A stretch of 64,000 bases of DNA, from the NCBI RefSeq assembly GCF_003313385.1, contig NZ_QMHN01000005.1, positions 98,743 through 162,742 of the forward strand. Reading direction: 5' to 3'. The position numbers and the translations under genes are program-made. This DNA comes from Pedobacter chitinilyticus (lineage in GTDB: Bacteria; Bacteroidota; Bacteroidia; Sphingobacteriales; Sphingobacteriaceae). This document shows positions 1 through 64,000 of this stretch, piece by piece. The notes under the pieces were generated by a model. It made no database searches and was not told the DNA's origin. It saw only the letters and a list, made by a program, of their open reading frames with translations. How positions within the stretch are numbered: the first letter of the stretch is position 1; each line of letters opens with the position of its first letter.

Positions 1-46
1 TAAATCCTGCGAATGCTACGATAGCTGCTACAAATAACTTTTTCAT
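1..46 (-). CDS. Start of a leftward secreted protein gene (partial)
   Basis: The first 15 codons of a leftward gene are visible, reading MKKLFVAAIVAFAGF from an ATG whose first base is 46. A Lys-Lys start followed by a hydrophobic stretch is a signal peptide beginning, so the product is probably exported. The rest lies outside the window and its function cannot be given. Confidence 0.6.
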   Translation of the reverse strand, partial: MKKLFVAAIVAFAGF

Positions 47-264
47 AATATTTAATTTTATAGTTTTTACAATTTTTCAATTACACCAATTAATAGTACA
101 TAATGGTGCCAAGTAGCTGTGCCAAAAATTAATCGATTATAAATGAATGCTTTATGGTTTTTGGGTTTAGAAGTGAATTGGGGAGTTTCTCTACAAGCTG
201 TTGCTAAAGGCTGCAAAAAAGTTTTTAATTTGAGTTGAATGTCTTATTCCCTTTAATTTGTAGC

Positions 265-1428
265 ATGCAAAGATACTTATCGGCAAATTGGATATACCCC
301 GTAACTAGCGGACCTATTGCTAATGGCGTACTGGAAGTTTCGCCAGAGGGCGAGATTTTAAATGTATATACACAAGAACAAGCCGCAGAAAAGAGAATAG
401 AGAATGTAGAAAAATTTGAAGGCGTGTTGGTGCCAGGCTTTGTGAACACACATTGCCATTTGGAACTTTCGCACCTTTATGGCAAAATACCGGAGCAAAC
501 AGGATTGCCAGCGTTTGTAAGGGAAATTGTAGCGCAGCGTGCCGCTGATGATGAAGTGGTGATTGCGGCAATGGAAGCTGCTGATAGGCAGATGTACGAG
601 AACGGTATTGTGGCCGTAGGCGATATTTCGAACGTGCCGCTTTCTAAATCGGTGAAACAAAACAGTCCACTTTACTATCATACTTTTGTGGAGTTGTTTG
701 GTTTTAACCGTCCTTCGCAACCCATTATAGAGGAGGGCGTAAAAATAAGGGATGGTTATTGGCCGCTTAATGCTTCGGTAGTACCGCACGCACCTTATTC
801 GGTATCGCCCGAACTTTTCCAGTTGATCGAAAAGAATACAAGATCACAGGATATCTTAAGCATCCATAACCAGGAGACGGCTGCCGAAAATGAATTTTTT
901 GAAAGAGGTACTGGTGACTTCGAAGCCATGTACCAACGGATGGGAGTGCCAAAAGCAGCCGCACATGGTACTGGCGAAAATGCCATTCACTATCACTTGC
1001 CACAAATGCCTGTTAACCGCACGCTTTTAGTGCATAATACTTTTACCTGCCAAGCCGATGTTGATTTTGCTTTGGCGCAACATAAGGATTTGTATTGGTG
1101 CCTTTGCCCTAATGCTAACGTATATATAGAAAATAACCTGCCAGAGGTTACTTTGTTTATGCAACCTCAGGTAAAGGTTACTTTGGGAACGGATAGTTTG
1201 GCGAGCAACCACCAATTATCTATCTTGGCAGAAATGCAGACTTTGCAACAGCGGAAACGTATCGCTTTTGATGAACTGTTAAACTGGGCGACCATTAACG
1301 GAGCGATATTTTTAGGTGTAGAGCAGCAGTTTGGAAGTTTTGATATTGGAAAGAAACCAGGTGTAAATTTGGTGGATCTTTCTGAATCGAAAATTATAAA
1401 ATCTAACCATGTAAAACGATTGATCTAA
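265..1428 (+). CDS. Amidohydrolase (cytosine deaminase / chlorohydrolase-like)
   Basis: This is a metal-dependent hydrolase of the amidohydrolase superfamily, a cytosolic TIM-barrel enzyme. The motif NTHCHLELSH near residues 61-70 (His63, His65) carries the HxH metal ligands, HNTFTCQ and GTDSLASN follow late in the barrel, and the C-terminus has the usual GSFDIGKKPGVNLVDL composite-sheet sequence. It resembles the subgroup that deaminates nucleoside or triazine rings (aminodeoxyfutalosine or S-adenosylhomocysteine deaminase-like), but the substrate cannot be read from sequence. I start at ATG 265 (MQRYLSANW), where family similarity begins; a TTG at 235 is possible but adds an unconvincing ten residues. 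The stop codon shares a base with the start of the next gene, so the two are probably translated together. Confidence 0.8.
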   Translation: MQRYLSANWIYPVTSGPIANGVLEVSPEGEILNVYTQEQAAEKRIENVEKFEGVLVPGFVNTHCHLELSHLYGKIPEQTGLPAFVREIVAQRAADDEVVIAAMEAADRQMYENGIVAVGDISNVPLSKSVKQNSPLYYHTFVELFGFNRPSQPIIEEGVKIRDGYWPLNASVVPHAPYSVSPELFQLIEKNTRSQDILSIHNQETAAENEFFERGTGDFEAMYQRMGVPKAAAHGTGENAIHYHLPQMPVNRTLLVHNTFTCQADVDFALAQHKDLYWCLCPNANVYIENNLPEVTLFMQPQVKVTLGTDSLASNHQLSILAEMQTLQQRKRIAFDELLNWATINGAIFLGVEQQFGSFDIGKKPGVNLVDLSESKIIKSNHVKRLI

Positions 1429-2375
1429 TGGCGAATGCAATCAACTCCTTATTCGGGATCAAATATCCAATTATACAAGCTGGTATGATTTGGTGTAGTG
1501 GCTGGCGTTTGGCGGCTGCAGTTTCCAATGCTGGTGGTTTAGGAATCATTGGTGCGGGATCTATGTATCCTGACGTTTTAAGAGAGCATATCCAAAAATG
1601 TAAGCAGGCTACTTCGAATCCTTTTGCGGTTAATGTCCCTTTGCTTTATCCGAATATTCAGGAAATCATGGATATTTTGGTGGAAGAAGAAGTGAAGATT
1701 GTTTTTACGTCCGCAGGTAATCCCGCCACTTGGACTGCCTTCCTTAAAGAAAAAGGGATGACGGTAGTGCATGTGATTGCCAACAGCAAATTCGCGATCA
1801 AAGCTGAACAAAGTGGGGTTGATGCCATTGTTGCCGAAGGTTTTGAAGCAGGAGGGCATAATGGTAGAGAGGAAACCACCACCTTGTGTTTAATTCCAAT
1901 GATCAAGCAGGTCGTGAAGATTCCTGTGATTGCTGCGGGTGGTATTGGCAGTGGTAAAGCAATGTTGGCCGCTTTTGCATTGGGCGCTGATGGGGTGCAG
2001 GTAGGTTCGGCTTTTGCCGTTGCAGAGGAATCGTCGGCCCATCCTAACTTTAAGGAGAAAATTGTTTCTTCGGCAGAAGGAGACACCAAGTTGAGATTAA
2101 AGAAACTAGTGCCCGTACGTTTGCTCAAAAATGAGTTTTCGGATGCTGTGGCTCAGGCAGAAGCCAATGGAGCTGGAACTGCTGAGTTGGCAGAACTATT
2201 AGGTAGGGCAAGAGCCAAGCTTGGCATGTTTGAAGGGAATTTGGATGAAGGTGAGTTGGAAATAGGTCAAGTATCAGCAATGCTGAATGAAATAAAACCT
2301 GCTGCTGATATATTAAAAGAAATATGGGAAGAGTTTTTGGCGGAGGCGGAGAGAGTTAAGGGATTGGAGTTTTAA
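1428..2375 (+). CDS. Nitronate monooxygenase / FabK-like flavoprotein
   Basis: An FMN-binding TIM-barrel protein of 315 residues in the 2-nitropropane dioxygenase family, which includes nitronate monooxygenases and the enoyl-ACP reductase FabK. It begins with the typical NSLFGIKYPIIQAGM strand. Catalytic His144 sits in EGFEAGGHNG, and the phosphate-binding loops IPVIAAGGIG and LGADGVQVGSAF follow. The family either oxidises alkyl nitronates or reduces enoyl-ACP, and sequence alone does not decide which. Its start overlaps the stop of the upstream amidohydrolase by one base (ATG at 1428 inside TAATG), so the two form an operon, although no shared pathway is obvious. Confidence 0.85.
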   Translation: MANAINSLFGIKYPIIQAGMIWCSGWRLAAAVSNAGGLGIIGAGSMYPDVLREHIQKCKQATSNPFAVNVPLLYPNIQEIMDILVEEEVKIVFTSAGNPATWTAFLKEKGMTVVHVIANSKFAIKAEQSGVDAIVAEGFEAGGHNGREETTTLCLIPMIKQVVKIPVIAAGGIGSGKAMLAAFALGADGVQVGSAFAVAEESSAHPNFKEKIVSSAEGDTKLRLKKLVPVRLLKNEFSDAVAQAEANGAGTAELAELLGRARAKLGMFEGNLDEGELEIGQVSAMLNEIKPAADILKEIWEEFLAEAERVKGLEF

Positions 2376-2395
2376 CTACCATTTTATTTTTTTAA

Positions 2396-2690
2396 ACATT
2401 AAGGCATGAAGGGACATTAAGATTTTTGGCCTAACCTTAAATTTCTTAATGGTTTGTTTTTACCACCTTAGACATCTTCGACCATTTTAGTTTTTTGGGC
2501 ATCGCTCTTAGATGAAATTGAGTGTCTTAGATGGTTTGTTTTTTTACCATCTTAGAACATTTTAGTTTTGGGTACGCTCTTAGATGAACTTAGGTGTCTT
2601 AGATGGTTTGTTTTTATCACCTTAGCTATCTTAGAACATTTTAATTTTTGGGCAGCGCTCTTAAATGAACTTACGTATCTTACATGATTC
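2396..2690. repeat. Imperfect tandem repeats, about 70-83 bp units
   Basis: The gap between the flavoprotein and acylphosphatase genes holds three clear direct copies (about 2464-2546, 2547-2617 and 2618-2690) and a more diverged one before them (2396-2463). Each runs from CCACCTTAG or CCATCTTAG through ACATTTTAGTTTT and CTCTTAGATGAA to GTCTTAGATGGTTTG. The same words recur in the element at 50543-50710, so this is a dispersed family that has multiplied here. No reading frame runs through it. Confidence 0.8.
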
Positions 2691-2698
2691 AAAATAAT

Positions 2699-2706
2699 TA
2701 CTTTTG
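2699..2706 (+). promoter_or_regulatory. Candidate -7 box for acylphosphatase
   Basis: TACTTTTG fits the Bacteroidota -7 consensus TAnnTTTG and lies 44 bases before the acylphosphatase start, just after the repeat array. I see no good -33 TTTG at the right distance, so the call is tentative. Confidence 0.4.
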
Positions 2707-2750
2707 TGGTTAGTTAAAATTGTCTCATATCTCAATACTTAAATCCAGTC

Positions 2751-3035
2751 ATGAAGCACATCAATATAAAAGTAATAGGCAAGGTACAGGGCGTTTTTTT
2801 TAGAGCAAGCACCAAAGCCGTTGCCGACCAAATGGGCGTGAAGGGAAAAGTGAAGAACGAAAAAGATGGATCGGTGCTGATTGAGGCAGAAGCAGATGCC
2901 ATTACTTTAGATATGTTTGTAGAGTGGTGCCACAAGGGGCCTGAAAAATCTGTAGTAGAACAGGTATTAGTAGAAGATGGCGAAATGCAGCAGTACACCA
3001 ACTTTGTAGTCATTAAAAAGAACTTGCTGTGGTAA
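2751..3035 (+). CDS. acyP: Acylphosphatase
   Basis: A small cytosolic enzyme (94 residues, normal length) that hydrolyses acyl phosphates such as carbamoyl or acetyl phosphate. The signature GKVQGVFFR is present with the phosphate-binding Arg18, and KGKVKNEKDGSV supplies the catalytic Asn36; both match the classical active site. The C-terminal strand NFVVIKK is also typical. It stands between a repeat array and the flippase gene with 75 bases to the latter's start. The direct repeat GTCTCATATCTCAATACT ends 11 bases before its ATG, and a close copy precedes the next gene. Confidence 0.93.
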   Translation: MKHINIKVIGKVQGVFFRASTKAVADQMGVKGKVKNEKDGSVLIEAEADAITLDMFVEWCHKGPEKSVVEQVLVEDGEMQQYTNFVVIKKNLLW

Positions 3036-3110
3036 AAGGGGGCCAATTGTTATATTGTTTTATTGTTGGGGTTGAGTCTCAAATCTCATATCTCAATACT
3101 CACTACTAAA

Positions 3111-4628
3111 ATGTCTGCACTAAAGAAATTTGTTGGCCAAACGGCAATTTACGGTGTGACCACCGTGCTGTCGCGATTGCTGAATTTTATCCTGACCCCA
3201 ATATACACCAGGGTTTATCCAGCGGGCGTATACGGCATTTTTACCAATATGTATGCTAATGCTTCGATTATTAACGCGGTGTTGGCTTTTGGTATGGAGA
3301 GTACTTTTTTCCGTTACCTTAACAAACACGAAGATAGAAAGCAGGAAGTTTACAATAACACTTTTTTGTGTGTGGCCTTTATTGGTATTCTGTTTTTAAT
3401 TACTGGACTAACTTTTAATACCCAAATAGCACAATATTTTGCTGCGGATGCGGCCCAAATAGCCGACTACAAATGGTATGTGAAATTCTTTGTATGGATA
3501 TTGTTTATCGATGCCATTTGCGTAATCCCTTTTGCAAAAATAAGGGCCGATGAAAGACCGATCAGATACAGTGTGGCCAAGTTTTTGAACATTGGGTTGT
3601 TTGTAGGTCTTAACTTAATTTTTATCTTGCTTATTCCTGCCATCATTAAACATCAATGGGTAGGTGCCGATTGGTTGGCTTCTTGGTACCGTAAACAATG
3701 GGTAGGTTATGTGTTTATCTCCAATTTGGTAGCAAGCGCAGCCACCTTATTATACCTACTGCCAGAGTTTTTAAAGCTTCAACTTCGATTTGATAAGGCT
3801 TTGTTCAGCAATATGTTTGGTTACAGTTGGCCTATTTTGGTGGCTAATCTATCGTTTATCATTAATGAAAACTTAGATAAGATTGTACTTAAAAAATTGT
3901 TGCCTCCTGAAATTGCGGATGGAGAAGTGGGTATCTACGGAGCAGTTTGTAAAATAGCTATCTTTCTGAGCATCTTTAATACGGCGTTCCGTTTAGGTGC
4001 CGAACCATTTTTCTTCAGCTTTGCCAAAAACAAAAACGCCAAGCAAACCTATGCTGTTATCTTGCATTATTTTGTCATTGCACTGGTCGTTATTTTTATC
4101 GGCTTGGTGGCCAATATCGAAATCCTGAAATATTTTATCAGTAGAGATAAAGCACACATTGCCGAATATTGGGCTGGATTGCCAGCAGTACCTTACCTGT
4201 TATTAGGTTACGTTTGCTTAGGTATTTATATGAACCTTTCTATTTGGTACCGCCTTTCAGATCAAACTCGTTTTGGACTTTACATTTCCGTATTTGGAGC
4301 AGTTATCACCATTGTGCTCAACTTGGTGCTTATTCCAAAGTACAGCTACATGGGTTCGGCATGGGTAAGTATGATTGCTTATTTTGTCATGATGGTCATC
4401 TCTTATGTGCTGGGCCAAAAGTATTACCCAATTCCCTATAACTTAAAACGAATTGCATTGTACTTCATTTCATCAACGGTAATTGCCTTTGTCTCGTTTT
4501 TTGTATTCAATAGAAATATATTTATTGGCAATGGGCTCTTGATTTTGTTTCTGGGAGCAGTATATTTCCTGGAAAAGAACGAACTGAAAAGATTTTTCAA
4601 AAAAGGCGAGGCAAAAGTAGAAAGTTAA
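3111..4628 (+). CDS. Polysaccharide flippase / MATE-fold lipid-linked sugar exporter
   Basis: An integral inner-membrane protein of 505 residues with about 12-14 hydrophobic helices, of the Wzx/polysaccharide biosynthesis family in the MOP superfamily. Such proteins flip undecaprenyl-linked oligosaccharides across the membrane. The N-terminus (TAIYGVTTVLSRLLNFILTP) is typical: a short amphipathic piece, then helix 1 with a conserved Arg. I choose ATG 3111 (MSALKKFVGQ) because the longer frame from 3063 would translate intergenic repeat sequence. The substrate is unknown, and no glycosyltransferases or O-antigen genes lie nearby. The neighbours dut, TPR, DUF4292 and EnvC suggest a conserved housekeeping envelope role rather than a capsule locus; that is inference. 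Confidence 0.85.
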   Translation: MSALKKFVGQTAIYGVTTVLSRLLNFILTPIYTRVYPAGVYGIFTNMYANASIINAVLAFGMESTFFRYLNKHEDRKQEVYNNTFLCVAFIGILFLITGLTFNTQIAQYFAADAAQIADYKWYVKFFVWILFIDAICVIPFAKIRADERPIRYSVAKFLNIGLFVGLNLIFILLIPAIIKHQWVGADWLASWYRKQWVGYVFISNLVASAATLLYLLPEFLKLQLRFDKALFSNMFGYSWPILVANLSFIINENLDKIVLKKLLPPEIADGEVGIYGAVCKIAIFLSIFNTAFRLGAEPFFFSFAKNKNAKQTYAVILHYFVIALVVIFIGLVANIEILKYFISRDKAHIAEYWAGLPAVPYLLLGYVCLGIYMNLSIWYRLSDQTRFGLYISVFGAVITIVLNLVLIPKYSYMGSAWVSMIAYFVMMVISYVLGQKYYPIPYNLKRIALYFISSTVIAFVSFFVFNRNIFIGNGLLILFLGAVYFLEKNELKRFFKKGEAKVES

Positions 4629-4689
4629 AAGTACGCTTATTGCTGAATCTCATGTCTAAATACTAATTACTAACATCTAAATACTAATA

Positions 4690-5124
4690 ATGGAAATAAA
4701 AATCATTAATCAATCAAACCACGCCTTACCCGCTTACGAAACTGCACATGCTGCGGGTATGGATTTAAGAGCTTCTTTAACAGAAGCAATCATAATTAAA
4801 CCTTTGCAGCGTTCTTTAATTCCAACGGGTTTGTTTATAGAACTTCCCGTAGGTTACGAAGCGCAGATTAGACCAAGGAGCGGATTGGCGTATAAACATG
4901 GAATTACGGTGCTTAATTCGCCAGGAACTATTGATGCCGATTACCGTGGCGAAATAAAAGTATTGTTGGTAAATTTGTCTGATACCGAGTTTAAGGTGAG
5001 CGACGGCGAGCGTATAGCTCAAATGGTAGTAGCTAAGCACGAAACCGTAGTCTGGCAGCTTGCCGACGAACTTAACGCTACTGATAGAGGTGAAGGTGGT
5101 TACGGACATACAGGAAAAAAATAA
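4690..5124 (+). CDS. dut: dUTP diphosphatase
   Basis: A trimeric dUTPase (144 residues, normal length) that converts dUTP to dUMP and pyrophosphate, keeping uracil out of DNA. All five family motifs are visible: [19 protein letters not shown], the catalytic [25 protein letters not shown] and the C-terminal [10 protein letters not shown] that closes over the nucleotide. It starts 61 bases after the flippase stop and its stop is three bases before the TPR gene, so it is probably co-transcribed with the genes that follow. Confidence 0.95.
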
Positions 5125-5127
5125 AGG

Positions 5128-6813
5128 ATGAAGAAATTTCTTTTGATAGCATTGACAGTTGCTTGCCACCATATGACTTGGGCACAGCAAAACACGGTTG
5201 CCGTAAAAGATAGCAATGCTATAAAGGAACTTTTCTTTGCGGGCTTAAAAGATAAGCTCAACGAAAACTATGTGGGTGCCAGCAATAACTTTTCAAAGGT
5301 TTTAGTGATTGACCCCAATAACGATGCTGCTTATTTTGAGCTGGCCAATATGCAGATCCGTCAAAATAAGCTACTGGATGCAGAAGTTTCCATCAAAAAG
5401 GCACTTGCTGCACAGCCTAATAATGTTTGGTATCTGAAATTACAGACGGAAGTGTATAAGCGTAATGGGAACATGGATGCGCTGGTACAAACTTTTGATA
5501 AATTGATCCAATTGGAATCGGAAACAGAGAGTTTTCATTTTGATAGAGCCAATGCCTTGTATATTGCTGGAAAGATAGAGGAATCGCAAAAGGCTTATGA
5601 TTTGTTGGAACAGAAGTTTGGGGTATCCAAAGCCTCCACTGCAGCGAAGAAGCGGTTTAAAACGCAGGCAGCAGCTAGCACCGATTTAAATAAGCTCATT
5701 AGCGACAATCCTGATGATGTTAAAAATTACCTTGATTTAAGTGGCGTGCTGTTGGAGAAAAACCAAAATAATGAAGCGTTAGCTACTTTAATGAAAGCAA
5801 AGACCCTTGCTCCAGATAACTATGAAGTGAATTTGGCATTGGCCGATGTATATCATTCCTTGAAAAAAACAGACGAAGCTTTGGCGGCTCTTAAAGCAGC
5901 TTTTGAAAGTCCAGAAATGCCTTTGCCCCTTAAGTTGAAAATTTTAAGTCAAATGCTATCTCGATTTAACAATCCGCAAGTAGCAAAAAGCGCTGCTCAA
6001 CTTGGAGCCATTACCTTGGAAGACCACAAAGATGACCCTAAAGTAAAAGTGCTTTATGGCGATATCCTTTACCAACAAGGGAATTTACAAGGCGCTAAGG
6101 AACAATATTCAGGCGCTGTAAAAATCTCCGAACAACTTTACATTGGATGGGAAAAGTTGCTTGGCGTGCAAACACTGATGGGCAATTATGAAGAGGCCGT
6201 TAAAACGGGAGAAGATGCGCTGTCCATTTACCCTAACCAGGCAATTTTGTATTATTACCGTGCTTTTGCATTGCACAGAAACGGACAGAATGCCGAAGCT
6301 GGTTTTGAACTGAAAAATGCATTACAGCTAGAGCCAGAAGACGTGAATTTAAAAGCCATGATTTTAGCGTTGCAAGCCGAAGTGTTAATTGACCAAGGCA
6401 AGTTGAAAGAAGCAGATGCAGCTTTTGATAAAGCCGTGGCTTTAGCTCCAAATAATTACCTGACTTTAAGCAATTACGCCTATTATCTCGCTTTGCGTAA
6501 CCACGATTTGCCAAAGGCAGAAAAATTAGCATCGAAGGCGGCTTTGGCCATGCCTCAAAATTCATCTATCCTGGATACTTATGCCATTGTATTGCTCAAG
6601 CTTAACAAGTTAGACGATGCATTGAAATACATAGAAAAAGCATTGCAAAACAACGAGGGGGGAAATCCCGTTTATTTGGAACATTACGGTGATATTTTGT
6701 TTTTAAAAGGCGACAAGGAAAACGCCCTTGCCCAATGGCAAAAAGCAAAAGTTGCGGGAAATCAGTCGGAGAAGTTAAATAGAAAGATAAATGAGAAAAA
6801 ATATATTAAATAG
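5128..6813 (+). CDS. TPR-repeat protein, exported
   Basis: A 561-residue protein with an N-terminal signal peptide (MKKFLLIALTVACHHMTWAQ) followed by a long array of tetratricopeptide repeats. Repeats such as NNDAAYFELANMQIRQNKLL, DNYEVNLALADVYHSLKKTD and QAILYYYRAFALHRNGQNAE are easy to see, and the array ends near NPVYLEHYGDILFLKGDKEN. It is expected to be periplasmic and to act as a protein-protein scaffold. It starts three bases after dut and its end overlaps the DUF4292 lipoprotein gene by 23 bases, so the two are translationally coupled. The partner is not known; the neighbours suggest outer-membrane or cell-wall assembly. Confidence 0.85.
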   Translation: MKKFLLIALTVACHHMTWAQQNTVAVKDSNAIKELFFAGLKDKLNENYVGASNNFSKVLVIDPNNDAAYFELANMQIRQNKLLDAEVSIKKALAAQPNNVWYLKLQTEVYKRNGNMDALVQTFDKLIQLESETESFHFDRANALYIAGKIEESQKAYDLLEQKFGVSKASTAAKKRFKTQAAASTDLNKLISDNPDDVKNYLDLSGVLLEKNQNNEALATLMKAKTLAPDNYEVNLALADVYHSLKKTDEALAALKAAFESPEMPLPLKLKILSQMLSRFNNPQVAKSAAQLGAITLEDHKDDPKVKVLYGDILYQQGNLQGAKEQYSGAVKISEQLYIGWEKLLGVQTLMGNYEEAVKTGEDALSIYPNQAILYYYRAFALHRNGQNAEAGFELKNALQLEPEDVNLKAMILALQAEVLIDQGKLKEADAAFDKAVALAPNNYLTLSNYAYYLALRNHDLPKAEKLASKAALAMPQNSSILDTYAIVLLKLNKLDDALKYIEKALQNNEGGNPVYLEHYGDILFLKGDKENALAQWQKAKVAGNQSEKLNRKINEKKYIK

Positions 6814-7585
6814 CTTTTTTTTAGTTGCATGCACCATTTTAGCTGTAGGATGTAGGCCAAAAAAAGAAATTGTAAAAGCACCACCTGTAGTAGAAACAGC
6901 ACCCGTAGCCGATAAAAAGTCGGAGAACCTTGCTGCACTTTTAACAAAAGAACTTCAATACAACACCCTGTCGTTAAAAGGCAAGGCCGAATTGGATGTT
7001 GATGGTAATTCAAATAATGTAACCATTAATATTCGTATCAAAAAGAATGAAGTCATTTGGTTCAATGTTACCGCGTTAGGTGGAGCTATTGAAGCTGCAC
7101 GTGGCATGATCACGCCAGATAGCTTATTGTTAATGACCCGTATTCCTGAAAAAACAATCCTTAGGAAGCCGTTGTCTTATATCCAAAACTACACGAATAA
7201 ACAAGTCAACTTTGGTTGGTTACAAGCCATTATTGTAGGCAATACCATTCCAGAGTTTATGTCCGAAAAATCGGACCTGAAACAAGAGAATGGCGTATGG
7301 GTGTTAAGCGGTACAGAGCAAGGGTTGGCTTATAGGACCCTGTTCAATACCTTGTTAAAAGCGGCCGAACTTAACTTGAATGATGCAGAGGCTGGACAAG
7401 CGCTTAAGGTAGTGTATGACAAATATACACCAGTTAATAATGGGCTGTTTCCATCAAATTTGAAAATAACCTCTGCGGCAGGCAATAAAAAAATAAGTGT
7501 AGCCGTTGAGTTTATAAAAATTGAGGCCAATGTGGCGGTAGAATTCCCTTTTAATGTTCCAAAGACTTTTCAACTAATCAATTAA
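6791..7585 (+). CDS. DUF4292 lipoprotein, possibly LolA/LolB-like
   Basis: A 264-residue lipoprotein: the signal peptide ends in the lipobox AVGC at residues 18-21, and acylation would fall on Cys21. After a proline-rich spacer the body reads LKGKAELDVDGNSNNVTINI and VIWFNVTALGGAIEAARGMI, alternating strands that match the Bacteroidota family DUF4292 as I recall it. The short strands, with a substrate described as minimal rigid sheet followed by DSLLLMTR, recall the half-barrel of LolA and LolB, the carriers of lipoproteins to the outer membrane; that is inference. It overlaps the TPR gene by 23 bases and is followed after 20 bases by the EnvC-like gene. Confidence 0.8.
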   Translation: MRKNILNSFFLVACTILAVGCRPKKEIVKAPPVVETAPVADKKSENLAALLTKELQYNTLSLKGKAELDVDGNSNNVTINIRIKKNEVIWFNVTALGGAIEAARGMITPDSLLLMTRIPEKTILRKPLSYIQNYTNKQVNFGWLQAIIVGNTIPEFMSEKSDLKQENGVWVLSGTEQGLAYRTLFNTLLKAAELNLNDAEAGQALKVVYDKYTPVNNGLFPSNLKITSAAGNKKISVAVEFIKIEANVAVEFPFNVPKTFQLIN

Positions 7586-7593
7586 TTTTTTTA

Positions 7594-7601
7594 TACTTTT
7601 G
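7594..7601 (+). promoter_or_regulatory. -7-like box four bases before a start codon
   Basis: TACTTTTG matches TAnnTTTG but lies only four bases upstream of the EnvC-like ATG at 7606. If used, the transcript would be leaderless or nearly so. It may equally be chance inside a short operon gap. Confidence 0.3.
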
Positions 7602-7605
7602 GTTA

Positions 7606-8880
7606 ATGAAGTTAAACAAAGCCCTACTTTTAGTTGTATCCCTGTTTTTTTGTGTAAGTGCTTTTGCGCAATCCAGTAAAGAGCTAAAGCGTAAAAAAGA
7701 AGCCTTACAAAGAGAGATTGAGCTGGCTCAAAGAAATTTGAATAAAGCAGCAAGCGGTAAGAAATTAACCCTTGGGCAAATCAATGCCATCAAAGCACAA
7801 ATTAGGTTAAGACAAGAGAAAATCTCCACCATCAATTCGGAGATGAAAAGCCTCGATCATCAAATTTCGGAAAACACCAACAAGGTGCACAACTTGAAGG
7901 GCCGTTTAGCAGATCTAAAGAAAGAATACGCAGGGATGATTCGCTTTGCGCAACGCAATAGGAATTCATACGACAAGATGATGTTTATTTTTGCTGCGAA
8001 AGATTTTAACCAAGCCTATAAACGCATTAAATACCTACAGCAATTTGGGCAATACCGTAAAAAGCAGGCAGCTTATATTCAAGGCACCGAAAAGCAGTTG
8101 AGCAATCAAATTGTAGTGTTGGATAAAGACTTAAAAAATAAAGGGAGTTTGTTAAAGGAGCAAGAAAGCGAAAAAAGTAAGCTCGACAAAAATAGGAGCG
8201 AACAAACTGCTGTATTGAACAAGCTAAGTAAACAAGAAAGGCAGTTTAAACAAGATATTCAAAAGAAAAGACAGCAACAAGCTTCAATTGATAGGCAAAT
8301 TAGTGCTGCTATTGCCAGAGAAATTGCCGCTGCTAGAAAAAAGGCAGAAGAAGAAGCTAGGGAACGTGAAAGGTTAGCAGAAGCTAAAGCCAAGGCAGAA
8401 AACAAACCTTCGCCAACAACGACTGCATCTAAACCAAAAACCGCTAGTGAAGCACTAAGGGCAACGCCAGAAGCTGCAAAACTTTCTGATGCCTTTGAAG
8501 CCAACAGAGGGAGCTTGCCGTCGCCTGTAGCAAATGGTTATATTACGGGTAGGTTTGGTGCCTACAAAGTTGATCAAGCCACCGCAATGCGTAATGGAGT
8601 AGTATTTCAAACTAGCGACGGTGCGGCGGTTAGAGCCGTTTTTAATGGAACCGTAAGTTCCGTTTTTCAGCAATTCGGTAAGTATTACATTGTAATCATC
8701 CACGGGGAGTATTTCACTGTTTATGAGGGCTTACAAAGCGTTAATGTAAGCAAGGGGCAAAAGGTAACCACTAAACAAACCATCGGTGCGGCAGGAACGA
8801 GTGATGGTGTCCCAGAACTGGGGTTCCAGATTCACAGGGGGGCTACCGCACAAAATCCAGAAAGCTGGTTAGCTCGTTAA
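7606..8880 (+). CDS. EnvC-like murein hydrolase activator with degenerate M23 domain
   Basis: An exported 424-residue protein with a signal peptide ending near AFAQ, a long coiled coil (about residues 25-235, rich in Lys, Gln and Glu), a flexible Pro/Thr/Ala linker and a C-terminal LytM/M23 domain (about 300-424). The catalytic residues of active M23 enzymes are missing: the HxxxD position reads RNGVVFQT and the HxH position reads ELGFQIH, so zinc is probably not bound. This is the pattern of EnvC, which activates amidases during cell separation rather than cutting peptidoglycan itself. It follows the TPR and DUF4292 genes closely, as the probable end of that operon. Confidence 0.85.
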   Translation: MKLNKALLLVVSLFFCVSAFAQSSKELKRKKEALQREIELAQRNLNKAASGKKLTLGQINAIKAQIRLRQEKISTINSEMKSLDHQISENTNKVHNLKGRLADLKKEYAGMIRFAQRNRNSYDKMMFIFAAKDFNQAYKRIKYLQQFGQYRKKQAAYIQGTEKQLSNQIVVLDKDLKNKGSLLKEQESEKSKLDKNRSEQTAVLNKLSKQERQFKQDIQKKRQQQASIDRQISAAIAREIAAARKKAEEEARERERLAEAKAKAENKPSPTTTASKPKTASEALRATPEAAKLSDAFEANRGSLPSPVANGYITGRFGAYKVDQATAMRNGVVFQTSDGAAVRAVFNGTVSSVFQQFGKYYIVIIHGEYFTVYEGLQSVNVSKGQKVTTKQTIGAAGTSDGVPELGFQIHRGATAQNPESWLAR

Positions 8881-8907
8881 TTAACTAGCTTTTGCTTAAA
8901 TAAACGC

Positions 8908-8915
8908 TATATTTG
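8908..8915 (+). promoter_or_regulatory. Candidate -7 box of the tatA pair
   Basis: TATATTTG is a full match to TAnnTTTG and lies 17 bases before the first tatA start. A TTTTG at 8890-8894 is closer than the usual -33 spacing (13 bases), so only the -7 part is convincing. Confidence 0.5.
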
Positions 8916-8932
8916 TATAAAATCGTTTTAAA

Positions 8933-9298
8933 ATGTACAACACGCCATTATTAGAGTTTTTGAATATGGGAGGGGGCGAGATGATTCTCATCGTAATTGC
9001 GATACTTTTGTTATTTGGAGGTAAAAAATTACCAGAATTAGCAAGAGGCTTGGGCAAGGGGATTAGAGAGTTTAAAGATGCTTCCGAAGGAGTAAAAAGA
9101 GAAATTCACCGCAACATTAATGCGGTTGATGTAGATGAGGAAGATAGGAAAGCCGAGGAAAGCCGTAGATATCGTGAGCCAGAGGTAGATCACTCACATT
9201 CTATTCATGAAGAACCTACTGTTGCTGCAGAAAACCAAAATGAAGCGCAAGCCGTAGATAGTGTAGAAGAAAATAAAGAACCAAAAAGTTCTGTTTAA
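8933..9298 (+). CDS. tatA: Sec-independent translocase TatA/E family, long form
   Basis: A 121-residue TatA-type protein: a single membrane helix (about residues 15-31, [15 protein letters not shown]), the hinge GGKKLPELARGLG, an amphipathic helix (GIREFKDASEGVK), then a long acidic tail with a His-rich patch (DHSHSIHEE). It would oligomerise with TatC (38352-39236 in this window) to export folded proteins. The helix starts with Glu, as in E. coli TatB, where E. coli TatA has Gln, and the tail is longer than usual for TatA. It may therefore fill a TatB-like role; that is inference. A second, short TatA follows 26 bases later. Confidence 0.88.
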   Translation: MYNTPLLEFLNMGGGEMILIVIAILLLFGGKKLPELARGLGKGIREFKDASEGVKREIHRNINAVDVDEEDRKAEESRRYREPEVDHSHSIHEEPTVAAENQNEAQAVDSVEENKEPKSSV

Positions 9299-9324
9299 AA
9301 AATTGAATATATAAAACAACAGTC

Positions 9325-9522
9325 ATGTTACAAACCCCAATGCTAGCAGCGCTAGGTACCACCGAAATCATCTTAATTATCGTGGCAATTTTATTGCTTT
9401 TTGGAGGTAAAAAAATTCCTGAATTAATGAGAGGTTTAGGTAGAGGCGTAAAAGAATTTAAAGATGGTAAAGAAGGTGTAGACGCTCCAGGTGGCGAAAA
9501 CAACACCAACAAACCTCAATAA
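9325..9522 (+). CDS. tatA: Sec-independent translocase TatA/E family, short form
   Basis: A 65-residue TatA-type protein with one membrane helix ([15 protein letters not shown]), the hinge [13 protein letters not shown] and an amphipathic helix ending in a short polar tail ([10 protein letters not shown]). The hinge and helix are nearly the same as in the upstream gene, so the two are a tandem duplication whose tails have diverged. The short tail is that of the pore-forming TatA. The pair is co-directional with gatA, which starts 32 bases downstream. Confidence 0.9.
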
Positions 9523-9554
9523 GTTCAGTTTACAAACGCTTTTAAATTTAGATT

Positions 9555-10979
9555 TTGAAGAAATATACCTCTCTTACAGAGATACAAGGAAAACTCGCGC
9601 AAAAGCAACTAACTTTAAAAGAACTTCTTGCTTATTATTTTGAGCAAATAGAAAAGCATCAACACCTCAATGCATTTAATGAGGTGTTTTTTGATTCTGC
9701 AAATACGCAGGCGAAAGCCATTCAGCAAAAGTTAACACAAGGCACAGCAGGAAGGCTGGCAGGGATGGTGATTGGGATTAAGGATAATATCTGTTATCAA
9801 GATCATCAGGTGACGGCTTCTTCTAAAATGCTCGATGGCTTTGTTGCTCCTTACTCTGCAACCGTAGTTGAACGTCTTTTGGCAGAAGATGCCATTATCA
9901 TTGGACGTTTAAACTGTGATGAATTTGCCATGGGTGGCTCCAATGAAACTTCCTATTTTGGTACCGTTAAAAATGCAGCAGACGAAGAACGTGTAGCTGG
10001 CGGTTCATCGGGTGGCTCCGCAGTAGCAGTACAAGCAGACATGTGTTTGGCTGCGCTAGGAACCGATACGGGAGGCTCTGTACGTCAACCAGCAGCATTT
10101 TGTGGTAACATTGGTTTCAAGCCAACTTACGGACGAATTTCTCGTTATGGCGTGATCGCTTATGCCTCATCTTTCGACCAAGTAGGGACTTTAACCTCCT
10201 CTGTTTCGGACGCGGCTTTATTATTGGAAATATTGGCTGGCGCTGATGAAAATGACAGTACCGTTTCTACTTTGCCAGTCCCTCCATATTCACAAAACCT
10301 ATCTGCTACAGGGAAAAAGAAAATAGCCGTTTTAAAGGAAACGCTAGACAGTGATGCTTTAGATCCTGAAACAAAAACAGCGATTCTTTCGGCCATTGAG
10401 AAATTTAAAGCCGAAGGACATGAGGTTACGGAAGTTTCTTTTGACCTGTTAGAATATCTGGTGCCCACCTATTACATTTTAACCACTGCCGAGGCTTCTT
10501 CTAACCTGTCTCGTTATGATGGCGTTCATTATGGCTATCGCAATACCCAAGCCCAAAGTTTAAACCAACTTTACAAAAGTTCAAGAGCTTTAGGTTTTGG
10601 TGAAGAAGTAAAACGACGGATTATGCTGGGTGCATTTGTCCTGAGTGCAGGTTACTACGATGCTTATTATCAGAAAGCGCAAAAGGTTCGTCGCCTAATC
10701 CGTGAAAAGATAGAAGCATTACTGCAAAACCATGATGTATTGGTAAGTCCTGTGGCACCAACACCAGCATTTAAGATAGGCGAAAATGTACAAGATCCTT
10801 TGGTGATGTACATGGCTGATATTTATACTGTACTGGCTTCTTTGGCGGGAATACCGGCAATAGCTTTGCCTTTGGGCAATAATAGCCAAGGTTTACCGTT
10901 AAGTATCCAGTTAATGACCAAGCACTTTAACGAACAAACTTTGCTCTCATTGTCGCATAGTTTTTTAGAGAAAACTTAA
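9555..10979 (+). CDS. gatA: Asp/Glu-tRNA amidotransferase subunit A
   Basis: Subunit A of the GatCAB complex, which converts misacylated Glu-tRNA(Gln) or Asp-tRNA(Asn) to the correct amide using ammonia from glutamine. The amidase signature is intact: Lys76 in MVIGIKDN, Ser151 in AGGSSGGSA and the nucleophile Ser175 in DTGGSVRQPA, with the same spacing as the triad known from the family. The 474-residue length is normal. The start is a TTG at 9555 (MKKYTSLTEI); no ATG occurs before the catalytic core. GatB and GatC are not in the window, which is usual when the subunits are scattered. Confidence 0.94.
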   Translation: MKKYTSLTEIQGKLAQKQLTLKELLAYYFEQIEKHQHLNAFNEVFFDSANTQAKAIQQKLTQGTAGRLAGMVIGIKDNICYQDHQVTASSKMLDGFVAPYSATVVERLLAEDAIIIGRLNCDEFAMGGSNETSYFGTVKNAADEERVAGGSSGGSAVAVQADMCLAALGTDTGGSVRQPAAFCGNIGFKPTYGRISRYGVIAYASSFDQVGTLTSSVSDAALLLEILAGADENDSTVSTLPVPPYSQNLSATGKKKIAVLKETLDSDALDPETKTAILSAIEKFKAEGHEVTEVSFDLLEYLVPTYYILTTAEASSNLSRYDGVHYGYRNTQAQSLNQLYKSSRALGFGEEVKRRIMLGAFVLSAGYYDAYYQKAQKVRRLIREKIEALLQNHDVLVSPVAPTPAFKIGENVQDPLVMYMADIYTVLASLAGIPAIALPLGNNSQGLPLSIQLMTKHFNEQTLLSLSHSFLEKT

Positions 10980-11039
10980 TCATCGGAGAAAATAAAGTGT
11001 CTAGAAATTGACTTTCTATATGCTTAACAAAATTGGCCT

Positions 11040-12443
11040 ATGAGGAAATTGATACTTGCTATTCTGGGATTGGTAACTGTTTTGAGCACTCAAGCGCAAG
11101 TTCCAACAAAAGTTACCCAAGGGGATACCATTTTAAAAAGACTGACCACAGCACCAGCTACAGATACTGTAGCAGTGCCGTTGATTAACCAGCCGATGTT
11201 TTTTGGACAAAACTTGCTGTACAAATTAAGGTTGGATTCCATTAAGCAAACCGTTCCTCTGGATTATAACGAATATGTACAAAGTTACATCGACATTTAT
11301 GTAAAGCGGAAAAACATGTATGCTGATATGTTGGGGCTTTCTTCTTACTACTTCCCAATCTTTGAAAAGGCATTAAAATCATACAACATCCCTACTGAAA
11401 TTAAATACCTGTCCATTGTTGAATCATCTTTAAATCCTCATGCCGTTTCTAGGGTTGGAGCAACGGGTTTATGGCAATTTATGTTCGGGACCGCAAAGGC
11501 TTATGGTTTAAACATGGACAATTTTGTTGACGAACGTAAAGATCCTATACAAGCCAGTTATGCCGCCGCTGCGTATTTTAAGGACGCTTATGAAGAGCTA
11601 GGAGATTGGCTATTGGCCATTGCCGCTTACAATTGTGGTAAAGGCAATGTGAATAGGGCCATAGATAAAGCAGGTTCTCGTGATTTTTGGGAGATCAGAA
11701 GATTTTTGCCTGCTGAAACGCGTAATTACGTACCAGCTTTTATTGCGGCAGTTTACGTGATGAAGTACGCTAAAACGCATCAGATACAAGCCAAAGCAAC
11801 TCCTTTTGTCTTTAAGACCGATACCATACAGGTGAGAAATTTTGTAGCCTTGTCAGATGTGGCTAATGCGATTAACCATACGGAAGAAACGCTTATCGCC
11901 CTAAATCCAAGCTATAAAAAGAAGATTGTTAACGGAACGGCGAATGCTCCAAAACGTGTGGTAATTCCTAATCCAGAACATCAATATTACGAGCAATTGT
12001 TTGACGTATTGAATAGGGATGTGGATATTGATAAAGAAATTATCCTAGCCTCTACAGATGATGTGAGGGATTTAAGAAAAAAAGCACAGCCCAAAAAAGC
12101 AGAAAAAGCATCTGGTATTTTGGTTCATAAAGTACTTCCAGGCCAAAACCTTACCATCATTGCCAATAAATATGGTGTGGAAGTTCAGGATTTGAAGGTT
12201 TGGAATGAATTAAGTGCTTTAAGCATTGTTCCAGGGCAAAAGCTAAAAATATACAAAGAAGGCGCAGCTCCAAGATTGACACCAAAAGCGAAAGCCGCTT
12301 TTGTAAGTTATAAGGTGAAACAGGGCGATACCCTTTCGAGCATTGCGGAGAAATTTGAGGGGATTACCGTGGCAAGTTTAAAGCGGGCTAATGGTTTGAA
12401 AACTGCAAAAATTGCTGAAGGAATGATCCTTAAGGTAATGTAA
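11040..12443 (+). CDS. mltD: Membrane-bound lytic murein transglycosylase D, with two LysM domains
   Basis: An exported 467-residue enzyme that cleaves peptidoglycan glycan strands to 1,6-anhydro products. It has a signal peptide (to about residue 20), an SLT domain with catalytic Glu128 in LSIVESSLNPHA followed by GATGLWQFMFGTA and AIAAYNCGKGNVNRAI, and two C-terminal LysM repeats (about residues 361-406 and 420-467, VHKVLPGQNLTIIANKYGV and YKVKQGDTLSSIAEKFEG) that hold it to peptidoglycan. No lipobox is seen, so unlike E. coli MltD it is probably soluble in the periplasm or secreted. A good terminator follows its stop. Confidence 0.9.
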   Translation: MRKLILAILGLVTVLSTQAQVPTKVTQGDTILKRLTTAPATDTVAVPLINQPMFFGQNLLYKLRLDSIKQTVPLDYNEYVQSYIDIYVKRKNMYADMLGLSSYYFPIFEKALKSYNIPTEIKYLSIVESSLNPHAVSRVGATGLWQFMFGTAKAYGLNMDNFVDERKDPIQASYAAAAYFKDAYEELGDWLLAIAAYNCGKGNVNRAIDKAGSRDFWEIRRFLPAETRNYVPAFIAAVYVMKYAKTHQIQAKATPFVFKTDTIQVRNFVALSDVANAINHTEETLIALNPSYKKKIVNGTANAPKRVVIPNPEHQYYEQLFDVLNRDVDIDKEIILASTDDVRDLRKKAQPKKAEKASGILVHKVLPGQNLTIIANKYGVEVQDLKVWNELSALSIVPGQKLKIYKEGAAPRLTPKAKAAFVSYKVKQGDTLSSIAEKFEGITVASLKRANGLKTAKIAEGMILKVM

Positions 12444-12468
12444 TTTTAATTGGTTTAAAATATTGTAG

Positions 12469-12497
12469 CGGCTGGTGATAAACACCAGCCGTTTTTT
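12469..12497 (+). terminator. Rho-independent terminator after mltD
   Basis: Perfect 9-bp arms CGGCTGGTG and CACCAGCCG with a five-base loop are followed by six T residues, 25 bases after the mltD stop. Confidence 0.85.
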
Positions 12498-12930
12498 GTT
12501 TAGTTAGTAGTTATGCAAATAGCAGGTTCCTGCTCCGTCATCTCGATCGCAGCGAAGCGAGCGGAGAGATCTTTGAACTTTATAGGTACTGTACGCATTA
12601 GCATACCCAAAGATATCTTCATACAGCCGAGATGACGAAACGCCTTACCGTTGGATTTTTCTCTTGCTTCGCCGAAACGACCTGCTTTCGGAAAGCCCGA
12701 GTGCGCTAAACCCTATTGAAGCGGTAGCCCACAGTGAGCCTAAGCGAGCGAGGACTATAGCTGAAAGAGGGCTTGCCGTAAATAGCAACTAAAATTGGCT
12801 TTTCATAAAAAAAATACACTTTCGGCCTTAACTAATTCCATTTGGTCGGTCCCTTTTGCTATTTGTAAAGACTATTTTTAACGATGTTCACGACTTGCGG
12901 CTACTCAATATTAGAATGTTAAAAAACAGG
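12498..12930. repeat. Gene-free stretch with a dispersed hairpin-type repeat
   Basis: No gene is visible between the mltD terminator and the maeB promoter. At about 12538-12640 the sequence TCATCTCGATCGCAGCGAAG...GAGAGATCTTTGA is answered by AAAGATATCTTC...GCCGAGATGACG, an interrupted inverted repeat of the REP/MITE type. The part that follows (12650-12790: CTTTCGGAAAGCCCGAG, GCGAGCGAGGACTATAGCTGAAAG) is GC-richer than its surroundings and resembles another intergenic repeat type. Copy number elsewhere cannot be judged here. Confidence 0.5.
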
Positions 12931-12959
12931 TTGTATCCTAAAAAAAGATTGTAACTTTG
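12931..12959 (+). promoter_or_regulatory. Promoter of maeB
   Basis: TTG at 12931-12933, 18 bases, then TAACTTTG at 12952-12959 form a good match to the Bacteroidota housekeeping promoter. The ATG follows 21 bases after the -7 box. Confidence 0.7.
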
Positions 12960-12980
12960 GCCGCTACAAATGATTAAAGA

Positions 12981-15284
12981 ATGAGCAAGATTAATAGAAA
13001 ACAAGACGCTTTAGATTATCACTCGCAAGGAAGACCTGGAAAAATTGAGGTAATACCAACCAAACCCTACTCTTCACAAAGAGATTTAACACTAGCCTAT
13101 TCCCCAGGTGTAGCGGAACCTTGTTTAAAAATTGCAGATAATAAAGAAGACGTATATAAATACACCGCAAAAGGAAATTTGGTAGCCGTTATTAGTAACG
13201 GTACTGCAGTATTAGGGTTAGGTGATATTGGTCCCGAAGCTGGAAAGCCAGTAATGGAAGGTAAAGGTCTTTTGTTTAAGATTTTTGCAGATATCGATGT
13301 TTTTGACCTTGAATTGGACACCAAAAATGTAGATGAATTTGTAAATATTGTTAAAGCCCTAGAGCCAACTTTTGGGGGCGTTAACCTTGAAGATATTAAA
13401 GCACCAGAATGTTTCGAAATTGAGCGTAGGCTTAAGGAAGAAATGAACATTCCGGTAATGCACGATGACCAGCATGGTACAGCAATCATTTCTGCTGCGG
13501 CGTTAATCAATGCTTGCGAGCTGCAGAAAAAGAAGCTGGACAAAGTTAAAATCGTAGTAAATGGTGCGGGCGCTGCAGCCATTTCATGTTCTAGGCTTTA
13601 TGTGGCTATTGGTGCCAAAAAAGAGAACATTGTAATGTGCGACAGAAGTGGCGTAATTCGTGCAGATAGATCAAACCTTGATGCCATTAAGTCGGAATTT
13701 GCGACTACTCGTGATCTTCATACCTTGGAAGAGGCCATGAAAGATTCGGATGTATTCATTGGACTTTCTTCTGCGGATTGTGTTTCGGTAGACATGCTAA
13801 AATCGATGGCCAAAAATCCTATCGTAATGGCAATGGCTAATCCAAATCCAGAAATTGCTTACGATTTAGCGATCAATTCACGTAAGGATATCATCATGGC
13901 AACAGGCCGTTCTGATTATCCTAACCAAGTAAACAACGTACTAGGATTCCCTTATATTTTTAGAGGTGCTTTAGATGTTAGAGCCACCGCTATTAACGAA
14001 GAAATGAAAATTGCTGCCGTTCGTGCGATTGCCGAATTGGCTAAAAAATCTGTTCCAGAAGCGGTTAATATGGCTTATAATGCCAAAAATATAAAATTCG
14101 GAAAAGATTATATCATTCCTAAACCAATGGACTTCCGTTTGATGACCAACGTTTCAATGGCTGTTGCAAAAGCAGCGATTGAAAGTGGCGTTGCTCGTAA
14201 GGTAATTACCGATTGGGATGCTTACGCAGAGGAATTGAAGCAACGTTTAGGTACTGATGACGCTATTATGCGTGCCATCACCAATAAGGCAAAATCAGAT
14301 CCTAAGCGAGTAGTTTTCGCGGAAGCAGATAACTATAAAATCTTGAAGGCTGCCCAAATTGTAAAAGACGATAACATCGCTATTCCAATTTTATTAGGTA
14401 ATAAGGAGAAAATCCAAGCCATTATTGAAGAAAATGCTTTGGAACTAGAAGGTGTTCAAATTATTGATCCAGCTTTGGAGCCTGAAAGAACACAGAAATA
14501 TGCGCAATCGCTATACGAAAAAAGACAAAGAAGAGGGGTAACCTTAACTGAAGCGGTAAAAACAATGCGTGATAGAAACTATTTTGGTTCATCCATGGTA
14601 GAGTTTGGAGAGGCAGATGCCATGATCTCTGGTTTAACCAAAAACTATGCAACCACCATTAAACCTGCTTTACAAATTATCGGTACTGAAGAAGGAGTAA
14701 ACCGTGTAGCGGGAATGTACATGATGATGACTGAAAAAGGTCCGGTTTTCTTTGGAGATACTACGGTGAACGTAGACCCAACGGTAGAAGATTTGGTAGA
14801 CTTAACCTTGTTGTTGGAAAAATCGGTAAGGAAATTCAATATTACACCACGCATTGCGATGCTTTCTTACTCAAATTTCGGATCTAACGAAGGAACCATT
14901 CCTGAGAAAACCAGAAAGGCCGTAAAAATCCTTCACGAGAAATATCCAGAAATTGTAGTTGATGGTGAAATGCAAGGAAACTTTGCAATTAACAACAGCA
15001 TGTTGAAAGATAATTTTCCTTTTAGTAGATTAGCGGATGCACCAGCAAATACCTTGGTATTCCCTAATTTAGAATCAGGTAACATTGCCTATAAATTGTT
15101 GCAGGAACTTGGCGGCGCAGAAGCGGTTGGACCCATTTTATTGGGACTAAAAAAACCAGTTCATATTGTGCAGTTAGGCAGCTCGGTTAGGGAAATTGTG
15201 AACATGGTAACCATTGCAGTGCTTGATGTACAAGCGAAAGAGGAAGCCGAACCTAAGAAAAAAGGTTTGTTCAAAAAGAAATAA
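12981..15284 (+). CDS. maeB: NADP-dependent malic enzyme fused to a phosphotransacetylase-like domain
   Basis: A 767-residue cytosolic enzyme that decarboxylates malate to pyruvate with reduction of NAD(P)+. The malic enzyme part spans about residues 1-410, with [14 protein letters not shown], the metal-binding region and the Rossmann motif [15 protein letters not shown]. The rest (about 425-755) is homologous to phosphate acetyltransferase ([37 protein letters not shown]). In MaeB-type enzymes this domain is regulatory, sensing acetyl-CoA, and usually lacks transacetylase activity. The length is normal for MaeB. The Lys-rich C-terminus (KKKGLFKKK) is a minor oddity. A hairpin separates it from ruvA. 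Confidence 0.93.
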
Positions 15285-15325
15285 TTGCTTTTGTTGTCTA
15301 ACAGCAACAAAAAAAGGTTGTAAAA

Positions 15326-15368
15326 AATTAAAAAGCTAATTGTTTCTTCTACTTTTAGCTTTTTAATT
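15326..15368 (+). terminator. Hairpin between maeB and ruvA
   Basis: Perfect 14-bp inverted arms AATTAAAAAGCTAA (15326-15339) and TTAGCTTTTTAATT (15355-15368) enclose a 15-base loop. The T-rich right arm makes it a plausible but AT-rich terminator of maeB. It ends 12 bases before the ruvA start, so it could also affect ruvA translation. Confidence 0.6.
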
Positions 15369-15380
15369 TAACTTAGAACT

Positions 15381-15965
15381 ATGTACGCTTATATTGATGG
15401 GAGACTAACGTTTAAATGTCCAACTTACATTGTTGTAGAAACAGGAGGGGTTGGTTATCAAATCAATATATCGCTTAATACTTATGCCGCACTAGGCAGC
15501 GCAGAACGATGCAAGATTTATACGTGGCTACACGTGAAGGAGGATGCGCATACCTTATACGGTTTTGCAGATGAAGGGGAACGCAGGTTATTCCTTCATT
15601 TAATTTCAGTTTCGGGCATAGGCCCAACCACTTGTCGTATGATGCTCTCTTCCATAACACCAAACGAAATACAGCAGGCTATTGTAGGCGCCGATGTAGC
15701 TTTAATTCAGAAGATTAAGGGTATAGGTGCTAAATCAGCCCAGCGAATTATCCTTGAATTACAAGATAAACTAAAAAAAGAAGGAATAGAATCATTAATT
15801 TCTATGCCTAACCACAATACAATTAAAGATGAAGCGTTATCTGCTTTGATCATGCTTGGCTTTAGCAAACAGGTTGCGGAAAAAGCATTGGATAATGTAA
15901 TGAAGAAGTCCGATGGTGACCTGACAGTTGAGCAAATGATCAAACAAGCTTTGAAGAATTTATAA
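15381..15965 (+). CDS. ruvA: Holliday junction branch migration protein RuvA
   Basis: The junction-binding subunit of the RuvABC recombination complex (194 residues, normal length). Domain I is an OB fold (MYAYIDGRLTFKCPTYIVVE), domain II carries two helix-hairpin-helix motifs (VSGIGPTTCRMML and IKGIGAKSAQRIILEL) that grip the four-way junction, and the small C-terminal domain (about 146-194) binds RuvB. The gene sits directly upstream of sprA with a 10-base gap; as I recall this arrangement recurs in Bacteroidota genomes. Confidence 0.95.
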   Translation: MYAYIDGRLTFKCPTYIVVETGGVGYQINISLNTYAALGSAERCKIYTWLHVKEDAHTLYGFADEGERRLFLHLISVSGIGPTTCRMMLSSITPNEIQQAIVGADVALIQKIKGIGAKSAQRIILELQDKLKKEGIESLISMPNHNTIKDEALSALIMLGFSKQVAEKALDNVMKKSDGDLTVEQMIKQALKNL

Positions 15966-15975
15966 ATAAACCAAA

Positions 15976-18900
15976 TTGAAAAACAAACTAGCCTATTTTG
16001 TTTTACTGGTAGGCCTTTGCATTGGCAAAACAGCGTTCTCACAGGTAAATAATGGCGGGTCTAGGGTGGACTCTGCAAAAAACACATTTAACCCAAAAGA
16101 AAAGCAATGGATGGGATTGCGCAATTATTCCAATCCATTTAATAAGCTTCCAGAGAACGTTAAGCGGGAAGTAACTTACGACGCTGCCAGCAACAGGTAT
16201 ATCATTTCTGAGCGTATTGGCGATAAGCTATATACCCCTCCTCAATATTTAACGGTTGAGCAATACCTCCGTTTGGTCAATAGTGAGATCAAACGTGAAA
16301 ATTGGCGCTTATTTTCCAATCAAGAAATAGACGACATTCGCAAAACGGGAATCATCCCCGAAGTAAAAATCAACAGTCGTGTATTCGAGAAAATCTTTGG
16401 CGGAACCACCATTGATATCCAGCCTAGTGGCGAAGCAGAGCTTACTTTTCTAGGACGTGTCAATAAAAACGAAAACCCACTTTTTAATGAACGACAAAGA
16501 GTACAAAGCAATTTTGATTTCACGCAACGGATCCAAATGGACGTTGTGGGTAACATTGGTACCAAAATGAAAATCAAAATGAACTACAATACCGAAGCAC
16601 AGTTCGATTTTGAAAACCAAATTAAATTGGACTATACTGGTGGCCCCGATGACATTATTAAAAAGATAGAAGCGGGTAACGTAAGCTTACCTTTAAATAC
16701 TTCCTTAATTACAGGAACACAGGCCTTGTTTGGTATCAAAACTCAACTACAGTTTGGTAAGTTGGCTTTAACGACTGTTTTCACCCAACAGAAATCGCAA
16801 TCAAAACAAATAGAAATTAGCAACGGTGCACAGCAGAGCGAATTTAGGGTAAGTGGTAGTGATTACGAAGCTAATAAGCACTACTTTTTGGCCCAATACT
16901 TTCGCGATCAATACAATAGGGCCTTAAAAACCGCACCAGTTGTACGAACAGGGATTAACATTACTAAGATCGAAGTTTGGGTAACCAACAAAACGGGAAA
17001 TACCACCGACTCAAGAGATGTAATTGGTTTCATGGACTTAGGTGAATATGCCCCATACAATCCTTCATTTACCCGGACTCGACCAACCGATAGTCTTCCT
17101 TCTGCTTTCTCTAACACCACCTTCCCAACACATTCAAATAATTTATTAGCCACGATACCAACCGACGCCAGGTTGTCGAGCAGCCCAAGTTTAAGCACTT
17201 TTTTTGCGGGTACGGGCGCTACAGATAACTATGCAAAAATTACCTATAGTAGAAAACTTACCGATAGAGAATTTACGCTACACCCACAGCTAGGATATAT
17301 CTCGTTAAATACCCAACTCAATACAGATGAGCTGCTGGCGGTGGCTTATCGCTACACCTACAACGGGGTAGAATATCAAGTGGGTGAGTTTGCAACCGAC
17401 GTGCCCTTTGATCAAGCGACGCCAAATGTGCTTTTTGCCAAGTTGCTTAAGAATGAAACAACCAAGCCTAACCTACCCATTTGGAATTTGATGATGAAAA
17501 ACATCTATAACATAGGTGGCTATCAAATCAGCAATCAAAACTTTAAGCTGGATCTTTTCAGATTAGATGAAACTTCTGGCGTGGAACGAGCGGTAATTAC
17601 CGAAGGGGCAAATACGACCAACAAAATATGGCTACAAGCTGTAGGCTTAGATCGACTAAATCCCCAAAAAGAAGCTAAACCAGATGGTGTTTTCGATTTC
17701 GAATCACAAAGCAATCCTTTTGCTTCTTCACAAAATAATTTAGGGACCACTAACAATCCAAATTTTGGAACAGGAAGTTCGGCAACCTCATTGTTGAACA
17801 CCATTAGTGGCTATGTAACGATTGATCCTCAAAATGGGCGAATCATTTTTCCAGTAATTGAACCTTTTGGTAAAGATTTAGCCAATCAATTTCTTAGCAC
17901 TGAACAAAACTTAAGAGATAAATATACTTTCCCTCAATTGTATAGCGCCACCAAAGTGGATGCGCAGCAATTGTCTCCAGATAAAGATCGATACCTTATT
18001 AAAGGACATTATCAATCTGAGATTTCTTCGGAATTTAGCTTAAACGCCATTAACGTTCCTGAAGGGTCTGTAAAAGTATTTATGGGCAGCATTCCTTTAA
18101 TTGAGGGCAATGACTACACCGTGGATTACATGAGCGGTAGGGTGAAAATCTTAAATACCGCGCTATTAAGCTCTGGTCAATCCATCCGTATCTCCACAGA
18201 AAATAATGAATTGTTTGGATTACAACAACGTTCATTGTTTGGGGTAAGGGGCGATTACCGTGTAAATAACAAGTTGAATATCGGGGGTACTTTTATGAAC
18301 CTTACCGAGCGACCGATTACGCCAAAGGTTAATTTTGGAGAAGAACCTATCTCTAACTCTATTTGGGGAATGGATGTGAACTATACTTCATCTTCAAGGT
18401 TTTTAACCAAGATGATTGATAAGTTGCCATTAATTTCTACCAAAGAAAAATCTAATATTTCGTTTTACGGAGAGTTTGCACAGCTTATTCCAGGGCATCC
18501 ATCTGCGCTGAACATGGGCGGCAGCAAAGGGGGTACCAGTTTCATCGATGATTTTGAAGCCTCGCGTTCGGTCATCGATTTAAAAAGCGCCATTGCTTGG
18601 CAAATTTCAGGAACCCCACAAATGTTCCCAGAAGGAGCGCCTGGCTTGCCTCCAAGCTTAGAGTACGGTTACAATCGTGCCAAGTTAGCGTTCTACAACA
18701 TCGATCCAGTTTTTTATAACAGAGGTGGTGCAGGTCAAATTCCTGATAACATCAAAAACAATAAAAACGAACTTTCTAATCACTATGTGAGAGAAGTATT
18801 GGAAACCGAAGTTTTTCCTTTCAAACAGATCAGTACAGGCCAGCCTATCACGCTACAAACCTTGGATTTGGCATACTACCCAATGCTAAGGGGACCATAC

Positions 18901-21900
18901 AACTTTGCACCTAACGGTTTCAACCCTAATGGTACACTACAAAATCCTAGAAACAGATGGGGCGGGATCATGAGAAGGGTAGATGTGAATGATTTTGAAG
19001 CCCAAAACATTGAGTTTATTGAACTTTGGGTGATGGATCCTTTCATGTATAAGCCAGGTTCACAAGGTGGAGATTTGTATTTCAACTTAGGTAACATCTC
19101 TGAAGATATTTTAAGAGACGGTCGTAAATCATTAGAAAATGGTTTGCCTGCGGATGACGATCCAAGTAAGTACGACGAAACCATTTGGGGACGTGTAGCC
19201 AAACTACAACCTGTAGTGCAGGTGTTTGATAACGATCCAAATGTGAGACGAGCACAGGATGTTGGTTTGGATGGACTATCCAACACCAATGAAAGAGCAA
19301 AATTTGCTGCCCAAATCCAACAAATTAAAGCACAGCTAAATCCCGATGCTGCACAAGCTTTTGATAATGACCCTTCTTCTGATGACTACGCTTACTTTAG
19401 AGGTGGTTTGTTAGACCAAGCAAATGCAGGCATTTTAAAACGATACATGAATTTCAACGGTTTGGAAGGTAATTCCAAAACTTCTCAACAATCACAACAG
19501 GAGTTAGGACTGGAAAATTCGGCTTCTACCTATTTGCCAGATGGGGAGGATGTCAACCGTGATAACAACATGACCCAGTCTGACGAATACTATCAATATA
19601 AGATATCTATGCGTCCTGGAGATTTGCAAGTAGGGCAAGGCTTTGTAACCGATAAAGTAACTTCTTCGGTTAAATTGGCTAACGGCCAAACCCAAAATGC
19701 CACTTGGTATCAAATCCGTATTCCTTTAGCACAGTACGATTCGAAATCGGCGAACATCCAAGATTTCAAATCTATTCGTTTTGTAAGGATGTTCATGACC
19801 AACTTTGCGGATACTGCAGTATTGAGGTTTGCAAAAATTCAATTTGTAAGAGGGGAGTGGAGACAATACAATGCTAAAAACGAAAGCGGTAAAGTCATTG
19901 CAGATCCAGGCTTGGGTACAAATCCATCTCCAGATAATTCTATCTTAGAACTGGGAACAGTAAACATCGAAGAGAACGGTCGTAGAACCCCTATTCCTTA
20001 TGTGGTTCCGCCTGGTATTGAAAGAGAAAGAGACTTTAGTAACTACAGAGGCGATACCCGTCAAAATGAGCAATCCCTTTCGATGATTGTGAAGGATTTA
20101 CGTGATGGCTACGGTAGGGCAGCGTTTAAAACAGCCATTAACGACTTTAGGTCATACAAAAAACTGGAGATGTACATTCACTTGGAAGGTGATGGTATCA
20201 ATAGTTTGCAGGATAATGACTTGAGCGCATTCTTGAGAATAGGAACAGATAATAGCGATAACTATTACGAATATAATAAGCCATTAAGAGTAACTCAACC
20301 AGGAACAACCGATGCCTATGCCATTTGGCCAGAAGAAAATAAAATGGTGATTGAATTGGAGCTTTTCCAAAAGGCAAAAATTGCCCGTAACAATGCCCGT
20401 TTAGGTAATGCACCATGGCCAATCAACATTCCATTTAGGTATACCGATGGAAAGAATACCATTATTGTAAAAGGGCAACCTGATATGAGTAAAGTTCGCG
20501 TGTACATGCTGGGCTTAAAAAATCCTTGGCGCAGCGGACCAGATGCTTCTCCTAATGATGATGGTTTATCTAAATACGCACAGGCATGGTTTAATGAATT
20601 AAGACTAACCGAGTTTGACGAGCGTGGAGGTTGGGCAGCTACCGCAAGAATGAGTGCCAAGCTTGCCGATTTTGCGGATGTGAACATTTCAGGAACTAAA
20701 TCAACCGTAGGCTTTGGTTCCATTGATAGTAAAGTGAGCCAACGTAGCAGATCAGACAACATGGCTTTCGATATCTCGTCGAACATGGAGTTGGGTAAAT
20801 TCCTGCCACAAAAAAGCGGGGTGAAGATCCCAATGTTTGTGAGCTACTCTAAACAAGTTGCAACGCCTCAATTCGATCCGCGTACCCCAGATATCGAGCT
20901 TTCAAAAGCTTTGGACAATTCTAATAAGGCCCAAAGAGATTCGATCTTAAATTTTGCGCAAGACTACACCACCAGAAGTAGTTTGGCTTTCACCAACGTG
21001 CGTAAAGAACGTGTAAAAGAAGATGCGAAGGTGAGGCTGTGGGATATCGAGAACTTTAACGTTTCCTATGCGCAAACAAAAATGTCGCATCGCGATTTTA
21101 TCAATGAAACCACTATTCAAAATACTTATAAAGCATCATTAGCTTATAACTATAGCTATAACTCCAAAAGCTATCAGCCATTTGACAAGTTGATTAAATC
21201 CAATACCTTAAAGTTGTTGAAGGATTTTAACTTCTCATTGCTGCCAAACTCGATCAATTTTAGGATAGATTTCGATCGCTTCTATTCAGAAAATACGTTG
21301 CGGAATAATGATCCTAACAACTCCATTCCAATCAACACCACGTTTAATAAAAATTTCTTGGTAACCAGGGTGTATGGCATTGCATGGGATCTGACGAAAT
21401 CGTTAAGTCTGGATTTTGATGCGACCAATTATTCGATCATTGATGAACCAGAAGGCCGTATTGAAGGATATAAGAGAGAATTGCTATGGAACAATATTAA
21501 AGGATTAGGTCGTACCACCGATTACAACCATAGCCTTAACGTGAGATATAATTGGCCAATTGCGAAAATTCCAGGTTTAGATTGGATCAGTTTAGCCACT
21601 ACTTATGGTACCACATTTACTTGGCAAACGGAGGCTTTGTCTACCTTGAATGATCCGACCATCAATTTAGGGAATACGATTCAAAACTCACGCACGATAC
21701 AGGTAAATCCTACCTTGAACATGATTTCTCTATACAATAAATTTGGCTTTATCAGACGTAGTCTAAACAATAGAGATACCACCTTCAAAATGTCGAATGT
21801 GGCGGTAGGTTTGTTAACCAGTATCAAAAACATTAACGTAGCTTACACCAAAACCCAAGGGATATTTTTGCCAGGCTATTTGCCAAAAACCAGATTTTTC

Positions 21901-23145
21901 GGGATTGACGATGTGACTGGAGCACCAGGCTTAGGTTTTGTGTTTGGTAGCCAAAGAGACATTAGGCTAATGGCGGTTAATAGTGGCTGGATCACTACAG
22001 ATGAAACCCAAATGCAGTTGTATGTAAACACGCTTCGTGAAGATTTCCAATTGACCAGTACCATTGAGCCTATTCGCGATTTGAAGATTACCTTACTAGC
22101 CAGTAAAAACAGAACTTTAAACTATTCAACCAACTTTAAGTACGATATCAATAACGGAGCATTTGCGAATCAAAGTCCAAATACTACGGGCGATTATAGC
22201 ATCTCTACCATCTCGATAGGAACAGCATTTAAAGATAAAAGTGGCGCCACCCTATCAAGTGTGTTTAATGATTTCATGAACAACAGATCAGTGATCTCTC
22301 GTCGTTTAGGAGCGCTGAATCCAAATTCTATTGGTGTAACAAATGGTTACGCAAATGGTTACGATAAACGTTCGCAAGACGTAGTGGTGTTAGCTTTCCT
22401 TGCTGCTTATACAGGTAAAGACCCTAACTCATCAAGCCTAAACAGTTTGCCAAAAATACCTTTGCCAAACTGGAGATTAACTTACTCAGGACTGACCAAG
22501 TATCCTTTCATTGCGGATCGTTTCTCTGAATTAAGCTTGAGACACGGCTATCGTTCTACTTACAGCATCAACGGCTTTAATAGCTTATTGAAGTACGAAG
22601 AGTCAAACGGAGCGGTAAGCAGTACAGATGTAAACGGGAACTTCTTGCCTTTCTACCAATTTGCACAAGTAACCATTTCGGAGCAGTTTGCACCATTGAT
22701 CGGTTTTGATACCCGTTTGAAAAACAACATGACCCTTAATTTTGAGATCAATAAAACCAGGTTATTAGGTTTAAGTTTAGCAAATAGTCAGTTGGCCCAC
22801 CTTTCTGAAAATAACATTGTTTTCGGGCTAGGTTACCGAACCACTAAATTTAGGTTCCCATTTGGTTTGTTTAAGCAAATGAAAATGGACAACAACATGG
22901 ACTTTAAGCTAGACGTGTCGGTAAGGGATAATAAAACGGTGATCTACCGTGCAGATATCACCGAGGCAGAGGTGTCATCGGGGGCTAAGAACATCACTTT
23001 ACGCCCAAGTGTAGATTATGTGTTGAATCAACGTTTCAATGTAAGGGTATTCTATGATTCAAATATCACTAAACCATACACCTCACAATCGTTCAATACC
23101 TCATTTAGTAACTTCGGATTTAGCCTCAGGGTAACCTTAAATTAG
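15976..23145 (+). CDS. sprA: SprA, outer-membrane translocon of the type IX secretion system
   Basis: A very large outer-membrane protein (2389 residues, the usual SprA/Sov size) forming the 36-strand beta-barrel channel of the Bacteroidota type IX secretion system, which releases cargo with special C-terminal domains. A signal peptide (MKNKLAYFVLLVGLCIGKTAFS) starts at a TTG, the only start that keeps it. Repeated aromatic/Asn-rich beta strands run to the C-terminus (FNTSFSNFGFSLRVTLN), a barrel-closing strand. Recognisable family segments include SFIDDFEASRSVIDLKSAIAW. The NHL-repeat protein at 56738-59005 carries a C-terminal domain of the kind this system exports. It lies between ruvA and gcvH. 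Confidence 0.93.
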   Translation: MKNKLAYFVLLVGLCIGKTAFSQVNNGGSRVDSAKNTFNPKEKQWMGLRNYSNPFNKLPENVKREVTYDAASNRYIISERIGDKLYTPPQYLTVEQYLRLVNSEIKRENWRLFSNQEIDDIRKTGIIPEVKINSRVFEKIFGGTTIDIQPSGEAELTFLGRVNKNENPLFNERQRVQSNFDFTQRIQMDVVGNIGTKMKIKMNYNTEAQFDFENQIKLDYTGGPDDIIKKIEAGNVSLPLNTSLITGTQALFGIKTQLQFGKLALTTVFTQQKSQSKQIEISNGAQQSEFRVSGSDYEANKHYFLAQYFRDQYNRALKTAPVVRTGINITKIEVWVTNKTGNTTDSRDVIGFMDLGEYAPYNPSFTRTRPTDSLPSAFSNTTFPTHSNNLLATIPTDARLSSSPSLSTFFAGTGATDNYAKITYSRKLTDREFTLHPQLGYISLNTQLNTDELLAVAYRYTYNGVEYQVGEFATDVPFDQATPNVLFAKLLKNETTKPNLPIWNLMMKNIYNIGGYQISNQNFKLDLFRLDETSGVERAVITEGANTTNKIWLQAVGLDRLNPQKEAKPDGVFDFESQSNPFASSQNNLGTTNNPNFGTGSSATSLLNTISGYVTIDPQNGRIIFPVIEPFGKDLANQFLSTEQNLRDKYTFPQLYSATKVDAQQLSPDKDRYLIKGHYQSEISSEFSLNAINVPEGSVKVFMGSIPLIEGNDYTVDYMSGRVKILNTALLSSGQSIRISTENNELFGLQQRSLFGVRGDYRVNNKLNIGGTFMNLTERPITPKVNFGEEPISNSIWGMDVNYTSSSRFLTKMIDKLPLISTKEKSNISFYGEFAQLIPGHPSALNMGGSKGGTSFIDDFEASRSVIDLKSAIAWQISGTPQMFPEGAPGLPPSLEYGYNRAKLAFYNIDPVFYNRGGAGQIPDNIKNNKNELSNHYVREVLETEVFPFKQISTGQPITLQTLDLAYYPMLRGPYNFAPNGFNPNGTLQNPRNRWGGIMRRVDVNDFEAQNIEFIELWVMDPFMYKPGSQGGDLYFNLGNISEDILRDGRKSLENGLPADDDPSKYDETIWGRVAKLQPVVQVFDNDPNVRRAQDVGLDGLSNTNERAKFAAQIQQIKAQLNPDAAQAFDNDPSSDDYAYFRGGLLDQANAGILKRYMNFNGLEGNSKTSQQSQQELGLENSASTYLPDGEDVNRDNNMTQSDEYYQYKISMRPGDLQVGQGFVTDKVTSSVKLANGQTQNATWYQIRIPLAQYDSKSANIQDFKSIRFVRMFMTNFADTAVLRFAKIQFVRGEWRQYNAKNESGKVIADPGLGTNPSPDNSILELGTVNIEENGRRTPIPYVVPPGIERERDFSNYRGDTRQNEQSLSMIVKDLRDGYGRAAFKTAINDFRSYKKLEMYIHLEGDGINSLQDNDLSAFLRIGTDNSDNYYEYNKPLRVTQPGTTDAYAIWPEENKMVIELELFQKAKIARNNARLGNAPWPINIPFRYTDGKNTIIVKGQPDMSKVRVYMLGLKNPWRSGPDASPNDDGLSKYAQAWFNELRLTEFDERGGWAATARMSAKLADFADVNISGTKSTVGFGSIDSKVSQRSRSDNMAFDISSNMELGKFLPQKSGVKIPMFVSYSKQVATPQFDPRTPDIELSKALDNSNKAQRDSILNFAQDYTTRSSLAFTNVRKERVKEDAKVRLWDIENFNVSYAQTKMSHRDFINETTIQNTYKASLAYNYSYNSKSYQPFDKLIKSNTLKLLKDFNFSLLPNSINFRIDFDRFYSENTLRNNDPNNSIPINTTFNKNFLVTRVYGIAWDLTKSLSLDFDATNYSIIDEPEGRIEGYKRELLWNNIKGLGRTTDYNHSLNVRYNWPIAKIPGLDWISLATTYGTTFTWQTEALSTLNDPTINLGNTIQNSRTIQVNPTLNMISLYNKFGFIRRSLNNRDTTFKMSNVAVGLLTSIKNINVAYTKTQGIFLPGYLPKTRFFGIDDVTGAPGLGFVFGSQRDIRLMAVNSGWITTDETQMQLYVNTLREDFQLTSTIEPIRDLKITLLASKNRTLNYSTNFKYDINNGAFANQSPNTTGDYSISTISIGTAFKDKSGATLSSVFNDFMNNRSVISRRLGALNPNSIGVTNGYANGYDKRSQDVVVLAFLAAYTGKDPNSSSLNSLPKIPLPNWRLTYSGLTKYPFIADRFSELSLRHGYRSTYSINGFNSLLKYEESNGAVSSTDVNGNFLPFYQFAQVTISEQFAPLIGFDTRLKNNMTLNFEINKTRLLGLSLANSQLAHLSENNIVFGLGYRTTKFRFPFGLFKQMKMDNNMDFKLDVSVRDNKTVIYRADITEAEVSSGAKNITLRPSVDYVLNQRFNVRVFYDSNITKPYTSQSFNTSFSNFGFSLRVTLN

Positions 23146-23170
23146 TAGATTAGCAATAGCATAATTTCAT

Positions 23171-23178
23171 TACCTTTG
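23171..23178 (+). promoter_or_regulatory. Candidate -7 box of gcvH
   Basis: TACCTTTG fits TAnnTTTG and lies 46 bases before the gcvH ATG, in the short gap after sprA. TTAG 17-18 bases upstream is a weak -33 candidate. Confidence 0.5.
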
Positions 23179-23224
23179 CGAGGTACAGATATTAATCGAA
23201 AACAAACTTAATAAAAACATAAAA

Positions 23225-23605
23225 ATGAACTTTCCATCAGAACTAAAGTACACTAAAGATCACGAATGGGTATCAGTGTCAGGAAACGAAGCTACTATTG
23301 GCATCACAGATTTTGCTCAACGTGAGCTAGGTGACATCGTTTACATCGATATCAATACGATCGGCTCTGAAGTAGCTAAAGAAGAAGTATTTGGTACCGT
23401 AGAAGCAGTTAAAACCGTTTCTGATCTTTTCATGCCTGTTACCGGAACTGTAAGTGAATTTAACGCAGCATTAAACGACAACCCAGAGTTGGTAAACGCT
23501 GATCCTTATGGAGAAGGTTGGATGGTGAAAGTTACTTTGGCTGATGCAAGCGAAGTAGACGGATTGTTAAGTGCTGATGATTACAAAGCATTAATAGGCG
23601 CATAA
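23225..23605 (+). CDS. gcvH: Glycine cleavage system H protein
   Basis: The lipoyl carrier of the glycine cleavage complex, shuttling the aminomethyl group between the P, T and L proteins. The 126-residue length is normal. Lipoyl-Lys63 lies in [13 protein letters not shown], and the N-terminal [10 protein letters not shown] and C-terminal [11 protein letters not shown] are family hallmarks. The other gcv genes are not in the window. vanZ begins two bases after its stop, so the two share a transcript. Confidence 0.96.
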
Positions 23606-23606
23606 T

Positions 23607-24011
23607 ATGGCCAAATTCAAAGCACTAAAGTATCAACGTTGGGCCATACTTTGGACCATCATTACTTTAGTGCTTTGTAACATTGATCTTTCCAGTAATG
23701 GAGGACCTGGCTTTTTCTTTACAGGTTTCGATAAATTAGCACACTTGAGCTTTTTCTATGTGCTTACCATCCTACTTTTTTACGGAAAGATAAGATATCA
23801 ACATAACTACAGTTTTCGCTCGCTAACCATCTTTAAAATTATCTTAATTTCAGCACTCATTGGCGGAGGAATAGAATTGCTTCAATGGAAAGTATTTACC
23901 TATCGCTCTGCGGAGTGGTGGGACTTTACCTGCGACATGATCGGCTGCCTAATGGGCGTATTTAGTTACGTGCTTTTACACTTGTCAAACTACAATGAAA
24001 AAAAGGTTTAA
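23607..24011 (+). CDS. VanZ-family membrane protein
   Basis: A 134-residue inner-membrane protein with about four hydrophobic segments (residues 10-24, 45-60, 75-92, 112-128). It has the VanZ pattern: an Asn/Asp before the second helix (FDKLAHLSFF) and GGGIELLQ after the third. VanZ proteins are linked to low-level teicoplanin resistance in enterococci, but in Bacteroidota the function is unknown. It begins two bases after gcvH, and its last codons overlap the start of a small lipoprotein frame by 17 bases. Confidence 0.85.
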   Translation: MAKFKALKYQRWAILWTIITLVLCNIDLSSNGGPGFFFTGFDKLAHLSFFYVLTILLFYGKIRYQHNYSFRSLTIFKIILISALIGGGIELLQWKVFTYRSAEWWDFTCDMIGCLMGVFSYVLLHLSNYNEKKV

Positions 24012-24117
24012 TCTGATTTTGATTTTTTTTCTGTTTTTAGTGCTTCAATCATGTAGCATCTTTAAACCTAGTTGCAAGTGCCCAAAAATCCCTCATTCGC
24101 GCCATAGAAGCCTATAA
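23995..24117 (+). CDS. Small lipoprotein, 40 residues, possibly frameshifted
   Basis: An ATG at 23995 inside the end of vanZ opens a 40-residue frame whose start, MKKRFNLILIFFLFLVLQSC, is a clean lipoprotein signal with the lipobox LQSC. It continues SIFKPSCKCPK and then quickly runs to a stop at 24115-24117. Removing one A from the AAAAA run at about 24092-24096 would let the frame continue to a stop at 24185-24187, adding SLIRAIEAYKQSLVYCSSGL and FRVCNDKVSCI, which looks like plausible protein. The gene may therefore be about 63 residues with a homopolymer indel or sequencing error. The function is unknown. Confidence 0.5.
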   Translation: MKKRFNLILIFFLFLVLQSCSIFKPSCKCPKIPHSRHRSL

Positions 24118-24283
24118 ACAAAGCTTGGTCTATTGCAGCTCAGGCCTCAATTTCCGTGTTTGTAACGATAAAGTTAGTTGTATTTAAAATGTTACTGCGC
24201 TTTTAACATTTCTTAACAAACCTTTGGGGCTTTGAGAAGTCTGATTAGGTAATTTCAATAAAATAATTTTTTAGAACATACAA

Positions 24284-27082
24284 ATGAATAAACATTTACA
24301 AAGAGCTTTATTTTTAACCCTACTTTGGTTGGGTAATATCGCTTTTGCACAGGCACAAGGAACGGTGAGTGGAAAAGTGTTAAATGAAAAAGATAAAAAG
24401 CCAATAGATTACGCTTCTATTGCCATCAAAAGATTGACTAGCGACTCCGCTGTAGTTGGTTCTACGACAACAAATACCAATGGTACTTTCTCGGTGAATA
24501 ATATTGCTGCTGGCAAGTACCGATTATATGTCGTGTTTTTGGGGTTAAAAACTGTTAATAGAGATTTCGAACTTACGGCTGCTAAACCAAGCATCAACTT
24601 TGGTGAATTATTGATGGAAGATACTGGCGTAACCTTAAAAGGGATCGAAATCAAAGGAGAAACACCTCCAGTGGTAGTCAAAAAAGATACTTTGGAAATC
24701 AGTGCTTCTACCTTAAAAGTGAAAGAAAACTCGGTGGTTGAAGACCTCTTGAAAAAGGTTCCGGGGGTTGACGTAGCTAAAGATGGTACGGTAACTACAC
24801 AGGGTGAAACCATTAAAAGAGTGCGTGTTGATGGTAAGGATTTTATGGGTAACGACCCTTTATTGGCAACCAGAAACCTACCCGCTGACATGGTAGATAA
24901 AATCCAGATCATCGACGATATGTCGGAACAATCTAAATTCTCTGGCGTTGATGACGGTAACCGTGAAAAGATCTTAAACATTGTCACCAAAAACGGAATC
25001 AAGAACAAAGGCTACATGGGTAACAGTACTGCTGGTTACGGTAGCGATGACCGTTATGATGTAAATATTAACCTTAACCGTTTTGATAACGCACAACGTA
25101 TTTCCTTAATAGGTCAGTTCAATAACGTGAACAAACAAAACTTTGGAGGTGGTATTGGTGGCGGAGGCGGTGGTCGTGGAGCAATGTTTGGTGGTGGTGG
25201 CGGAGGCCAGCAGCAACAAGGGATTACCACAACTACTGCTGCGGGTATTGACTTTGCTGATACTTACGATGACGGAACTCAATTTACTGGAAGTTACTTC
25301 TTTAATAAAACCTCATTATTTAACACTGGGTTCACCAATTCACAGAGTTTTATTGGCAATAATACTGTTACCAATAATAGTAATTTAGAGAGTACCACCC
25401 AGCGTTTGAACCATCGTTTAAACTTTATGGTGGATACTAAATTAGATTCTGCAACCTCAATCAGAATTCAACCTAATATTTCTTACACCGATAACTCAGG
25501 CAATAGCATGACCAATTATGTAAGAAATAACTTAGCTGGTGATGCCGTAGGTTCTCAAAATTTAATTACAGGTTCTACAACGCCAACCATCAGTAATAGC
25601 TTATTACTTCGCAGAAAATTTCTTCGTCGTGGTCGTACCCTATCATTAAATGTAAATACCAATATCAACGATAGCGATGCGGATACTTACAACAAGAACC
25701 CAGAAACTTTAACAGCACCAGGGGGAGGCGTAACCGTTAAAAGTTTGAACCAATTAAATGATAATAATGTAAACTCATTTAATAATACAGCAAGATTAGT
25801 TTATACAGAGCCATTGTCTAAAACTTTAAGTTTAGAATTTAACTTGCAAAATGGGTACATGCACGATAACAGGAAACGCAATCTTTATGAGTTCAATAAT
25901 GCTACTCAGCAATATGATGTACTGATCACAAATCCAGATTATAGTAACGAATTTGAAAATACAACTTGGACAAATGCTTTAGGGTTTAGCTTAAACAAAA
26001 ACGAGAAAAAATATAATTGGAACATCGGTTTAGCTGGACAATTAACTAATCGTACCAATGAAAATTTAACTACTGGGAATTCCTTTAAAAGAGATTTCTT
26101 CAATATTACACCAACAGCTCAGTTCAGGTATAACTTTAGCAATTCGAAACGCTTAAATATTAGGTATGATGGTAGGACCAACCAGCCAAGCATCGATCAG
26201 ATTCAACCAGTAATTGATAATACGAATACTCTAACTAGTCCTAAAGGAAACCCTGATTTGAAACCTTCGTTTTCAAACAACTTGAGGATTTTCTATAATA
26301 ACTTTGACTTTGCAAGTTACCGTACTTTATTCTTGGGCGCTTTTATTACACAAACTTTTAATGATTTCGGCAACGCCCAGAGGCAAATTACATCAGGTGA
26401 AAATATAGGTAAGATTGAAAACCGCTTTGTAAACGTAGATGGCAATTATAGCGTTAATGTTTTTGGGAATCTAGGCCTGCCAATTATTAAAGGAAATAAA
26501 TTAAATCTTCAAATAGACGGAGGCTTATCTAATAGTAAAGGAACCAATCTAGCAGAGGATGGAAGTAAAAATGTAACCAAAAACATTGGGATAAGAAATG
26601 GCTATAAGTTGGTGTCAAACATGGATAAGTTCGACTTAATTGCTGGCGTTTCTGGAAGATGGGATCATGGAACTTACACCAGAGGGGAAACCACTAACTT
26701 CTATACTTTATCACCTAATATCGATATCAGCTATGTATTTCCTGGAAACATCCGTTTGCAAACAGATGTGACTTACAATAGACTTACTGGAAGAGGGGCA
26801 GCTAATGCAGACTACACACAGGTAAATGGTTACATCAGCCGTCAGTTCTTTAAAAACAAAGGCACATTTAAATTGGCTGTAAACGATTTGTTTAATGAAA
26901 ATACTGGTGTTTTACGTACGGCAAGCGCCAACTCTATCGTAGATCAGAACTTCAACGTATTGAAACGTTATTTCATGTTCTCGTTCACTTACTCGTTAAG
27001 TAGCATTGCAGGTATGCAAATGCCAGGACAACAAGGAAGAGGTCAAGGTAACTTCAGAATGGGTGGCCCAGGAAGAATGTAA
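24284..27082 (+). CDS. Outer-membrane beta-barrel protein with carboxypeptidase-like N-terminal domain
   Basis: A 932-residue outer-membrane protein. After a signal peptide (to about residue 24, AQAQG) comes a carboxypeptidase-regulatory-like beta-sandwich (about 26-112), a TonB-receptor-type plug region (about 125-230, with VEDLLKKVPGVDV and RVDGKDFMGNDP) and a large beta-barrel of the OMP_b-brl_3 type. A glycine-rich stretch with a Gln run (about residues 286-312, GGGIGGGGGGRG) interrupts the barrel, and the protein ends with a Gly/Arg/Gln tail after a strand (MFSFTYSLSS) that is the likely last barrel strand. No SusD partner follows, so a glycan role is unlikely. The substrate is unknown. 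A strong terminator follows. Confidence 0.85.
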   Translation: MNKHLQRALFLTLLWLGNIAFAQAQGTVSGKVLNEKDKKPIDYASIAIKRLTSDSAVVGSTTTNTNGTFSVNNIAAGKYRLYVVFLGLKTVNRDFELTAAKPSINFGELLMEDTGVTLKGIEIKGETPPVVVKKDTLEISASTLKVKENSVVEDLLKKVPGVDVAKDGTVTTQGETIKRVRVDGKDFMGNDPLLATRNLPADMVDKIQIIDDMSEQSKFSGVDDGNREKILNIVTKNGIKNKGYMGNSTAGYGSDDRYDVNINLNRFDNAQRISLIGQFNNVNKQNFGGGIGGGGGGRGAMFGGGGGGQQQQGITTTTAAGIDFADTYDDGTQFTGSYFFNKTSLFNTGFTNSQSFIGNNTVTNNSNLESTTQRLNHRLNFMVDTKLDSATSIRIQPNISYTDNSGNSMTNYVRNNLAGDAVGSQNLITGSTTPTISNSLLLRRKFLRRGRTLSLNVNTNINDSDADTYNKNPETLTAPGGGVTVKSLNQLNDNNVNSFNNTARLVYTEPLSKTLSLEFNLQNGYMHDNRKRNLYEFNNATQQYDVLITNPDYSNEFENTTWTNALGFSLNKNEKKYNWNIGLAGQLTNRTNENLTTGNSFKRDFFNITPTAQFRYNFSNSKRLNIRYDGRTNQPSIDQIQPVIDNTNTLTSPKGNPDLKPSFSNNLRIFYNNFDFASYRTLFLGAFITQTFNDFGNAQRQITSGENIGKIENRFVNVDGNYSVNVFGNLGLPIIKGNKLNLQIDGGLSNSKGTNLAEDGSKNVTKNIGIRNGYKLVSNMDKFDLIAGVSGRWDHGTYTRGETTNFYTLSPNIDISYVFPGNIRLQTDVTYNRLTGRGAANADYTQVNGYISRQFFKNKGTFKLAVNDLFNENTGVLRTASANSIVDQNFNVLKRYFMFSFTYSLSSIAGMQMPGQQGRGQGNFRMGGPGRM

Positions 27083-27100
27083 AACCTAATGATAAATTGA

Positions 27101-27131
27101 AAAGGGAGCTTCGCAAGGAGCTCCCTTTTTT
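27101..27131 (+). terminator. Terminator after the beta-barrel gene
   Basis: Arms AAAGGGAGCT and AGCTCCCTTT with an eight-base loop are followed by a T run, 19 bases after the stop. Confidence 0.88.
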
Positions 27132-27313
27132 GTTGTTGGCCAGGGTGATGGTAAATAGACATTCCGTGAGGCTGATTTTTTCAGTACTTTTCTCTCCAGC
27201 TCTTGCACAGGCGTTTGTTGTATTTATCCAAGCCCTAAAAACTCATAACGAGTACTTGGTCAATTGGAAGCTTCCGATTTAAATTTGGAAGCTTCCAATG
27301 GAAGGATTGGTGC

Positions 27314-27422
27314 TTACCAATTATAGAAAAGATGCGCATGAATCTAACAAAAGATGCTTATCAATTCGCAAAAAGATGCGCATGAATTTGGAGAAAGATG
27401 CTTATGAGTTTAAAATTGGTAA
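27314..27422. repeat. 22-bp tandem array (four units) inside inverted repeats
   Basis: Units start at 27327, 27349, 27371 and 27393, each exactly 22 bases with the core AAAGATGCGCATGAAT or AAAGATGCTTATNANT in alternation. The array is framed by TTACCAATT (27314-27322) and its exact complement AATTGGTAA (27414-27422). A 22-base period is not a multiple of three, so the array is unlikely to be coding. Confidence 0.8.
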
Positions 27423-27525
27423 GTATCAATTTAGAAACTGCTTGTTATTAATTTCAAAACGAAAGCGTTTACTTTTACCGATGTTCTTAGATTTAACCAG
27501 TAGCGACGATTAAGCACTTCCGATT

Positions 27526-27580
27526 CCCTCTCCTTTTTAAGGAGCACCTGTTCCGATACTTCGGAAGGGTTAGGGAGAGG
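27526..27580. repeat. Hairpin repeat family, copy 1
   Basis: The copy begins CCCTCTCC, contains the inner dyad TTCCGATACTTCGGAA and ends TTAGGGAGAGG. Outer and inner arms are both complementary. Close copies are at 27706-27758 and 35999-36053. Confidence 0.75.
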
Positions 27581-27705
27581 TTTATTTAATAAAAGACCCT
27601 CTCTGCCTATCGGCATCTCTCCCTGTGAGGGAGAGAGAAGTGCTTTTGGAAGGTTCGTACAAAACCCAAAGTTTAATTAGTAGCAGCTGCGGTTAATCGC
27701 TTCTA

Positions 27706-27758
27706 GCCCCGTCTCTTTTTTAAGGGGTATTTGTAGTTCCGATAGGTCAGGGAGAGGT
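27706..27758. repeat. Hairpin repeat family, copy 2 (degenerate)
   Basis: It runs from CCCCGTCTC through TTTTAAGGGG and AGTTCCGATAGGTCAGG to GGAGAGG. The inner dyad is decayed compared with the copy at 27526-27580. Confidence 0.6.
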
Positions 27759-27935
27759 TGTCAGATCAATAAGCAAAGCGTAAAGCGGCTTTATACCAAT
27801 TAAGTAGCCAACTTGACGAGGTTTTACCGTTTTGTTACACTGGCTTATTTGGATTTGATATAAATAACGGCTAACTTGCGACAGTTTTTTTGGGCATTGA
27901 ATGTGGTTTTTCTTGCTCGTAAATAAAGATTTTGT

Positions 27936-28151
27936 ATGAAACTTTCGCAATTAAATCCAGGGCAAAAAGGGATCATCGTTTCTTTTACCGATGCAGAAAT
28001 GGCGGTGAAATTAATGGAGATGGGATGTCTTCCAGGCGAGGAGGTTGAAGTGGAGCGATGTGCACCACTAGGCGATCCTATTGCTATCCGTGTAGCTGGA
28101 TATCAACTTTGTTTACGTAAAACCGAAGCTGCCGTAATTATAATTCAATAG
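27936..28151 (+). CDS. feoA: Ferrous iron transport protein A
   Basis: A 71-residue SH3-like cytoplasmic protein that works with the iron transporter FeoB. It has the family pattern LNPGQKGIIVSF, VKLMEMGCLPGEEVEV and DPIAIRVAGYQLCLRKTEA. feoB begins five bases after its stop, so the two form the usual feoAB operon. In some Bacteroidota FeoA is fused to FeoB; here they are separate. Confidence 0.93.
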   Translation: MKLSQLNPGQKGIIVSFTDAEMAVKLMEMGCLPGEEVEVERCAPLGDPIAIRVAGYQLCLRKTEAAVIIIQ

Positions 28152-28155
28152 TATT

Positions 28156-30279
28156 TTGGCTGATTTAAAAGTTGCTTTAGTTGGAAATCCGAATACCGGA
28201 AAGTCTACCCTATTTAACCTTCTAACAGGATTAAATCAAAAAATTGGAAATTTCCCAGGGATCACTGTCGATAAAAAAACAGGTTTCTGCAAATTGCCAT
28301 CTGGTAAAAGTGCCGAAATTGTCGATTTGCCAGGTACTTATTCATTATATCCAAAAAGTAAGGATGAAAGTATTGTTTTTCAGGTGTTGGCCGATAAGAA
28401 CAATAGCAGCCATCCAGATGTCATTGTACTGGTAGCCGATTCCACCAACTTACGTCGTAATCTACTGTTGTTTTCGCAAGTGGCCGATTTAGGTATCCCG
28501 ATGTTATTGGCACTTAACATGGCCGATATGGCTAAAAAAGAAGGGATCAGCATTGATATTGATAAATTAGCGCAACGACTTGGGGTACAAGTGGTCAATA
28601 TTTCTGCAAGAAAAGGAGAAGGCTTACCTGCCTTAAAACAAGCGATTGCCCAAATTACGTCATTAGCAACACAAACGAGCAGCATTGATGCTAAAAGTTT
28701 TGCCCCTGAAGCAGTAGCCGCCATCAAGCAAAAAATTGCAACAGATAATGACTATTATGCGTTGCAGGTATTACACCAGCACGAGCACTTAGCATTTTTC
28801 ACAGATAAAGAACAAGAAGAAATTGAAGCCATTGAAATAGGCAATGGTTTTGACACCGTGAAACTTCAAGGAGAAGAAACGGTGGCCAGATACCGACACT
28901 TGAGCAAAGTATTGAGTGATGTAGTGGTGGATACAGGCGCTAAAAAGAAATTTACTTTGACAGATAAAATTGATGCCATATTAACACATAAGGTATTCGG
29001 CTTTATTATTTTCTTTTTTATTCTGTTTTTCATCTTTAACGCTATCTTCTCTTGGTCATCAGTACCAATGGATATGATAGAGGGAGGTTTTGCTTGGCTT
29101 ACCGAAAAGGGACATGAGCATTTGCCTGCTGGGGTATTAACTGATTTGTTGTTGGATGGAGTAGTCGCGGGCTTAGGTGGCATTGTGATCTTTATTCCTC
29201 AAATTGCCATTCTTTTTGCTTTAATCTCCATTTTGGAAGATACTGGCTACATGGCCAGAGTAACCTTTATGATGGATAAAATCATGCGCAAGTTTGGTTT
29301 GAGTGGTAAATCAGTAGTGCCTATGATTGGCGGGATTGCTTGTGCGGTACCTTCTATCATGAGTGCCCGTAACATCGAAAGCTGGAAAGACAGGATCATT
29401 ACCATTATGGTGACACCGTTGGTAAGTTGCTCGGCCAGATTACCTGTTTATACCTTGCTGATCTCTCTGGTAGTGCCCGATGAAAAGGTTTGGGGTGTAT
29501 TTAATCTACAAGGATTAACTTTAATGGCCATGTATTTCATCAGCATTATTGCTGCGGTTTTGGTGGCCCTGGTTTTTAAATTTATCATTAAGGCCAAAGA
29601 GCGTTCTTATTTTATCATGGAGTTGCCAGTGTACCGTATGCCACGTTGGAATAACGTATTGTTTACGATGTACGAGAAATCGAAGACATTTGTGTTGGAA
29701 GCAGGTAAGGTGATCATTGCCATTTCCATCATTTTATGGGTGATGTCTACTTATGGCCCCTCAAAACGTTTTGAAGCCATTGACGCCAAATACGATCATA
29801 TCGAAGCGAATTCCAAAGATACTGTACAATTAGCAACGTTGGAAAGAGACAGGGCTGCCGAGAAATTAGAAAATTCCTACGCTGGTTTGTTGGGACAAAC
29901 CATTGAACCAATGATTAAACCATTGGGTTACGATTGGAAAATAGGTATCGCTTTGATTACCTCATTTGCTGCCCGTGAAGCCTTTGTGGGTACCATGGCA
30001 ACCATTTACAGTGTTGAAGGTGCTGAAGACGATGGAGGAGAAACGAGATTGCGTGATAAAATTGGTGCCGCTAAAGATCCAGCAACAGGCCTGCCAATAT
30101 TTACTTTTGCTACTGCCTTTTCGCTCATGCTATTTTATGCCTTTGCCATGCAATGTATGAGCACGGTAGCCATCGTTTATCGAGAAACAAAATCATGGAA
30201 ATGGCCAATGATACAATTGGTGTACATGACGGCAATGGCTTATGTTGCAGCGTTGATTGCTTATCAGTTTTTAAAGTAA
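28156..30279 (+). CDS. feoB: Ferrous iron transporter B
   Basis: An inner-membrane Fe(II) transporter with an N-terminal GTPase domain (707 residues, normal). The G1 loop is GNPNTGKS (residues 10-17), G3 is DLPGTY and G4 is ALNMAD; a helical GDI-like region follows, then about ten membrane helices including the paired gates (GGIVIFIPQIAILFALISIL, SCSARLPVYTLL). The start is TTG at 28156, giving MADLKVALVG, the canonical FeoB opening. It is coupled to feoA. No Fur box was recognised upstream. The cytosolic insert around residues 545-575 (RFEAIDAKYDHIEANSKDTV) is ordinary for the family. Confidence 0.95.
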   Translation: MADLKVALVGNPNTGKSTLFNLLTGLNQKIGNFPGITVDKKTGFCKLPSGKSAEIVDLPGTYSLYPKSKDESIVFQVLADKNNSSHPDVIVLVADSTNLRRNLLLFSQVADLGIPMLLALNMADMAKKEGISIDIDKLAQRLGVQVVNISARKGEGLPALKQAIAQITSLATQTSSIDAKSFAPEAVAAIKQKIATDNDYYALQVLHQHEHLAFFTDKEQEEIEAIEIGNGFDTVKLQGEETVARYRHLSKVLSDVVVDTGAKKKFTLTDKIDAILTHKVFGFIIFFFILFFIFNAIFSWSSVPMDMIEGGFAWLTEKGHEHLPAGVLTDLLLDGVVAGLGGIVIFIPQIAILFALISILEDTGYMARVTFMMDKIMRKFGLSGKSVVPMIGGIACAVPSIMSARNIESWKDRIITIMVTPLVSCSARLPVYTLLISLVVPDEKVWGVFNLQGLTLMAMYFISIIAAVLVALVFKFIIKAKERSYFIMELPVYRMPRWNNVLFTMYEKSKTFVLEAGKVIIAISIILWVMSTYGPSKRFEAIDAKYDHIEANSKDTVQLATLERDRAAEKLENSYAGLLGQTIEPMIKPLGYDWKIGIALITSFAAREAFVGTMATIYSVEGAEDDGGETRLRDKIGAAKDPATGLPIFTFATAFSLMLFYAFAMQCMSTVAIVYRETKSWKWPMIQLVYMTAMAYVAALIAYQFLK

Positions 30280-30378
30280 ATTGTTATATTGCTGTGTAGA
30301 AATGGCTGGCCTAAAAAGTGTCACATGCATACTTCCTTTTGCCTGTTAGCCGTTTAAACAGTTAATCAGTTTCTTTCT

Positions 30379-30981
30379 ATGGATAAAAAAGAAGTCCTAG
30401 CACAATACATGCCTCCAGCTGCGGCGCCTATTATTGCTAAATGGATTGACTATTTTCAGTGCGAATTTAAAATTTCAAAGAATCGAAGCACCAAACTAGG
30501 TGACTATCGACATCCATTTAAGGGAAACGGGCATAAAATATCAGTTAATAATGATTTAAATCCTTATGCTTTTTTAGTCACTACCGTCCATGAATTTGCG
30601 CATTTGTTGACTTGGAACGACCACAAGAATAAAGTAAAACCTCATGGTGCCGAATGGAAAAATAACTTCAAAAGGATGATGAAACCATTTTTCGATTTGG
30701 AGATTTTTCCAGCTGATGTTAACCAAGGAATAGTATCCTACTTAAACAATCCTGCAGCTTCCAGCTGTACTGATTTAAGATTGGCCCGTGCCCTTAAAAA
30801 ATACGATGTACAGGAAGAAACCCTGCATGTGGAGCAATTGCCCATCAACAGTGTATTCACTTTAAAAGATGGGCGTAAATTCCAAAAGGGAGAGCGAATT
30901 AGAAAGCGTTACCGTTGTACTTGTTTGGATAATGGGAAAATTTATCTTTTCAATCCCCTGGCAGAAGTTTATGCCGAATAG
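30379..30981 (+). CDS. SprT-like zinc metalloprotease-fold protein
   Basis: A 200-residue protein with the SprT-like domain: the zinc motif HEFAH at residues 71-75 and a third likely ligand His89 in KPHGAEWKNNFKRMM, as in SprT/Spartan. Its C-terminal part has RYRCTCLDNGKIYLFNPLAEV, a reduced version of the zinc-ribbon seen in longer SprT proteins. In eukaryotes, Spartan cleaves DNA-protein crosslinks; the bacterial function is uncertain. It overlaps the convergent XRE regulator gene by 13 bases at its 3' end. Confidence 0.85.
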   Translation: MDKKEVLAQYMPPAAAPIIAKWIDYFQCEFKISKNRSTKLGDYRHPFKGNGHKISVNNDLNPYAFLVTTVHEFAHLLTWNDHKNKVKPHGAEWKNNFKRMMKPFFDLEIFPADVNQGIVSYLNNPAASSCTDLRLARALKKYDVQEETLHVEQLPINSVFTLKDGRKFQKGERIRKRYRCTCLDNGKIYLFNPLAEVYAE

Positions 30982-31265
30982 GCGACCTGTTTCGCAAAGA
31001 GGGCCTCTTTGTCTTTTTGTGCTTTAATTAACCTCAGCGTAGTTGGGTTATTCAGATAGTGGTCGTACTCCATACACAAAATGAGATAGTGTAATTCAAA
31101 CCCGTAAAACACGGCAATAAGTTTGGCGGTATCAAGCCGTAACATCGTCTTGTCCTGCTCCAATTTAGAATAAGCAGATCTTTCCAAATTCAAAAATGTG
31201 GCAATATTTTCTTGCGTAACTCCCTTGTATTGTCTCAGCTTCTTTAAGATTTTACCAACATTCAT
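30969..31265 (-). CDS. XRE-family helix-turn-helix regulator
   Basis: A small DNA-binding protein (98 residues from MNVGKILKKL). The helix-turn-helix occupies about residues 5-60: ILKKLRQYKGVTQENIATFL and ERSAYSKLEQDKTMLRLDTA are typical of Cro/C1-type folds. The C-terminal extension (about 65-98) is charged and has no recognisable ligand domain. I start at 31265 because a -7-like box (TATATTTA, 31291-31298) would put the transcription start near 31284, downstream of the alternative start at 31289. A perfect dyad overlapping its promoter suggests autoregulation. It is convergent with, and overlaps, the SprT-like gene. Confidence 0.8.
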   Translation of the reverse strand: MNVGKILKKLRQYKGVTQENIATFLNLERSAYSKLEQDKTMLRLDTAKLIAVFYGFELHYLILCMEYDHYLNNPTTLRLIKAQKDKEALFAKQVAYSA

Positions 31266-31290
31266 AAAAGCGTCTTTGTAGTAAATCAAC

Positions 31291-31340
31291 TAAATATACG
31301 ACTTCATCAATACACAAAATGTGAAAAAAAGTCACATTTT
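31291..31340 (-). promoter_or_regulatory. XRE promoter with a perfect 9-bp operator dyad
   Basis: The dyad is AAAATGTGA (31316-31324), seven bases, then TCACATTTT (31332-31340). On the minus strand its right edge supplies TTTTG as a -33 element, about 16-17 bases before TATATTTA (31291-31298). Overlap with the -33 element is typical of a repressor operator. Confidence 0.55.
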
Positions 31341-31362
31341 CTCGTTAAGCACTGTAAATGAA

Positions 31363-31475
31363 TATATTTACGCCAATAAGACCATCATCTATAAATAACG
31401 CTCATTACAGGCCCTCGTCATTTAATTTAACGCTCTCTTTAAATAAATGTTACGAGGGCTTTACTCTTTTAAGAC
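31363..31475 (+). ncRNA. Candidate small RNA with a long hairpin, divergent from the XRE gene
   Basis: A plus-strand -7-like box TATATTTA at 31363-31370 is followed by a strong imperfect hairpin: GCCCTCGT (31411-31418) pairs with ACGAGGGC (31452-31459), and the inner CATTTAATTTAA pairs with TTTAAATAAATG after a two-base bulge, leaving a short loop. TTTACTCTTTT follows. A short RNA of about 90 bases ending in a terminator would explain this. No open frame is present. It could instead be a structured 3' region for the leftward E1 gene. Confidence 0.4.
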
Positions 31476-31479
31476 GTAA

Positions 31480-31495
31480 AGTGATGAAGATCACA
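31480..31495. promoter_or_regulatory. CRP/FNR-like palindrome
   Basis: AGTGATGAAGATCACA contains GTGAT-GAAG-ATCAC and fits the enterobacterial CRP half-site spacing (AGTGA, six bases, TCACA). It lies just beyond the stop of the E1 gene and 215 bases upstream of the XRE start. Whether a CRP-like protein uses it is unknown. Confidence 0.3.
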
Positions 31496-31513
31496 TTTAT
31501 AAAAAAAGCCCCT

Positions 31514-33490
31514 TTAGTAAGACAATAATTTCTCGATCATTTCTGCTAATCTTGCTTTTGCCAAGAAATCCTCTTCTAAAATTTTGTTCATCGGAATGGC
31601 AGTGTCTAAGCTTGCACAACGCATTACTGGAGCATCAAGATATTCGAAACAATGTTCGCTAACCCAAGCCGAAATTTCAGCGCCAAAACCGCCAGTTAGT
31701 GTATCTTCATGTAAAATCAATACTCTTCCAGTTGCTTTTACGGCAGCTGCTACCGCTGCTTTGTCCCAAGGTTGTAAACTCACCAAATCAACCACTGTTG
31801 CAGCTATTTGTGGGTTTGCGCTGAGATAATCCAAAGCCCAATGTACTCCTAAGCCATAAGTAATGATCGCAAGCTGTTGGCCTTCCTTCAACACATTGGC
31901 TTTTCCTATCTCTATGGTATAAAAACCTTCCGGAACTGGGCCAATTAAGCTTCGGTATAAATATTTATGCTCAAAATAGATGATAGGATTGGGATCTTCT
32001 ATAGCCGCCAGTAATACACCTTTTGCATCATACGGAAATGCAGGATAAACAATTTTTAAGCCTGGAGTTTTAGTAAACCAAGCTTCATTGCTTTGAGAGT
32101 GAAAAGGTCCAGCACCTGTGCCAGCACCAGTAGGCATACGGATCACCACATCTGCCTTTTCTGCCCAACGGTAATGTGTTTTGGCAAGATTATTTACAAT
32201 TTGATTAAAACCCACACTCACAAAATCTGCAAATTGCATTTCCACCACCGCTTTGTAACCATTAATAGATAAGCCTAAACCAGCTCCAACAATCGCTGAT
32301 TCACAAATAGGCGTATTCCGTACCCTGGCTTTTCCAAACTCGGCTACAAAACCATCGGTGATTTTAAAAGCACCACCATACTCAGCAATATCTTGACCCA
32401 TTAACACCAAATTCGAATGTCGTTGCATGCCCTCCCTTAGGCCGTCGCTAATGGCATCTAGGTATCTTTTTTCCGAGCTTGAGCTTGATGGAGGATACGA
32501 TGCAGCTTCATAAGGATAATACATATCACTTAACTCATGCTGGGCATTGGCTTCTGGTTCCTGCTCGTTAAAAGCAGCCTCAACTTCACCATCAATCTGT
32601 TTTTTAAAAGCACTTCTAATATCAGTGATCGAATTTTCTGTCAAGATATTTTGCTCCAAAAGATATTCTTCAAAATTCCTCAGCGGATCTTTTTTAGACC
32701 ATTCATCGAACAATTCCTGTGGAACATATTTAGTGCCCGATGCTTCTTCATGGCCACGCATCCTAAACGTTAAGCACTCTACCAACACAGTTCTAGGATT
32801 TTTTCGAATATCATCGGCCAGTTCAGTGAGTTTATCATAAACTTCAAGGATATTATTGCCGTCTAATTGCACCCCTTCAATGCCGTAGCCCAAAGCTCTA
32901 TCCACTAAATCTTTGCAACGATATTGTTCGTTAATAGGAGTAGATAGACCATAACCATTGTTTTCAATCAAAAAGATAACGGGTAAATTCCAAACAGCAG
33001 CCACATTAATGGCTTCATGAAAATCACCTTCACTCGTAGCCCCTTCACCAGTAAAAACTAGCGTAGCTTTCGGTTGTTCCGCAATCAGATCAGCCAGCGC
33101 AATACCATCTGCCAATGCCATTTGAGGACCCAAATGCGAAATCATGCCCACAATTTTGTATTCCTGTGTGCCAAAATGGAAGGATCTATCCCTGCCTTTG
33201 GTAAAACCGCTCAGCTTGCCCTGCCATTGGGCCATCAATCTTTTTAAAGGAATACCTCGCGTAGTAAAAACACCAAGGTTGCGATGCATCGGCAAAATAT
33301 ATTCATCGTTTTGCATGGCTAGTGTACTGCCCACCGCAATGGCTTCTTGCCCAATGCCCGAAAACCATTTGCCTATGCGACCCTGTCTTAGCAAAATCAG
33401 CATTTTTTCTTCAATTAAACGCGGAAAAAGTAAATGCTTGTAGATGGATAGTAACTCCGAATCGGTTTTTTGCTTTCTGTGGAACTGCAT
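31514..33490 (-). CDS. Alpha-ketoacid dehydrogenase E1, alpha and beta fused
   Basis: A 658-residue fusion of the two E1 subunits that decarboxylate a branched-chain 2-oxo acid (or pyruvate) on thiamine diphosphate and pass the acyl group to lipoyl-E2. The alpha part (about 1-330) has the ThDP/Mg motif FTGEGATSEGDFHEAINVAA with IENNGYGLSTP; the beta part (about 340-658) has EMQFADFVSVGFNQIVNNLA, RMPTGAGTGAGPFHSQ and the C-terminal LHEDTLTGGFGAEISAW. This architecture is common in Bacteroidota and is usually annotated 2-oxoisovalerate dehydrogenase. E2 and E3 are not in the window. The product probably feeds branched fatty acids, whose initiation genes lie at 50785-55587. Confidence 0.9.
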   Translation of the reverse strand: MQFHRKQKTDSELLSIYKHLLFPRLIEEKMLILLRQGRIGKWFSGIGQEAIAVGSTLAMQNDEYILPMHRNLGVFTTRGIPLKRLMAQWQGKLSGFTKGRDRSFHFGTQEYKIVGMISHLGPQMALADGIALADLIAEQPKATLVFTGEGATSEGDFHEAINVAAVWNLPVIFLIENNGYGLSTPINEQYRCKDLVDRALGYGIEGVQLDGNNILEVYDKLTELADDIRKNPRTVLVECLTFRMRGHEEASGTKYVPQELFDEWSKKDPLRNFEEYLLEQNILTENSITDIRSAFKKQIDGEVEAAFNEQEPEANAQHELSDMYYPYEAASYPPSSSSSEKRYLDAISDGLREGMQRHSNLVLMGQDIAEYGGAFKITDGFVAEFGKARVRNTPICESAIVGAGLGLSINGYKAVVEMQFADFVSVGFNQIVNNLAKTHYRWAEKADVVIRMPTGAGTGAGPFHSQSNEAWFTKTPGLKIVYPAFPYDAKGVLLAAIEDPNPIIYFEHKYLYRSLIGPVPEGFYTIEIGKANVLKEGQQLAIITYGLGVHWALDYLSANPQIAATVVDLVSLQPWDKAAVAAAVKATGRVLILHEDTLTGGFGAEISAWVSEHCFEYLDAPVMRCASLDTAIPMNKILEEDFLAKARLAEMIEKLLSY

Positions 33491-33689
33491 AAGGCTGATA
33501 TTGGTTTGCAGTAAATATAGTAATTTAAGTTGTCAGCCGTTTGGCGTAAATCTTAGTTTTTGAGGGGGGAGGATAGTGGTCTTTGCATCTCTTCGCAAAA
33601 ACAACTAGTACAGGGGCTTACGACTAAAATTTTACCGCAAAGAAGAAGAAAGACACGCTAAGAACGCAAAGGAAAATTAAAATGGATTT

Positions 33690-35078
33690 TTACTCTTTTT
33701 CTTGCTTTTTCTGATGTTCTTCCCAGCGCTTAGCGAAAGACTTGGGTGCTACTTCTGGCATTTCGCGATATTTGCCCCAGCCCTTTTTGAAGAATGTTTT
33801 GAGGAAGAAATTCTTCATCTTACCACTAAAAAAGTCCATTAACGAACGTTTTTTCATGCCCTTTTTCCAGATGTTCCAACCAATGTTTTCAGCAGCAGTA
33901 TTTTCGTTGGACGAAGCAGCATCTCTGCGATTCAGCAACAACATTTTGTGGATGTCGATTTTTAAAGGACAAACTTCAGAGCACTTGCCGCACAAGCTAG
34001 AAGCATAGCTTAAATGTTTAAACTCCTTCATGCCCTTAAAATGCGGCGTAATAATGGACCCAATAGGCCCACTGTAGGTGGTGTTATAAGTATGGCCGCC
34101 AATATTTTTGTAAACAGGACAGGCATTTAAACAAGCGCCACAACGGATGCAATATAAAGCTTGGCGTTGATCTTTTTGAGCCAATAAATTGGTCCGCCCA
34201 TTGTCTAGCAAAATCACATACATTTCCTCTGGACCGTCAGTTTCGTTGGCTTGTCTTGGGCCACTTAAAATTGTATTGTAAACCGTAAGATTTTGTCCTG
34301 TACCATGACTAGAAAGCAAAGGCCAAAACAAATCCAAATCTGTTAACGAGGGTACCAGTTTTTCGATGCCTACAATGGCAATATGTATTTTGGGAAAGGT
34401 GGTGGTTAACCTGGCGTTGCCTTCATTTTCCGTAAGCGCAATACTTCCCGTATCAGCAATTAGGAAATTTCCTCCAGTAATGCCAATATCTGCTGTTAAA
34501 TATTTTTCTCTCAGTAATTCCCGGGCTTTTTGAGTAAGCTGCTCAGGCGTAGCATCAATGGGAGTTCCAAATTTTTCGTGGAACAACTTGGCAATATCCT
34601 CCTTACTCAGGTGCATGGCAGGCGTTACAATATGGTAGGGTGCCTGCCCCAACAATTGCACAATATATTCGCCCAAATCACTCTCCAAAGACTCAATGTC
34701 ATGTTTCTCTAGAAATTCATTTAAATGAATTTCCTCGGTAGTCATCGACTTTGACTTGATGACACTTTTGCCACCAACACGTTGAATAATCTGTAGAATT
34801 TCCTTTTGCGCCTCGGCAGCATCATTTGCCCAAATCACCTTTCCGCCACGTTTCTGGAAATTCGACTCAAACTCAGGTAAAAGCTTGTCCAAATTTTCCA
34901 TCACACGCCACTTAATCACGTGTGCCCTACGTTTCGATACCTCTAAATTTTCAAACTTAGATAAGCCACGAGCCACCGCCACATTATACTTACCAATGTT
35001 GTAATTAATGGTATTACGGTGTGGGACATCGAAGGCCTTTTCATCGGCTTTTACTAAAAATTCTTCGGCAATATTCAT
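33690..35078 (-). CDS. lutB: LutB-like iron-sulfur protein (lactate utilization)
   Basis: A 462-residue protein with an N-terminal LUD domain (about residues 70-295) and two Fe-S cluster motifs, Cys310, 313, 316, 320 (CIRCGACLNAC) and Cys363, 366, 370 (CGKCSEVC). In the LutABC complex it passes electrons from L-lactate oxidation to pyruvate. LutA (CCG domains) and LutC are not adjacent, which is unusual for a lut operon. It may be encoded apart from them or act in another oxidation. A -7 box TATATTTG (minus strand, 35086-35093) lies seven bases upstream of the ATG. Confidence 0.88.
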   Translation of the reverse strand: MNIAEEFLVKADEKAFDVPHRNTINYNIGKYNVAVARGLSKFENLEVSKRRAHVIKWRVMENLDKLLPEFESNFQKRGGKVIWANDAAEAQKEILQIIQRVGGKSVIKSKSMTTEEIHLNEFLEKHDIESLESDLGEYIVQLLGQAPYHIVTPAMHLSKEDIAKLFHEKFGTPIDATPEQLTQKARELLREKYLTADIGITGGNFLIADTGSIALTENEGNARLTTTFPKIHIAIVGIEKLVPSLTDLDLFWPLLSSHGTGQNLTVYNTILSGPRQANETDGPEEMYVILLDNGRTNLLAQKDQRQALYCIRCGACLNACPVYKNIGGHTYNTTYSGPIGSIITPHFKGMKEFKHLSYASSLCGKCSEVCPLKIDIHKMLLLNRRDAASSNENTAAENIGWNIWKKGMKKRSLMDFFSGKMKNFFLKTFFKKGWGKYREMPEVAPKSFAKRWEEHQKKQEKE

Positions 35079-35085
35079 CAGTCGT

Positions 35086-35093
35086 CAAATATA
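35086..35093 (-). promoter_or_regulatory. -7 box upstream of lutB
   Basis: Read on the minus strand, TATATTTG is a full match to TAnnTTTG. It ends seven bases before the lutB start, so the leader would be very short or absent. Confidence 0.45.
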
Positions 35094-35300
35094 GGCAAAT
35101 AGGCTAGGGCTTTAAAATTTAACGAGTGGATGTTGATATAATTATGCCATCTGCACCAACTTTTAAGATTAAAGTGCATTATTTTTCGAAAAGCAATAAC
35201 AGTAGTACATCGGAAATAGCAGTCCTGCACTTCGCTACAAGTCCTCTCCCAAGTTTCACTTGGGCTGCGGGCTTTCCACTACGTTCAGGTTTAGTTTAGT

Positions 35301-35332
35301 AAACCTCGTAGGTTTTAAAACCTACGAGGTTT
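35301..35332. repeat. Perfect 32-bp palindrome
   Basis: AAACCTCGTAGGTTTT is followed at once by its exact complement, with no loop. It stands 24 bases beyond the stop of the next leftward gene and could act as a bidirectional terminator. A sister palindrome is at 49251-49283. Confidence 0.85.
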
Positions 35333-35355
35333 CTGTCTTTGCCCCTTGCCTCTGT

Positions 35356-35901
35356 CTATTTCAAGTTGTCAATTTCCTTCATGTAGGCCAAATATGCCTG
35401 CTTATAGTTCATTTCCTTGTTTTCAGCTTTGGAAATAAACAAAAGGAAATCATCAAGGTCTGCTTCCGTGAAGCCTAATTTTCTGAAAAGTACTTGGTCG
35501 TTGCTCCAATTTTGTGGGTTTACTTTAATGGAGGCCATTTGCTTATAAAGTACAATTCCTTTTCTAAACTCGGCATATCCAATGCCACCTTTAAAAGTTT
35601 GAATGGCATTAATTAAAGTTTTATAGGTGACTGCCGAATCAACTTTGGTTTCAATCAATACCGCGTATAAAATTTGAGGCTTTAAAATTTCTATATCAAC
35701 ACTATCTAGCTGGATATATTTTTTGATGACGTTGATGTCTTCCAAAAAAAGTGAATCGGTAGATTTTAAACGGCTTTGCAAAAAATGAGGTTCCTTGGCA
35801 AGTAGCTGTTGGTTGGCGGTGTTTTCCTGTGCATAACCAAAAGAGGCTATAAAAAGCAGTAGAAAAGTAGCTAATAAGTGAAGATATTTTTTGTTTTTCA
35901 T
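35356..35901 (-). CDS. Exported protein of unknown function
   Basis: A 181-residue protein I do not recognise. It has a good signal peptide (MKNKKYLHLLATFLLLFIASFGYAQ, cleavage likely after Ala24) and a mostly helical, charged body with no Cys, suggesting a soluble periplasmic or secreted protein. The C-terminal third (FRKLGFTEADLDDFLLFISK, YKQAYLAYMKEIDNLK) looks like a helical bundle. It stands alone between two repeat elements, with a palindrome just downstream. Confidence 0.7.
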   Translation of the reverse strand: MKNKKYLHLLATFLLLFIASFGYAQENTANQQLLAKEPHFLQSRLKSTDSLFLEDINVIKKYIQLDSVDIEILKPQILYAVLIETKVDSAVTYKTLINAIQTFKGGIGYAEFRKGIVLYKQMASIKVNPQNWSNDQVLFRKLGFTEADLDDFLLFISKAENKEMNYKQAYLAYMKEIDNLK

Positions 35902-35998
35902 CGGCTGTAAAGATAAGGTTTTGATAATCAGACTTACGAAGTTTTATAAACTTCATAAGTCTTAGTAATAAACAACATGTCGATTAAAAGTAATGCTT

Positions 35999-36053
35999 CC
36001 CTCTCCTTTACAAGTAGTACCTGTTCCGATTCATCGGAACGGTTAGGGAGAGG
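35999..36053. repeat. Hairpin repeat family, copy 3
   Basis: It reads CCCTCTCC...GTTCCGATTCATCGGAAC...GTTAGGGAGAGG and closely matches the copy at 27526-27580 in length and inner dyad (TTCCGA...TCGGAA). Confidence 0.8.
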
Positions 36054-36100
36054 ATGAACTAACACAGGAATGATAGACATAAAACTGCTCTTCTAAAAAC

Positions 36101-36131
36101 AAAAAAATCCCGTCAGTTACCTAACGGGATT
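36101..36131 (-). terminator. Terminator of the M28 peptidase gene
   Basis: On the minus strand AATCCCGT pairs with ACGGGATT around a ten-base loop and is followed by a run of T, 21 bases after the stop. Confidence 0.88.
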
Positions 36132-36151
36132 GAATATATTTTAAAACAAGT

Positions 36152-37771
36152 TTAGTTTGTTTTTAAGGTGCCATCAGCATTTTTGTTCACCACTGGTCTA
36201 TTCTCGCCATTGGCAAGTTCCCAAGCCGTATAGTAAACCAATTGCGCTCTTTTTGCCAACATTGGGAAGTCTATTTTACTTACCTCATCACCTGGTTGGT
36301 GATAGTCTTTATGTACACCGTTGAAATAAAAAATCACTGGAATACCATGTTTAGCAAAGTTATAGTGATCTGAACGATAGTAGAAACGGTTAGGATCTGT
36401 ACGGTTGTTGTAGGTCTCATCTAAAACGATGTTTACATAGTCCGTGTTCGCCTTTTTGCCAATTTTGTCCAAGTCATCGCTTAACATATTTGAACCAATG
36501 ATATATACAAAATTATTATCACCAGGACGTTTATCATCGCCGCGACCAATCATATCAATGTTTAAGTTGGTGATGGTGTTCTCCAAAGCAAATACTGGAT
36601 GTTCAGAATACCACTCAGAACCCCAAAGGCCTTTTTCTTCACCACAAACCGTCATAAATAAAATACTGCGTTTAGGACCATGACCTTCTTTTTTAGCTTT
36701 TGCAAAAGCCTCAGCAAGCATTAAAACGCCAGTAGTTCCAGAACCATCATCATCAGCACCGTTGTTAACTTTATCAGTAGCATTAGGGTCTGTTACTAAA
36801 CCGATATGGTCATAGTGACCTGTAACTACTACCACTTCATTTTTCAATTTAGGGTCTGAACCTTCTAAAAATCCTAATACGTTATCTGCTTTAATATCCT
36901 CTTCTACCAATTTAGCAGTAAAAGCAACAGGGATGTTAATTACTGTGGTAGCGGGTTTTAAGGTTTCGGCAATTTTTTTCTTTACTTCTTCTAGGTTGGT
37001 ATTAGCACCAGCCAAAATTTGGTTAGCTACTGTGGTACCTATGGTGACTACTGGTAAGGTATTTTTGTTGCTGGCATCTTCTCTTTTTAAATCGGCACTG
37101 CCTTCGGCTAAATAAGCTCTTTGGGCATCACTAAGCGATTCAACTCTTTCATTGATCACTAAAACACCAGCTGCTTTGTTGTCTTGAAGATATTTGATTT
37201 TTGCTTGTTGGCTACCTACACTGCTTTGTCCTCTACGGCCTTGCGCTGGTTGTGCGGGAGCTTTAGCGGTTGGATCGCCAGTGGCAAATATCACTACCAC
37301 TTTACCTGCTACATTTTGACCAGCATATTCGTTAAAGTCTTCCTTGTTTAAACCGTAACCAGCAAAAATAATAGAAGATGCTTTTACGTTGAAGCCTTTA
37401 GCTGGGGTAGACGTTGCTAAGATGTAAAAATCTTTGAAATTTTCTTTGGTTTGTGAACCTACTTTTAAAGAAACACCAGAAAGCTTTTTAGCAGAAATAC
37501 CTACCGCTTGTAGATAAGGATCTTTGCCGCCCTTTACAGGTCCTATTAAGCCAAAACTTTGGAATTGTTTCTTAATGTACTCCGCTGCCATCCATCCACC
37601 TTTTGTACCAGTTTCGCGACCTTCGTACTCATCTGATGCTAAAATAGACAGGTGCTGATAAGCTCTATCCTTGTTTACTGGCGCACTAAATTTGATGGCA
37701 TTTTGATCTTGCGCCATCGCACCAAAACTAAGCGCCAGCGCCAGTGAGGTGTATAAAAACTTTTTATTCAT
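36152..37771 (-). CDS. M28-family zinc peptidase with PA domain
   Basis: An exported 539-residue aminopeptidase-like enzyme. After a signal peptide (to about residue 20) come the N-terminal part of the catalytic domain, an inserted PA domain (about 110-290) and the M28 core. The zinc-site motifs are all present: VVTGHYDHIGL, NGADDDGSGTTGVL, CGEEKGLWGSEWY, NIDMIGRGDD and SDHYNFAKHGIP. It should remove N-terminal residues from peptides in the periplasm or outside the cell. It carries no obvious type IX C-terminal domain. rpiB ends 30 bases upstream, so the two probably share an operon. Confidence 0.9.
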   Translation of the reverse strand: MNKKFLYTSLALALSFGAMAQDQNAIKFSAPVNKDRAYQHLSILASDEYEGRETGTKGGWMAAEYIKKQFQSFGLIGPVKGGKDPYLQAVGISAKKLSGVSLKVGSQTKENFKDFYILATSTPAKGFNVKASSIIFAGYGLNKEDFNEYAGQNVAGKVVVIFATGDPTAKAPAQPAQGRRGQSSVGSQQAKIKYLQDNKAAGVLVINERVESLSDAQRAYLAEGSADLKREDASNKNTLPVVTIGTTVANQILAGANTNLEEVKKKIAETLKPATTVINIPVAFTAKLVEEDIKADNVLGFLEGSDPKLKNEVVVVTGHYDHIGLVTDPNATDKVNNGADDDGSGTTGVLMLAEAFAKAKKEGHGPKRSILFMTVCGEEKGLWGSEWYSEHPVFALENTITNLNIDMIGRGDDKRPGDNNFVYIIGSNMLSDDLDKIGKKANTDYVNIVLDETYNNRTDPNRFYYRSDHYNFAKHGIPVIFYFNGVHKDYHQPGDEVSKIDFPMLAKRAQLVYYTAWELANGENRPVVNKNADGTLKTN

Positions 37772-37800
37772 TGTTGTTAGTTAAGGTTGTTCGTTTATTG

Positions 37801-38241
37801 TTAGCACGATATTTTGTTCACTCTATTGGCGTGCCTACCACCTTCAAAAGGTGTTTCCAAAAATGCGGTAACCATTTCTTTGGCCAGCTCAGGAGACACA
37901 AAACGAGCGGGAATACAAATGACATTTGCATTGTTATGCTGTCTTGAAAGTTTGGCAATATCGGTTAGCCAAGTCACTGCGGCTCTAATGCCCTGATGCT
38001 TATTTGCCGTAATGGCTACTCCTTGCCCGCTTCCACATACTAAAATTCCAAAATCCGCTTCGCCTTTTTCAACACTACTTGCTACAGGATGTGCAAAATC
38101 AGGATAATCTACCGAATCCAGTGAATGGGTGCCAAAATCTGTTACTTGGTAATCAGCTAAAAAAGCCTTTAATATTTCCTTGTACTCAAAGCCAGCGTGG
38201 TCTGCCCCGATGGCTAATTTGATTGAATTTGTTGTAGACAT
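37801..38241 (-). CDS. rpiB: Ribose-5-phosphate isomerase B
   Basis: Interconverts ribulose-5-phosphate and ribose-5-phosphate in the pentose phosphate pathway (146 residues, normal). Family motifs are AIGADHAGFEYKE, the active-site region GILVCGSGQGVAITANKHQGIRAA with its Cys, and NNANVICIPARFV. I start at ATG 38241 (MSTTNSIKL); a TTG six bases upstream is not needed. A -7-like TACATTTG (38245-38252, minus strand) ends just three bases before this ATG, which would make a leaderless transcript. Confidence 0.93.
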   Translation of the reverse strand: MSTTNSIKLAIGADHAGFEYKEILKAFLADYQVTDFGTHSLDSVDYPDFAHPVASSVEKGEADFGILVCGSGQGVAITANKHQGIRAAVTWLTDIAKLSRQHNNANVICIPARFVSPELAKEMVTAFLETPFEGGRHANRVNKISC

Positions 38242-38244
38242 ATC

Positions 38245-38252
38245 CAAATGTA
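38245..38252 (-). promoter_or_regulatory. -7-like box three bases before rpiB
   Basis: TACATTTG on the minus strand is followed by GAT and then the ATG. The -33 region has only AT-rich sequence without a clear TTTG. Confidence 0.3.
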
Positions 38253-38351
38253 TATAGAATTAATAAATATGGTAGGTAAATATTTTGTTGTAGAACTTAC
38301 TAGGGGGTAACTTCCTATTCTTTGTTCCTTATTCTTTTTTCTTTACACTAA

Positions 38352-39236
38352 TTACTTGTTATTATAAAACGCTAGTTCTGCTTTTTTCTTTTTCTTCTCA
38401 ATATTGGCCGAGATTAAGATACTTAGCTCGTACAATAAGAAAAGCGGGAAAGCCACAATAAGCATGGTATAAGGATCGGCAGTAGGTGTAACTACAGCAG
38501 CAACCACCAAGATTAATACCGCTGCATACCTCCTAGTAGAGCGCATGAACTTTGGTGTCATAACGCCAAGTTTCGACAAGATGTAAATAACGACAGGTAA
38601 TTGGAAAATGATACCCGAACCTAAAGTAAGTGTTAAAACTGTAGATAAATAAGATGAAATGGTAAACGTATTTTCGATGCTGCTATCTACCGTGTAGTTA
38701 ATTAAAAAGTTGATTGATAGTGGGCAGATAAGGTAGTAACCAAACAATAAGCCAAGGGCGAACAAAAACGAAGCAAAAGCCACAAAACCACTTGCTGATT
38801 TACGTTCTGCTTCTAATAATGCGGGTTTAATGAACAGCCAAATTTCAAATAACAAATAAGGAACTCCTAAAATTACACCAGCCATTACACATGAGTTCAT
38901 TTGTAAGGTGAATTGTCCCGACATTTCGGTATTGATGATTTTGGCATGGATTTCTTTGATACAGAATTCCTGTCCAATAGAAGGGAAAGCTTCCACCAAT
39001 TTGCACATCATGCGATAGGTCCAAAAATCAGCATTTTTTGGAGCCATGATCACGTCATGCCAAATGAAATCAGTGAAATAGAAAGCCAAACATACAAAAA
39101 CCGTAACGACCGCTAAGGCCCTTAGCAAATGTTTGCGCAATATATCTAAATGATCAAAAAAAGACATTTCTGCCTCTAGGTTTTTTCCTTTATTCTTTAT
39201 CGAATCGATTAAGTCTTTGGCCTTATTACTACTCAT
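38352..39236 (-). CDS. tatC: Sec-independent translocase TatC
   Basis: The multi-spanning receptor of the twin-arginine system (294 residues, six membrane helices), which binds signal peptides and recruits TatA. The N-terminal MSFFDHLDILRKHLLRALAV is the family signature (HLxELRxR type), with the conserved Glu/Pro segment FEIWLFIKPALLEAERK. It is longer than E. coli TatC because of an N-terminal extension and an extra periplasmic loop (about 70-110). I start at MSSNKAKDL (39236); the frame to 39296 crosses a terminator hairpin. The two TatA genes are 29 kb away at 8933-9522. Confidence 0.92.
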   Translation of the reverse strand: MSSNKAKDLIDSIKNKGKNLEAEMSFFDHLDILRKHLLRALAVVTVFVCLAFYFTDFIWHDVIMAPKNADFWTYRMMCKLVEAFPSIGQEFCIKEIHAKIINTEMSGQFTLQMNSCVMAGVILGVPYLLFEIWLFIKPALLEAERKSASGFVAFASFLFALGLLFGYYLICPLSINFLINYTVDSSIENTFTISSYLSTVLTLTLGSGIIFQLPVVIYILSKLGVMTPKFMRSTRRYAAVLILVVAAVVTPTADPYTMLIVAFPLFLLYELSILISANIEKKKKKAELAFYNNK

Positions 39237-39249
39237 TTCAACTATTTGA

Positions 39250-39286
39250 AAACAAAAATACCATTCTATTTGATTAGAATGGTATT
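39250..39286 (-). terminator. Terminator of the beta-glucosidase gene
   Basis: Arms AATACCATTCTA and TAGAATGGTATT (12 bp, six-base loop), read leftward, are followed by TTTTTGTTTT. It separates bglX from tatC. Confidence 0.9.
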
Positions 39287-39315
39287 GATGTTGCAATTAA
39301 CTTTTGAATTAACAA

Positions 39316-41604
39316 TTATTCTACAAAGAAGTTTTTGCTGAGCAGTCCAATTTTCACCTTAAACTCTCCTGGTTCCACTACCGAACGATTGTCTAAATGA
39401 GTGAAAGAAAAATCTTTTTGGTTTAGCTTAAAAGTGATCGTTTGCTTTTCGCCAGGCTTAAGATTAATTTTTTCGAAGCCACGTAATCTTCTCGAATCGG
39501 GAGTGAGTGTGGCGTATAAATCACTCAAATAGAGTTCAACCACCTCTTTGCCTTCTCTGCTGCCAGTGTTGCTCACTTCTACAGATACGGTTAACTCTTG
39601 GTTGGCCTTGATTTTTTCGGCACTTAATTTCAGGTTTTCAAATTTGAAAGTTGTGTAGCTTAAGCCATAACCAAATTCATATTGCGGGTTGTATTCTGCA
39701 GCATAATTGTACACGCCTTCCATTACAGTTCTATTTTCTGATGGCTTATGGTTATAGCCTAACAAAGAGTTTGGATATCTAGGATAGTTGTAAGGCAGTT
39801 TTCCAGATGGGTTAACCTCACCAAAAAGAATATCCGCCAAAGCATCACCCCCAAAATTTCCAGGTAAATAAGCTTGTAAAATGCCAGCCATTTTAGGTTC
39901 AAACTTGCTGATCAATCTAGGTCGACCTTCGTTAAGAACCAAAATAATTGGCTTTCCAGTAGCACCAAGCTTTAACGCCAATTCTGTTTGTAAGTCAGAC
40001 ATATACAAGTCACTTAAGTTTCCAGGGCTTTCCGTATAGGAGTTTTCACCCAAGCAAAGCACGATGGCGTCGGCATCTTGAGCGGCCTTTACAGCCTTTT
40101 CTATCCCATTCTCAAATTCTTCATAGTATTTGCCATCCATTTTATAGCTTACACCTTCTACAAAAGCAACGTTCTCTTTGCCTGCTTTTTGGGTAAGGGC
40201 TTCTAAGATGGTATTGTATTTACCCGCAAATTCTTCCACTTTTTCGCCTTGCCATGAGTAGGTCCAACCGCCGTTTAGCGTACGCATAGAATTAGCGTTA
40301 GGTCCTGTCACCAATAATTTAGTACCTTTTTTTAATGGCAATAGGTTGTTAGTATTCTTTAGTAAAGTGATGGATTCAGCTGCCGTTTGGTAAGCAGCTT
40401 GTTCAAATTCTTTACTTCCAAATTTTGGGTATTGTTTAAGATCGTAAACTGCTTTTTCAAATAAGCCCAACTTGTATTTTAAAGTAAGGATATGGCCTAC
40501 CGCATCGTTAATTCTAGTTTCTTTAACCTTTCCTTCTTTAACCAGGGCAATGAGATTGTCACAAAATCGCTCATAATCATAAGCAATCATCGACATGTCG
40601 ATACCTGCATTGATGGCCAACATAATGGCTTCCTTGTGGTCTTTTGCAACGCGATCTCTGGTATGCAAGTTTTCAATATCACCCCAGTCGGTTACAATTA
40701 GTCCTTTAAATCCAAGTTCCTCTCTTAACAGTTTGGTTAAAAGTTGATAGTTAGCATGTACAGGTACACCATTGATAATGCCCGAATTGATCATAATACT
40801 ATGTGCGCCAGCTTCAATGGCCGCTTTAAACGGTGGAAGATGGTAGTCTCTCAATACATGATCAGGGATATAGGCAGGTGTTCTATCTTTTCCAGAGACC
40901 GATACCTGATAACCTACAAAATGTTTCAAACATGAAGCCACTCGATACGGATCGGCAACATTATTCCCTTCAAAACCTTTAATCATTTGAAGTCCCAGTT
41001 CGGTAATCAAATACGGATCTTCTCCGAAGGTTTCCCACTGACGGGGAAAACGGGGATCTGGTGCTAAATCCAGCACTGGCGAAAAATTCCAAGGAATAGC
41101 ACTTGCTCTGGTTTCATAAGCCGTAATTTCAGCTCCTTTGTAAACTAATGAGCGATTACGAGTGGCCGCCTGACCAATTTGTTGCGGGAACATGGTAGCA
41201 TCAGCAGTGTAGGTAGTGCCATGAACAGCGTCGATACCGTATAGTACCGGGATATTAAGGCGTCCTTTGCCCGTTTCCTGTATTTTATTGATGATTTGAT
41301 GCCATACTTCACGAGTTCGAGCTCTATTGTTGGCCGTGTTCAGTACCGAACCTACTTTGTATTTCACCAAAGCATGTTCCAATCGTTGTTGATTGAGTGC
41401 AACAGGTTCGTCGCTACTGTATCTGTCCTTTCCATTGGTAATTACGTCCATGGTAATTTGTGCCATTTGGCCGACTTTTTCTTCCAAAGTCATTTTAGAC
41501 AGTAAGCTTTTTACTTTTTGGTCGATGACTGCGTCGGCTTGTTTTTGTGCGACAGAAAATAGCGAAAATGCCAGTAGGGGGACAGTGAGGAGTGTTTTTT
41601 TCAT
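39316..41604 (-). CDS. bglX: Beta-glucosidase, glycoside hydrolase family 3
   Basis: An exported 762-residue enzyme that removes terminal beta-glucose from oligosaccharides in the periplasm. It has a signal peptide (to about residue 19), the GH3 N-terminal TIM barrel (nucleophile Asp306 in GLIVTDWGDI), the alpha/beta sandwich (about 400-600, LCLGENSYTESPGNLSDL) and a C-terminal fibronectin-III-like domain (PDSRRLRGFEKINLKPGEK). Domain order and length match E. coli BglX. It is a single gene with its own terminator and no SusC/SusD pair, so it is not part of a polysaccharide utilisation locus here. Confidence 0.93.
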   Translation of the reverse strand: MKKTLLTVPLLAFSLFSVAQKQADAVIDQKVKSLLSKMTLEEKVGQMAQITMDVITNGKDRYSSDEPVALNQQRLEHALVKYKVGSVLNTANNRARTREVWHQIINKIQETGKGRLNIPVLYGIDAVHGTTYTADATMFPQQIGQAATRNRSLVYKGAEITAYETRASAIPWNFSPVLDLAPDPRFPRQWETFGEDPYLITELGLQMIKGFEGNNVADPYRVASCLKHFVGYQVSVSGKDRTPAYIPDHVLRDYHLPPFKAAIEAGAHSIMINSGIINGVPVHANYQLLTKLLREELGFKGLIVTDWGDIENLHTRDRVAKDHKEAIMLAINAGIDMSMIAYDYERFCDNLIALVKEGKVKETRINDAVGHILTLKYKLGLFEKAVYDLKQYPKFGSKEFEQAAYQTAAESITLLKNTNNLLPLKKGTKLLVTGPNANSMRTLNGGWTYSWQGEKVEEFAGKYNTILEALTQKAGKENVAFVEGVSYKMDGKYYEEFENGIEKAVKAAQDADAIVLCLGENSYTESPGNLSDLYMSDLQTELALKLGATGKPIILVLNEGRPRLISKFEPKMAGILQAYLPGNFGGDALADILFGEVNPSGKLPYNYPRYPNSLLGYNHKPSENRTVMEGVYNYAAEYNPQYEFGYGLSYTTFKFENLKLSAEKIKANQELTVSVEVSNTGSREGKEVVELYLSDLYATLTPDSRRLRGFEKINLKPGEKQTITFKLNQKDFSFTHLDNRSVVEPGEFKVKIGLLSKNFFVE

Positions 41605-41831
41605 TTTTAATTCCTACGGTGATTAGTGGTTTTTATTGATGTGTTAAATGACGAGCAACTAATAAAGCGCATGAATATGCCTTTGATGAGTTCATGGTTA
41701 TACTTGGTTGCCTTAATACCAAATATCTATTAAATTACTTCAAAAGCCCAAAAATGGACTTTCTCAAAACCACTACAGGTGTGAAAAAAGATCAAGCGCA
41801 TAGATCATGAAGTGTAAGGACTACATTAAAC

Positions 41832-41860
41832 AAAAAAAGAAGCCATCAGGACTTCCTTTT
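41832..41860 (-). terminator. Terminator of the small membrane protein gene
   Basis: Read leftward, AAGGAAG and CTTCTTT pair (one G-T) around a nine-base loop and lead into seven T residues, about 40 bases after the stop at 41901. Confidence 0.7.
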
Positions 41861-41900
41861 AAAGAGAGATTAACTTATAAAATGACGTTAGAGAAGAGGT

Positions 41901-42236
41901 TTAGTCCCAAAGGGTGCCGTCTAATCCAAGGATGGTTCCTACCCATAAAATGAATACGTAAACCAGGACACTAATGAGGTTGGCTATGATGGTGTTCCAG
42001 CCACCTCGTTTACGCAGCCCCTCCATTAAATGGTAAAAAAGACCACCCATGGCACCCGCTAGCGGAACTACAATTAAAGGTCTTAAAAACCAAAGCCTAC
42101 CCCAAGCAGGATCAGCATTTTTAACGGTAATTAATAGCGCGGAAATGAGGATCAACGCTGTTGCAGCCCCAACCATCATGCGTTTAGCAATTAAATTCGT
42201 TTGGCGCTGAACAAGGATATCGTAATTTGCTTCCAT
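41901..42236 (-). CDS. Small membrane protein of unknown function
   Basis: A 111-residue protein with three hydrophobic helices (about residues 20-38, 50-68, 84-104) and a polar N-terminus (MEANYDILVQRQTNLIAKRM). The loop LMEGLRKRGGWNTIIANLIS between helices 2 and 3 is the most distinctive part. I believe relatives occur in Sphingobacteriaceae, some labelled potassium transporter KefB, but the protein is far too short to be one. Its promoter region contains a perfect dyad, so it may be regulated. Confidence 0.65.
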   Translation of the reverse strand: MEANYDILVQRQTNLIAKRMMVGAATALILISALLITVKNADPAWGRLWFLRPLIVVPLAGAMGGLFYHLMEGLRKRGGWNTIIANLISVLVYVFILWVGTILGLDGTLWD

Positions 42237-42266
42237 TGTTTTTGTTTTTTAAAGTGCTTTGTGATT

Positions 42267-42300
42267 CAAAGTTAATATAAATTACTTTGTTTTACAAAGT
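42267..42300 (-). promoter_or_regulatory. Promoter with ACTTTGT/ACAAAGT dyad
   Basis: On the minus strand TAACTTTG (42267-42274) fits -7 and TTTG (42295-42298) lies 20 bases upstream as -33. The -33 element is inside the perfect dyad ACTTTGT-TTT-ACAAAGT (42284-42300). A second, shorter dyad CTTTG...CAAAG spans 42257-42271. Confidence 0.6.
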
Positions 42301-42390
42301 GAAAAATAAAAAAACTAAAATGAAGGAGGAAGAATATTTTTAATGGGATGTTTTATAGGACGGTTTCGCTTCCTTGAAATCTCATCTAAT

Positions 42391-42422
42391 TAAAAAAGCC
42401 AGCAAGAAATTTCTTGCTGGCT
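42391..42422 (-). terminator. Second terminator downstream of the cold-shock genes
   Basis: A perfect 24-bp palindrome, GCCAGCAAGAAA then TTTCTTGCTGGC without a loop, followed leftward by TTTTTT. It backs up the hairpin at 42520-42548. Confidence 0.7.
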
Positions 42423-42519
42423 CGGCTGATCGGATTAACTTTTACTGAAGGAACAGAGTTATTTGTTAACTTAAACCAACTATTGTAAAGTATTAATCTA
42501 TTATCGTTTCGTAAGTGCG

Positions 42520-42548
42520 TTAAAAAAGCTCCTTTGTGGAGCTTTTCT
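42520..42548 (-). terminator. Terminator of the cold-shock gene
   Basis: Arms AAAAGCTCC and GGAGCTTTT with a five-base loop; the leftward reading ends in TTTTTT. It begins 22 bases after the stop of the short cold-shock gene. Confidence 0.85.
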
Positions 42549-42569
42549 GAATTTTATTTTTTGGTAGAA

Positions 42570-42761
42570 TTATGCAATTCTAACGTTTACGGCATTTAAT
42601 CCTTTTTTGCCTCTTTCAACCTCATAAGTTACTTGGTCATTCTCTCTAATTTGATCCTGTAGGCCAGAGCTATGTACGAAAACATCTTCTCCTCCAGCTG
42701 TAGGTGTAATGAAGCCAAATCCTTTTGTTTCATTGAAAAATTTTACTGTTCCTTGTTGCAT
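42570..42761 (-). CDS. Cold-shock protein, CspA family
   Basis: A 63-residue single OB-fold RNA chaperone of normal length. The RNA-binding motifs are RNP1 KGFGFITP and RNP2 DVFVHSS, with the start MQQGTVKFFNETK typical of CspA. It would melt RNA structure at low temperature or during growth. It lies 16 bases after a second cold-shock-domain gene, with which it shares the same long leader and the same terminators. Confidence 0.93.
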   Translation of the reverse strand: MQQGTVKFFNETKGFGFITPTAGGEDVFVHSSGLQDQIRENDQVTYEVERGKKGLNAVNVRIA

Positions 42762-42777
42762 TATTGTATTTATTAAA

Positions 42778-43218
42778 TTATTTATTGTCGTTAATTTTTT
42801 TAACCATTATTGCATTGTAACCTCTTGAGCCTTTTTCTCTCTCGAAACTTACTCTGTCGTTATTTTTTATAGGCTGTGTGAGTCCGCTGCTGTGCACAAA
42901 AATTTTACCTTTATTAGCATCATCGATAATAAAACCATAGCCCTTTAAAGGATCATAAGAAGATACCAAACCAGTACGTTCTTTCGATTCAGGTACAACA
43001 GGAGCTGCTCCTAGCTGAATATCTTCTAACTTAATCTCGCTTCTTACTGCGGTAACAGGCGTATCAGTGATATTTCCAAACTCATCCACATAAGCAATCA
43101 TGTCTTCAAAAGAAGTTTTTGATCCATCTTGCTTACGGTCCATCATTTTTCTTGATTTTTCCTGTTTTTTCTTTGCTTTACTTTTGTTTCTTTCTTTTTT
43201 GGCGAACGATTCACCCAT
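42778..43218 (-). CDS. Cold-shock-domain protein with basic N-terminal extension
   Basis: A 146-residue protein. Residues 1-35 are highly basic (GESFAKKERNKSKAKKKQEK), residues 36-80 are acidic and probably disordered, and the C-terminal 65 residues are a cold-shock domain with RNP1-like KGYGFIIDD and RNP2-like KIFVHSS. The basic tail could bind rRNA or ribosomes; that is inference. This two-part form recurs in Bacteroidota as far as I recall. It is the first gene of a two-gene operon with the CspA-like gene, and a leader of about 310 bases precedes it. Confidence 0.85.
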   Translation of the reverse strand: MGESFAKKERNKSKAKKKQEKSRKMMDRKQDGSKTSFEDMIAYVDEFGNITDTPVTAVRSEIKLEDIQLGAAPVVPESKERTGLVSSYDPLKGYGFIIDDANKGKIFVHSSGLTQPIKNNDRVSFEREKGSRGYNAIMVKKINDNK

Positions 43219-43541
43219 ACATATTCCTTTCTAAAGATTAATTGATTCTCACTGATGTTCCCTAAGCATATATTGCTGTTTAAGGATGGCCAATTTTTCT
43301 TGGATATTTCTTATTCCCTTTGTATAAGACAGTGTTATGCATGGAGAAGGAAACATGTAATCTATAAGATATACCATTTTTAGCGGTAAATTCTATTTGA
43401 CTTCTCAGGATAACATCATTTTTGCTGTTACAAAAACATGTTGTAAAATACGGGAGCTGGAAAGCGAAAACTGAGATGAAGAAATTATTCCAACTATATC
43501 AGAAAAGGCCAAGACAGAACCTTGTTGTTGGCACAAAGATA
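43219..43541 (-). promoter_or_regulatory. Long leader and -7 box of the cold-shock operon
   Basis: On the minus strand TATCTTTG at 43534-43541 is a full -7 match, and no better box lies closer to the gene. Transcription from it would give a 5' leader of about 310 bases without an open frame. Long leaders are the known site of cold regulation in E. coli cspA. The rest of the gap, to the TetR gene at 43675, shows nothing I recognise. Confidence 0.45.
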
Positions 43542-43674
43542 CCTTTAATTTATGGCATTAGCTAATTTTAGCAAGTAATAAGTTGCTGTTTTCATTGTAA
43601 ATGAACTGTAAAACAGTGGTTAAGCCGTTGTAGTGGCATAAAACGATTAGGAAAATATTTTTCGTTTTTTACAT

Positions 43675-44304
43675 CTACATCGATGAATAAGTCTGTTCGA
43701 CAAGAAAGGTGGTTGCCTGACGAATTTTTGATCTACCTTCCTCGGTTTTTAAATCTATGCCGCAAAAATGACTGCCGTTTACTTCTGTGAATAGGTTGAG
43801 ATAGTAAAGTCCAGCAACTAAAATAGCCATTACTGCACGGTGATCTGATGCCTTATCTCCAAAATGTGGATCGCTAATGCCCTTAAGCAGTATTTCACCA
43901 TTTGCTTCTTGATCGTCAATTAATTTTTGAAGCGATTTACGTTCTTCGGAGAGGCTCCATAATAGCACTTTTTGCAACGCTTTATTTTGGGACACAAATT
44001 CAAACTGTTCCAACAGCATGCGTTTTAAAAAATCCTTTCCGCCATCTGTAATTTTCTTCGGAACCAAATCGCCAGTAACATTACTCCAAAAATCCTGGGA
44101 ATGAATATATTCATCAATAAGCTGCTCAGTACTTCCAAAATATTTATAAATCAGTTTTTTATCTAAACCAGCTGTTGCTGCGATGTTGTTTACTTTCAAT
44201 GCCGTATGGCCTTTGGAGCGAAGGATTGTCCCAACGGCGTCCAAAAATTGCTGCTTGCTCTTGTTTTTGTCTCTAGCCCGGTTTGTTAGGGGATTTGTTT
44301 CCAT
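43675..44304 (-). CDS. TetR/AcrR-family regulator
   Basis: A 209-residue repressor-like protein. The DNA-binding helix-turn-helix lies at about residues 15-60 (SKQQFLDAVGTILRSKGHTA, NNIAATAGLDKKLIYKYFG), and the helical ligand domain follows (about 70-209). The domain contains WSNVTGDLVPKKITDGGKDF and an MAILVAGLYYLNLF helix, but its ligand is unknown. It is divergent from a YARHG protein gene; the 205-base gap contains a TetR-like operator dyad at 44362-44377. Such regulators commonly repress themselves and their divergent neighbour. Confidence 0.88.
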   Translation of the reverse strand: METNPLTNRARDKNKSKQQFLDAVGTILRSKGHTALKVNNIAATAGLDKKLIYKYFGSTEQLIDEYIHSQDFWSNVTGDLVPKKITDGGKDFLKRMLLEQFEFVSQNKALQKVLLWSLSEERKSLQKLIDDQEANGEILLKGISDPHFGDKASDHRAVMAILVAGLYYLNLFTEVNGSHFCGIDLKTEEGRSKIRQATTFLVEQTYSSM

Positions 44305-44361
44305 ATTGCGGTAGTTTTAAAGATTTGTACTCAATATTTTTCAAAAATAACAAATTATAAG

Positions 44362-44377
44362 GTCACCACTTGGTGAC
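44362..44377. promoter_or_regulatory. TetR-type operator dyad
   Basis: GTCACC-ACTT-GGTGAC is a perfect 6-bp inverted repeat, 58 bases upstream of the TetR start, followed on the plus strand by TATATTTG (44384-44391), a good -7 box for rightward transcription. Confidence 0.5.
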
Positions 44378-44509
44378 TTTTAATATATTTGCAGTAAACG
44401 AAGCGTTCGTCTATCGTTTGTTGCGCCCTACACTTACCCTTAATAGAGAAAAATATAGAGAATGGAATGGTTTTTTGATCATGAATGAAATAAAAATGTT
44501 TAAAATACA

Positions 44510-44815
44510 ATGAAATATATATACCTCTGGTTTCTCTTTTTATTTTGTACTACAGCTAATGCCCAAACACTGAAAGACTTCTCCTCTTGTGCTAGCAAGC
44601 TTATTAATCAGGCAGAAATAGCAGATCTGAGCATAGATGAAATACGATTGCTGGCCAACGAGATCTATGCAAGAAAAGGTTATCGTTTCGATAATCAAAG
44701 ATTTCAGGATTTTTTTGATGGGCAAAGCTGGTACAAGTCTGTTAAGGAAAACAAGAGCATTATTTATAGCAAAGAAGCCACGATCATAAGGATTGGTGTT
44801 TGTGATGAATCCTAG
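44510..44815 (+). CDS. YARHG-domain exported protein
   Basis: A 101-residue protein with a signal peptide (MKYIYLWFLFLFCTTANAQ, cleavage after Ala18) and a YARHG domain: LLANEIYARKGYRFDNQRFQ and FFDGQSWYKS are the family's core, with the second letter group YARKG for YARHG. The domain is extracellular and its function is unknown. It starts about 120 bases after a -7 box that may be controlled by the divergent TetR regulator. A terminator follows at 44951. Confidence 0.8.
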   Translation: MKYIYLWFLFLFCTTANAQTLKDFSSCASKLINQAEIADLSIDEIRLLANEIYARKGYRFDNQRFQDFFDGQSWYKSVKENKSIIYSKEATIIRIGVCDES

Positions 44816-45092
44816 GCGTGCAGAAAAGATGGTTAGAAATTTCCATACAGGTGATTTATTGTACTACCAATAAAAGAAATCTCAAAGATCCGCAAAGCGA
44901 TCTTAAATAGGTGTAAAGTGTACCAAAGAAATGGCTCTCGAAAACAAAGAACCAACGTATTTATTTAAATCGTTGGTTTTGTTTTTTTAGCCAATGTCAA
45001 AACTAGTCTGTAAAGCCAAATGGAATTGCTTTCTATTGTGCGGATCTCTTAATAGTCTGTTAAATTTTGCGATTGTCGCAAAAAGATATAAA
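44816..45092. other. Gap after the YARHG gene, no gene seen
   Basis: Apart from the terminator at 44951-44988 the stretch contains only AT-rich sequence, including ATCTCAAAGATCCGCAAAGC, which resembles intergenic filler seen in related genomes. Confidence 0.5.
44951..44988 (+). terminator. Terminator of the YARHG gene
   Basis: ACCAACG pairs with CGTTGGT across a 13-base AT-rich loop, followed by TTTGTTTTTTT. It lies 136 bases after the stop. Confidence 0.75.
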
Positions 45093-45130
45093 CAAAAAAA
45101 ACCGCTTAATTTTTAACATTAAGCGGTTTC
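45093..45130 (-). terminator. Terminator of the tRNA cluster
   Basis: AAACCGCTTAAT and ATTAAGCGGTTT pair around an eight-base loop; the leftward reading ends in TTTTTTT. It begins 4 bases after the first tRNA-Glu. Confidence 0.9.
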
Positions 45131-45133
45131 TAG

Positions 45134-45205
45134 TAGCCCGTAGGGGAATCGAACCCCTGTTTCCAGAATGAAAATCTGGCGTCCTCACCCCTAGACGAAC
45201 GGGCC
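45134..45205 (-). tRNA. tRNA-Glu (TTC), first copy
   Basis: A complete cloverleaf is readable on the minus strand: acceptor GGCCCGT/ACGGGCT (G1-U72 wobble), anticodon stem CCAGA/TCTGG with loop TTTTCAT giving anticodon TTC, and the T arm with GGTTCGATTCC. CCA is not encoded. The 72-base body is identical to the copy at 45284-45355. Confidence 0.95.
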
Positions 45206-45248
45206 AAAATTTCAAAGTATCAAGCAGTATAACTCGCTGTCATCTGCA

Positions 45249-45282
45249 TAAAAAAACATCAACCAGATGTGTAGTTGATGTT
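45249..45282 (-). terminator. Hairpin between the two tRNA-Glu genes
   Basis: AACATCAAC (45255-45263) pairs with GTTGATGTT (45274-45282) around a ten-base loop; reading leftward it runs into TTTTTTT. Terminator or processing hairpin. Confidence 0.7.
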
Positions 45283-45283
45283 G

Positions 45284-45355
45284 TAGCCCGTAGGGGAATC
45301 GAACCCCTGTTTCCAGAATGAAAATCTGGCGTCCTCACCCCTAGACGAACGGGCC
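45284..45355 (-). tRNA. tRNA-Glu (TTC), second copy
   Basis: Identical in sequence to the copy at 45134-45205 over all 72 bases, with anticodon TTC and no encoded CCA. The spacer between the copies holds a terminator-like hairpin, so the copies may be processed from one transcript or partly terminated between. Confidence 0.95.
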
Positions 45356-45387
45356 ATTAAATCAGAAGTGTCATTTCAACTTCTTTT

Positions 45388-45463
<76 letters not shown>

Positions 45464-45522
45464 CTCTATACAATTCGTTTTTTCTTTGGTTAAATCCTTA
45501 ACACTGTTTCCGAATTGGAATG

Positions 45523-45553
45523 CAAAGATAGGAATGTTTTTTTTTAGTGCAAA
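45523..45553 (-). promoter_or_regulatory. Promoter of the tRNA cluster
   Basis: On the minus strand TTTG (45550-45553), 19 bases, then TATCTTTG (45523-45530) is one of the best consensus matches in the window. It lies 60 bases upstream of tRNA-fMet. The rest of the 45464-45768 gap is AT-rich and shows nothing else. Confidence 0.75.
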
Positions 45554-45768
45554 TGTTTTTGAGGAAAAATTTAAAATAAATCATAAAATGACCTTTAGGG
45601 CTTCTTTGTGATATTTTTTGGTAAAAATAGCTGACGCCTTTTTGCTTGATATGCAAAAAATTAATAGCGCTTTATCTTCTTATAAAATTAAAAAACGTAA
45701 TCGGCATAAGGAGCGTGAGTAGCATTTTGCGTATTATTGCAGATTATTAATATCCTTATCAAAATATT

Positions 45769-46647
45769 ATGGCACACAAAGCAGGGTTCGTTAGCATCAT
45801 AGGTAAACCAAACGTGGGAAAATCTACACTGATGAATGCGTTGATAGGAGAAAAACTATCTATCATTACCCCAAAAGCGCAGACTACCCGTCATCGTATA
45901 TTAGGTATTGTTAACGAAGAAGATTTTCAGATTGTATTTTCTGACACTCCAGGCATCATTAAACCTAAATATGGTTTACAAGATTCGATGATGACTGCAG
46001 TAGGAGGCGCTTTGCAAGACGCTGACCTTATTTTTTTTGTGACCGATATTAACGAACGCCATGATGAAAATGATGTGCTTGAAAAGATTGCGAATACTAA
46101 TATCCCTTTAGTAGTACTGATAAACAAAGTAGATAACGCTAATCAAGAACAGGTGTTAGAGAAGATGAATTATTGGAAGGAAAAATTAAATCCGATGCAC
46201 ATTTTCGCCATTTCGGCCCTACATGGTTATAACCTAGAAGGATTGTTGCCCTTGATCTTGGAGGTGATCCCAGAGCACCCAGCTTATTATGATAAAGAAG
46301 ACCTGACCGATAGACACCTGCGTTTCTTTGTTTCGGAAATCATCAGGGAAAAAATCTTTAATAACTACCAAAAGGAAATTCCTTATAGTACTGAGGTAAT
46401 TGTTACCGCTTTTAAGGAAGAAGAAAATCTGACCAGAATTAGTGCTGAAATTATTGTGGAGCGTGAATCGCAAAAAAATATCCTGATTGGTAAAGGCGGC
46501 GCTAGTTTGAAAAAAGTAGGAATGGAAGCTCGTAAGGACATTGAGAAGTTCATCGATTCGAAAGTGTTTTTGGAAACCTTTGTGAAAGTAATTCCAGATT
46601 GGAGAAGTAAAAAGAACTACCTAAAAAACTTCGGTTATGATGGCTAG
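45769..46647 (+). CDS. era: GTPase Era
   Basis: An essential GTPase that helps mature the 30S ribosomal subunit (292 residues, normal). The N-terminal G domain has G1 GKPNVGKS, G3 DTPGI and G4 NKVD; the C-terminal KH domain contains IGKGGASLKKVGMEARKDIE and ends with the family's LKNFGYD. It binds the 3' end of 16S rRNA. It is followed by a terminator and is not in the rnc operon seen in proteobacteria. The related GTPase der lies 1.2 kb downstream. Confidence 0.96.
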   Translation: MAHKAGFVSIIGKPNVGKSTLMNALIGEKLSIITPKAQTTRHRILGIVNEEDFQIVFSDTPGIIKPKYGLQDSMMTAVGGALQDADLIFFVTDINERHDENDVLEKIANTNIPLVVLINKVDNANQEQVLEKMNYWKEKLNPMHIFAISALHGYNLEGLLPLILEVIPEHPAYYDKEDLTDRHLRFFVSEIIREKIFNNYQKEIPYSTEVIVTAFKEEENLTRISAEIIVERESQKNILIGKGGASLKKVGMEARKDIEKFIDSKVFLETFVKVIPDWRSKKNYLKNFGYDG

Positions 46648-46682
46648 TTGAACTAGTATATGTTTATTCGAAAATATTTTAG

Positions 46683-46710
46683 AGCCAAGGGTTTTGTCCT
46701 TGGCTTTTTT
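46683..46710 (+). terminator. Terminator of era
   Basis: AGCCAAGG and CCTTGGCT with a seven-base loop, followed by TTTTTT, 35 bases after the stop. Confidence 0.9.
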
Positions 46711-46820
46711 ATCGCTTTTTTTTATACTTGCATAACCATTTTTGAGGCTTAAATTTTAGCCTTTAGGCCGCATAATGGATAGTGAGAATTAGAATAGAAA
46801 CGCAAAACAACCCTGTTAAA

Positions 46821-47603
46821 ATGGCAAGTACCTGTCTTAACTGTCAATCAACCATTACCGAAAACTTTTGTGGCAATTGTGGACAGAAGAAATTTAAACG
46901 AATTGATCGAAAATACGTTGTAGATGAAGCGCAATACTTGTTGGTACACACCAATAAGGGTTTTCTATATTCTGTAAAAAACATCCTCAAAAACCCAGGT
47001 AAAACAGCCAGAGATTTTATTGACGGAAATAGGGTTAATCATTACAAACCGCTTCTTTTGGCTTTTGTATTAAGTGGTATCTCTGCATTTATTTCTTTTA
47101 AGATCCTTAATTTAAATGAGCTTTTAGGACAATTTATGGTCCAAACAAGTGGCGCTAATGCTAACAAGGCACTTTCTTTTTTGTCGAGCTATAACTCGGT
47201 AATTATGCTCGCTTTCCTGCCAGTTCTTGCCATTTTTACTTCCATTATTTTTCGCAAATGGGGGCAAAACTACTATGAACACATCGTCATGAATGCTTTT
47301 GGGCTTTCATGTTATACGCTAATTACCATCATTGTTTCTTATCCTATTCTCTATTTAGTAAGGGGAAATATGGGAGCATTTATGAAGGTGTTTTCTGCTT
47401 CCACGTTAATCATTCCTTTTATTTTTGTATGGTTTTATCGAGGTTTTTATCCTGAAAAGTCAATAGGGAAAATCATTCTAAAAGTATTGCTTATTATAGT
47501 GTCTGTATTCTTAGCCTATATGGCAGTAATTTTCATTGCTGTTATTCTTGTCACTATTATCAAAGGGCCAGAGGCACTTAAGATGTTTCAGCCGCCAAAA
47601 TAA
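46821..47603 (+). CDS. DUF3667 membrane protein with zinc ribbon
   Basis: A 260-residue protein of unknown function. It begins with a zinc ribbon (CLNCQSTITENFCGNCGQKK, two CxxC pairs), then an amphipathic region and about five membrane helices (from about residue 80 to 250). The order zinc ribbon plus helices is the DUF3667 pattern, which is frequent in Bacteroidota. The start is ATG 46821; the upstream GTG at 46782 adds only non-conserved residues. It is followed after 208 bases by der. Confidence 0.8.
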   Translation: MASTCLNCQSTITENFCGNCGQKKFKRIDRKYVVDEAQYLLVHTNKGFLYSVKNILKNPGKTARDFIDGNRVNHYKPLLLAFVLSGISAFISFKILNLNELLGQFMVQTSGANANKALSFLSSYNSVIMLAFLPVLAIFTSIIFRKWGQNYYEHIVMNAFGLSCYTLITIIVSYPILYLVRGNMGAFMKVFSASTLIIPFIFVWFYRGFYPEKSIGKIILKVLLIIVSVFLAYMAVIFIAVILVTIIKGPEALKMFQPPK

Positions 47604-47811
47604 GCGATATGTTTCCATTGTCAAGCCTTTACTTAAGGGCATGTAAAGTTACTCGCCAATAGTTCAAAAAATAAGCGTACTTTTGCAAGTCAAACCCTTT
47701 ACGCAAAAAGGGAATGAAACGAGAAACAGTTGTTAAATGATTGTGTGTCATTTAAAATGCTGAAATCGTAAACCCCCTGCCTAACGCAGGCAAGCAAAAT
47801 CGTATATTAAA

Positions 47812-49113
47812 ATGAGCAATATCATCGCCATTGTAGGCAGACCCAACGTAGGAAAATCAACCCTTTTTAACCGCTTAACAGAAAGCCGCAAGGCCATTGT
47901 TGATGATTTTAGTGGGGTAACCAGAGATAGACACTACGGCAAAGCCGAGTGGACAGATAAAGAATTTACGGTAATTGATACTGGTGGCTATGTGGCGAAC
48001 TCTGAAGATTTGTTCGAAGCGGCCATTCGTGAACAGGTAGTTATTGCTATAGAAGAAGCTTCTGTAATTATCTTCATGGTAGATGTAACTACTGGTATCA
48101 CCGATTTAGATGATGATATTGCTAATTTACTGCGTAAGAGCAAAAAGCCTGTTTTTGTAGTGGTGAACAAAGTAGACAATACGGCATTAGAAACAGAATC
48201 TTCAGTGTTTTATAGCTTTGGTTTGGGCGAAATTTATACCATCTCTTCGATGACTGGTTCTGGTACAGGTGATCTGTTGGATGAAGTTGTTAAGCACTTC
48301 GAAGATATTCAGGAAGAAGAAAATACTTTGCCAAAAATTACCATTGTAGGTAGACCGAACGTAGGTAAATCTTCTTTAATTAACGCCTTAATTGGTAAAG
48401 ACAGAAATATTGTAACCCCAATTGCTGGGACTACACGTGATTCGATACATATTCATTATAACCAGTATGGACACGAATTCATGTTTATTGATACTGCTGG
48501 TTTGCGTAAAAAAACCAAAGTAAAGGAAAACATCGAATTTTATTCGGTAATGCGTACTATTAAGGCTTTGGAAGATTCTGACGTGGTGATGCTAATGTTA
48601 GATGCGGAAGAAGGCTTAGAATCACAGGATATCAATATTTTTCACCTAGCGGAGAAGAACAAAAAAGGCGTGGTGATTTTGGTGAACAAATGGGATTTGA
48701 TCGAAAAGAACGACAAGACCATGAAAGCATTCGAAGAGCAAATTAAGCAGAAGTTGCAGCCATTTACCGATGTGCCTATTCTTTTTATCTCGGTGCTAAA
48801 TAAACAACGTATTTTCAAAGCAATAGAAACTGCATTAGAAGTACAGAAAAACAGAAGTAAGAAAATCCCGACTTCTAAACTGAACGATGTGCTGTTACCT
48901 ATTATTGAGGCTTATCCGCCGCCAGCCACCAAAGGAAAATACATCAAAATCAAGTACATTACCCAAATTAATGGCGTAGCACCAATGTTCGCGTTTTTCT
49001 GCAACCTACCTCAATACATCAAAGAGCCTTACAAGCGTTTTATTGAGAATAAGCTGCGTGAAAACTTCGATTTTTCTGGTGTCCCTATCCAAATTTATTT
49101 CAGACAGAAATAG
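47812..49113 (+). CDS. der: Ribosome biogenesis GTPase Der
   Basis: A double GTPase required for 50S subunit assembly (433 residues, normal). The first G domain has GRPNVGKS (residues 8-15), DTGGY and NKVD; the second has GRPNVGKS (about 182-189), [19 protein letters not shown] and NKWD; a KH-like C-terminal domain follows (about 350-433, [20 protein letters not shown]). In the preceding gap, CTGCCTAACGCAGGCAAG (about 47777-47794) forms a small palindrome of a type common between genes. Confidence 0.96.
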
Positions 49114-49561
49114 TTGTTAAAAGTGCCTTTATCTTTCTATTGGAGAGAGGTGTAAGAAGGATAGAAAGGGTTTTAGAAAAGCAAAAACAGAAGCTTTATC
49201 CAAATTCAGCCCTGCTGTTCGCTACAATCTTTTTGTCATTGCAACCTTTTAAACCTCGCAGGTTTTTAAAACCTGCGAGGTTTCTACCAGCAACCTATGC
49301 AACAAAAAGGATTTTTGCTGCCATCAGGTTTAATTGGCAATGCTTTTGCTGGTGGGCGGGGTTGCTTAGCACAAGCTTAGGTTGTATAGCCCTTTTTGCA
49401 GCGGCATCTTTTGGGCGCACGAAGTAAGCGCAAAAATACAGCGTAAAAAAGGACTGCGTTTTCATCGTCGCACTGTCATTGCGCTACAAGAAAATGGTTT
49501 TAAATAAACTGTGCCTAGTCACTAACTACTAGTTCCTGGCCACTAATTCCTAGCAACTATT
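49114..49561. other. Gap between der and rsgA, no gene seen
   Basis: The stretch holds a perfect palindrome at 49251-49283, then GC-richer filler up to 49440 and AT-rich filler (CACTAACTACTAGTTCC and similar) next to rsgA. An open frame over 49140-49427 crosses the palindrome and has no protein-like features, so I do not call it. Confidence 0.6.
49251..49283. repeat. Perfect palindrome with one-base centre
   Basis: AAACCTCGCAGGTTTT, one T, then the exact complement. It is the sister of the palindrome at 35301-35332, differing only at the central C/T-G/A pair (GCAGG against GTAGG, changed in both arms). Confidence 0.85.
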
Positions 49562-50482
49562 CTAAGCTCTTGTATCGTTCCCAAAATAGATACTTTGGTA
49601 GCTGTCGTAACGAGAAGGTTCTATTTCGCCTTCCTCCACTGCTTTGATAATTGTGCAACCAGGCTCGTTAATGTGCCTACAGTTGTTGAACTTGCACTGA
49701 TTAAGCCTTTCCCTCATTTCCACAAAAAAGTGGCTCAGCTCTTCTTTTTCAATGTCTACAATACCCAATTCCCTAATGCCTGGCGTATCAATTAGGTAGC
49801 CGCCAAAAGGAAGATGGTGCATTTCTGCAAAAGTGGTGGTGTGTTGGCCCTTATCGCTTGACTCGCTTATTTCACCCGTCTTCAAATCAAAATCAGGTAA
49901 AATAGCATTAATTAAGCTCGATTTGCCTACGCCAGAATGGCCTGAGAATAATGTAACCTTATCTTTCAGCAAAGCTTCTATTTGGGCAATATTGGTACCT
50001 TGCAGCGCAGAAACTTCATAGCAGGAGTAGCCAATATTTTCGTAGATGGCTTTGTAATCAGCCAATATATCCAAGCCATCATCACTGTAAATGTCAAGCT
50101 TGTTGAATATCAAACAGGTTGGAATGTCATAAGCTTCGGCAGTTACCAAAAACCTATCGATAAAACCCAGGGAAGTACGTGGCGAGGCCAAAGTCACAAT
50201 CAAAAAAGCCTGATCCAGGTTGGCAGCAATAACTTGTGTTTGTTTGCTGAGGTTAATGGATTTACGGATGATGTAGTTCTTGCGGTCGTGTAGGTGGTTG
50301 ATTACACCCGTTTCGGCATTAGGTTCCAGCTCAAAATCTACATTGTCGCCAACGGCAATAGGATTGGTGGTTTGTATACCTTTAATACGAAACTTACCCT
50401 TGATGCGACAAGAATAAATATGGCCGTCTTCGGCAAATACTTGATACCAACTTCCGGTAGATTTAATGACTAATCCCTGCAT
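49562..50482 (-). CDS. rsgA: Ribosome small-subunit GTPase RsgA
   Basis: A GTPase that checks the decoding centre during late 30S maturation (306 residues, normal). It has an N-terminal OB fold (about 1-70), a circularly permuted GTPase with G4 (FNKLD) before G1 (GHSGVGKSSL) and G3 DTPG, and a C-terminal zinc-binding region (CKFNNCRHINEPGC). It completes a set with era and der in 5 kb. It ends without an obvious terminator and is separated from accC by a repeat element. Confidence 0.95.
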   Translation of the reverse strand: MQGLVIKSTGSWYQVFAEDGHIYSCRIKGKFRIKGIQTTNPIAVGDNVDFELEPNAETGVINHLHDRKNYIIRKSINLSKQTQVIAANLDQAFLIVTLASPRTSLGFIDRFLVTAEAYDIPTCLIFNKLDIYSDDGLDILADYKAIYENIGYSCYEVSALQGTNIAQIEALLKDKVTLFSGHSGVGKSSLINAILPDFDLKTGEISESSDKGQHTTTFAEMHHLPFGGYLIDTPGIRELGIVDIEKEELSHFFVEMRERLNQCKFNNCRHINEPGCTIIKAVEEGEIEPSRYDSYQSIYFGNDTRA

Positions 50483-50542
50483 ATTTAATTGATGTAAAGG
50501 TAAGTTTTTGTGCTGAAAGTAGGATAAATATTAATCGTAATT

Positions 50543-50710
50543 AACCACCTTAGCCATCTTAGATCATTTTAGTTTTTATGAGCGGTATGCATAGATGATC
50601 TTAGGTTTATTAGATGGTTTAATTAATTGATTTGGCTACACTACAATCTAAGACATTTAGTTTTTGTAGGAATACGTATACTTAGATGTTCTAAGGTGTC
50701 TAAGGTGGTT
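50543..50710. mobile_element. MITE-like element with 11-bp terminal inverted repeats
   Basis: AACCACCTTAG at 50543-50553 and its exact complement CTAAGGTGGTT at 50700-50710 bound a 168-bp segment. Inside are words shared with the tandem array at 2396-2690: CATTTTAGTTTTT, CTTAGATG and TTAGATGGTTT. There is no open frame and no clear target duplication. The only other thing seen in this gap (50483-50784) is the accC terminator. Confidence 0.6.
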
Positions 50711-50732
50711 CAAAAAAACGAAAACACCCTAA

Positions 50733-50766
50733 AACAAAAATGCCCCAACAATGTCGAGGCATTTTC
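50733..50766 (-). terminator. Terminator of the DUF177-accC operon
   Basis: Read leftward, AATGCC and GGCATT pair around a mostly unpaired centre (two further C-G pairs possible) and are followed by TTTTTGTTTT, 19 bases after the accC stop. Confidence 0.7.
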
Positions 50767-50784
50767 ATTAGAATTTAATATCTC

Positions 50785-52125
50785 TTATTCCGAGAAATCA
50801 AAAGTCTCCATAAACTTAGTGGTAAAATTACCAGCTCTAAAGTTAGGGTCCTTCATCAATTTCAAATGGAAAGGAATCGTTGTCTTAATACCTTCAATTA
50901 CAAATTCACTCAAGGCACGTTCCATGGTGCAAATTGCTTCTTCCCTAGTTTGAGCTACGGTAATCAGCTTCGCGATCATTGAATCGTAGTTAGGTGGAAT
51001 TTGGTAGCCTGCATACACGTGTGTATCTACACGAACCCCGTGACCACCTGGTGAGTGGAAATTGGTAATTCTGCCCGGTGAAGGACGGAAGCCATTGAAA
51101 GGATCCTCTGCATTGATACGACATTCAATCGCATGCATATCAGGGGTGTAATTTTTACCAGAAATAGGAATACCAGCAGCAACTTTAATTTGTTCTTTGA
51201 TCAAGTCGAAGTTAATTACCTCTTCTGTTACTGGGTGTTCTACTTGGATACGAGTGTTCATCTCCATGAAGTAGAAATTACGGTGTTTGTCTACCAAAAA
51301 CTCAATAGTTCCAGCACCTTCATAGCTTACTGCCAAAGCACCTTTAATGGCAGCTTCGCCCATTTTCTGACGTAATTCATCAGTCATGAAAGGAGAGGGG
51401 GCCTCTTCCACCAATTTTTGGTGACGGCGTTGGATAGAACAATCTCTTTCTGATAAGTGGCAAGCTTTACCGTATTGGTCACCAATAATCTGGATTTCAA
51501 TGTGACGAGGATCTTCGATGTATTTCTCTAAATAAAGACCATCGTTACCAAAAGCAGCACCTGATTCTTGACGAGCACTATCCCATGCATTCTCGAATTC
51601 TTCATCTTTCCAAACCACACGCATCCCACGACCACCACCGCCAGCAGTAGCTTTTAAAATTACGGGATAACCCATACCGTTAGCCAATTTGATACCTTCG
51701 CTAACGCTTTCCAATAAACCTTCTGAACCTGGAATAGTAGGTACTCCAGCTTTTTTCATCGTTTCTTTAGCCGACGACTTGTCGCCCATGCTGTTGATTT
51801 GCTCAGGTGTAGCGCCAATGAACTTAATCCCATAATCACGACAAACTGAAGAGAATTTAGCATTCTCAGACAAGAAGCCGTAGCCTGGGTGAATGGCATC
51901 TGCATTGGTTAACTCCGCAGCAGAAATAATATTAGGAATGCTCAAGTAAGAGTCTTTGCTTGGCGGTGGGCCAATACAAACAGCCTCATCGGCAAAACGT
52001 ACGTGTAAGCTATCTCTATCAGCTGTAGAGTAAACCGCCACGGTTTTAATGCCCATCTCCTTACAGGTACGGATAATACGCAAAGCGATTTCGCCCCTGT
52101 TGGCAATTAATATTTTTTTAAACAT
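50785..52125 (-). CDS. accC: Acetyl-CoA carboxylase, biotin carboxylase subunit
   Basis: An ATP-grasp enzyme (446 residues, normal) that carboxylates biotin on AccB with bicarbonate and ATP, the first step of fatty acid synthesis. Signatures are the N-terminal [20 protein letters not shown], the Gly-rich ATP loop [28 protein letters not shown] and [10 protein letters not shown]. It is the last gene of the operon DUF177-rpmF-plsX-fabH-accB-accC. The carboxyltransferase genes accA and accD are not in the window. Confidence 0.96.
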
Positions 52126-52170
52126 AATTTCTCTTTAATTAGCTAATTAGCTAATTGATTAATTTGCTAA

Positions 52171-52656
52171 TTAAATAGGTTCTACTAAGAATAAAGGTTG
52201 GTCGTACTCAACAGGAGTAGCGTTATCTACCAATATCTTTACGATACGGCCAGAAACTTCACTTTCAATTTCGTTGAAAAGTTTCATCGCTTCAATAATA
52301 CAAACCACTTTACCAGTGCCTATTTCGTCGCCAACGTTAACAAACGAAGGTTTGTCAGGGCTTGCAGAACGATAGAAAGTACCAATCATAGGAGATTTTA
52401 TGGTGATGTACTTAGAAGTGTCTTCTGAAGCGGTAGATGCCGCTGGCGCCGCAGGCGCTGCTGCTACTGGAGCTGGAGCCGCTACTGGTGCTACAGCTGT
52501 TGCAACTGGTGCCTGTGTAGGAACGGCAGCATTTACATAAACTGGATTTTGGTTAGTTTTGATGGTAATCTTGAAGTTTTCTTGTTCTAGAGAAACTTCA
52601 TTCACTCCCGACCGAGAAACAAATTTTATTAGTTCCTGAATTTGTTTGATATCCAT
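52171..52656 (-). CDS. accB: Biotin carboxyl carrier protein
   Basis: The biotin carrier of acetyl-CoA carboxylase (161 residues). A short N-terminal domain (1-40) is followed by an Ala/Pro-rich swinging linker (about 43-77) and the biotinyl domain (80-161) with biotinylated Lys125 in [12 protein letters not shown]. The thumb is present in the domain ([11 protein letters not shown]), as in other AccB. It lies 45 bases upstream of accC, consistent with joint expression of the two subunits. Confidence 0.96.
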
Positions 52657-52808
52657 TCTCTTTTTGTTATGTTAAATAATTGTTGTCTTATTTTGATTAA
52701 CTAAGTTAAGGTTTTTAGTCTATTGTTCAATGGTTCACTGGTTCAATAGTTCATTGGTTATTAGTGTGTAAGCTTAGTGCCGAATGAACTAATGAGCTAA
52801 TGAACTGA

Positions 52809-53804
52809 TTAACTATTATACGCCCATTTTAAATATACGGAGCCCCAGGTAAAGCCTCCACCAAAGGCAGCTATGATAATGTTGTCGCCTTTTTTAAGGT
52901 CTTTTTCCCATTCCCATAAACAAAGCGGAATAGTACCGTTAGTGGTATTGCCATAACGCTCAATGTTTACCATTACCTTTTCGCTATCAACGCCCATTCT
53001 CGAAGCAGTAGCATCAATAATGCGCTTGTTCGCTTGGTGAGGCACCAACCATGCCACGTCATCAGAAGAAAGGCTATTTCTTTCCATGATTTCAGCTGCT
53101 ACATCAGCCATATTGGTTACGGCAAACTTAAATACGGTTTGTCCTTCTTGGTAAGCGAAATGTTCTTTAGCATCTATGGTTGCGTGAGTTGCAGGATGTA
53201 CAGAACCTCCAGCTTTCATGCCCAAGTATTTACCACCTGAACCATCACTTCTTAAAATCGAATCCTGTATCCCAAAGCCTTCTTCATTAGGCTCAAGCAA
53301 AGCGCATCCGCAACCGTCACCAAAAATAATACAAGTGGTACGGTCTTCATAATTGATGATAGACGACATTTTATCACCACCTACTACCAATACTTTTTTA
53401 TGCTTGCCCGACTCAATGAACTGTGCGCCTGTGGTAAGTCCGAAAACAAAACCAGAACAAGCCGCTTGCAGATCGTAACCCCATGCATTTACAGCTCCAA
53501 TTTTATCCGCCAATACATTTGCCGTAGCAGGGAAGGTAAAATCAGGAGTGGTAGTACAAAAAATAATCAGGTCAATTTCTTTGGCGTCAATGCCTCTTTT
53601 TTTCAAAAGACCATTTACGGCAGGCACGGCCATATCCGAGGTACCTAAGCCTTCGCCTTTTAATATTCTTCGCTCTTTAATACCAGTTCTGGTGGTAATC
53701 CACTCGTCAGAGGTGTCAACAATAGTTTCTAACTCCTTGTTGGTTAACACATATTCGGGAACGTAACCATTAACTGCGGTAATAGCAGCGTGAATTTTAC
53801 TCAT
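52809..53804 (-). CDS. fabH: 3-oxoacyl-ACP synthase III
   Basis: The ketoacyl synthase that starts fatty acid chains by condensing a short acyl-CoA with malonyl-ACP (331 residues, normal). The triad is Cys116 ([12 protein letters not shown]), His256 ([12 protein letters not shown]) and Asn286 ([12 protein letters not shown]). In Bacteroidota, FabH often accepts branched primers, which fits the E1 alpha/beta enzyme at 31514-33490; that is inference. It lies 16 bases after plsX in the same operon, and a 152-base gap separates it from accB. Confidence 0.95.
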
Positions 53805-53820
53805 TTTGTTGTGTGTTTAA

Positions 53821-54759
53821 TTATTGGAATGCGGCTTGTATTTTACCAACCAATCCAGTATTAATCATGTCCCTAGATTGGAAGATCATATTCTTCACAG
53901 CTTCTGGGCTCGATATTCCATGTCCAATCAACACTGGGGCATTTACGCCTAATACAGGGCTGCCACCATAGTTTTCGTAATTGAAACGGTCAAAAAACTC
54001 ATCCTTCAAACCCTTCTTGATCGTCAGTACGTAAAAAGATTCAGCCAACTTCAGCATGATGTTCCCCGTAAAACCATCACACACAATAACATCAGCCTTA
54101 TCGTTAAAAAGGTCTCTGCCTTCCACGTTGCCAACAAAATTAAAATGTGGGGATTGTTTCATTAATGGAAAGGTAGCCATGGCCAGCATGTTGCCTTTTT
54201 CATCTTCTTCGCCAATATTCATTAGCGCTACCTTCGGATTTTCAATCTGCATGATATGTTCAGCATACAAGCTGCCCAAAATACCAAAATCTACCAAGTT
54301 GTCTGGTTTGCAGTCTGCATTTGCGCCAACATCTAATAAAAGGCCAACGCCTCCTTTTAGTTTGGGCACAATGGTACAAAGGCACGGTCTGGCAATACCC
54401 GCAATGGGCTTAACGCTAAAAACAGCGCCCACCAGCATAGCACCAGAATTGCCTGCGCTTGCAAACGAATTAATTTTGCCTTCTTTTAATAATTGAAAGC
54501 CAACAGAAATGCTAGAATTGGGTTTTTGAAGGATCGCTTTGGTAGGGTGTTCACCCATGCCAATCACTTCTTCGGTGTGTACGAATTCGAAATGATCGGG
54601 ATTGAATCCTTGCTCAGAAAGAAGCGGTTTAATCTGCTGGGTATCTCCAATTAGCACTAAATGCTCATCTGGAGCCAGGGATTGATGAGCTGCTATTGCT
54701 CCCAAAACAATTGCTTTGGGAGCATAGTCTCCGCCCATAATATCGAGACCTATTTTCAT
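53821..54759 (-). CDS. plsX: Phosphate acyltransferase PlsX
   Basis: Makes acyl-phosphate from acyl-ACP, the donor for PlsY in phospholipid synthesis (312 residues, normal). Family features are the start KIGLDIMGGDYAPKAIVLGA, GMGEHPTKAILQKPNSSI, FASAGNSGAMLVGA, DVGANADCKPD and VCDGFTGNIMLK. It is between rpmF and fabH, the gene order found in many bacteria. Confidence 0.96.
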   Translation of the reverse strand: MKIGLDIMGGDYAPKAIVLGAIAAHQSLAPDEHLVLIGDTQQIKPLLSEQGFNPDHFEFVHTEEVIGMGEHPTKAILQKPNSSISVGFQLLKEGKINSFASAGNSGAMLVGAVFSVKPIAGIARPCLCTIVPKLKGGVGLLLDVGANADCKPDNLVDFGILGSLYAEHIMQIENPKVALMNIGEEDEKGNMLAMATFPLMKQSPHFNFVGNVEGRDLFNDKADVIVCDGFTGNIMLKLAESFYVLTIKKGLKDEFFDRFNYENYGGSPVLGVNAPVLIGHGISSPEAVKNMIFQSRDMINTGLVGKIQAAFQ

Positions 54760-54851
54760 AGTAAAAAATCTTTTGTGTAAGCCAAGTTGGCTTTTATTTC
54801 CATTGGCTAAGTTAACCTTAAACTAACGGAACACAAAAATTTTTCAGAAAA

Positions 54852-55043
54852 TTAACCTATCGAAGTGTTTTCTATAACTAATTTACCGTTGTAGTAAAGG
54901 TTACCATCAACGTTGTAAGCTTGGTGAGGTACGTGTACTGCACCAGTAGTTTGGCAAGTAGTCAACGAAGGAGCTACAGCTTTGTAGTGTGTTCTTCTTT
55001 TATCTCTTCTTTGTTTAGAAGTTTTACGCTTTGGATGTGCCAT
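54852..55043 (-). CDS. rpmF: 50S ribosomal protein L32
   Basis: A 63-residue ribosomal protein: the start MAHPKRKTSKQRRDKRR is diagnostic, and the remainder (LTTCQTTGAVHVPHQAYNVD) has a single Cys rather than the four-Cys zinc-binding set of some L32 forms. It follows the DUF177 gene by 16 bases, the order widely conserved in bacteria and linking ribosome production to lipid synthesis. Confidence 0.96.
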   Translation of the reverse strand: MAHPKRKTSKQRRDKRRTHYKAVAPSLTTCQTTGAVHVPHQAYNVDGNLYYNGKLVIENTSIG

Positions 55044-55059
55044 CTGAGTTTTTTATTTA

Positions 55060-55587
55060 CTATTTTAATTTTTTCAACGCTTCCCAACGTGGGTCGTCAA
55101 TTTGTTCTTCTTGTTCTTCGTTTCCTGCTTGCAGCTTGTCTAAAGTATTCAACATCTGCTCATCACAGGTTTGTCCAGCTTGCTCGCATTTATTAATAAA
55201 AGGTACTGCAACGGTAATGAATTCATAAATCAATTCAGAAACGTCAATTGCGGTTTCCTTTCTTGGCAAAATGATGATTTCTAAATCTTCCTCTTCGCCT
55301 TCTGCATCTTCTGCAAACTTTACAATCTGCCTTTCATCTAATTCAATTGGTTGGTCAAAATCAGATAAACATTTGTCGCAATTTAATTTTATAGTTCCTT
55401 CAACATGGAAACCCAAAATTAACATGGTTTCTTGTTTATCTAGTTCAACCGTTGCTTTAAGCGCTCCATCTTTAACCAAAGAATGCTCAAACGCATCAAA
55501 AAAGCTTTTATCAATTTCGAAATCGAATTGATGCTTCCCCAATTTTAAACCGGTAAACGGGATTGAAAATTGTTTTAATGCTTTCAA
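55060..55587 (-). CDS. DUF177 (YceD-like) protein
   Basis: A 175-residue protein of the DUF177 family, which almost always precedes rpmF. It has two CxxC-type sites (NCDKCLSDFDQP and CEQAGQTCDEQM) and acidic stretches. Members are implicated in 23S rRNA accumulation in bacteria and chloroplasts; the exact action is unclear. The start is a TTG at 55587 (MKALKQFSIPF), 21 bases after a full -7 match. It is the first gene of the lipid-synthesis operon. Confidence 0.88.
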   Translation of the reverse strand: MKALKQFSIPFTGLKLGKHQFDFEIDKSFFDAFEHSLVKDGALKATVELDKQETMLILGFHVEGTIKLNCDKCLSDFDQPIELDERQIVKFAEDAEGEEEDLEIIILPRKETAIDVSELIYEFITVAVPFINKCEQAGQTCDEQMLNTLDKLQAGNEEQEEQIDDPRWEALKKLK

Positions 55588-55608
55588 TTGTAACTAAATT
55601 TTAGCCTG

Positions 55609-55616
55609 CAAAGGTA
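55609..55616 (-). promoter_or_regulatory. -7 box of the DUF177-rpmF-plsX-fabH-accBC operon
   Basis: On the minus strand TACCTTTG is a full -7 match. TTTTC about 18 bases upstream is a weak -33 candidate. Confidence 0.55.
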
Positions 55617-55883
55617 TGAAATATTTTATTAATTGAAAATAAATTTAGAAAAATGAGTAGCAGAAAATATTAAAAGAATTACGGTAGCTAATTATTTGGA
55701 AAACAACGGCGGTAAATCGTGGCAATAGCCGCCCTTCTTTCTGCTTTACTTCGTCCTCGTACCTCGTCCTCGTGTTCGCTTCAATAAGGTTTATTTTACA
55801 GCGCAAAAAGCGTTTGGCTTTTGTTTAGGTCAAGTTAAACTATCTGTGGTCAAAGTGGTCTTATCGAAAACCTTACCAACAAA

Positions 55884-56468
55884 ATGAAAATTTTATCGCC
55901 GCTTCTCTTTTTATTTTTCTTCAGTATTATTGCTAAGGCACAACATTTCAAGGTTCTTGGTACAGCAGGCTATCGGATCATCGAAGAAAATAAAACTGCC
56001 TTTCCAAAGTTTTATCAATTATTTCATCAGCTTTTAGATCAAGAACCTTTGTTGAAACAAGTCATTTTTATCAATAAAAAAACTGGCGGACCTGGCTTTG
56101 CCAATCCTAATGGAACAATAACGCTCAATCTGGATTATTTTATTCGTAAAAAGCCTCGTTTTGACGACAATAGATGGTTAGTGGTATTGTACCACGAAGT
56201 CGGACACCTGCATTACTTTGATGAAACCCCTCGGCCTAGAAGAAATCCAGAGGACAGTGAAAGGGCAGCCTTTGAGTATTCATTACAGAAAACAAAAGAG
56301 ATGGCCATGAACAATGATTGTTTGCCTTTAAAATCGGGTTTGCAAAATATGTTATTGCGCAGTCAGAGCAATGAAACCACTGATCCGCATGTAAGAGCTT
56401 TAAAACGAATGGTGAATGAACCTTTATATGCAGAATATGTGGCCTTTCAAAAAGCAAACTGTAAGTAA
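55884..56468 (+). CDS. Exported HExxH protein, putative zinc metalloprotease
   Basis: A 194-residue protein with a signal peptide (MKILSPLLFLFFFSIIAKAQ) and a gluzincin-like motif HEVGH at residues 104-108, in a hydrophobic strand (RWLVVLYHEVGHLHYF) as expected for an active-site helix. A third ligand could be Glu126 or Glu131 in NPEDSERAAFEYSL. I do not recognise the family. The single Cys near residue 145 and the C-terminal Cys193 could form a disulfide. A 62-residue unknown gene follows after 42 bases. Confidence 0.7.
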   Translation: MKILSPLLFLFFFSIIAKAQHFKVLGTAGYRIIEENKTAFPKFYQLFHQLLDQEPLLKQVIFINKKTGGPGFANPNGTITLNLDYFIRKKPRFDDNRWLVVLYHEVGHLHYFDETPRPRRNPEDSERAAFEYSLQKTKEMAMNNDCLPLKSGLQNMLLRSQSNETTDPHVRALKRMVNEPLYAEYVAFQKANCK

Positions 56469-56510
56469 ACTTTAATCCGTTATTATTTGTTTATTATCAA
56501 AAGCAATATT

Positions 56511-56699
56511 ATGGAAAGAGTAGAATTAATAGAATTATTGGAAGTTATTGAACAACAAGTGAGCTCCTCTATATTAGGGGGTAGAGAAGCTGATTACGAA
56601 GAATTAGAAGCGCTAGGCTACGTTAAAATAGACAGGGACAGCGTACAATGGGCCGCATCTATCACGCCACAAGGAAGAGATTTCTTAAATAGAAGTTAA
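56511..56699 (+). CDS. Small acidic protein of unknown function
   Basis: A 62-residue, acidic, mostly helical protein starting MERVELIELLEVIEQQVSSS and ending ITPQGRDFLNRS. It has no signal peptide, no Cys and no recognised domain. The shape (helix, SILGGREADYEELEALGYVK, short strands, TPQGRDFL) recalls the wing of small winged-helix proteins, which often have TPKGRELL-type ends; that is a weak inference. The frame is open further upstream to 56487, but ATG 56511 is the natural start. Confidence 0.6.
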   Translation: MERVELIELLEVIEQQVSSSILGGREADYEELEALGYVKIDRDSVQWAASITPQGRDFLNRS

Positions 56700-56737
56700 C
56701 CATAAAAGGAGAGCAAGCAGCTGTTAGCTATGTTACT

Positions 56738-59005
56738 TTACTTTATGATGGTTAAGCTACCAGTAATTTTTTGTTTGCCATCTAAATTAATGACGTAATA
56801 ATATACTCCTGGAGGTGAGGCTTTGGTATTATGAAAGCCATCCCAGGGCTTCTTGTAGCCAATGGAATTGAAAATCTCGATACCATTTCTGGAAAATATT
56901 TTTACAGAGCATTGCGGGAACATTCTCAGTTCGTCTATGTTCCAAACATCATTAATGCCATCACCGTTAGGGCTAAATGCACTTGGAGGATTTACCTTTT
57001 CAATTTTGATAACCCTTATTGTTAAGGTGTTAGAAATTACGAAATTAGTGCTTGCACATAAGGTGTTGACAGTAACTTCGCAAGTAATGTGGTCTTGGTC
57101 CTGCAAGTTATTAGTTGTAAAAACATTTCCGCCAATGTAAACTATTTGACCATTTATTTTCCATGTATATGTTGGATAGGTTCCCTTATTTATAGTAAAA
57201 GCGGTGAAAGTAACCTCCATGTCCTCATAAATTTTCTTTTCATCTGTAGAGATTGAAACTTCAGGGATAACAATTGGTCTAAGGATTACGCTAATTGCGT
57301 TACTGGTTGCTGCGGTAGTTGCTTGGCAATATGGTGCGTTGCTGTTGATGGTACAGCTAATCACATCGTCATTTTGGAGCTGATAAGATTGGAAAATTTT
57401 ATTGTTCTGGCCATTAATGGGTGCGCCGTTGATGAGCCATTGGTAGGATGGGTTATTCCCTGCATTTGAAGGGAATGCTTCAAATGTTTGTAAGGAACCT
57501 CTACAGATATCGTTTGCATCTAAATTTATTTGTACGCTTGGCCGATCTGTCGGATCTTGAAGTGTAATATTATTGCTTTGCACGGTAGTAGTAGCCACGC
57601 AAGGATCAAGATTGGTTAAGGAGCAGCTCACAACGTCATTGCCTTTTATTGTAGAACTGCTGAATGTGCTTGCATTTGCATTTGGGACATCAATACCATT
57701 TACTTTCCATTGTAGGGTCGGGTTGCTTCCTCCATTGGTTGAGTTTGCCGTAAATACGGAAGGGAAGTTAGTACAGGTAATACTCTTGTCTACAGTAATG
57801 CTAATTTGAGCATTTGCTTTTGCTTTAATGTTTATCGGATTAGAAGTTACTTCACATCCACTAGTGGTAGTAATCTTTACGGTATACACCCCATTAGAAA
57901 GGGTAGTGTAGCTACCTGTGTAAATATTTGAAAATTTAATTACTCGTGCGTTATCAAAATCACTTACAAAAAGATTGTTGTAATCATCCATAAAAATACC
58001 CACTGGCTTTATCTGATTTGGATTACTACCTGGTCCATTTCCTCCTGCTATAATCATGCCCGATGGAGCTCCTAAAGGCCATTTCAATACGGCGTAGCCC
58101 GTGTAATCACAGATGTACATGTTATCGGTTTGATCAACATAAATTCCTAAAGGATTAGTAGATAATGAAGCTACAGTAGTTCCTGAATTTGCGCCGATAA
58201 CCCATTTTTGGATTCGAGTATTATCTGTATCGCAGATGTAGAGGTTATTGTTGTTATCTACAAAAATCCCTGTTGGACTGGCTAGCTGGTTAGGGCTTCT
58301 GCCTGTGCCATTTCCCCCAGCCACAATCCTCGCTGAACCCGTGGCATTGGCAAACATTAAAATACTTTCATCATTTTGTGCAGAAACATAAAGATTTCCG
58401 CTATTGTCGAAACAAACGCGTGTTGGAGCTCCAATGCCTGATGCTACTGTTGTGCCACTGGTCGCTCCGGGAGCCCATTTCTGCACCCTGCGGTTATTTT
58501 GGTCGGCTACATAGATGTTGCCATTCCTATCTACGGCTACACCTGTGGGTCTATTAAATTGATTTGCTCCGCCTCCAGAACCATTTCCTCCCGCTACAGT
58601 AACTCCACTGGTAGCTCCAGGAGCCCATTTCTGTATGCGATTATTGGTCATGTCTGGAATGAAAAGATTCCCGTCTTTGTCCACGAATATTGCTGCTGGA
58701 TTGGCAAATTGATTTTGTGCACTTCCTGTACCATTGCCACCAGCCACTACAATACCATTATTTTGTTGCGCGATATTTTGATTTAGGATGGGAACCCCGT
58801 CAAGCATCCAGGTGATTGATCGGACAGGTTCCGAGCTTCTTACGGTAAGTACGTCACCTACGCAGGTTCCTCCATCCAAAACTACACTGCATAATTTTGG
58901 TTGTTGGTTAGATGGCTTTTTGGGAGTAAATGAGCTGCTAAAAAGGAAGAAAAAAAAGCTAATGCTGACGAGAAAGAGGTGGTTTAGATGAAGTTTTTTC
59001 ATCAC
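56738..59005 (-). CDS. Secreted NHL-repeat protein with gliding-motility C-terminal domain
   Basis: A 755-residue secreted protein. After a signal peptide (to about residue 30) come six NHL-like repeats (about 85-365) of the form ANPAAIFVDKDGNLFIPD...NRIQKWAPGATSG, enough for a six-bladed propeller. Ig/PKD-like strands follow with repeated Cys (about 365-665, GNNPSYQWLINGAPI, SYQLQNDDVISC). The last 85 residues are the gliding-motility-associated C-terminal domain (NPPSAFSPNGDGINDVWNID, PWDGFHNTKASPPGVYYYV), a type B signal for type IX secretion, matching sprA in this window. The role is unknown, perhaps adhesion or a surface scaffold. Confidence 0.88.
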   Translation of the reverse strand: MMKKLHLNHLFLVSISFFFFLFSSSFTPKKPSNQQPKLCSVVLDGGTCVGDVLTVRSSEPVRSITWMLDGVPILNQNIAQQNNGIVVAGGNGTGSAQNQFANPAAIFVDKDGNLFIPDMTNNRIQKWAPGATSGVTVAGGNGSGGGANQFNRPTGVAVDRNGNIYVADQNNRRVQKWAPGATSGTTVASGIGAPTRVCFDNSGNLYVSAQNDESILMFANATGSARIVAGGNGTGRSPNQLASPTGIFVDNNNNLYICDTDNTRIQKWVIGANSGTTVASLSTNPLGIYVDQTDNMYICDYTGYAVLKWPLGAPSGMIIAGGNGPGSNPNQIKPVGIFMDDYNNLFVSDFDNARVIKFSNIYTGSYTTLSNGVYTVKITTTSGCEVTSNPINIKAKANAQISITVDKSITCTNFPSVFTANSTNGGSNPTLQWKVNGIDVPNANASTFSSSTIKGNDVVSCSLTNLDPCVATTTVQSNNITLQDPTDRPSVQINLDANDICRGSLQTFEAFPSNAGNNPSYQWLINGAPINGQNNKIFQSYQLQNDDVISCTINSNAPYCQATTAATSNAISVILRPIVIPEVSISTDEKKIYEDMEVTFTAFTINKGTYPTYTWKINGQIVYIGGNVFTTNNLQDQDHITCEVTVNTLCASTNFVISNTLTIRVIKIEKVNPPSAFSPNGDGINDVWNIDELRMFPQCSVKIFSRNGIEIFNSIGYKKPWDGFHNTKASPPGVYYYVINLDGKQKITGSLTIIK

Positions 59006-59007
59006 TG

Positions 59008-60087
59008 TCAGTTTGCGTCGTCCTTCACATCAGTGGCCGTTTCAATGATTTTGCCGCCAGTTTTTAACTGATTGCGCAGCATCGCTTCTTGCTCCCTGCG
59101 GTTTTTAACAATGTGGATGGCCGCAAATAAAGCTTCCATAAATGAAGTAGGATCTGCTAGGTTTTTACCTGCAATATCGTACCCAGTGCCATGGTCTGGA
59201 GAAGTACGTACAAACTTTAATCCAGCAGTATAGTTTACGCCCGTTTCAAACGCGATTGTTTTAAAAGGAATTAAACCTTGGTCGTGGTACATGGCCAGCA
59301 CTGCATCAAATTGCTTGTAGGTCCCGTTTCCAAAAAAACCATCAGCAGGGTAGGGGCCAAAATTGATGATCCCTTTGTCAAAAGCTTCTTGAATGGCTGG
59401 AGCAATAATTTCGGCTTCTTCATTGCCTAACAACCCATTATCGCTAGCATGTGGATTAAGGCCCAACACAGCAATCTTCGGTTTTTCGATCCAAAAATCC
59501 TTTTTCAGACTTTCATTGATCAACTGTAGTTTTTTAACGATTTTTTCCTTGGTAATGCTTTTGGCTACATCGGTTACAGGAATGTGTCCAGTCACCACGC
59601 CAACACGCAAAAGATCGCTTACCAAAAACATCAACACATCATTGCTTCCGCTGCGCTCTTGAAGGTATTCGGTATGGCCTGGGAATTTAAAATCAGCAGA
59701 TTGAATGTTGTTTTTGTTGATCGGTGCCGTTACCAAAGCATCAATAGCGCCACGTACCAAGTCGTCGGTAGCTTTTTGCAATGAAATAAAAGCGTATTTA
59801 CCTCCAGTTTCATTGGCAGTGCCTAAATCTATCTTTATATCCTCCTCCCAACAATTAATCATGTTAGGTTTATGAGCAGCAGCAGCTTCGGCATTAGGAA
59901 TTACATTAAACATGAACTCGCTTAAACGTAAAGCTTTGCGATGAAAAGAGGCAACTTTGGTATGGCCATAAACAATTGGCGTGCAGTAATCCAAAATCTT
60001 GCTTTCGGCAAGTGTTTTTAAAATTACTTCTAAACCAATGCCGTTAATATCGCCTATACTAATACCTACCTTAATCTTGTTGCTCAT
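59008..60087 (-). CDS. pdxA: 4-hydroxythreonine-4-phosphate dehydrogenase
   Basis: An NAD-dependent dehydrogenase of pyridoxal phosphate synthesis (359 residues, slightly longer than the usual 330). Family features are VGISIGDINGIGLEVILKTL, APINKNNIQSADFKFPGHTE, the metal-binding MYHDQGLIPFK and FVRTSPDHGTGYDIAGK. The C-terminal tail beyond about 335 is extra. It begins 2 bases after (in leftward sense, before) the NHL protein gene, so both may share a transcript. rsmA is divergent, and the classic pdxA-rsmA neighbourhood is thus kept though not co-directional. Confidence 0.95.
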   Translation of the reverse strand: MSNKIKVGISIGDINGIGLEVILKTLAESKILDYCTPIVYGHTKVASFHRKALRLSEFMFNVIPNAEAAAAHKPNMINCWEEDIKIDLGTANETGGKYAFISLQKATDDLVRGAIDALVTAPINKNNIQSADFKFPGHTEYLQERSGSNDVLMFLVSDLLRVGVVTGHIPVTDVAKSITKEKIVKKLQLINESLKKDFWIEKPKIAVLGLNPHASDNGLLGNEEAEIIAPAIQEAFDKGIINFGPYPADGFFGNGTYKQFDAVLAMYHDQGLIPFKTIAFETGVNYTAGLKFVRTSPDHGTGYDIAGKNLADPTSFMEALFAAIHIVKNRREQEAMLRNQLKTGGKIIETATDVKDDAN

Positions 60088-60119
60088 GCCTAAAAATAAA
60101 ATTTAGCGCAAAATAACGA

Positions 60120-60172
60120 ATAGATGTGAGATATAGGATATGAGATGTAAGATTTGAGACACATCATGAGAC
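60120..60172. repeat. Direct-repeat filler in the pdxA-rsmA gap
   Basis: GATGTGAGATATAGGATATG and the following GAGATGTAAGATTTGAGACA form short repeats. The complementary strand reads GTCTCAAATCTTACATCTC, the same words found before the genes at 2751, 3111 and 4690. Confidence 0.55.
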
Positions 60173-60328
60173 TTTGGATACCTGTTTTCAACCTTGGTTT
60201 AATCTCTTAAAGGTTAAAAAAAGCCCTACAAAGTGATGTTATTCATGATGAAAAAACACAGGAGCTGCTTGAAATGCTACCCTCATTGATAGTAATTTGT
60301 AATCCTACAATCGTAAATCATAAATCCT

Positions 60329-60336
60329 TACCTTTG
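60329..60336 (+). promoter_or_regulatory. -7-like box four bases before rsmA
   Basis: TACCTTTG is a full -7 match but ends only four bases before the rsmA ATG at 60341. No -33 element at the right distance was found. Confidence 0.35.
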
Positions 60337-60340
60337 GCAC

Positions 60341-61117
60341 ATGAGTTTAGTTAAAGCAAAGAAGCATTTAGGGCAACATTTTTTAACCGATAAGAACATT
60401 GCACAAAAAATCGTGGATGGGCTTATCCATACGGATAAATATCGTCAGGTGTTGGAGGTGGGCCCTGGAATGGGGATTTTGTCAGATATTTTGTTGTCCA
60501 GAGAAGATTTGGAAACCTTTCTGATCGATATCGATGTTGAATCTTTCAACTTCCTTCGCGAGAAATACCCCCAGTTGGGTGATAGGCTTATTAACGGTGA
60601 CTTCTTAAAGCTAAGTTTCGAATCTATTTTCCCAGGCAAGTTTGCTGTAATTGGCAATTTCCCTTATAACATCTCTTCACAAATTTTATTCAGGATTTTG
60701 GAGAGTCGCCATAACATTGTAGAAATGGTGGGCATGTTCCAAAAGGAGGTGGCCGAGCGTGTAGCTGCTAAACCTAGCACTAAAGAGTATGGCATATTAA
60801 GTGTGCTTACTCAAGCTTATTACGATATTGATTACCTGTTTACCGTGAAACCTGGAACATTTAACCCACCTCCAAAAGTTAATTCGGGAGTGATTCGTTT
60901 ATCCAGAAATAGTGTTGAACAGCTAGGGTGCGATGAAAAATTATTTTGGAGAGCAGTGAAAGCGGGATTTAACCAACGTAGAAAAACTTTGCGAAATGCA
61001 CTTTCTGCTGTGGTGCCGAGAGATAAACTGGGCGAACACCCTTTTTATGAAAAAAGAGCGGAGCAACTTACGGTATCCGATTTTATTGAACTGACCAATT
61101 TTTTATCTACCAGATGA
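60341..61117 (+). CDS. rsmA: 16S rRNA dimethyladenosine transferase
   Basis: Dimethylates two adjacent adenosines near the 3' end of 16S rRNA using S-adenosylmethionine (258 residues, normal). Motifs are KKHLGQHFLTD, the SAM loop LEVGPGMGILSDIL, the catalytic GNFPYNISS (NxPY-type) and FNPPPKVNSGVI. It is also known as KsgA. It is divergent from pdxA and followed by an S41-like protease gene after 30 bases. Confidence 0.96.
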   Translation: MSLVKAKKHLGQHFLTDKNIAQKIVDGLIHTDKYRQVLEVGPGMGILSDILLSREDLETFLIDIDVESFNFLREKYPQLGDRLINGDFLKLSFESIFPGKFAVIGNFPYNISSQILFRILESRHNIVEMVGMFQKEVAERVAAKPSTKEYGILSVLTQAYYDIDYLFTVKPGTFNPPPKVNSGVIRLSRNSVEQLGCDEKLFWRAVKAGFNQRRKTLRNALSAVVPRDKLGEHPFYEKRAEQLTVSDFIELTNFLSTR

Positions 61118-61147
61118 TGCAACTTTAATCCAAATTCCAACGTCCTT

Positions 61148-62308
61148 ATGGTGATGAAAACCTCAATTTGTACACTCTTAATTTCATTGCTAGGATTGGT
61201 AGCCTTTGCCCAGCAAGATCAGAACCAAACAGATTTGGATGCGCTATATCAGGCGATCCAAAAAATGCCCTCGTATAAAAAGTTGTTAAAAGGCGATGCC
61301 AGTTACCAGCGGCTTTATGAAGAGGTTAAAGAAAAGGTGAAAAATGCGGATGAGAAAACGACTTTTAAACAATTAAGTCGCTTAATTTATCCTATTAACG
61401 ATAACCATTTAGGTTTTTACCGCACGCCCGATTCAACCTTAAAGGCAGCTTATGTTACTTTGCCTATCAATATCGATTCCTTAAGAAAGCAACTCGCCCA
61501 AAAAGACAAAAATGAGCTGGAAGGCATTTATTACATGGGCGACTATGAATTTGGACTTTACACTGCCGATCAACAGCACTATAAATTAGTACTGTTGAAA
61601 AATGGGATCTTAATGAGTGAAATCATCAAAACCCCTTATGGCGGTTATGATTGTGTACAGTATGGTGGCAGAAATGTTCCTTATCAGCTGATTAAAAATG
61701 TAAGACTAATCAATGGTGTGCTCATAGGGACACCGTTTGTGAAAAGCAAGGAAAAGAGATTTTCTACACTTGCCAAATCAGCCGAGAATTTTGAATATAG
61801 ACCCATTAACGATGAAACGGGTTATTTGAGGTTAAGTAGTTTTAATGCTGATAATGCCAATATTAAAAAATCAGAGGAGTTTTATAAAACTATTGATGGT
61901 CGTTTAGCTTCTAAATATTTAATTGTAGACCTACGTAACAATACTGGAGGTGCCTACAAAACTTCGCAAAAATTTATCAATCTCTTTAAAAAATATAAAG
62001 GCAAAATCTTTATCCTTCAAAACGCCCAAACGGTAAGCAATGCCGAGCAAGTCATTATTGGGTTAAAAGGCCAAAAAAATATCGTAACGCTTGGCGAACA
62101 ATCTAAAGGGATGATTACATTTGGAAGTAACTACGGAAAAATAATATTGCTTCCCAGCGGTCGCTTTACCTTTTATCCTACCGATATGGAAGGTATCGAC
62201 AAGGAGTTAGCCTACGAAAGTAGGGGTGTTAACCCAGATGTGCTGTTAGATCCGTACAAAAGCGATTGGATTGAACAAACGCTTGAATACATTAAAAAAA
62301 CGCCTTAG
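61148..62308 (+). CDS. S41-like peptidase
   Basis: An exported 386-residue protein with a signal peptide (MVMKTSICTLLISLLGLVAF, Ala-Gln end) and a C-terminal S41 (tail-specific protease-like) domain: ETGYLRLSSFNADN, YLIVDLRNNTGGAYKTSQKF, the catalytic Ser region AQTVSNAEQVIIGLK and LGEQSKGM. No PDZ domain precedes it; the N-terminal 190 residues are a separate region (SRLIYPINDNHLGFYRTPDS). It probably acts in the periplasm. ATG 61148 or 61154 (MKTSI) is equally possible. A dehydrogenase gene begins two bases after its stop. Confidence 0.82.
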   Translation: MVMKTSICTLLISLLGLVAFAQQDQNQTDLDALYQAIQKMPSYKKLLKGDASYQRLYEEVKEKVKNADEKTTFKQLSRLIYPINDNHLGFYRTPDSTLKAAYVTLPINIDSLRKQLAQKDKNELEGIYYMGDYEFGLYTADQQHYKLVLLKNGILMSEIIKTPYGGYDCVQYGGRNVPYQLIKNVRLINGVLIGTPFVKSKEKRFSTLAKSAENFEYRPINDETGYLRLSSFNADNANIKKSEEFYKTIDGRLASKYLIVDLRNNTGGAYKTSQKFINLFKKYKGKIFILQNAQTVSNAEQVIIGLKGQKNIVTLGEQSKGMITFGSNYGKIILLPSGRFTFYPTDMEGIDKELAYESRGVNPDVLLDPYKSDWIEQTLEYIKKTP

Positions 62309-62310
62309 GC

Positions 62311-63240
62311 ATGAGCAAAAAAATATTAATTGTTGACGATTTACATCCTGTTTTTAAAGAACGTGCTACGGCATTGGGATATGTTGTTGACGATAGACCG
62401 TTAATTACCAGAGCAGAAACACTTGCAGCTATTGCTGATTATGAAGGAGTTGCCGTAAGAACCAAATTTAGGATAGACCAAGAAATTTTTGAAGCAGCAT
62501 CCAAGCTAGCGTTTGTAGCCAGGGCGGGAGCTGGACTTGATAATATTGATATCGACATCGCTAAACAACGCAATATTGCCCTTTTGGCCGCTAATGAAGG
62601 CAATATGGATGCGGTAGGAGAACATGCCGTTGGCTTGTTGTTGTCGTTAATGAATAATTTCCGCCAAGCCGATTTGCAGATCAGGAATGGTATTTGGGAT
62701 CGTGAAGGCAATAGGGGCTACGAGTTGAAAGATAAAACGGTTGGTATTATTGGTTATGGTTTTATGGGACAAAGCTTTGCCCGCAAACTATCGGGCTTTG
62801 GCGTAAATGTGCTGGCCTACGATAAATATAAAACCAACTTTAGCGATGCCTATGCAAGGGAAGTGAGCATGGAGGAAATTGTGAAACATAGCGATGTGTT
62901 GAGCTTGCATATTCCATTGACCAAAGAAACTAGGCAGATGGTTGATGACGAGTACTTTTTTCACTTTAAAAAGCCTATCTTTTTCATCAATACCGCTAGG
63001 GGAGAAATTGTAAATACCCAAGCAGTGCTTAACAATATTGCTAATGGCAAAATTATAGGGGCCGGCTTGGATGTATTGGAAAATGAAAAATTTCCAGCTT
63101 TAGCAGTGCAGCCTTGGTATGAGTCGCTGAAAACCAACGAGAAAGTAATTTTAACGCCTCATGTGGGCGGTTGGACATTCGATTCCTATCGTAAAATTTC
63201 TGAAGTTTTAGCCCAGAAATTAGAGAATATGAATAGATAA
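62311..63240 (+). CDS. D-2-hydroxyacid dehydrogenase
   Basis: An NAD-dependent dehydrogenase of the phosphoglycerate/lactate dehydrogenase family (309 residues). The Rossmann motif is GIIGYGFMGQSFA, and the active-site Arg, Glu and His lie in NTARGEIVNTQAVL, AGLDVLENEKF and ILTPHVGGWT. It lacks the ACT domain of full-length SerA. The substrate cannot be specified; phosphoglycerate, glyoxylate or D-lactate are all possible. It is coupled to the S41-like gene with two bases between them. Confidence 0.88.
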   Translation: MSKKILIVDDLHPVFKERATALGYVVDDRPLITRAETLAAIADYEGVAVRTKFRIDQEIFEAASKLAFVARAGAGLDNIDIDIAKQRNIALLAANEGNMDAVGEHAVGLLLSLMNNFRQADLQIRNGIWDREGNRGYELKDKTVGIIGYGFMGQSFARKLSGFGVNVLAYDKYKTNFSDAYAREVSMEEIVKHSDVLSLHIPLTKETRQMVDDEYFFHFKKPIFFINTARGEIVNTQAVLNNIANGKIIGAGLDVLENEKFPALAVQPWYESLKTNEKVILTPHVGGWTFDSYRKISEVLAQKLENMNR

Positions 63241-63330
63241 TTTGTTAAATTGGCACAAACAAAACAATTTAGACAAGTATAAGTGGAGAAACGATTTTTG
63301 AAACTTGTACCTCTCGATTCGTATCTAATT

Positions 63331-63807
63331 ATGGCTAAGCATCATATATACAAAACCAATTTGGTTTGGGTAGGCAACAAAGGTTCAGGTACAATGGATT
63401 ACCGTTCGTACGATCGTGATTTTACCGTTGAGATAGAAGGTAAAATGCCCATTCAGGGTTCTTCTGATTCGGTTTTTTTAGGTGATAAATCTAAATACAA
63501 CCCTGAAGATTTGCTGCTTTCTTCTGTATCGTCTTGTCACATGCTTTGGTATTTACATCTCTGCTCTAAAAACGGTATCGTAGTAATAGAGTACACAGAT
63601 AACGCAACAGGTACGATGACCGAAAATGCCGATGGTAGCGGAAAGTTCACCGAAATATTGCTGCAACCGCAAGTCGTGATTTCAAAACCAGAGGATATTT
63701 CTTGGGCCAATTCTTTACATGCCGAAGCCAGTAGAATGTGCTTTATTGCAAGTTCACTCAACTTCCCCGTAAAACATCAGGCAAGTTGTACTGCCATAGG
63801 TAAATAA
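63331..63807 (+). CDS. OsmC-family peroxiredoxin-like protein
   Basis: A 158-residue cytosolic protein of the OsmC/Ohr family, which reduces organic hydroperoxides. The first active-site Cys is in SSVSSCHMLWYLHL, and the second is in SRMCFIASSLNFPVKHQASC; the pair is the resolving set of the family. The start MAKHHIYKTNLVW matches the family opening, so I use ATG 63331 and not the GTG at 63283. It follows the dehydrogenase gene after 90 bases and may be independent. Confidence 0.88.
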   Translation: MAKHHIYKTNLVWVGNKGSGTMDYRSYDRDFTVEIEGKMPIQGSSDSVFLGDKSKYNPEDLLLSSVSSCHMLWYLHLCSKNGIVVIEYTDNATGTMTENADGSGKFTEILLQPQVVISKPEDISWANSLHAEASRMCFIASSLNFPVKHQASCTAIGK

Positions 63808-63821
63808 AAATTCCCTTTTAA

Positions 63822-63841
63822 AATACCTAAAAATGGGTATT
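63822..63841. promoter_or_regulatory. Small dyad upstream of the last gene
   Basis: AATACC and GGTATT, eight bases apart, form a dyad 55 bases before the gene starting at 63896. Possible operator or weak terminator of the OsmC gene. Confidence 0.3.
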
Positions 63842-63895
63842 GTATAGGCAAACCCATTCATTCATATTTACTGGTATTTAATATCAGTTTACAGT

Positions 63896-64000
63896 ATGAA
63901 AAGGACACTATTTTTCCTGCTTTTTATTCTTGCCGCTTACGTAAAAGGCCAAACACCTTATTTATTAAAAGATGTAAATTCCTCTGGAGCTGCGGTATCC
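63896..64000 (+). CDS. Start of an exported protein (partial)
   Basis: Thirty-five codons are visible: a signal peptide MKRTLFFLLFILAAYVKG, then QTPYLLKDVNSSGAAVS. The phrase LLKDVNSSGAAVS resembles the LVKDINPGG segment of ELWxxDGT-repeat surface proteins, which often carry type IX C-terminal domains; that is a guess from a few residues. The rest lies outside the window. Confidence 0.5.
   Translation, partial: MKRTLFFLLFILAAYVKGQTPYLLKDVNSSGAAVS

Follow-up and report, generated by a model that had tools for sequence, protein, structure and literature searches.

A predicted sponge RNA, divergent from an XRE regulator gene and carrying two sites antisense to a multicopy small-RNA family in Pedobacter

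What might be the function of a short RNA that appears to be transcribed away from an XRE regulator gene in Pedobacter? The locus lies in a 64,000-nucleotide stretch of Pedobacter DNA (39% GC; piece G000:C6), the whole of which we refer to here as the window, and its gene order is feoA/feoB, a SprT-like gene (PF10263 match), the XRE gene, the hairpin region, and pdhAB; the feo and pdh names are assigned from the appearance of the protein sequences. The XRE protein matched PF01381 at 36.1 bits (cut-off, 23), which identifies it as an XRE/HTH_3 regulator; at the NCBIfam curated cut-offs it qualified neither as an RstR phage repressor (34.1 of 80 bits) nor as a Y4mF antitoxin (23.5 of 71.65 bits). 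The preliminary description of this locus had reported a long imperfect hairpin, a perfect dyad, and two -7-like boxes, and direct reading together with a repeat search reproduced the coordinates of them all. The features considered here are as follows.

30969 to 31265, minus strand: XRE/HTH_3 regulator gene, 98 amino acids (PF01381 match and eight orthologues)
31291 to 31298, minus strand: -7 box TATATTTA of the XRE promoter (from sequence)
31316 to 31340, no strand: perfect dyad AAAATGTGAAAAAAAGTCACATTTT, i.e., AAAATGTGA-N7-TCACATTTT, a candidate XRE operator touching both -33 regions
31363 to 31370, plus strand: -7 box TATATTTA of the rightward promoter, TAnnTTTG-like
31377 to 31470, plus strand: predicted sponge RNA of about 90 to 95 nt, its ends inferred (-7 box, hairpin, T-rich tail)
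31382 to 31403, plus strand: site 1, CCATCATCT-ATAAAT-AACGCTC (N6 centre), antisense to the 5' end of the small RNA except for its interrupted centre
31411 to 31459, plus strand: terminator-like hairpin enclosing site 2 (folding, covariation, repeat search)
31412 to 31437, plus strand: site 2, CCCTCGTCATTT-AAT-TTAACGCTCTC, likewise antisense to the 5' end of the small RNA
31460 to 31470, plus strand: T-rich tail TTTACTCTTTT (from sequence)

Judging from sequence, we consider it probable that the rightward transcript acts as a noncoding sponge for a multicopy family of small RNAs and that the shared dyad is where it and the XRE gene are repressed together. The family came to light in a BLAST search of the 248-bp region against its own genome, which returned a single full copy and several short matches to the piece 31412-31447. 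Reading of these matches revealed intergenic units consisting of a promoter, GAGAGCGTTAATTTAGATG, a GC-rich hairpin, and a T run. A repeat element was rejected as an explanation of the region, since there was only one full copy and the short matches (query positions 147-182) pointed to the small-RNA family.

Members of this family share the 5' end GAGAGCGUUAAUUUAGAUG, and seven exact copies were found in G000, the genome of the window, among them G000:C2:465291 (L042/L261). With up to two mismatches allowed, the family core was detected in all 40 genus genomes sampled, with between 2 and 15 places per genome; the reversed control gave 0 or 1 per strand. Among 301 family-level genomes it was found in 117 (69/69 within the genus and 48/232 outside it), and 72 of the 80 matches listed for the exact core in named genomes were from Pedobacter. 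The 19-nt core is followed by varied hairpins, in at least 171 distinct contexts. Most contexts have CGTTTATATAT upstream and an ACAATA/AAACAAT box ∼15 nt further up, an arrangement that looks like an ECF-type promoter; a minority have a TAnnTTTG promoter, so that the family comprises two promoter classes. Neither the hairpin region nor the partner family was matched by Rfam (including Pedo-repair, RF01715) at the gathering score: the sole match from 20 sources, among them 11 loci of the small RNAs and 7 of the sponge (L004 and L212-L217), was a Flavo-1 RNA elsewhere in L047, and small-RNA locus L042 had no match at E values up to 1. Another Flavo-1 RNA (RF01705; 52.9 bits) lies in the window itself, at 49204-49335 on the minus strand. 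Seven IMG/VR viral contigs (L312-L318) also carry the family core in exact form with a terminator-like hairpin downstream, some with a TATATTTG box, and these represent phage-borne copies.

Perfect antisense of the small-RNA 5' end would read CCCCATCATCTAAATTAACGCTCTC. Sites 1 and 2 both depart from it in their centres, which vary in length among the nine species that carry the locus (3 to 8 nt in site 1 and 2 to 3 nt in site 2), and no site is a perfect complement, the centre of site 2 in G151 still pairing by wobble. These interrupted centres may have been selected or may merely be free of constraint. The four flanking site blocks, by contrast with the freely varying spacers, paired with the small RNA in 279 of 279 cells across the nine species (261 Watson-Crick and 18 G-U), and the four variable columns all switched solely between Watson-Crick and G-U, with pairing kept on the plus strand. 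The block pattern was chosen by eye from the nine sequences, all of which match it, and its invariant letters are partly fixed by that choice. It served as the anchor because MAFFT alignment of the whole RNAs misplaced site 1.

Predicted duplexes with the 25-nt small-RNA 5' end reached -35.7 kcal/mol for site 2 in the window (-34.8 to -40.9 kcal/mol in the nine species) and -28.1 kcal/mol for site 1 (-23.8 to -29.8 kcal/mol). In 9/9 species the best duplex beat all 300 shuffles (z = -7.7 to -10.3). The best shuffle per species reached -22.8 to -29.0 kcal/mol, which puts site 2 far outside the shuffled range and site 1 alone at its edge; the opposite strand yielded duplexes of only -11.4 to -18.5 kcal/mol. 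Complementarity alone cannot prove an interaction, since common descent would make the antisense strand of any homologue complementary too.

When the family members retrieved from each of the nine genomes were compared, a canonical-promoter GATGATGGGG member was the strongest partner in every species. Selectivity appeared weak in G000, where three GATGGCGGGG members lay within 0.8 kcal/mol of the best partner. The canonical-promoter GATGATGGGG class was present in only 10 of 145 genomes, namely, the nine sponge carriers plus G033, whose XRE homologue is remote (49%) and which lacks a sponge. The resulting co-occurrence (Fisher P = 1.6e-13) is overstated, since the nine species are relatives and their counts are not independent. 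Elsewhere, the double-antiseed pattern occurred at 36 places in 119 genomes, compared with 6 for the reversed control. Six of the 36 were XRE loci, and the remaining places read were, by eye, mostly small-RNA antisense, coding sequence, or unrelated repeats. A locus on the minus strand of G000 (L225; G000:C3:573573) has two CGCTCTC words whose starts lie 13 nt from each other, with a strong terminator further down, and may be a second sponge in that genome. A count of seed sites around 597 start codons, made to look for target enrichment, gave nothing clear, the data being too few.

The linkage to the XRE gene was close. Matches to the XRE protein at an E value of 1e-12 or better were found in 16 of 145 genus genomes, and orthologues with 76 to 98% identity in 8 of the 144 other genomes. 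At all nine loci the feoB-sprT-XRE-pdhAB order was retained, together with site 1, site 2, the dyad, and the rightward -7 box. No sponge was seen at the loci read for XRE homologues of ∼52% identity or less, as judged from the upstream sequence (L005 and L222) or from there being no pair of antiseed words close to the gene (L218-L221 and L223). The dyad had at most one change in 9/9 species, and the rightward TAnnTTTG-like box followed at a constant spacing of 30 nt (dyad end to box end), while the XRE promoter box of the orthologues read TATCTTTA or TATATTTA. A search of the 64-kb window with up to three mismatches returned only the dyad itself; any match at all was obtained in 11 of 100 shuffles, and the dyad is thus not extreme by length alone. 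From the geometry, the dyad edges reach the probable -33 positions of both promoters, such that a single bound XRE dimer would shut both.

The hairpin proved to be conserved as well. Its outer arms (GCCCTCGT at 31411-31418 and ACGAGGGC at 31452-31459) pair at 8/8 positions and its 12-nt inner arms (31419-31430 and 31438-31449) at 83%, with the CGCTCTC of site 2 positioned in the loop. The plus strand folded at -20.9 kcal/mol versus a mean of -9.7 kcal/mol for 200 shuffles, none of which was as good (z = -4.4); the minus strand likewise folded (z = -3.8), as expected of an inverted repeat. A T-rich tail 3' of the stem was seen in six of eight species checked, with arms chosen by eye, and was weak in G088 and G164. 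In four species an extra closing stem brings the two ends together. Just beyond the hairpin, at window positions 31480-31499, lies a CRP-like palindrome, AAGTGATGAAGATCACATTT, which is near-identical in G133 and missing in G017.

That this pairing would be conserved in related genomes had been a prediction of the preliminary description, and it was borne out. RNAalifold analysis of the hairpins, aligned alone for eight of the nine sequences (G167 omitted), gave a common stem in which 6 of 12 pairs had changes on both sides and 92.6% of cells paired. The covariation score was 0.396, compared with 0.192 for shuffled alignments, and 0 of 500 shuffles reached it. Sliding the alignment by +1 preserved part of the score (0.238 versus 0.396) because the outer stem changes register between clades. 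A covariance search beside XRE homologues had likewise been named as a check. The model built from the eight hairpins found, in 145 genus genomes, eight strong matches (E = 7e-13 or better), all beside this XRE gene and all being its own training sequences. Some match at an E value of 0.05 was present in 47 of the 145 genomes, and 20 of the 22 weaker loci read were flagged as antisense to small-RNA genes. The locus of G167 scored 16.8 bits, with both sites kept, the stem changed, and the full hairpin not retained. No reading frame was conserved across species in the rightward RNA, nor was any further conserved element seen in it beyond the sites, hairpin, and promoter. The earlier proposal of a compact unit of regulator gene and short RNA thus gains good comparative support for its divergent RNA from the recurrence of the box, covarying hairpin, and dyad beside XRE orthologues; the sponge-like sites of that RNA had been missed.

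From the computed complementarity, its conservation, the RNA structure, the XRE linkage, and the fact that the genomes with the locus also have the partner, we infer a course of events that runs from transcription through in-cell binding, in a certain order of pairing, to a sponge effect under XRE control. As expected of a bacterial small-RNA sponge, the rightward RNA is predicted to bind the functional part of a small RNA encoded in the same genome; a promoter box, a hairpin, and a tail are the features that would bear on a second trait of sponges, production as a stable transcript. Site 1 would be open, and site 2 would present its antiseed CGCUCUC in the hairpin loop; both would bind the 5' end common to the family, chiefly with the GAUGAUGGGG member transcribed from a canonical TAnnTTTG promoter. 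The loop would contact the free 5' GAGAGCG first, pairing would then spread down the stem, and the small RNA would thereby be drawn away from the mRNAs that it targets. The divergent XRE protein, bound to the dyad, would repress both its own gene and the sponge, and lifting of this repression would raise sponge levels and lower small-RNA activity.

We favor sponging because it accounts for the two sites, the invariant pairing blocks, the restriction of changes to G-U, the free spacers, and the presence of the partner. The region could instead be a decayed minus-strand copy of a small-RNA gene, similar by descent and giving rise to no functional rightward RNA. Indeed, the minus-strand sequence, GAGAGCGTTAAATTAAATGACGAGGG, resembles family members, and the resemblance may reach slightly upstream. 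However, we regard this origin as unlikely, given two sites rather than one, kept in nine species with no nonpairing change in 279 cells, a minus strand that here lacks a following terminator-like T run, and conservation of both the covarying hairpin and the rightward promoter box. It is, in our estimate, quite unlikely that the RNA is an ordinary trans-acting small RNA directed at mRNAs, for which the family match would be secondary: antiseed words do occur in coding sequence too, one of them near a reading-frame start in G000 (L048), but at both sites the conserved blocks coincide exactly with the stretches pairing to the family 5' end, and the spacers vary freely.

Two further explanations appear very improbable to us. 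The hairpin might be a mere terminator between converging genes and the dyad a mere XRE operator, as the terminator-like shape, the T-rich tail, and the convergence of pdhAB on the hairpin would suggest; this leaves unexplained site 1, which is outside the hairpin, as well as the invariant loop and blocks. Control could also be reversed, with the small RNAs destroying a rightward RNA that has another job. Pairing is symmetric and silent on who controls whom, but against such a job stands the lack of a conserved reading frame or of any conserved element besides sites, hairpin, and promoter. As to the purpose of sponging, the RNA could guard against phage-made copies, since seven viral contigs carry the exact 19-nt core and a terminator-like hairpin. 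It is a speculative and rather unlikely extension that the XRE-controlled sponge polices phage-carried family copies and shields host mRNAs, its interrupted sites holding the small RNA without offering a long perfect duplex to RNase III.

In plant target mimicry, decoy sites pair at both ends around an interrupted centre (central bulge). The sites described here similarly pair at both ends around an interrupted centre; unlike in plants, no Argonaute is involved and the centre may be unconstrained. Among bacterial systems, FopS of Bacteroides thetaiotaomicron, in the available text (PMC11697453), likewise concerns small RNAs of Bacteroidota that occur in multiple copies and have a conserved seed at the 5' end, and it is an analogue of the partner family rather than of the sponge. 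Its consensus (R1') shares at most 6 nt with the Pedobacter family, as did 442 of 2,000 shuffles, so that the two are not the same by this measure, and the main text of that paper does not contain the words "sponge" and "decoy." A 2020 Bacteroides transcriptome paper mentions sponges in general in its available text (PMC7366714). A literature search, with most subscription papers and preprints outside its scope, did not return the family sequence and, by title and abstract start, returned no Pedobacter small RNA of this kind and no Bacteroidota sponge.

Sponges as such are already known. AgvB, the anti-sRNA of GcvB from an E. coli phage, is in the available text (PMC5286369) also a dedicated small RNA pairing with another small RNA; unlike this phage-borne example, the Pedobacter locus is chromosomal, between the sprT-like and pdhAB genes. 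According to the available text on Caulobacter crescentus (PMC12559287), CrfA is an experimentally proven noncoding RNA sponge that inactivates the sibling sRNAs SisA-D, and it resembles the present case in being a single noncoding RNA with a stem-loop directed against a core common to paralogous small RNAs. The Pedobacter RNA, a predicted case, differs from CrfA in phylum and sequence, in having two sites per RNA, and in its divergent XRE gene (PMC12559287). What would be new is the Bacteroidota host, the two sites, the divergent regulator, and a previously undescribed partner family in multiple copies. If the prediction is true, Bacteroidota have a sponge RNA that comes with a divergent regulator of its own, alongside a genus-wide multicopy small-RNA family, and the way in which a bacterium governs the combined output of numerous redundant small RNAs becomes directly testable.
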